From a virus, in the IMG/VR virus record IMGVR_UViG_3300042350_000805, positions 1 through 25,234 of that record: DNA of 25,234 bases; one strand, written 5' to 3'. Both the position numbers and the translations under genes were made by a program. Below the pieces are notes generated by a model that was not told the origin of the DNA, did not search any database, and was given only the letters and a program-made list of their open reading frames with translations. Each line of letters opens with the position of its first letter. The first letter of the stretch is position 1. Of the stretch, positions 1-25,234 are shown piece by piece.

Positions 1-2
1 GG

Positions 3-695
3 GCTTACGTGCAAGGCTTGCTCTTCACGATGGCCAAGATGCGCGAAGTGGGGGTGAATATCTTCTGGTGCCAGATCACCAACGAGAGCCTCATCACCCG
101 TGCCCGCAACGAACTGGCGCGTGTCTTTCTTGAGAAGGAGATCGACTACCTGATGTTCATCGACGCCGACATTGGCTTCGATCAGAACGCTGTGGCTATG
201 CTGCTAGCTGGAGACAGGGACATCGCGTGCGGCATCTACCCCAAGAAAGAAGTGAACTGGGAGAGCGTCAAGAAGGCAGCGCGCGAAGGTAAGAACGACC
301 TGCACGATCACGCTGGCGCGTTTGTGTTCAACATGGTGGACAACAGCCATCAAGAAACAGACGAAGACGGCTTCATCGAGGTGCGCCACGGCGGCACAGG
401 GTTTATGTTAATTAAACGCCGTGTTTTTGAGGAGCTTGCTCCGCATGTGCCCACCTATCGGGTGTCATCGTTCTTTGACCCGGAGAAGGGGGAGTATGCC
501 AAGCCCCTGACCCATGAGTTTTTTGCAACGAGTATCGACGACAGCGGAGCGTTGCTGTCCGAGGATTATCACTTTTGCGAACTTTGGCGGAAGCACGGCG
601 GCAAAATCCACGCCCACCCGTTCATCCGTCTGACCCACACCGGCACGTACACCTATGATGGTGACATTCTAAAGTCCGGTGGCAACCTGAAGTAG
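3..695 (+). CDS. Glycosyltransferase-like protein, 5'-truncated
   Basis: The frame is open to the left edge, reading Ala-Tyr before the GTG at nt 9, so the true start lies outside the window and that GTG is probably an internal valine. The protein resembles phage GT-A-fold glycosyltransferases. An early segment fits the family's loop that leads into a helix holding N-E-L-A-R, followed by a DAD motif (nt 162-170, within MFIDADIGF), the usual metal/nucleotide-sugar binding motif. Further on are an H-G-G-T-G-F segment and an S-E-D-Y-x-F-C motif, typical of the acceptor half of these enzymes. Phage enzymes of this kind modify DNA bases, virion proteins or host surface sugars; the substrate cannot be told here. 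The stop is followed by AGGAGC and the next start 10 nt on, so it is cotranscribed with the replication genes. Confidence 0.72.
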   Translation, partial: AYVQGLLFTMAKMREVGVNIFWCQITNESLITRARNELARVFLEKEIDYLMFIDADIGFDQNAVAMLLAGDRDIACGIYPKKEVNWESVKKAAREGKNDLHDHAGAFVFNMVDNSHQETDEDGFIEVRHGGTGFMLIKRRVFEELAPHVPTYRVSSFFDPEKGEYAKPLTHEFFATSIDDSGALLSEDYHFCELWRKHGGKIHAHPFIRLTHTGTYTYDGDILKSGGNLK

Positions 696-705
696 GAGCA
701 AGCAA

Positions 706-1164
706 ATGAAGAAGATTACGAAGACTAAGAGCGACCACGCGCGCAAGTTGTTTGAGGACGGTCACAGCACCGCCGAAGTTGCAAGGATATCAAACATAAA
801 CTACGGCCACGCATGGAACATCCGTAAGAGTATGCTAGCGAAAGTGCAGGCGGAACCGACGCCAGAGCCAGCGCCAGTTGTGGATAAGCCAGAGCAGCTT
901 GAGAAAATCCTCGACAAGCGGGCCGAGCAATACGGTACCTTCATGCGTAACGCCGACATCGCCATCAAGCTCAAGCAGGTGATCCACAATGCGATGGTGC
1001 GTGAGGATACGCAGCTATACCCAGACCAGCTTCAAGCTCTTGATATGATTGTCACGAAGATCGGTCGTATTTTGACGGGTAACCCGTCGCACCTAGATAG
1101 CTGGATCGACATCGCTGGCTATGCAAAGCTGGTCTCAGACCGGCTCCAAGGCAACGCAAGGTAA
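706..1164 (+). CDS. HTH domain fused to a DUF6378/DUF1599-like domain
   Basis: This 152-aa protein has two parts joined by a Pro/Glu-rich linker (about residues 46-60). Residues about 10-40 form a helix-turn-helix of the kind used to bind DNA, with a first helix ending in LFEDG, then STAEVARIS and a recognition-like helix. Residues about 65-150 match the phage DUF6378 type, related to DUF1599 (nucleotide modification associated domain 1). The visible signs are ILDKRAEQYG, a helix with M-I-V-T-K-I-G-R-I, and the ending D-S-W-I-D-I-A-G-Y-A. The biochemical role of this family is unknown; the acidic all-helical pattern recalls MazG-like nucleotide enzymes, but that is only an analogy. An AGGAGC site precedes the ATG. 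It is the second gene of the early operon, and the fusion suggests DNA-directed action. Confidence 0.68.
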   Translation: MKKITKTKSDHARKLFEDGHSTAEVARISNINYGHAWNIRKSMLAKVQAEPTPEPAPVVDKPEQLEKILDKRAEQYGTFMRNADIAIKLKQVIHNAMVREDTQLYPDQLQALDMIVTKIGRILTGNPSHLDSWIDIAGYAKLVSDRLQGNAR

Positions 1165-1175
1165 GGAGAGAGACT

Positions 1176-1457
1176 ATGGCTTGGTACAACCCGTGGGGTG
1201 AAATCGACGAACTGAAGGTGAAGCTGGCTGCGGCTGAGCAGACATACATCAGGCTAACGAAGCATATCGAAGAGCTTGAGTTTACCAAGAAAGAAAACGA
1301 GCGAGAGCTTGACCTGATTGAGTTTGATTTGGGAGAACTCAAGGAGACATATGCAAAGCTTCACGAACGAACCATTGGCTTAGAGAAGGCGTTGGCCGAA
1401 GCCAGTAAGAATGATACACGTGATGGCAAGGGTCGTTTTACGAAAGCCAAAAAATAA
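1176..1457 (+). CDS. Small coiled-coil protein of unknown function
   Basis: This 93-aa protein is not recognised. Residues about 9-76 are rich in Glu, Lys and Leu with regular hydrophobic spacing, predicting one long coiled coil. The tail (DGKGRFTKAKK) is basic and probably disordered. The start has a strong AAGGAG site (nt 1163-1168). The stop codon overlaps the next ATG (TAATG, nt 1455-1459), implying translational coupling to the nuclease gene that follows. It could be a nuclease partner or an oligomerising scaffold, but that is inferred only from position. Confidence 0.6.
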   Translation: MAWYNPWGEIDELKVKLAAAEQTYIRLTKHIEELEFTKKENERELDLIEFDLGELKETYAKLHERTIGLEKALAEASKNDTRDGKGRFTKAKK

Positions 1458-2119
1458 TGCCATCGTGGTCGTACAGCAGCATCAAGACTTTTTCACAGTG
1501 CCCGAAGAAGTACTACCACCTCAAGGTGGCTAAGGACGTCAAGGACACCCAAGGGCCAGAGGCTCTTTACGGTGAGGAAGCCCATGCTGCTGCCGAGCAC
1601 TACATCAAACATGGAACGCCGATCCCTGGGAAATACAAGGTCATGCGACCCGCTGTGGAAGCACTGGCCCAATTTCCTGGGGAGAAGCACACAGAGTTGC
1701 GGCTTGGGGTTACCCGTGACTTAGAGCCCTGTAGCTTCTTCGCTAAGACTGTGTGGTGGCGTGGGATCGTGGACTTGTTGATCGTGGACGGCGACACTGC
1801 CCACATGATCGACTACAAGACCGGCAAGAACGCCAAGTATGCGGACATGAAGCAGCTTGATCTGATGGCGGGCGCGGTGTTCGTGCACATGCCCGAGGTG
1901 CAGAAGATCAAGTCTGGCCTCGCCTTTGTGGTGAGCAACGAGTTTCCGAAGAAGACCCACCGTCGCGAACACCTAGCCACCTACATGTCTGTGTTCAACG
2001 ACGAGCTAGATCGCTTGGAGGAGGCTTTGGAAAATGGTATATGGAACGCCAAATCCAGCCCGCTGTGTGGGTGGTGTCCCGTCGAAGTTTGTGAGCACTG
2101 GCGGCCTCGGAGGAAGTGA
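1457..2119 (+). CDS. Cas4/RecB-like PD-(D/E)XK nuclease with probable Fe-S cluster
   Basis: This 220-aa protein has the full pattern of the Cas4/RecB/AddB nuclease family. The N-terminal YSSIKTFSQCPKKYY box carries the first cysteine (C15). H43 in GEEAHAAAEHY, D106 in the strand ending GIVDLLIVDG, and D119-Y-K121 in MIDYKTGK are the expected metal-binding and catalytic residues, followed by a Gln-containing helix (KQLDLMAG). The C-terminus holds C204-x2-C207-x4-C212, which with C15 gives the four ligands of a 4Fe-4S cluster. Enzymes of this family trim DNA ends, usually as exonucleases in recombination or replication. It is coupled to the coiled-coil gene upstream (TAATG) and to the HNH-like gene downstream (TGATG). 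It is close to the length of single-domain Cas4 proteins. There is no CRISPR array or cas1 nearby, so a role in phage DNA processing is more likely. Confidence 0.85.
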   Translation: MPSWSYSSIKTFSQCPKKYYHLKVAKDVKDTQGPEALYGEEAHAAAEHYIKHGTPIPGKYKVMRPAVEALAQFPGEKHTELRLGVTRDLEPCSFFAKTVWWRGIVDLLIVDGDTAHMIDYKTGKNAKYADMKQLDLMAGAVFVHMPEVQKIKSGLAFVVSNEFPKKTHRREHLATYMSVFNDELDRLEEALENGIWNAKSSPLCGWCPVEVCEHWRPRRK

Positions 2120-2415
2120 TGCCTTACAAGAATCCTGAAGACCGTAAGTACGCGAACGCCGCCAAGTATCAGGCGCAACCTGAACAGGTTAAGAACCGCG
2201 TGGCCCGCAACACTGCACGGCGCGCGGCCCTCAAGGCAGGCAAGGTGAAGAAGGGTGACAGCAAGGACGTTGCCCACGTCAAAGCCTTCGACAAGGGCGG
2301 CTCCAACGGGGACGGTGTGCGCATCGAGAGCGCCGCCAAGAACCGCTCTTTCAAGCGAGACAGCAAGCGCAATCTGGTTTCGGAAGTGAGTACGCGGGAA
2401 CGCAAAAAGAAATAA
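2119..2415 (+). CDS. HNH-like small basic protein
   Basis: The start chosen is the ATG at 2119, which overlaps the stop of the preceding gene (TGATG) and lies 5-6 nt after GGAGGAAG; a GTG one codon earlier is less likely. The product is about 98 aa, very rich in Lys and Arg. It begins with a P-Y-K-N-P-E-D-R-K-Y segment often seen at the start of small phage HNH proteins. The C-terminal half contains DVAHVKAFDKGGSNG and then A-A-K-N-R-S-F-K-R, which fits the His / Gly-Gly-Ser / Asn-Arg-Ser layout of HNH (beta-beta-alpha metal) nucleases. The last metal-ligand histidine is not seen, and no zinc-binding cysteine pair is present. It may therefore be a minimal or inactive HNH protein that binds DNA. 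It lies between the Cas4-like nuclease and the helicase. Confidence 0.55.
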   Translation: MPYKNPEDRKYANAAKYQAQPEQVKNRVARNTARRAALKAGKVKKGDSKDVAHVKAFDKGGSNGDGVRIESAAKNRSFKRDSKRNLVSEVSTRERKKK

Positions 2416-2434
2416 CCCCGCACGAGGAGCAAAC

Positions 2435-3997
2435 ATGCGGATCATTGATAACAAGGTTCTCCTCGTGGAGACACGGGAACCTGCGGCAATTATCGGGTCG
2501 ATAAAGAAGAGCGCCTTGATGGAGCGCCGCAAGGACCTGAGCAAAGTCGCCGTACACTGGGGTCTCAAGGAAGCGCAGGAACTGACTGCGTTGGGTATGG
2601 ACGACGTCCCGTCACCCATCCTGCGTGACTACACTTGGACCGGACGGCTTACGCCCTTCGCGCACCAGAAGACCACGTCATCGTTTCTCAGCCTCCACCG
2701 CAGGGCATTTTGCTTTAGCGAGGCGGGCACAGGCAAGACGGCTAGCGTCATCTGGGCTGCTGACTATCTCATGAAGAAAGGGCTCGTGAAGCGGGTGCTG
2801 GTGCTGTGCCCGCTCTCGATCATGAAGGCCGCATGGCAGGGGGACCTGTTTAAGTTTGCTATGCACCGTAGCTGCTCTGTGGCTCACGGGGACGCAAAGC
2901 AGCGCAAGAAGATCATTGAGGCTGGCTCTGACTTCGTCATCATCAACTTCGACGGCGTGGCAGTCGTGGAGGAAACGATTGCAGCGGGAGGCTTTGATCT
3001 CGTCGTCGTTGACGAGGCAACCGCATACAAGAATGCGCAGACTACGCGGTGGAAGATACTCAACCGGCTCATCAAGACAACTGACCCACGCCTGTGGATG
3101 CTCACTGGTACGCCAGCGGCGCAGTCTCCCCTTGATGCCTACGGTCTTGCCAAGCTTGTGAACCCAGATAACTGCCCTACGTACTTCGGCTCATTCCGAG
3201 ATCAGGTTATGACGAAGGTAACCCAGTTTAAGTGGGCTCCCCGTGCTGACGCTAACCGCATCGTACATCGTGCGCTTCAGCCGGCGATACGGTTCGAGAA
3301 GAGCCAGTGCTTGGACCTGCCGCAGGTGACGCACACCGAACGCGAGGCACCGCTTACCGCGCAGCAGAAGAAGTACTACAAGCTCCTCAAGACCCAGATG
3401 ATTATGGAGGCTGACGGAGAGGAGATTAGCGCCGTCAACGCAGCCGCCCGCCTCAACAAGCTGCTTCAGATCAGCGGGGGTGCCGTCTACTCGGATACTG
3501 GCGAGGTCGTGCATTTTGATGTCAGCAACCGGATCAACGTCGTGCTGGAGGCCATCGGGGAAACCACCCGCAAGGTGCTGGTGTTCGTGCCGTTCACCCA
3601 TACGATTGAGCTATTGCGGGAGACCTTGGAGAAAGAGAAGATCAGTTGCGATGTCATCAACGGCAAGGTGCCCCTCAACAAACGCAGCGATATCGTCGCG
3701 CGGTTTCAGTCCAGCGAGCATCCACGTGTGCTCCTCATCCAACCGAAGGCAGCCTCGCACGGGCTCACGCTGACCGAAGCTGACACCATAATCTGGTACG
3801 CCCCAACAACCTCCGTCGAGACCTACCTACAGGCCAACGCGCGCATCGACCGACCAGGGCAGAAGCATGCAATGACCATCGTTCACATCAGAGGTAGCGA
3901 CGTGGAAGCTAAGCTTTATCAAATGCTTAAGGGTAACATCGTCAACCACCGACAGATTATTGATCTGTACCGCCAAGAAATCTTACAAAGTGCTTGA
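2435..3997 (+). CDS. SNF2-type superfamily 2 DNA helicase/translocase
   Basis: This 520-aa protein has two RecA-like lobes. Walker A is E-A-G-T-G-K-T (K101), followed by motif Ia with V-L-V-L-C-P-L-S-I. The DEAT box (D193-T196) is in VVVDEATAYKN and motif III is LTGTPAAQSP near residues 223-232. In the second lobe, an S-H-G-L-T-L-T-E-A segment is motif V, and QANARIDRPGQ (Q466-Q476, arginine fingers R470 and R473) is motif VI in the SNF2 form. An upstream GAGGAGC ribosome site is present. Phage proteins of this type remodel forks, D-loops or protein-bound DNA, like UvsW by analogy. It follows two nuclease-like genes, which suggests recombination-dependent replication or repair. The stop codon lies inside a promoter -35 element for the next genes. 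Confidence 0.88.
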   Translation: MRIIDNKVLLVETREPAAIIGSIKKSALMERRKDLSKVAVHWGLKEAQELTALGMDDVPSPILRDYTWTGRLTPFAHQKTTSSFLSLHRRAFCFSEAGTGKTASVIWAADYLMKKGLVKRVLVLCPLSIMKAAWQGDLFKFAMHRSCSVAHGDAKQRKKIIEAGSDFVIINFDGVAVVEETIAAGGFDLVVVDEATAYKNAQTTRWKILNRLIKTTDPRLWMLTGTPAAQSPLDAYGLAKLVNPDNCPTYFGSFRDQVMTKVTQFKWAPRADANRIVHRALQPAIRFEKSQCLDLPQVTHTEREAPLTAQQKKYYKLLKTQMIMEADGEEISAVNAAARLNKLLQISGGAVYSDTGEVVHFDVSNRINVVLEAIGETTRKVLVFVPFTHTIELLRETLEKEKISCDVINGKVPLNKRSDIVARFQSSEHPRVLLIQPKAASHGLTLTEADTIIWYAPTTSVETYLQANARIDRPGQKHAMTIVHIRGSDVEAKLYQMLKGNIVNHRQIIDLYRQEILQSA

Positions 3998-4021
3998 CAT
4001 TGTGTAGTGTAAGAATATCTT
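3981..4021 (+). promoter_or_regulatory. Sigma70-like promoter overlapped by a palindrome
   Basis: TTGACA (3994-3999) is a perfect -35 box. TATCTT (4016-4021) lies 16 bp downstream and is a fair -10 box. A perfect 7-bp inverted repeat, TCTTACA (3981-3987) and TGTAAGA (4008-4014), brackets the -35 box, so a bound repressor could block RNA polymerase. The right arm is part of the octamer AGTGTAAG (4006-4013). The promoter would drive the genes from nt 4049 onward. It is a prediction by eye, without an experimental start site. Confidence 0.55.
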
Positions 4022-4048
4022 AGGGAGACAATCAAGAAGGAGCAAACC

Positions 4049-4450
4049 ATGCAAGATGTCAAAGCCGACGAGCTTGTGCTCACATACCGGCGGATACGGG
4101 ACGTGATCCACGAGAAGGAGGAAGCACACAAGGAGGAGATAGCTGCGCTCAAGGCTCAGCAGGATGTCGTCTCCGAAGCACTGCTGGCACTGTGCAATGA
4201 CCAGAACCTCGACAGCATTCGCACCGCTGCCGGCACAGTTACCCGCTCGACAATCACTCGGTTCTGGACGAGCGACTGGGAATCCATGTACCAATTCATC
4301 AGGGACCGAGATGCGCCCTTCCTGCTGGAGCAGCGCATCCATAACGGCAACATGCGCCAGTTCCTTGAGGATAACCCAGAAGACCTGCCCATCGGCCTGA
4401 ACGCCGATACCAAATATGTAGTCCGCGTACGTAAGCCAACTGGAAAATAA
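4049..4450 (+). CDS. Conserved phage protein of unknown function
   Basis: This 133-aa protein has an N-terminal helix (about residues 1-50, charged, coiled-coil-like) and a compact C-terminal half. The C-terminal half has the pattern A-G-T-V-T-R-S-T, then a tryptophan pair (FWTSDWESM), then L-E-Q-R-I and N-P-E-D-L-P-I-G-L-N. I recognise this layout from small proteins encoded beside SSB and primase genes in many phages; no function has been assigned as far as I know. A strong AAGGAG site lies before the ATG. It is the first gene after the predicted promoter at 3994-4021 and ends 11 nt before the SSB-like gene, so a role in replication is likely but inferred. Confidence 0.65.
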   Translation: MQDVKADELVLTYRRIRDVIHEKEEAHKEEIAALKAQQDVVSEALLALCNDQNLDSIRTAAGTVTRSTITRFWTSDWESMYQFIRDRDAPFLLEQRIHNGNMRQFLEDNPEDLPIGLNADTKYVVRVRKPTGK

Positions 4451-4461
4451 GGAGAAACTCA

Positions 4462-5379
4462 ATGAGCAACCTGACCATCTTCAAGCAAGAAGGCGCTGTT
4501 TCGACGGTAGCCAAGCGCGAACTGAGCGACCTCGCCAAGTCGCTGGCAACCCCAAGGAACACCCGCCGCATCGCCACCAACACCAACGGTACCTTCAAGC
4601 GTGTCGTCAACGGTGAGCAGATTGGTAAGGCCATCCGTGGTGAGTTCAACGCCATCATCGTTGACGCACTGCCTAAGGTCAGCCGCACGTTCTACGCGGG
4701 CAAGTATGATCCCGATGCCAAGCCGACCCTGCCGGATTGCTGGTCGAACTTGGGTGATAAGCCAGAGGCAGCTGCGGGCAATCCACAGGCTAGCAACTGC
4801 GCCTCGTGCCCCAAGAACGTCATAGGTTCAGGTGAGAGCGGTAAGGGCCGTGCGTGCCGCTTCCAGCGCCGTATCGCTCTCCTGATTGCGGGTGATGACT
4901 CCGGTGACGTCTACCAGTTCAACGTGCCCGCCAAGTCGCTCTTCGGTAAGGGCAGCGGCAACGTGCATCCGTTCGAGAGCTATGTGAAGTTCCTCATCGC
5001 CAACGGCGAAGGTCCTGACACGGTGGTGACCAACATCGCCTACAACCTCGACGCAGAGACCATGGAGCTTCAGTTCACGCCGATGCGCGGTGTCAACGAC
5101 GAAGAGTACGCACTGGTCCAAGCAGCGCGCAGTGATCCGGCTACGCGCGAGATGATCGTGCTGACCGTAGCTGCGCAGGAAGCGGCACCTGCAAAGGCGC
5201 AAGAAGCTGCGGCACCCAAGCCCAAGGTTGTCTACTCCGACGAGCCGGATGACGAGGAGGAAGAGGTCATCGCGGAACCCAAGAAGCGCGCAGCCAAGAA
5301 GGGAGCCGACGTCGTGGTCCCGCAGGGTGACCTTGCCTCGGTTCTCAACGCTTGGGGCGACGGGGATGAGGACGAGTAA
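4462..5379 (+). CDS. Putative single-stranded DNA-binding protein with a four-cysteine site
   Basis: This 305-aa protein has four cysteines (C93, C113, C116, C132), C113 and C116 forming a C-x2-C pair, in a stretch also rich in Arg and Lys. That suggests a zinc site inside a DNA-binding core, reminiscent of zinc-containing phage SSBs such as T4 gp32 only in plan. The core (about residues 1-230) is predicted beta-rich. The C-terminus changes to a Pro/Ala/Lys linker and two acidic stretches, ending DLASVLNAWGDGDEDE. An acidic tail is the usual protein-interaction arm of SSBs. It is encoded between a conserved replication-associated gene and the primase-helicase, with AAGGAGA before the ATG. The SSB role is inferred from tail, cysteines and context, not from a recognised OB-fold signature. 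Confidence 0.58.
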   Translation: MSNLTIFKQEGAVSTVAKRELSDLAKSLATPRNTRRIATNTNGTFKRVVNGEQIGKAIRGEFNAIIVDALPKVSRTFYAGKYDPDAKPTLPDCWSNLGDKPEAAAGNPQASNCASCPKNVIGSGESGKGRACRFQRRIALLIAGDDSGDVYQFNVPAKSLFGKGSGNVHPFESYVKFLIANGEGPDTVVTNIAYNLDAETMELQFTPMRGVNDEEYALVQAARSDPATREMIVLTVAAQEAAPAKAQEAAAPKPKVVYSDEPDDEEEEVIAEPKKRAAKKGADVVVPQGDLASVLNAWGDGDEDE

Positions 5380-5381
5380 GC

Positions 5382-5612
5382 ATGGTGTATGGCTATAGCC
5401 AGCGGCTCATAGAGCGGAACGGCCAAGCCAATAGGCATCTTGTAGGGGTGCGGCTGGGACAGGCATGCATAAAGCATCAAGTGCCTGTTTCAGCCGTGGC
5501 CCGTGAGTTCAAAGTATCGCGACAGACTGTGTACAGCTGGTTCACCGGAGCGTCTAACCCCTCCGCAGCGGTCCGCGCGTTAATGGACGCCTATATCGCC
5601 AAGCTACCGTAG
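5382..5612 (+). CDS. Small helix-turn-helix regulator
   Basis: This 76-aa protein is almost entirely one HTH domain. Residues about 31-55 read VPVSAVAREFKVSRQTVYSW, a clear helix-turn-helix (A-V-A-R-E-F, turn, S-R-Q-T-V-Y), followed by a helix with V-R-A-L-M-D-A. It resembles Cro/C1-type or invertase-type HTH proteins of phages. The start follows the preceding stop by 2 nt. It is the only stand-alone regulator in the window and lies directly beside an intergenic region with the octamer CTTACACT. It could therefore control its own operon or the promoter at 3994-4021, but no binding evidence exists. Confidence 0.7.
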   Translation: MVYGYSQRLIERNGQANRHLVGVRLGQACIKHQVPVSAVAREFKVSRQTVYSWFTGASNPSAAVRALMDAYIAKLP

Positions 5613-5621
5613 GGTGCCCGC

Positions 5622-5629
5622 CTTACACT
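5622..5629. promoter_or_regulatory. Intergenic octamer CTTACACT (candidate operator)
   Basis: This octamer is the reverse complement of AGTGTAAG at 4006-4013 and identical to 20841-20848. It lies 10 nt after the HTH regulator gene and upstream of the primase gene. No good -35/-10 pair accompanies it. It is followed by a T-rich stretch (5633-5639) and a short hairpin (GGCGC 5644-5648 and GCGCC 5654-5658, loop TTTCT). Confidence 0.35.
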
Positions 5630-5679
5630 GCTCTTTTTCTGTAGGCGCTTTCTGCGCCCGATGAGTAGCGACCTCACAT

Positions 5680-8550
5680 ATGACCGACTTCGATCTTCTC
5701 AGAGCAGTACAACCAGATGATGGCTGGTTTGTTGTCGTGAGCCTCAAGGGCTCTGGCAATGAAGTGCAGCGCAGACAAGACTTTTTATCCACGCGGGAAG
5801 AGGTTGATGTCCTCGCTGAACGTCGCTCGAAGAGCGGCTGGAACGTGTTCTTCGGCGTTGCCAAGTACGCCACGGATCAGAACCGCACCAAGGAGAACGT
5901 CCAAGGGCTTAAGGCATTCTGGCTCGACATCGATTGCGGAGAAACCAAGGCGCAGCCAAACGCCAAGACCGGGCGTCCAGAAGGCTACATCGATCAAGCT
6001 ACCGGATTGGCCGCACTTCAACGCTTCTGCCGTACCGTCGGGTTACCTCGTCCCATCATCGTCAACTCAGGGCGCGGCGTACACGCATACTGGGCGCTGA
6101 CGGGAACTATCACAAGGGAGCAGTGGGAGCCCGTGGCCGAGCGGCTGCGCAAGCTGTGCACCACACATGAGCTTTACGTAGACAACGCCGTCTTCGAGGT
6201 GGCGCGCATCCTGCGCATACCTGGCACGTTGAACTACAAGGACGACCCACCGCGTGAAGTTACGGTGCTGGCGACCGGTCAGCCTGTGGACTTCGAAAAG
6301 TTCTACAGCATCCTTGGGGTGAAGGCCGCAGAGATACTGCCGCTTGAGACACCCAAGCGTGAGCTTTCTGAGCTTGCCAAGTCGCTGCAAGAGAACATCA
6401 CATCCAGCTTCGCCAAAATCTTACAGCGGAGCACCGAGGGGAACGGCTGCCAGCAGATACTGGACTGCTATGAGAACCGCGTCTCACTGGCTGAGAACCG
6501 CTGGTTCAGCGCCCTATCGGTTGCGAAGTTCTGCGCAGACCAAGACACCGCCATCCACACCATGTCGGAAGGCCACCCAGACTACGACCCGCACAAGACG
6601 CTACAGAAGATAAAACACATTGTCGGGCCGCACACCTGCGAGACGTTTGAGCGTGGCAACCCTGGGGGCTGTGACGGATGCCCATTTGCGGGGAAGATCA
6701 AGTCCCCCATCACGCTGGGTAACGAGGTGATTGCAGCCACCGAAGAAGACAATGTGGTTGTCGAAGAGCCGGAAGAGGAAGGGTTTGCGCCTAAGACCCA
6801 CGTCATTCCTGAATACCCGTTCCCGTTCTTTCGCGGTAAAGCTGGGGGTATCTATCGCAAGTCCCCGCTAGGGAGGGATGGTAAGCCGATTGAAGAAGGC
6901 GACATCCTTGTGCTGCCGTATGACTTCTACATCCTGAAGCGCATGCGGGACCCTATCGAGAAGGACGTGGCGGTCTTCAAGTTTCACACTCCGCAGGACG
7001 GCGTCCGCGAGTTTACGGCTCCCCTCGCCAAGATTTCAGAGTTGGGAGATTTGCGCAAGCTCCTCGCAGGGGAGAGCATTCTGTGCGGTAAGAAGCGGTT
7101 TGAGTATTTAGCAGAGTACATACGGGCGTCACTGATGGCGCTTTCAGAGAAAAGAAAGGCAGAACTAATGAGACTTCAGTTTGGCTGGGCGGATAACGAC
7201 AGCAAGTTTATCGTTGGTGATTCAGAAATCACCGCAGAGGGCACCTTCTATAGCCCGCCCTCGTCTATCACGGGGCTAATTGCTGAGCGCATGGGGCCTG
7301 TGGGTTCGCTGGATAAATGGAAAGAGGTCTTTAACCTCTACGGGCGTCCCGGCCTTGAGCCGCATGCGTTTGCCGCGCTGACGGGCTTCGGTGCGCCGGT
7401 CTTCAAGTTCCTTGGCCAGCGGGGAGCTATGCTCAACGTCATCCACCCACACTCGGGCACGGGTAAGACCACCATCCTGCATATGTGCAACAGCATCTGG
7501 GGGTCGCCTGACGGTTTATGCTGCGTGCAGGAAGACACGCTGAATGCTAAAATCATGCGGCTCGGCATATATAACAACCTACCATACACCGTCGATGAAA
7601 TGACCAACATGACGTCGGCAGAATTCTCGGTGCTGGCCTACAACATCACGCAGGGACGCGGTAAGGACCGCGTGAAGGCATCCTCGAACGAGTTGCGGCA
7701 CAACGCCACGACGTGGCAGACGATGGCACTGTGCTCATCGAACGCATCCTTTTACGAGAAGATGGGTGTGGCCAAGAACAGCCCCGACGGGGAGCTTATG
7801 CGCCTCGTGGAGTACAAGATCGACTATACGGACACCCTTGACCCGCTGATGGCCAAGAACATGTTCGACCACCAGCTGATGGAAAACAACGGCCACGCTG
7901 GGCGCATCTACGCGGCATGGTTGGTTGCTAACTACGAACTGGCCAAAAAGACTGCGCTGAACACGCAGGCTAAGCTGGATCGTGAATTGAAGCTCACGCA
8001 GCGCGAACGCTTCTGGTCGGCGGTGTTGGCTGCTAACCTCACTGGGGGTGCGATTGCCAAGCACATTGGCTTGATCGACTGGGATATGCCGAGCATCTAT
8101 GACTGGGCTTGCAAGCTACTTTTGAGCCTGCGTGATGACGTGCAGCCGCCGCGCAACAACGCCATCGAGGTGGTGGGTGACTACATCCGTAGGAACATTC
8201 AGAGCATCTTGGTGGTCAACGAAGAAGCAGACGCTCGGTCCAGCATGCTTGCCGCTCCGATACTGGAGCCACGCAACGAGCTTCTGATTCGCTGGGAGCC
8301 CGACACGCAGAAGATGTACATTGCCACCGTGCCGTTTAAGCGTGACTGCGCGCAGTTCCAGATCAACTACAAAGAGACCATGGATTATCTCAGCAAGCGC
8401 GGAGTGCTTACCGGCAAGATCGTTAAGCGGCTGAGTAAGGGCATGAAGATGGTTGCCCCGCCGGTCTACTGTCTGGAGTTTAACACCGCCTCGGAAGAGT
8501 TTTTCAGTGTGGGCGACGTCGTAGGTGTCGGGAGTACCGATGCAAGTTGA
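5680..8550 (+). CDS. Primase-helicase (archaeo-eukaryotic-type primase plus P-loop helicase)
   Basis: This 956-aa fusion makes RNA/DNA primers and unwinds DNA at the phage fork. The N-terminal part (about residues 60-215) is an AEP/RepB-like primase. It has D83-x-D85 in FWLDIDCG for metal binding, the S-G-R-G-V-H-A-Y-W motif, and R-I-P-G-T-L-N-Y-K. A helical linker follows, then cysteines C320, C331 and C334 in a C-x10-C-x2-C arrangement (H318 nearby), likely a zinc site. The C-terminal part (about residues 500-850) is DUF927-like. Its Walker A is S592-G-T-G-K-T597 and its Walker B-like motif is V-D639-E640. The ribosome-binding site is weak (GAGTAG region), so initiation may be regulated. 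The gene overlaps the next start. Confidence 0.88.
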   Translation: MTDFDLLRAVQPDDGWFVVVSLKGSGNEVQRRQDFLSTREEVDVLAERRSKSGWNVFFGVAKYATDQNRTKENVQGLKAFWLDIDCGETKAQPNAKTGRPEGYIDQATGLAALQRFCRTVGLPRPIIVNSGRGVHAYWALTGTITREQWEPVAERLRKLCTTHELYVDNAVFEVARILRIPGTLNYKDDPPREVTVLATGQPVDFEKFYSILGVKAAEILPLETPKRELSELAKSLQENITSSFAKILQRSTEGNGCQQILDCYENRVSLAENRWFSALSVAKFCADQDTAIHTMSEGHPDYDPHKTLQKIKHIVGPHTCETFERGNPGGCDGCPFAGKIKSPITLGNEVIAATEEDNVVVEEPEEEGFAPKTHVIPEYPFPFFRGKAGGIYRKSPLGRDGKPIEEGDILVLPYDFYILKRMRDPIEKDVAVFKFHTPQDGVREFTAPLAKISELGDLRKLLAGESILCGKKRFEYLAEYIRASLMALSEKRKAELMRLQFGWADNDSKFIVGDSEITAEGTFYSPPSSITGLIAERMGPVGSLDKWKEVFNLYGRPGLEPHAFAALTGFGAPVFKFLGQRGAMLNVIHPHSGTGKTTILHMCNSIWGSPDGLCCVQEDTLNAKIMRLGIYNNLPYTVDEMTNMTSAEFSVLAYNITQGRGKDRVKASSNELRHNATTWQTMALCSSNASFYEKMGVAKNSPDGELMRLVEYKIDYTDTLDPLMAKNMFDHQLMENNGHAGRIYAAWLVANYELAKKTALNTQAKLDRELKLTQRERFWSAVLAANLTGGAIAKHIGLIDWDMPSIYDWACKLLLSLRDDVQPPRNNAIEVVGDYIRRNIQSILVVNEEADARSSMLAAPILEPRNELLIRWEPDTQKMYIATVPFKRDCAQFQINYKETMDYLSKRGVLTGKIVKRLSKGMKMVAPPVYCLEFNTASEEFFSVGDVVGVGSTDAS

Positions 8551-8734
8551 GAAGGTTAGCTACCAAGTCAACTGGAAGACGTTCAAGCGAGGCACGTCGA
8601 TCTTTATCCCGTGCCTCGACCCCGTCCGAGCGAAGCGAGAGGTGCGTCCCGTCATGGATCGGCTGCGATTTAGCGTCGTGATGAAATCTGTCGTCGAGGA
8701 TGGCGTCAGGGGTTTACGTATCTGGCGCGTTTAG
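8540..8734 (+). CDS. Small conserved phage protein of unknown function
   Basis: The 64-aa product starts at ATG 8540, 5 nt after GGAG and inside the last codons of the primase gene; a GTG at 8525 is in frame but has no ribosome site. The protein contains F-K-R-G-T-S-I-F-I-P-C-L-D and ends E-D-G-V-R-G-L-R-I-W-R-V. I recognise this combination from small proteins next to replication genes of other phages, without known function. It is predicted to fold as a small beta/alpha unit. It is the last plus-strand gene before the terminator. Confidence 0.68.
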   Translation: MQVEKVSYQVNWKTFKRGTSIFIPCLDPVRAKREVRPVMDRLRFSVVMKSVVEDGVRGLRIWRV

Positions 8735-8774
8735 TTATATAGCGCGTGAGAGTTTGCTCCTCTCTGGTTGTACT

Positions 8775-8811
8775 AACCCCCGCTGGTTTCCCCCAGCGGG
8801 GGTTTTTTTTT
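8775..8811 (+). terminator. Strong intrinsic terminator between convergent modules
   Basis: A 10-bp perfect stem, CCCCCGCTGG (8777-8786) and CCAGCGGGGG (8793-8802), has a loop of TTTCCC and two extra A-T pairs at its base. It is followed by nine Ts (8803-8811). It ends the plus-strand operon. The T-run also supplies the first two bases of the minus-strand stop (TTA at 8810-8812). In the minus direction the stem is followed only by TTAGTA, so termination there may be weaker. Confidence 0.9.
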
Positions 8812-11800
8812 ATTCCCTATTACGTAGTGTATCACGCACGAGCGCGTCGTATTTCTCTGGTACGCGCAGCCCTTGCATTGAGTTACCACGGGCTTCAGCA
8901 CGCGTCTGAATTGACTCCGCTGCATTCTCGTCTGAGATCGGATGGATGTAACCGGTACGGGCTTCCCACTTGCTGATCTCGTCCCAGATAGCACTAATCT
9001 TCGCCGCGTTTTCGTTAGTTGGGTTACGGTCCAGCTGCAAGGTAGCTTTGTCCAGCCGATCAAGGAACTTGCTGCGCTCCTTTTCGATTGCGTCCACGGT
9101 GCGCTTAACCATGATATTGGTCTTCTGGATGTCAACCACCTCGGTGCTACCGAAGCCGCCAGCTTGCAGCAGCAATTTGCCGAGAGTGTACTCCTCCTTT
9201 GCCTTTACCACGTCACCTGTGGAGGGTGTGACGTAACCTTCTTCTGCAAGGCGCTTGGCTATGATACTTCCCTTGATAAATCCGGGCGCGAAGTTTTCAG
9301 CCATGCGCTGCCAGTCGCCGTCCATCGCATAGTCTGTACCCCGAGCAAATAGCTCGGCTACACCACCCGTTGCTCCCGCCATATTCCACCACAAAGACTT
9401 CGCCGCTTCCTGCGTCGTGTCTGTAGGGGCGTCATCTCGGAAGAACATATTGTCCAACCCGACTGAGCCGAAGTTGACATCCGTAGCAGCGGAAACCGGA
9501 CCCATCTTAATCCCACGTACGACCGTTTTGGCCTGTTCAGGTGCCAGGTCGAGGTAGAACGCGAAGTCGCTGTCGGGGCCGAAGTAACTTGGGAGGAACC
9601 ACTCACGGAACCACAGATCAAGGTTACGAGAGAAAAGCGGGTTGAACTCGTCCTCCTCACCCGGCTCCTCATCATCTGGGCGCATCTCGTCGATGATTGC
9701 CTGCGCCACACCCATCATGAAGCTATATCCGGGCATACCCACAGTACCAGCAAACATCCATGTCATACCAAGGACGCCGAAGAACTTTTGTGCAGCTGCG
9801 GTGCGCTCCGCACGAGTGGGCATTAGACCGACCATACCCATGAACGAACGGATCAGCAATGACGCCATCTGGACCGGAAAAGTGAAGAACTGGAATGCAA
9901 TACGTCCCGGTATTGTTTTAAGCATACGCGGCTTGCTGGTCTCCGCGTAGTCAAACATAGTCTCTTGCGTAAGTTCGGAGGCGGTATCAGCGGCGATGAC
10001 CTGCGCCGTCTTGGCATCTACACCTCTTGCGCGCTGCTTTTTAAACTCAAGCTCAAACGCGGACATGTACATAATCTCACGCGACATGCGCTCGATGTGA
10101 TGCATACCCCCAGTGGTAAAGTCCCACACGGCACGGCTGGTGCGAGCGCCGCGTGTTTCGTACTGCTCACTTGGGCGGCTTTTGCGCCCGAAGAGGTCGC
10201 CGGAATAGGTGTTACCAGCAAGCCCCCGGCTCATCATGTCGTCCCAGCCAAACTGGAGCGCATCACCCAGTTCTTTATTCTTGTTCTTACGTACGTAGGC
10301 AGAATCCCCGATGGTGGGTTGACCCCATTCGGTGATGACATTCCCGTTTTCATCGCGCTTAGAGGTGCCGAACTTGCGGGGGAAGGTAGCCATGTACCGT
10401 GTCGCAAGAGCAAGAGTCTGCGCAGTTCCGTAGCGTTCCGCAAGAAAAGTCAACCCCACAAACGGAAGTTGGAAGAACTGAAGCAACTGCGACTTAACCG
10501 AAGTCAGCAGGAAAAGGAACGATACCTTCGTAGCAAAGTTGGCAATAAAACTTCCGGGAGGAGCGTCAGGTGAAATAGCCTGCGCAGTACGCATCGCCAT
10601 TTCGTCCACATATGGAGAGAGCAGGTTTTTATCTGGGTTACCCTCCAGCATACCATAGGCTTCACCAACCAAATTGCGCATGTCTCGGGCATGCTGAAGC
10701 TGAGCTAGCCTATTAATAGCCGCCATTTGTGTGTCGGTATAGGCGCGCAGGACGTCAGCGGAGAAACCGGAGATACCCTGACGATGTTGCATACGCTCTA
10801 GCGTCGTGCCTTTCGGCAGCGACGAGATATACATCTGGAAGACCATGTCCTTGATAGCTTTGGCATCTGCCGAACCACCCTTGTCAATCTCATCAAACAC
10901 CTTCTTGAGTACGTCCGATGGTTCGTTTGCAAAGAAGTCGGCTTGCAGCCCGTCAACGTCACGTCCGTAAGTAATTGTGCTTGGGTCGGCCATAATCTCT
11001 TCGGCAGAACGGGTATCCCCACCCTGACGAATTTCTTCAATGGCACTTTGAAGCGCAAAGTTCCAAGCAGTCTCATTATCCAACCGCAGAGTTGTACGAC
11101 CCTTACCCTTACCTATACGCACCCAGAAGTTGCCAGAGCGATACAGCGGGGAGTAGGGCCCCAGTTGCTTGGCCTTACTATACATGTCGTTAATACGACG
11201 TTCGGTGTCCTTCTTTGCCGCAGCGCTAAGACCTGAACTACGGATGTTGTCGATAATCGTACGGTGCTCAGCGTCAAAAGCTTTTTCGAAGTTGCTGATC
11301 GCCATCTGGTACAGACTCTGGCCCTCGCCGTTGCCCATTTTGGGGTCGGCAAGTTGCTCGTATAGATCGTACACGTACTTCAGTGTGTTGAGCCGATTGT
11401 TAAGGCTGCGCTTAGATGCACCTTTTTTAACAAGCTCTTGCATCTTCGGATCGTTATCGACCATGTCTTGTAAGGACGCATAGCGCGGGTCAGCCTCCGC
11501 CGACGTGGACGCGTTAAGGAGCATGGAAAGGACGCGGCCACCTTCCTTGAACTTAGTATTGAACTTACGCCAGCGGTTTGCTTCGTAGCTCAACCGTTCG
11601 AGCATTTTGTTGCGGGTGCCCGTCATCATTTTAAAGGTGTTGTCGAGTTCAGCCAGCTTGCGCGCCAGCGGCGGCGAGTACTTTTGCACGTTACGCAGGA
11701 TGTCGCGGTTGAAGTAGAACATGTAGAGCGCCGCACGGCGGCGCTTGGCATCCAGTGTCGTCCACACGGAATTAAGCAGCCGGATTTTTTCCTTAGAACC

Positions 11801-14800
11801 GCGAGCCGCAAAGAACAGCGCACCTGCCGAACGGTTAAGCTCCGCAGCTTTATCAGCGGTAGCTAGCTTCTTCTCAAGGCGCTTTACGCTGGCCATGTTC
11901 CTAAAATCAGTGACTTCGGCGGCAAGCATCTGCCCTTGGGTCGCGCCGCTTTCGGCAGTGAGAACAGCCCGCAAACCGCGAATGACGGCGGCGTTGCTCG
12001 GGAAACCAAAGAAGTCCTTCACGGCTTCGATGAAGTCGCTAAACCAAGTGCGCGCCGCGCCTACCCAGCCAGTCCGTTCTGCGCGCCTGCCGATTAGGTC
12101 TGTGGCGTTGACCGCCCAGAACTCGGATGGGTTCGACAAGTGGTACACCGAGTAAGGAATACTTCCCGAAGCAAAAGACTCACTGAGCTCACGTTGCGCT
12201 TCTCGATCACCATAGTACGCTTGCACAATTGCGCCCAGCACGTTGCGCATCTCGGTGTTGTTGGTTCTCTCGGCTAGAGCGAGAAGGTCATCGATCCGCT
12301 TACGCCACGCAGCGCGGATACCGTTACGCACCGCCTCGGGCATCAAGCGCTCGGTGTGGTGCAGGATTTCGTGTACAGCCGTGCCGTCGTTAGCGCCGCT
12401 TGCAAAAATAGTTATAAGGCGCACGATAGGATTATACTGGCCAGCCGGGCTTTGCTCATTGCCCGCTCGGAACGAAAAGGCCAACTCTTCGGCAATGGCT
12501 GGATTGCGTTCGAGTACCCAGCGAGCGAGCGCCGCAGCTCGCGGGCTAAGTTGACCGTTGCGTTCGGCGCGGTAGATAACCTCCATGGCGCGTTCAAAAC
12601 CACGAACACGGGGACGAGCGCGATTAAGCTGATTCCGGTAGATACGCCTATCAACATCTCGGCGCAAAGCCTCCAACCCAGCAAGAAGGCGCGCAACGAG
12701 GCCATCCTTCCTATACTGCCTCATGATGCGGTCGAGACGGGCGCGAACATTCACTTGCTCGCCAGCCGGAAGGGGACCTAGCATGGCCTCAATGTCAGTG
12801 TTGCGAGGCTCATCGGTCAGATTAGCCTGCGCTGCCTCAGGCGTTTCTTGGGTGTCCACCTGCCTAATATTTTCAAACATCCGACCCTTTGGGGCCTTAG
12901 GAGTAGTCGGGGCCTTACCGAGAATGCCGCGCTGAATGACGTTGCCATCAGCGTCCACAACGGCGGGGCGCGTGACTTGGAGAGGGGGGTTATTGCCCTC
13001 GTAGTCATAAAACTGGTCAATCGTAACTTCGCGCAAGGATTTAAGTAATTCGCCTTGTAGTTGCCGTTGCCAGCCAATGATCATGTCACGACCGGGGAGA
13101 GCAAGCAGGGCACCGTCCGGAGCCTGCACCACCGACATGGTCATGTTAGAACCCAGCATCTGCATGGGGATTTCCCGCACCGTGGACGCTTTAAGCTGGT
13201 CAAGAGCATCAAACGTCGGCGCTTCCACAATGGCTTGATAGTTTTGCAGGATCGGTGCGTAGGCTTCTGGCAGGGGTGCTTCTTCTTTAACGGTAGGCGC
13301 AGTCTCAACGGTAGGCGCGGCCTTAGCTTTAGCAACGCTATCCTGCGCCCACTGCTGACCGGCTTTGTATGCGTCGAGAACTTCCTGCCCTGACCTTTCG
13401 AGGATTCGCTGGTCAGGGATAGGCTCAAGACCAAGGGCAACGTCACGCACGCCTTCAGCGAACATACCATATAGTTCGGTATTGGGCGTATACCCACGAG
13501 ACCGCGCTTCGGGCACTGAGAACGCTATAAGGTTCTTCGCAATCTCCTGCGGGGTGGGTTCTGGTTTGGGTGTAGGCTTGATCTCAGGCGCGGAGGTAGC
13601 AGTGGGTGCAATTTCTCCCGTTATTGGCGTAGGCGTAGGCGCAATCTCTTCGGCTACTAGCGTAGGCTTAACCTCAGTAGGCAAAGCTTGCTGGTTCGCC
13701 TCAAATTGCGATTGGATTGCCGCACGTTCTTCGTCGGCCTTGGCATTGATAGCCGCAAGCCGGGTGTTGAGTTCGTCTTGAATTTCTTGAGCATTCGGAG
13801 GTCCTGCAACCGTAGCGCTAGGCGCGGCGGTCGCGCGCGAAGGGATTTCTTCGCCGCGCAATTGCATACCACGTTCAATAACCGCCCCGATGGCATCGTA
13901 AGGAGCGACTTCAGGACTCTCAAGGACAATACGCGCAGCTTGCTTCTTCTGCTCTGGGTTAAGCTCCGTAACCCCATAAGTATCTTCGAAGTCCAGCGCA
14001 GACGCTTCAAACGCTTCTTCAATGGTCGGAATTGTGGCTTGAATCTGCTTACCGGTAATAGATGCTAGCGGACGCTGCTGTGTGTCTTCACCAGCTTGTT
14101 CGGCGGTTTCAGCGGTTCCAGCAACTTTAACGGCTTTAGCGGTTCCGGCATCTGCCGGTTTCCTCTGCTCCGCGACATAGTTTTGTACGTCGCCCCCTGC
14201 CTTACGAAGTGCATCCGCGTCAGACATGCCTTCGGATTTGTATTTAGCAACCGCCGCCTCAAACGCGTCAGCAAGCTGCCCGCGCGTCGCATTAAATTCT
14301 TTAAGTCGCCCTTCTTCGGCTTCCTGCTTCAAAGTGCGCTTAGCTCGGGCGGTTTCTGACCGAGACCCTATTACACCAGTGGTGAACGTCGTAGGTGTAC
14401 CGACAAGACCACCGCCGATACCTTCTGCTACCGATGCTTCGAAAACACGCTTCAGGTTTTCGTCGCTAAGCAACGGGCCAGTCTGCTCACCAATTGCACG
14501 TTCACCGAGGATGGAAGTAATTTCCTGCGCGCCCCCAGTCAGGGCTTCTTCGCCGGTTTCGCGTGGGAACCGTTTGGCCGCTGCCTTACCCTCTTGCTTA
14601 ACAGACTCGATGAACGAGCGCTTGGCAGCAGCTTCGAGGACGTCGCGCGTGCCTTCCTTGCCGAGTTCAGAAGTAATCTTACGGCTAAGCACGGTGCCGA
14701 CAGGACCGAACAGATCGAGCGCACCCTGCACGGCGGCAGACACGGCAACCACATCGCCGCTATCCCGAAGGTACTTGGCGATTTCCGTAGCCTGCTTTTC

Positions 14801-15670
14801 AAGCGGCAAATCTTTATATTTCTCGCGCGCGAACGCGATGCGGTTCGCAGTTTCCGCGCCGTAGCTAATAGCCGTACCCGCAGTAAAACCACCTATTGGA
14901 CCAGCGACTGCACTAGAAGCCATGGTGACTGGAAGCTGAGCAGCGGTTTCGCCTATCACACCGCCGAGGTAATTTTTAAACGAAGCCCAGCTATCAATGT
15001 CGCTAACCTGCGTTGTCTTTGCACGGAGCGGACGTGCTTCTTCTTCCGCTTCTTCGACACGCTGAAGGGCGCGTTCAAAGCGCGGCGCGATATTCTCAGT
15101 AATTTTATCCACCCCGCCGCGCATAATTGCACGCTCACGAGGATTAGCATTGTAGTACCGGAACGCAGCCTCATCTATGGCGAGTTCGGTGTCGGGCCCT
15201 GCGGCGACAGGGATACCCATGCCAAATGCGCCAGCTTGACCAGCGACCATAGCCGCTGTCATCCGAGCTTCTTTCAATTCCTCTTCAGATTTGAACTTGG
15301 GCTTGTACTTGCCGCTATCAATCGCATCGAAGATTTCGCGTTCCTGCGCCGCCGCATTGACGGGACCAGCGAATGCTTGTGTAGCAGCCTGCTGCGGTAT
15401 GTTAGCTAAACCAATCAAACCGCTCTTAAGGCTGCTACCGATCTGCTCGAAGAAGCCCGGTTGTGCATCGCCTTCTTCCTCGGGTGCCACCTGAGCGGGA
15501 GCTACAGCGGTAGGCGCAGCCAAAGCAGCATCAGGTGTAGCAAGTGCAGGCTTACCCGCTTGTGGGGCACGCTTGAGGATTTCCGCCATCACCGTTTCAC
15601 GGGGCAGACCTGCGGGTCCCTCGATCCGATAGACCTTACCGTCCTTGCCGGTCATTTGATAAAGTGGCAT
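8810..15670 (-). CDS. Giant internal virion/ejection protein with HExxH metallopeptidase motif
   Basis: This 2286-aa protein is the last gene of the virion operon. Its N-terminus has the Y-R-I-E-G-P-A-G-L pattern common at the start of giant phage virion proteins. Residues about 200-450 hold Gly/Ala-rich hydrophobic segments. Near residue 1100 is V-H1100-E1101-I-L-H1104-H, a zinc metallopeptidase HExxH motif; E1183 in NPSEFWAVNATD is a possible third ligand. Two strongly hydrophobic blocks occur near 1703-1748 and 1920-1992, fit for insertion into a membrane. It resembles the large polyvalent / ejection proteins of podoviruses that enter the cell with the DNA. No transglycosylase motif is evident, unlike T7 gp16. 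The start has GAGGA 7 nt upstream. Cleaving cell wall or host proteins is inferred, not shown. Confidence 0.75.
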   Translation of the reverse strand: MPLYQMTGKDGKVYRIEGPAGLPRETVMAEILKRAPQAGKPALATPDAALAAPTAVAPAQVAPEEEGDAQPGFFEQIGSSLKSGLIGLANIPQQAATQAFAGPVNAAAQEREIFDAIDSGKYKPKFKSEEELKEARMTAAMVAGQAGAFGMGIPVAAGPDTELAIDEAAFRYYNANPRERAIMRGGVDKITENIAPRFERALQRVEEAEEEARPLRAKTTQVSDIDSWASFKNYLGGVIGETAAQLPVTMASSAVAGPIGGFTAGTAISYGAETANRIAFAREKYKDLPLEKQATEIAKYLRDSGDVVAVSAAVQGALDLFGPVGTVLSRKITSELGKEGTRDVLEAAAKRSFIESVKQEGKAAAKRFPRETGEEALTGGAQEITSILGERAIGEQTGPLLSDENLKRVFEASVAEGIGGGLVGTPTTFTTGVIGSRSETARAKRTLKQEAEEGRLKEFNATRGQLADAFEAAVAKYKSEGMSDADALRKAGGDVQNYVAEQRKPADAGTAKAVKVAGTAETAEQAGEDTQQRPLASITGKQIQATIPTIEEAFEASALDFEDTYGVTELNPEQKKQAARIVLESPEVAPYDAIGAVIERGMQLRGEEIPSRATAAPSATVAGPPNAQEIQDELNTRLAAINAKADEERAAIQSQFEANQQALPTEVKPTLVAEEIAPTPTPITGEIAPTATSAPEIKPTPKPEPTPQEIAKNLIAFSVPEARSRGYTPNTELYGMFAEGVRDVALGLEPIPDQRILERSGQEVLDAYKAGQQWAQDSVAKAKAAPTVETAPTVKEEAPLPEAYAPILQNYQAIVEAPTFDALDQLKASTVREIPMQMLGSNMTMSVVQAPDGALLALPGRDMIIGWQRQLQGELLKSLREVTIDQFYDYEGNNPPLQVTRPAVVDADGNVIQRGILGKAPTTPKAPKGRMFENIRQVDTQETPEAAQANLTDEPRNTDIEAMLGPLPAGEQVNVRARLDRIMRQYRKDGLVARLLAGLEALRRDVDRRIYRNQLNRARPRVRGFERAMEVIYRAERNGQLSPRAAALARWVLERNPAIAEELAFSFRAGNEQSPAGQYNPIVRLITIFASGANDGTAVHEILHHTERLMPEAVRNGIRAAWRKRIDDLLALAERTNNTEMRNVLGAIVQAYYGDREAQRELSESFASGSIPYSVYHLSNPSEFWAVNATDLIGRRAERTGWVGAARTWFSDFIEAVKDFFGFPSNAAVIRGLRAVLTAESGATQGQMLAAEVTDFRNMASVKRLEKKLATADKAAELNRSAGALFFAARGSKEKIRLLNSVWTTLDAKRRRAALYMFYFNRDILRNVQKYSPPLARKLAELDNTFKMMTGTRNKMLERLSYEANRWRKFNTKFKEGGRVLSMLLNASTSAEADPRYASLQDMVDNDPKMQELVKKGASKRSLNNRLNTLKYVYDLYEQLADPKMGNGEGQSLYQMAISNFEKAFDAEHRTIIDNIRSSGLSAAAKKDTERRINDMYSKAKQLGPYSPLYRSGNFWVRIGKGKGRTTLRLDNETAWNFALQSAIEEIRQGGDTRSAEEIMADPSTITYGRDVDGLQADFFANEPSDVLKKVFDEIDKGGSADAKAIKDMVFQMYISSLPKGTTLERMQHRQGISGFSADVLRAYTDTQMAAINRLAQLQHARDMRNLVGEAYGMLEGNPDKNLLSPYVDEMAMRTAQAISPDAPPGSFIANFATKVSFLFLLTSVKSQLLQFFQLPFVGLTFLAERYGTAQTLALATRYMATFPRKFGTSKRDENGNVITEWGQPTIGDSAYVRKNKNKELGDALQFGWDDMMSRGLAGNTYSGDLFGRKSRPSEQYETRGARTSRAVWDFTTGGMHHIERMSREIMYMSAFELEFKKQRARGVDAKTAQVIAADTASELTQETMFDYAETSKPRMLKTIPGRIAFQFFTFPVQMASLLIRSFMGMVGLMPTRAERTAAAQKFFGVLGMTWMFAGTVGMPGYSFMMGVAQAIIDEMRPDDEEPGEEDEFNPLFSRNLDLWFREWFLPSYFGPDSDFAFYLDLAPEQAKTVVRGIKMGPVSAATDVNFGSVGLDNMFFRDDAPTDTTQEAAKSLWWNMAGATGGVAELFARGTDYAMDGDWQRMAENFAPGFIKGSIIAKRLAEEGYVTPSTGDVVKAKEEYTLGKLLLQAGGFGSTEVVDIQKTNIMVKRTVDAIEKERSKFLDRLDKATLQLDRNPTNENAAKISAIWDEISKWEARTGYIHPISDENAAESIQTRAEARGNSMQGLRVPEKYDALVRDTLRNRE

Positions 15671-15702
15671 TAAATCCTCACATTATAACCGAGTTCCTTA
15701 GT

Positions 15703-16998
15703 TCATTCATCAAACATACTACCAAGGTCTTCGACAGCTGCCCCGTCAAAACCCGCTAGGTAGTCGTTTACACCCGCAGCAATGAGGCCCCTACGGAATT
15801 TAGCGGCTGCCTTCGGATTTGTCTTTTGAGCTTGCTGGTAAGTTTGGTTACCAAGTTCTGGTATTTTAGTTTGACCTTCACGACCGGCAAGTGCTGTATC
15901 AATTTGCTTGGACACTGCGGCAGAGACCTGCATGTTAATCCGCTGATTTTTAAGTTTTTCAGCGCCTAGATAACCTTTCTTACTTTGATCCGCAGCGTAG
16001 CGAGAAGCCCCCGCCGTGATATTTGTCCGCTGCAATGCACCGGCTTGTTCGAGTGCCGCAGCCTCTTTCGCCGCCTTACGCTCAACAAAGCCTTTTGCAA
16101 TCTCACCCGCTTGGCCTCGGCCCTTCATACCTTCAAGTACAAACGCGCGCTGTTCGGCGTTGGTCATACCTTCATCGGCAGCCAACTGCTTAAGCGCGTC
16201 CCGCACCTCGGCGCGCCGTTCCTTGACGCTCTCCTGATAACCGGGGAGAGTTTGACCGGCGGCCTCACCCGCTGCCGATAGTAGGGGGCCCCGAGTGCTT
16301 GCCAGCTTGGCACCGAACGACATAAGGAAAGAATTTAAATCCTGTTTGCCGCGCTTCTTTTGACCTTCCTCGGACAGAAGGTCTTTGTAGGCTTGGTTAG
16401 CGCGCTCCGCATACTCTCGCTTTGGCTGATACGCCGCGTTGATGTCCCGCATAAAGTTTTGCGGGTCGCGGTAGTAAGCCATGTTTTCACGTAGAATTCG
16501 CTCTTCGTCTACCTCATCTCCTTGAGCAAAAGCCACGATACCACCGTCGGCATACTCGCCATCCATGGGCTCATCGAACATGGTTTCCGGGATAGGAAGC
16601 ATAGCCAAGCCGCCGTCAGCCATACCCATAGGCGGAGCACCCATAGGCATATCACCCATAGGCGGAGCAGGAGGAGCACCCATCGGGGGAGCGCCCATCG
16701 GAGGAGCCATACCCGGTGCCATGGGGGGCGGGGCTGGTGGGGTCATACCTAGCCCTCCGGGGGGAACAGCACCCGGAGCTTGGGGAGCGCCCCCCATGAC
16801 CTGTTGAGCAACCGAAAGTTGCGGAGCCATCTCCTGCACCTGCGCGGAGCGCATACGGTCGATGAACATGCCGGCAAGAACGCCAGCCGTGGGGTCAACT
16901 ACGCCCATCTGCATGGCTTGCGCAATCTTCTGCTTGTTGCCGCCGTAGTCCTTGGCGATATCCTCGGGGGACTGGATGCGGTACGGTTTCGTTTCCAC
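15703..16998 (-). CDS. Putative ejection-type virion protein with Pro/Met/Gly-rich repeat
   Basis: This 431-aa protein starts at GTG (16998), 8 nt after GGAGG, immediately downstream of the 424-aa gene. The N-terminal helical part (about 1-70) contains Q-S-P-E-D-I-A-K-D-Y-G. Residues about 85-125 are a low-complexity stretch of APPMG units. It then has M-A-D-G-G-L-A and Y-A-D-G-G-I-V motifs near 126-155, like those at the ends of tape-measure and injected phage proteins. The rest is helical and Ala/Lys/Glu/Gln-rich. It lies between two probable injected proteins, so a role in the internal core or ejectosome (T7 gp14/gp15 position by analogy) is reasonable. No enzymatic motif is seen. Confidence 0.6.
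   Translation of the reverse strand: METKPYRIQSPEDIAKDYGGNKQKIAQAMQMGVVDPTAGVLAGMFIDRMRSAQVQEMAPQLSVAQQVMGGAPQAPGAVPPGGLGMTPPAPPPMAPGMAPPMGAPPMGAPPAPPMGDMPMGAPPMGMADGGLAMLPIPETMFDEPMDGEYADGGIVAFAQGDEVDEERILRENMAYYRDPQNFMRDINAAYQPKREYAERANQAYKDLLSEEGQKKRGKQDLNSFLMSFGAKLASTRGPLLSAAGEAAGQTLPGYQESVKERRAEVRDALKQLAADEGMTNAEQRAFVLEGMKGRGQAGEIAKGFVERKAAKEAAALEQAGALQRTNITAGASRYAADQSKKGYLGAEKLKNQRINMQVSAAVSKQIDTALAGREGQTKIPELGNQTYQQAQKTNPKAAAKFRRGLIAAGVNDYLAGFDGAAVEDLGSMFDE
16621..16740 (-). repeat. APPMG-coding tandem repeat
   Basis: The stretch repeats a unit of about 15-30 bp encoding Ala-Pro-Pro-Met-Gly. The 16-bp sequence at 16624-16639 recurs exactly at 16654-16669, a spacing of 30 bp (10 codons). 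The array keeps the reading frame of the 431-aa virion gene. Slippage could change copy number in-frame. Confidence 0.8.
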
Positions 16999-17001
16999 GA
17001 C

Positions 17002-18276
17002 TTAGCCTCCCCTGAACGTATTGTACGCGCCAAGCCCGGCGAGACCGGCACCAAGAGCCTGTGAAGCAAACGACGGCGGCGTTGCGTATGCCGTTTGAGT
17101 CGAATTAAGCTGCATCGGCAAACCGCGCAGGAGGCTGCTGAACTGCCCAAGCTGCTCCATCGGGAAATCGCGCTGACGCAGGAAGTCACCGTACATCTGG
17201 TCGAGGTATTGTTGCTCCAGAGCACGGACTTCGCCTGCCGCCCCTGCCTGCGCCTGAAGACGCTGGAGATCAGCCTGCTGCTGGTACTGACCGAGGTTAC
17301 CCAGTGTCTGACCCATCTGGCCAGCCTGCGCGAGACCAGCCAGCCCCTGCTGCGAACCAAACTGACGAGACTGTTCTCCCAGACGCTGCGCTTCAAGATT
17401 AGATTGCTGGTTAGCCAGCGCAGCGCGCATCGACTGTTCAGCGTTTAGACCTTGGGTCTGAAGCTGCGCAGCGAGGTTTTGCACGTTCGACTGCTGTGCA
17501 GACGTAAGGTTAGCCAGCGCCGCCTGAAGGCCCGTTTGAGTGCCCAGCTGCTGCTGTTGAAGAGCGGCTCCCAAGTTCTGCTGCCCAGCGGTCATGCCCG
17601 CGCCACGGTCGCGCTCAAACTGGCTCTGCGCGTTCTCAAACGCCGACTGCAAACCACGGGATTCGATATCACCTAGCTGCTGGCCGAGATTACGTTCGCG
17701 CTCAATACCCGCCAGCAACTGGCGACTACCACCATAGGTGCCCTGACGAGCCGCACCAAGGTCCTGAGCTACCTGTCCCTTTTGCGCATCTCGGATAGCT
17801 TCGCGCTTCTGCACATCCAGCACGTTGCGGATGTACGGTGACATATACTCTTGAGCTTGCGCCTGCCCAAACCGCTCTGGAGCAGCCATCCGGAACTGTT
17901 CGAGAGGCCCAGACCCGAAGGAAGTCTGCGCAGCGCGCATAGATGGCGCGTTGACCTGTCCCGCCGTAATCTGTTGTGCGTTGAACTGACCCGGCGCGTA
18001 ATCACTGGCAAGCAGCGACCCTTGGCCAGCGGCAGCGGCAAGACCCGACCCCATCGCAAACTGGTTGGGAGCACCCAAGCCAAGGACGTTCTGCTGGACT
18101 TGTTCCTGCGCCGGAGTGAAGCCAGCAATACGCTCATAAGGGTAAGGCGTATATTCTTGATTTAGCTGCCCTTGCCCGCGACCCAGTAGGTTCTCGAAAT
18201 ACGGCTTTGCGTAGTCCGGCAGATTGGTCTGCGTGACTTTCTGCTCGGTCTGTGTGGGTTGACTAGGACTGGGCAT
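17002..18276 (-). CDS. Gln-rich helical virion protein, probably ejected with DNA
   Basis: This 424-aa protein has a short Ser/Pro/Thr/Gln-rich N-terminus and then Q-T-N-L-P-D-Y-A-K-P-Y-F-E. Residues about 144-180 (YMSPYIRNVLDVQKREA, then QGTYGGSRQ) are a block I recognise from structural proteins of environmental podoviruses. The second half is a long Gln/Ala/Leu-rich helix region, probably coiled coil, ending in a small Gly/Ala-rich hydrophobic tail. Length, composition and place in the operon fit an internal core or ejection protein. An AAGGG site lies before the ATG (18276). No catalytic motif is seen. Confidence 0.6.
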   Translation of the reverse strand: MPSPSQPTQTEQKVTQTNLPDYAKPYFENLLGRGQGQLNQEYTPYPYERIAGFTPAQEQVQQNVLGLGAPNQFAMGSGLAAAAGQGSLLASDYAPGQFNAQQITAGQVNAPSMRAAQTSFGSGPLEQFRMAAPERFGQAQAQEYMSPYIRNVLDVQKREAIRDAQKGQVAQDLGAARQGTYGGSRQLLAGIERERNLGQQLGDIESRGLQSAFENAQSQFERDRGAGMTAGQQNLGAALQQQQLGTQTGLQAALANLTSAQQSNVQNLAAQLQTQGLNAEQSMRAALANQQSNLEAQRLGEQSRQFGSQQGLAGLAQAGQMGQTLGNLGQYQQQADLQRLQAQAGAAGEVRALEQQYLDQMYGDFLRQRDFPMEQLGQFSSLLRGLPMQLNSTQTAYATPPSFASQALGAGLAGLGAYNTFRGG

Positions 18277-18282
18277 TACCGG

Positions 18283-18714
18283 TTACCCTTCTTCATTCAA
18301 TGGTAGTTCAAACGCCTGCCACAGCACTTTTGCACTTTCAGGAGCAAAGAAGCGGGCCCAACCCATACGCCCACTCCCCTCAATACCGGTGCAGTCGTTG
18401 TCTACAGCCCAGCTACGCATGGTTTTAAGCATAGGTTTTTTCCACCGTTGGCCATCTTCACCTGCGCATAGCACGAGATGCAGATACTTGCTGCGAGGAT
18501 AGAGAGAAAACCCAGTTACAACCACACCGAGAATGTCCGAGCCTTCAAAAGCAATCCACATGGTATGGGTGCCGCTAACCACGAAGTCGAGAATGTCTTC
18601 CGGCTCGTAGCGCCCACGTGAGTATTCTACAGCTTCACTAACATACGCCCGCACCGCAGGCCACACCTCTAATGCGTGTTCAGGCGGGACTGCGGAGACA
18701 AGGACGTCACTCAC
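18283..18714 (-). CDS. GNAT-fold acetyltransferase-like phage protein
   Basis: This 143-aa protein starts at GTG 18714, overlapping the stop of the preceding gene (GTGA), so it is translationally coupled. The centre has a beta-strand pair typical of GNAT proteins (MWIAFEGSDILGVVVTGF), then a charged G-E-D-G loop in the acetyl-CoA position. Near the end is I-E-G-S-G-R-M-G-W-A-R, a pattern shared by small phage proteins in virion operons. The classical R/Q-x-x-G-x-G/A motif is not clear, so it may lack acetyltransferase activity. It could modify a virion or host protein or be a structural remnant. Confidence 0.55.
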   Translation of the reverse strand: MSDVLVSAVPPEHALEVWPAVRAYVSEAVEYSRGRYEPEDILDFVVSGTHTMWIAFEGSDILGVVVTGFSLYPRSKYLHLVLCAGEDGQRWKKPMLKTMRSWAVDNDCTGIEGSGRMGWARFFAPESAKVLWQAFELPLNEEG

Positions 18715-20813
18715 GCCAACCCCCCGATACCCTTGGCTACCTTGGTGTCTTGGCCACGGCCAGCTTTCTTGCGAGCCTTGTGGGCTCTATCCATAAGAGC
18801 GTAGAGCTTCTTGGTGCCCTTGCTATGGTTACCGCCGCCGACACGAGCAACAGCTTCCGGAGAGAAGATCACCTCGTCGCGCGCCACACGGGCTTCTTGA
18901 CGACCACCGATACGAGCGCGGACAGAATCACTAACACCATCCCCACCGCCACGAACAGGGCGACCGCCCATAGCAGCAAGACGCTCGATGCCAGCATTGC
19001 TGCTGCCGTTACCCATTTCCGAAACCGTGCGCGCATCGACGACAAAGGAGCCATCCTTCATATTTACGTCGCCGCCACGGGCGAAGGAGTTAGAATCTTC
19101 GCGGAGGATCATTGCTGGGTCATAGCTACCGGTGAAACCGCCACCGCCGCCACCAGAAATAGTACGGATGATGTCGTTGATATCCATCGGCGCAGGTCCG
19201 CCAACCGGTGAGTTCGGAGCAAGCGAAGAGGACTTTGCAAAACCAAAGTCTGCCTCACTACGAGGGCCGGCAGCGCCACCACGGATATTGGCCCGGATGC
19301 GCTCAGACGGAGAGCCGCCCGGATAGGTGCGCGAAGCCGTGATGGGACCGGGCGATGTCTGGAAGTAAGAGATAAGCTCAGGCAGCGCCGCAGCAGCTCG
19401 CGCACCGATACCCATGGGAGCCTGACCAGTTTGACCAGTCTGACCCGGAGGCGGGGGAGGAGCAATCATAGGAGGCGGACCCTGCGGGCGCGGAGCAGTC
19501 GGAGGCGGAGCAGTCGGAGCCGGCGCAGAAGTATCGGCAGTGGGAGCAGGGGCTGTGTAAGGTACCCACTTACCGAGATCGTTGACGATATACTCGACGC
19601 CGCCGAGGTTAGAACGCCCGCCTATCAGGCTCGAAAGGTTGCTGGCCTGAAGCTGAGACTGAACACCGGTAGCCGGGTCTGTGTAACCGGTCGAGATTAA
19701 CTGTTCATGGGTCAACGGACGCGACGACGCCTGACCGCCTTCAGCGTACCCAGTGGGGATTCGCCCTTCACGGGTCAAGAAGCCGGGGTACGGGTTCACT
19801 TGGTCGAAGAAGACAACCTCACCACCGGGACCTGACTCACGCGGCCTAAACCTACGCGGCTGAGACAGATACGGCCCTTCGTAGTTTGACTCTTCTTCCT
19901 CCAGCGGGAGCATGGTGGGCTGCATGGCGTCACTAAGCCCGCCATAAAGACCCAGACCAGCAGCGTAGGGAGCGGCTTTGGCGGGGAGCCCAGTCATTGT
20001 ACCACGGGCAGCTTGACCAAATTGCTGGCCGAACCCAGCAAGGCCCGTCTTGGCTGCTGGAGCTGTGACACCAAGACCACCGGCGGCGGGAGCGGCTTGA
20101 GAAGCGAGTTGCTCAGCGAGCATATCGCCCGGAATGGGTAGAGATGTGGCTTGAGAAGCAAGTTGTTCAGCGAGCATATCACCCGGCAGGAGGTTAGACG
20201 CCGCCTGCGTCTTTGCCTCTAGCGCCCTCATAGCAATTTCGTCGCCCGGTAGGATATTAGCCGCAGCAGTTTTTGCCGTAGCAGCACCTGATGGAGCCGC
20301 TGCCGCAGCGGCACTCTTCCCTGCCAGTGCCCCGCCAAGTGAAGCGCCACCAAACGCGCCGAGACCGGCCATAAGACCTTTGTTAATATCGCCGGTAAGC
20401 GCGGTCTGACCTGCGCCCACTAGGAGACCAGCAGTAGCGGCTTTGCCGCCCAGAGTAGCGACAAGGCCCGAGCCCGGAAGGGCGAAGTTCAAACCCACAC
20501 CCAGCAGCACCGGAAGGAGTTTCTTGAGGATGTTAGCTTCCGGCAGGCCAGTGTCGGGGTTGATGGAGAGCGAACCGCCCATAGCCATGGCAAGACTTTG
20601 GAGACCGCCGACTTCGTCGGGAGTCATGTGCACCAGCATGGAGTCGCCGTTGCGACCCCGACCCTGAAGCTCCTGCGCCATGGGGTTCATGCGGTTGTTA
20701 AGGCCAGAAAGAGACGGCAAGCCGCCAGCACCGGGGACCGGGTTGTTATTGTACGTGCCCCCTGCGGGGGTGTACGGCGTGGGGCTAGATTGCTGAACGT
20801 CCAAAACCTGCAT
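18711..20813 (-). CDS. Large Gly/Ala/Pro-rich virion protein, possible ejection or tail component
   Basis: This 700-aa protein is composed of distinct blocks. About residues 60-90 include MTPDEVGGLQSLAMAMGG. Residues about 95-175 are Gly/Ala/Leu-rich and hydrophobic, fit for membrane insertion. Residues 189-240 carry three PGDxxAxxL repeats. About 418-456 is a Pro-rich linker, and Gly-rich stretches follow. The C-terminal 120 residues have F-A-R-G-G-D-V, D-G-S-F-V-V-D-A-R-T, R-D-E-V-I-F-S-P-E-A-V-A-R and a basic K-A-R-K-K-A tail, a block I know from phage structural proteins of unknown role. The AAGGATC site before ATG 20813 is good. It is encoded before the other probable injected proteins. 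A tape-measure role is less likely because long coiled coils are missing. Confidence 0.6.
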   Translation of the reverse strand: MQVLDVQQSSPTPYTPAGGTYNNNPVPGAGGLPSLSGLNNRMNPMAQELQGRGRNGDSMLVHMTPDEVGGLQSLAMAMGGSLSINPDTGLPEANILKKLLPVLLGVGLNFALPGSGLVATLGGKAATAGLLVGAGQTALTGDINKGLMAGLGAFGGASLGGALAGKSAAAAAAPSGAATAKTAAANILPGDEIAMRALEAKTQAASNLLPGDMLAEQLASQATSLPIPGDMLAEQLASQAAPAAGGLGVTAPAAKTGLAGFGQQFGQAARGTMTGLPAKAAPYAAGLGLYGGLSDAMQPTMLPLEEEESNYEGPYLSQPRRFRPRESGPGGEVVFFDQVNPYPGFLTREGRIPTGYAEGGQASSRPLTHEQLISTGYTDPATGVQSQLQASNLSSLIGGRSNLGGVEYIVNDLGKWVPYTAPAPTADTSAPAPTAPPPTAPRPQGPPPMIAPPPPPGQTGQTGQAPMGIGARAAAALPELISYFQTSPGPITASRTYPGGSPSERIRANIRGGAAGPRSEADFGFAKSSSLAPNSPVGGPAPMDINDIIRTISGGGGGGFTGSYDPAMILREDSNSFARGGDVNMKDGSFVVDARTVSEMGNGSSNAGIERLAAMGGRPVRGGGDGVSDSVRARIGGRQEARVARDEVIFSPEAVARVGGGNHSKGTKKLYALMDRAHKARKKAGRGQDTKVAKGIGGLA
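20094..20249 (-). repeat. In-frame PGDMLAEQLASQA repeat
   Basis: Two 39-bp copies (20094-20132 and 20148-20186) differ at 3 positions and lie 54 bp apart. Both encode PGDMLAEQLASQA, at residues 228-240 and 210-222 of the 700-aa protein. A third, diverged copy (PGDEIAMRALEAK, residues 189-201) lies just before them in the protein. They are probably a duplicated amphipathic helix. Confidence 0.85.
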
Positions 20814-20840
20814 AATCTGATCCTTGAGCGCTATCTCGTA

Positions 20841-20848
20841 CTTACACT
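20841..20848. promoter_or_regulatory. Intergenic octamer CTTACACT (candidate operator/promoter element)
   Basis: In the 60-bp gap between the 105-aa and 700-aa virion genes, the minus strand reads AGTGTAAG, the same orientation relative to the downstream gene as at 4006-4013. A weak -35-like TTGGAC lies upstream on the minus strand, but no good -10 box follows. It may be an internal regulatory site of the structural operon. Confidence 0.35.
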
Positions 20849-20873
20849 GACGCTACCGATTTGTCCAAAGTTT

Positions 20874-21191
20874 CTAGGTTGACGTTATCGTTTGCCAGTT
20901 TGTGCCGTTGTAGACGGACAGCTTACCTAACGTAGTGTCAAAAACTACCCAGCCAGCCTGCGGCGTTAGGGCGTTCTTCTGGGTTGTAGTCACTTGCCGT
21001 GCAGCGAAGATACCATCAAGGGTACCGCCATAAAAATTATCAGCCCGGTAGGACTCCGCTTGGTTAGGGGCGAGCGAATCCAACTGGGAGAAGTAAGTCT
21101 CCAGCACGCGGATAAGCTGTCGTATATAGTGGGGGTCGTACTCCGGAGGTGGGTTGGGCAGCGGAGCCGCACGGAACTTAGTTAGAGCCAT
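20874..21191 (-). CDS. Small tail-fibre-associated structural protein
   Basis: This 105-aa protein starts at ATG 21191, overlapping the stop of the upstream gene (TAATG). The first half contains L-P-N-P-P-P-E-Y-D and a helix with R-V-L-E-T-Y-F-S-Q-L-D. The end, with G-W-V-V-F-D-T-T-L-G-K-L and YNGTNWQTI, is a small beta unit seen at the ends of many phage fibre and collar proteins. Translational coupling to the 646-aa gp10-like protein suggests a complex in the tail tip or fibre base. The exact role is unknown. Confidence 0.65.
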   Translation of the reverse strand: MALTKFRAAPLPNPPPEYDPHYIRQLIRVLETYFSQLDSLAPNQAESYRADNFYGGTLDGIFAARQVTTTQKNALTPQAGWVVFDTTLGKLSVYNGTNWQTITST

Positions 21192-23131
21192 TAACGCCGA
21201 CCATCTTCGCGCATATCAAGACGCGGCGCACCAAGCTGCCACTGAACCCCAAGCTGGTCGGATATGACTTTAAGCGCCATCTGCCTTGCACGTGCCCGAA
21301 CAAAGACCTGCTCGGTGTACGTATCGACCGTGGTCCGCATTACCAGCTTAGCATCGCTGGGGTTGTTTGAGAGGCTGGAGCCGGGGAAGTTACGCGTCCG
21401 CACTTCCAAAGTCACCTCTGGGGTGTTGGCCGTAGAGTCATCAAAGTTCACGTCGGGCAGCATACGGCGGGTCAGCATAAACTGGTCGCCTTCGCCAAGG
21501 TCAAAGTCAGAAGACTCGATATAAGCCGACAAGGCAGCGCCATCATCGTCGAGACCGTTCTCATGGCTGTACAGATATCCGTTGCCTACCGTCACGTCGC
21601 CAAGGTTGTTTACGGCCACGGGAGTGTTTGCTGCCTGCGGGTAGCGGCGTAGGGCTGTGTCCAGCCATGCTGTGCGGTCGATGCTCCCGTAGTACCAGAG
21701 CCTATCAAGGTGATTGTACACGACATAAGCGTTATTCACTTCGGAGTCGGCGGTCGGGTAGAACCACCAGACCTCGTTCCATTGCTCGTTTGTACCGGAG
21801 ATAATCTGTTCCGCCTGCGCGAAGTTGAGGTTCTGGAAGACGTGGTTGCGCAGGGTGCAGGGCAGCGTCTCGACGCGACCGGTGTAGGCGTAGAACTTGT
21901 CCTGACCCATCCAGTAGGTGATGTTAGACGCCGTTGCCACGGCACGGGGCGAGGCAATCGAGATGTTGTCTGCGTACTCTTGCAGACCGAACACGTCAGT
22001 CGTGCCAAGGAACTGGAGGGTGTAGAGGTGGCTATCCGTCCAAACGAGGATTTCCTGCCGAGTAGGTAGTGCGCGAACGATGCGCGAACCGCGCGAGATA
22101 CGCAGGTCACCAGCGGTATTAGTAGCGGTAGGGGTCCAGTTACCCGGCGCATCCTGCGAAGCCCAACGGATAAGCATGGGGTCGAAGTCGTTCGCATTTG
22201 TGCTACCAAAGGGCACTGCGCCAAAGGCGATGAGATGCTTATCCTGCTGTGAGACCAGCAGTTGCATAACTTTGACCGGCACGTCATTGGCAACGTAACT
22301 ATTGGCAGTGGCGTACGCCTGAAGCGTAATAGCCCGCGTGCTCAGAGCCGCGCCCGGATCAACGGTAGACCCACGCTGCCAGATGTATGGCGCGCCGTTG
22401 CGGATGTTAGCTACAAGGTCGTTGTCGAAGTTGTCCATCCACCAGTCACGCTGGGGCTGCGACACCGGGCTTGTAGAGCCAAGACCCCAACCAGAACGGC
22501 CCCACGTGCCAGTGCCCCAGCCGTAGCCGTTGAGCGGAACTGGATTGCCGGTGTCGATCTCAAAGCTGATGCTGATAGCCGTACCGCCGCCCCCAGCGGA
22601 GTTGGACGTGACCGGACCCGTGATGGGGAAAGTGAACGTCGATGAACTCAGCACAGTGACTTTATGATTGCCGTTGATCTGGCTAGCAGCCACGCCACCA
22701 ACAGGACCCACGACGCCGGAGATGGTTACATAGTTGCCGGTCTGCGTTCCGTGCCCGGCGGGAATAACTACCGTTATCGTCGTAGGTGCAGTGGTGCTCG
22801 TCTGGATGCAGTTGTCCGTGCTGGGCGTCGTCAGCGTTGGGCTGACCGAGCGGAGCGGCGTGATGTCGTAATAGTTACCACCGGCCTCGATGTAGAGCTT
22901 GGCGTTCGTCCCCAGTGACAGCAGGTTATCCGAGAACGTGGTAACCCAGTTCCACATATTGCGGCACACGCCAGCAAACGGTGTCGGCGTAGATTTGACC
23001 CAGCCTCCAATCTTTTCCGGGTACCCGGAGCGGAACCGGATTTTGTCACAAGCAAACCAACCACCCTCGTTGGAGTAGTTGGTCTGGTCGCGGTTTACAC
23101 CGGGCCGGAATTGAAGTTTGGATAGGGGCAT
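21191..23131 (-). CDS. Tail/DNA-stabilisation structural protein, P22 gp10-like
   Basis: This 646-aa protein has an N-terminal block L-Q-F-R-P-G-V-N-R-D-Q-T-N-Y, then GGWFACDKIRFRSGYPEKIG. This is the hallmark of a widespread family of phage tail/stabilisation proteins that includes the P22 gp10 type. Repeated W/Y-rich beta segments (for example W-T-D-S-H-L-Y-T-L and D-R-L-W-Y-Y-G-S) suggest a beta-propeller, as in podovirus nozzle proteins. Residues about 100-180 look like an inserted Thr/Ser/Gly-rich beta domain (G-N-H-K-V-T-V). It would seal the portal and join the tail. The ribosome site is weak but present (AAGG). Order in the operon, between fibre and small fibre-associated proteins, agrees. 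Confidence 0.68.
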   Translation of the reverse strand: MPLSKLQFRPGVNRDQTNYSNEGGWFACDKIRFRSGYPEKIGGWVKSTPTPFAGVCRNMWNWVTTFSDNLLSLGTNAKLYIEAGGNYYDITPLRSVSPTLTTPSTDNCIQTSTTAPTTITVVIPAGHGTQTGNYVTISGVVGPVGGVAASQINGNHKVTVLSSSTFTFPITGPVTSNSAGGGGTAISISFEIDTGNPVPLNGYGWGTGTWGRSGWGLGSTSPVSQPQRDWWMDNFDNDLVANIRNGAPYIWQRGSTVDPGAALSTRAITLQAYATANSYVANDVPVKVMQLLVSQQDKHLIAFGAVPFGSTNANDFDPMLIRWASQDAPGNWTPTATNTAGDLRISRGSRIVRALPTRQEILVWTDSHLYTLQFLGTTDVFGLQEYADNISIASPRAVATASNITYWMGQDKFYAYTGRVETLPCTLRNHVFQNLNFAQAEQIISGTNEQWNEVWWFYPTADSEVNNAYVVYNHLDRLWYYGSIDRTAWLDTALRRYPQAANTPVAVNNLGDVTVGNGYLYSHENGLDDDGAALSAYIESSDFDLGEGDQFMLTRRMLPDVNFDDSTANTPEVTLEVRTRNFPGSSLSNNPSDAKLVMRTTVDTYTEQVFVRARARQMALKVISDQLGVQWQLGAPRLDMREDGRR

Positions 23132-23141
23132 TAAGCTTACC

Positions 23142-24584
23142 TTACCATGTAGCGATTGCTACACGCTTCCATGTGTTAGTAGCGGTACACACATAAATAT
23201 AGTTGCTGTCCCAAGTAATCGTTCCTGCGGTCCCAGTAGCTGACGCACTGGCCGGCGTGGAAGAGGTGCTAAATATTATAGTCCCAGACAAGCTTGACCC
23301 AGCGCCGTCGCATAGAATACGTTGCGTATTGTTGGCTGAAATTTGAGTTTGACTACTCGTAGCAGCAAATACGTTTACTCCGCCAGCGGCAAAGTTAATC
23401 GAGGTTCCGGACCGGTACATGCCCATATTTGTTGCGCCGGTAAAGAAGATCGACGGGGCAGAAACTGAGCCGTCGTTGGCCGAGAACGTGCCGGAAGCGC
23501 TTGTGGCGTTGATGGTAACTGCGCCCGTAGCACCTGAGATGGTTACGTTTGTGCCAGCGACGATGCTGGTGACGCCTGTGTTGCTAACGACCACTGCGCC
23601 GGTTGTGGGGCTGACCGAGATACCCGAGCCAGAACCCGTGACGCTAGACACCGCGCCGCCACCTGACGGGGCCTGAGAGACCCAAGCCGAGCCGTTGGAC
23701 GTAAGCACGTTAGCCGCAGTGCCGGGGGACACTGACGTAACAGCCGATGTGCCAGCACCGATCAGGACCGCACCTGAAGTAAGCGATGTGGTGCCAGTGC
23801 CCCCACCTTGGACGCCGAGAGTACCGCTAAGGGTCAGAGTGCCGGCAGAAGTGACGGGACCACCGGAGAAGGACAGCCCGCTGATTGCCGTGCTTGCGTT
23901 GACTGAGGTGACCGTGCCTGCGCCGCCAGCCGAAATCCACTCGACATCCGTAGCGCCCGCGTTCAGCGCAAGGAGCTTACCAGCGTTGCCGCCATAAGAC
24001 GGCAGAAGATTGACTCGCGCCGTAGGAGCAGCGTTGGCACCGGTACCACCAAAGCTAACCGCCAGAGTACCTGATGAGACGTTGGAAGCGTTGAAGCCAG
24101 TGAGCGCCGAGGCATTACCCGAAGTGGACCCTGTGCCACCCGAAGCGACCGGAAGCGCCGAACCAAGCGTCAGCGACGTGAGGTGGGTGACAATATCTAC
24201 GACGTTAGTGGCGTTGGTGAAGACCCATGTAGTCTTACCGGCAGGGACGGTGATGCCGGTGCCCGCAGCAGTCTTGACCACCACGGCATCGCCGCAGGTG
24301 TTGTTGACGATATAGGCTTTCTCGATGGACGGCACGATGAGGTTGCGCGTGACACCCCCAGTCGTCCCGATCAAGTTGAGCCGCATATTGCGCGCGGTCT
24401 GCGTCCCGTTGGTGTCCGACAGGGTCAGAGTAACATCGCCGCTGGCAAACGTCACATCGGCAGAACCAGCGATAGCCTCCTCAATGGCAGTGCCAAGGTT
24501 GGTGTTAGTGACGTCACCCCACGTAGTGGAGTTCTCACCCGTGGCCATCAATTGGATTTTGAGGTTGCTATATGTACTCGGCAT
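23142..24584 (-). CDS. Tail fibre protein
   Basis: This 480-aa protein begins with the phage block S-N-L-K-I-Q-L-M-A-T-G-E-N, then T-T-W-G-D-V-T-N-T-N-L-G (residues about 6-30), which marks virion-anchored fibre proteins of environmental phages. It is Ser/Thr/Gly-rich and contains several GGTG motifs (ASGGTGSTSG near residue 150, S-F-G-G-T-G-A near 178, G-G-G-T-G-T near 260). These occur at regular fibre junctions. The C-terminal part, after a Gly-Thr-Ser-Thr-rich stem, has T-N-M-G-M-Y-R-S-G-T and ends in a small beta domain with W-K-R-V-A-I. No endosialidase or lyase catalytic motif and no chaperone-like cleavage site were seen. It would bind the host surface. ATG 24584 has AAGGA 7 nt before. 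Confidence 0.85.
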   Translation of the reverse strand: MPSTYSNLKIQLMATGENSTTWGDVTNTNLGTAIEEAIAGSADVTFASGDVTLTLSDTNGTQTARNMRLNLIGTTGGVTRNLIVPSIEKAYIVNNTCGDAVVVKTAAGTGITVPAGKTTWVFTNATNVVDIVTHLTSLTLGSALPVASGGTGSTSGNASALTGFNASNVSSGTLAVSFGGTGANAAPTARVNLLPSYGGNAGKLLALNAGATDVEWISAGGAGTVTSVNASTAISGLSFSGGPVTSAGTLTLSGTLGVQGGGTGTTSLTSGAVLIGAGTSAVTSVSPGTAANVLTSNGSAWVSQAPSGGGAVSSVTGSGSGISVSPTTGAVVVSNTGVTSIVAGTNVTISGATGAVTINATSASGTFSANDGSVSAPSIFFTGATNMGMYRSGTSINFAAGGVNVFAATSSQTQISANNTQRILCDGAGSSLSGTIIFSTSSTPASASATGTAGTITWDSNYIYVCTATNTWKRVAIATW

Positions 24585-24593
24585 GTTGCGTCC

Positions 24594-25234
24594 TTACGTC
24601 GGTATAACTTGCCAGTTGGGGTCCTGCGCGTCGTTGATAATACCCCAAACAAGCGCCGTCTGCACGCGTCCAGTTGCAGATACTCCGGTAACGGTTACGT
24701 TCTTCGGGATTGAAACTAGGACCGTACCTACCGAGCCAGTCGCTTGGATGCCATTGACGCGGTAACCAGACTGTACGTTGACGGCACCGATTTGTCCTGC
24801 GCCTTGTACGCCCGTGGGCTCGATATTAGCATCACCCGTAATAACCGGAGTGCCCAGCAAGCCGAGGCCGGCAGTGCCATCTTCAACAACCACGGAAGCA
24901 GCAACTGCATCAGCCTGACCAACCTGCCCTGTGGCCTGCGCACCTTGGAGTACTACGGTAGCCTTAGCTTGGACTTGAACCGTACCGATTTGGCCGGTGC
25001 CCGCAACACCGTCTTCAATGACCGCAGCGTCAGCATCGACAACGACATTACCGACTTGGCCCGAACCCGAGACACCGGTTACTTGGACTGCCGACGTAGG
25101 CTGCACTGTGCCAACTTGGCCCGTACCTTGGACGCCTGTGACTTCGACATTAGCCGCAGCAGAAACTTGTGCAGTACCAACCTGCCCTGTGCCAGACACC
25201 CCTGTGGGGCTAACAACGACAATGACACCGGCAA
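24594..25234 (-). CDS. Tandem-repeat structural protein, 5'-truncated
   Basis: The frame is open to the right edge, so the start lies outside the window; a GTG at 25199 is only an internal codon. The visible part (about 213 aa) holds about nine copies of a unit of 19-23 residues, with the consensus V-T-G-V-x-G-T-G-Q-V-G-T-V. A closing segment reads A-L-V-W-G-I-I-N-D and D-P-N-W-Q-V-I-P-T. Similar repeats occur in structural proteins of marine and freshwater phages. They probably form a regular beta-structure (fibre or decoration). It precedes the tail fibre gene by 9 nt. Confidence 0.7.
   Translation of the reverse strand, partial: AGVIVVVSPTGVSGTGQVGTAQVSAAANVEVTGVQGTGQVGTVQPTSAVQVTGVSGSGQVGNVVVDADAAVIEDGVAGTGQIGTVQVQAKATVVLQGAQATGQVGQADAVAASVVVEDGTAGLGLLGTPVITGDANIEPTGVQGAGQIGAVNVQSGYRVNGIQATGSVGTVLVSIPKNVTVTGVSATGRVQTALVWGIINDAQDPNWQVIPT
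24660..25205 (-). repeat. Array of about nine ~20-aa coding repeats
   Basis: The unit TGVxGTGQVG recurs about every 57-69 bp. The copies vary (for example EDGVAGTGQIG, QGAQATGQVG, VNGIQATGSVG), so DNA identity is low while the protein pattern is kept. The array may extend past the right edge. Confidence 0.8.

Follow-up and report, generated by a model that had tools for sequence, protein, structure and literature searches.

Zincins within the polyvalent proteins of phages were described in 2017 by Iyer et al. (PMC5512222), where they are the commonest domain of such proteins; the same authors unify the metallopeptidase (MPTase) of phage N4 with lethal factor. Polyvalent proteins are giant phage proteins built of several domains, among them an MPTase and LPD domains. 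In the N4 virion RNA polymerase (vRNAP, gp50), the polymerase payload is followed by an HExxH domain (C1, residues 2124-2375) and a large C-terminal part, C2, which is mostly helical and about 1125 residues long (PMC12633501). In phage P1, DarB carries an N-terminal capsid-targeting signal of 30 residues (PMC9024508), and DdrB, a virion protein of 995 aa, has a metallopeptidase at its C-terminus. A DarB-like protein of podophage JC1, gp69, has been recovered from purified virions by mass spectrometry with 51 unique peptides (PMC9144972).

The window analysed here, the whole 25,234 bases of a virus contig, encodes a protein of 2286 residues that invites comparison with these systems (Table 1). 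The open reading frame at 8810-15670, proposed in the first-pass annotation, is real and runs on the minus strand; read on the plus strand, this interval contains stops throughout. The protein matches a DarB-like antirestriction PHROG (phrog_10089, E 2.2e-36). Its upstream neighbours, which include homologues of a DNA ejection protein and of a virion structural protein, share its strand, and the genes past it run on the opposite strand, an arrangement indicating that a late ejection module ends with the giant gene. The 431-aa gene directly upstream, placed in the module by position, has no clear family match in Pfam and PHROG searches. The late ejection gene cluster, the relatives of the 2286-aa protein and the presence of JC1 gp69 in virions suggest that the protein most likely travels in the virion and enters the cell along with the DNA. 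The likeness to JC1 gp69 invoked here is one of DarB-like label, and among the matches listed there was no sequence link to Bcep22/JC1 or other Burkholderia phages. A 143-aa gene at 18283-18714, for which a Pfam search returned no match, occupies the place of an annotated acetyl-/acyltransferase in the ejection modules of JC1 and Atu_ph08.

Table 1. Features of the giant gene and its neighbours in the window, followed by stand-alone zincin genes in other records (positions in their own records).
Feature	Residues	Position	Strand	Remarks
Giant gene, polyvalent / DarB-like ejection protein		8810..15670	minus	2286 aa
N-terminal tag MPxYxMTGKDGxxYxI...	1-41	15548..15670	minus	common to otherwise different phage proteins
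N-terminal region, payload position	1-960	12791..15670	minus	no recognisable enzyme domain
Zincin-like metallopeptidase domain	1020-1255	11906..12613	minus	model, conservation, structure comparison
HExxH	H1100-H1104	12359..12373	minus	predicted zinc ligands H1100 and H1104, predicted general base E1101
Glutamate three residues past HExxH (HExxHHxE signature)	E1107	12350..12352	minus	invariant
Predicted third zinc ligand, in NPSEFWAVNAT	E1183	12122..12124	minus	invariant, 90/90
Tail-700 / PLxRFG domain NF032893	1504-2004	9659..11161	minus	226.5 bits, E 6.3e-67
PLYRSG, variant of PLxRFG motif	1508-1513	11132..11149	minus	
Gene of ejection module, directly upstream of giant gene		15703..16998	minus	431 aa; by position
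DNA ejection protein homologue		17002..18276	minus	424 aa; phrog_4287, E 5.4e-13
Virion structural protein		21191..23131	minus	646 aa; phrog_3287, E 2.5e-57
Stand-alone zincin gene, L035 (521 aa)		7197-8762		
Stand-alone zincin gene, L100		4482-6098		
Stand-alone zincin gene, L102		5173-6783		
Stand-alone zincin gene, L108		5101-6759		
Stand-alone zincin gene, L023				
Stand-alone zincin gene, L037				
Stand-alone zincin gene, L130				

The sole HExxH of the chain is HEILH at residues 1100-1104, where amino acid composition predicts 0.0035 occurrences. For its conservation we assembled 90 phage sequences from viral and genome contigs, clustered at 85% identity and reaching down to 27% identity; a locus was recruited by either of two motifs, HE..HH.E or SEFWAVN, such that each cross-checks the other, although both sets recruited in this way lean towards conserved members. 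Ten residues are invariant in all 90 homologues (Y1079, H1100, E1101, H1104, H1105, E1107, Y1176, S1182, E1183 and W1185), and this invariance across non-redundant sequences indicates that the motif is not a product of chance. As either motif sufficed for recruitment, a carrier of SEFWAVN with a broken HExxH would have surfaced; none was present among the recruited loci. The first-pass annotation had singled out exactly H1100, E1101, H1104 and E1183, and the conservation in homologues that it had left to be checked holds for each of them. The simplest reading of the invariant, predicted general base is an active protease.

An AlphaFold2 model of residues 1009-1265, computed from an alignment of 89 sequences (A3), has a mean pLDDT of 84.9, with blocks around the active site at 88-97. 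It runs from a helix through three strands (1064-1068, 1077-1080 and 1085-1089) to the HExxH helix (1097-1109) and, after further helices, to a helix at 1181-1199 (model residues 173-191) on which E1183 sits. HExxH on one helix, a Glu ligand on a later helix and a three-stranded sheet before the active-site helix, the hallmarks of a zincin, likewise make up the MPTase core of Iyer et al. (PMC5512222). A shallower model (residues 961-1290, 48 sequences) was mostly helical and lacked strands, and structure searches with it picked up mainly a helical hairpin at its N-terminus; the trimmed model supersedes it. In Foldseek, the best ranks went to IrrE-type proteins, minigluzincins, lethal factor and M1 peptidases at weak E-values, 0.04 or worse. 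A second aligner, run on Foldseek's top PDB chains, placed the lethal factor catalytic domain first, with a Z of 6.7 for an alignment of 122-124 residues. Zincins filled all of its 24 best rows (the lethal factor catalytic domain, a predicted zincin and IrrE); as a Z of 6.7 is middling, below 8, the weight rests on the consistency of the list. A sequence-profile search of the PDB returned nothing. The Pfam model PF18818 (MPTase-PolyVal, cut-off 27.5 bits) had no match, either in general Pfam searches or in a targeted search that was silent in control genomes too and so carries little weight by itself.

Taken with the DarB-like/PLxRFG homology and the ejection neighbourhood, the invariant active site and the zincin model bear out the earlier suggestion of a metallopeptidase inside a giant, probably ejected protein, and the model gives a zincin in place of the non-enzymatic helix that had been the alternative; we regard the assignment as the zincin domain of a polyvalent ejection protein as very probable. 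The domain defines a large clade with a strictly conserved active site and no Pfam model, of the polyvalent-protein kind known since 2017; it may coincide with one of the 12 clades published by Iyer et al. (PMC5512222). In a separate observation, an RxRG motif lies in the loop just before the domain (residues 1021-1024, 12599-12610), with R1023-G1024 kept in 89 of 90 homologues.

The remainder of the chain is that of a polyvalent protein with little recognisable cargo. A Pfam search of the 2286-aa protein gave no significant match, only a sub-threshold one to GDH_HM2 (residues 1743-1765, E 0.03), and methylase/helicase modules as in P1 DarB were absent in that search. The tail-700 match exceeds the cut-off of that model (100 bits), and the chain thereby combines an MPTase with tail-700; LPD23, LPD37, LPD38, LPD39 and ART-PolyVal are added in homologues, which, as in the polyvalent MPTases portrayed by Iyer et al. 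(PMC5512222), places the peptidase inside a giant multidomain protein with LPD-type neighbours among its relatives. At the N-terminus, residues 1-41 share 73% identity with the beginning of an ORF of 1426 aa that differs elsewhere (L005, ORF at 7992), and the starts of the L141, L012, L147 and L146 proteins resemble them as well; by analogy with the P1 DarB signal, this segment might be a packaging tag of similar purpose. The hydrophobic blocks noted earlier proved weak: a Kyte-Doolittle mean above 1.4 is reached in only two windows of 19 residues (307-325 and 1707-1725, each at 1.47), and no clear transmembrane helix emerged.

Judged from sequence, the 2286-aa protein belongs with those polyvalent proteins of podoviruses that are called 'DarB-like'. 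Its nearest annotated relatives, the 'DarB-like antirestriction' proteins of Erwinia phages PEp14, Pavtok and Stean, are 27% identical to it over residues 1021-2209 and have the same zincin motif, HEILHHTERMMP. These proteins are about 4900 aa long and possess SLT, Eco57I-type methylase, SNF2 helicase, LPD37 and LPD39 domains that are absent here at Pfam thresholds; the 4917-aa PEp14 protein is ordered SLT, Eco57I methylase, SNF2 helicase, LPD37, zincin, LPD39 and tail. Other relatives contain ART-PolyVal, LPD23 or LPD38, and across the relatives the payload position is filled by SLT, methylase, SNF2 helicase or ART. Since the 2286-aa protein has no recognised payload enzyme, its 'DarB-like' label reflects the C-terminal half alone.

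These comparisons bear on one proposal of the first-pass annotation, that the peptidase cuts peptide bonds of peptidoglycan. In such a reading it would do so as the DNA enters, standing in for the lytic transglycosylase that the protein lacks. The transglycosylase is indeed missing, as had been stated, in that the whole protein lacks a Pfam SLT match, and SLT is absent from 32 of the 43 zincin-carrying records, many of which are fragments. However, SLT and zincin occur in one chain in PEp14 and others, with SLT at the N-terminus in PEp14 and Parlo; replacement of one by the other is therefore ruled out. To our knowledge, the peptidoglycan metallopeptidases (M15, M23, M74) have folds other than that of the HExxH zincin. 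Because the zincin occurs with or without a transglycosylase and the known cell-wall enzymes are folded differently, we consider a peptidoglycan target very improbable.

Profile comparison suggests a link between the domain and that of N4. Alignment A3 matched 11 N4-type vRNAP metallopeptidase domains with an hhalign probability of 60.7 (E 8.3e-5, score 39.9, 140 columns); the strand region and the HExxH line up, and E1183 falls inside the aligned stretch. None of 100 column shuffles exceeded 22.2, and reversing the alignment gave 11.9. Gp50 has HELVHASTF where the 2286-aa protein has HEILHHTERMMP, and the two chains share the succession of payload, HExxH domain and large C-terminal part; the latter is about 1000 residues here, and its likeness to C2 is one of place and size. 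A search of viral contigs with the N4 metallopeptidase domain returned only N4 itself. P1 DdrB shares HExxHHxE and has a TEVFSM motif resembling SEFWAV, but its alignment to A3 is local (24 columns, score 29.6, against a best shuffle of 25.4).

The same two phages raise the question of whether the domain cleaves at all. The zincin fold could persist chiefly because the giant chain needs it for packaging, folding or regulation, while cutting little or nothing: according to Iyer et al. (PMC5512222), the N4 region that includes the metallopeptidase domain is needed for encapsidation of a protein that stays uncleaved, the C-terminal part of N4 vRNAP autoinhibits the polymerase (PMC12633501), and P1 DdrB is listed as helping the addition of DarB to the capsid (PMC9024508). 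Yet across 90 sequences E1101 varies no more than the histidines do, and zinc bound for structure alone could do without this glutamate; such a role therefore seems to us improbable.

A further clue to function comes from tail-700 proteins, 15 of which were assessable, the 2286-aa protein included. In 11 of them an HExxH precedes the start of the tail by 358-540 residues: it belongs to the present clade in four, and the other seven (L232, L233, L235, L238, L239, L241 and L004) have different sequences there, whose motifs include HELFHAG, HEAFHSG, HEAWHALD, HEMGHNGL and HEMGHVHE; these too may be zincins, going by their motifs. That a different HExxH often stands in the same slot when the clade is missing goes beyond the literature on this class that we consulted.

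We propose that the domain carries out limited proteolysis of the phage's own ejection proteins, a reading that we hold with about even confidence. The protein would be laid out as a tag and payload region (residues 1-960), the zincin (about 1020-1255) and a C-terminal half, about 1000 residues long, with tail-700/PLxRFG; H1100, H1104 and E1183 are predicted to hold zinc, with E1101 as general base. The target would be either the chain itself, near the junction of payload and C-terminal half, or a co-ejected partner, and cleavage would take place during head maturation or after entry. In favour of processing, the domain persists irrespective of payload, even in payload-poor chains such as the 2286-aa protein, and different HExxH sequences in the same slot fit a generic task better than one specialised host target. 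Also in its favour, P1 DdrB reportedly matures to a form of about 76 kDa (PMC5512222). Against it, N4 vRNAP, its HExxH intact, is reported as packaged unprocessed (PMC5512222); chains of 3500 residues are deposited in the PDB for the latter, which together with its unprocessed packaging argues that the N4-related domain is not constitutively self-cleaving. Four tail-700 relatives (those of PBC5, Atu_ph08 and two Vibrio phages) in which no HExxH precedes the tail also count against processing, as does a zincin-to-tail distance that varies from 192 to 717 residues.

Processing in cis is further weakened by the existence of zincins as separate genes. Stand-alone genes of 505-560 aa account for 7 of the 59 closed zincin ORFs, and a separate gene cannot act only in cis. 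At the loci examined, the stand-alone zincin is immediately followed by a gene for an internal virion protein (phrog_6651, E 1.7e-14 and 2.3e-24), a placement that speaks for processing of phage proteins, and is flanked on the other side by a tail-fibre-like gene encoding about 740 aa, the genes overlapping or adjoining. The idea that these pairs are a tail-700 giant split in two finds no support: the profile of the internal virion protein matches no fused protein, and the neighbour of about 740 aa is tail-fibre-like. The stand-alone form, of which we found no mention in the consulted portion of Iyer et al. (PMC5512222), lends itself at about 530 aa to expression and to zinc and protease assays. 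The stand-alone genes belong to a different podovirus-like group.

The need to act in trans would also suit an injected effector protease, which after entry would cleave a host protein, for example one of defence or envelope, in the manner of other zincin effectors. The option is among those named by Iyer et al. (PMC5512222), the closest solved folds are endopeptidases that act on other proteins, and some relatives bear payloads (ART, methylase-helicase) whose predicted target is the host or DNA. However, active-site segments that are near-constant over a divergent family, and unrelated HExxH sequences in the same slot, fit a generic task better, and we consider an effector possible but rather unlikely. 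We found no report in the literature of a biochemical test of the zincin clade, nor of a demonstrated substrate for polyvalent zincin domains; a demonstrated substrate would separate processing of the phage's ejected proteins from attack on the host.

More tentatively still, podovirus ejection may comprise an interchangeable protease slot, occupied by several unrelated zincin clades, with the same protease encoded in some phages by a gene of its own next to that of the internal virion protein. If so, a packaged protease would be a general component of the ejection machine, working in trans as well as in cis. Separately, the giant protein of Serratia phage Parlo (L233) has a second HExxH, the N4-like HELVHAAT at residue 1198 of its ORF, and this chain may carry two metallopeptidases.
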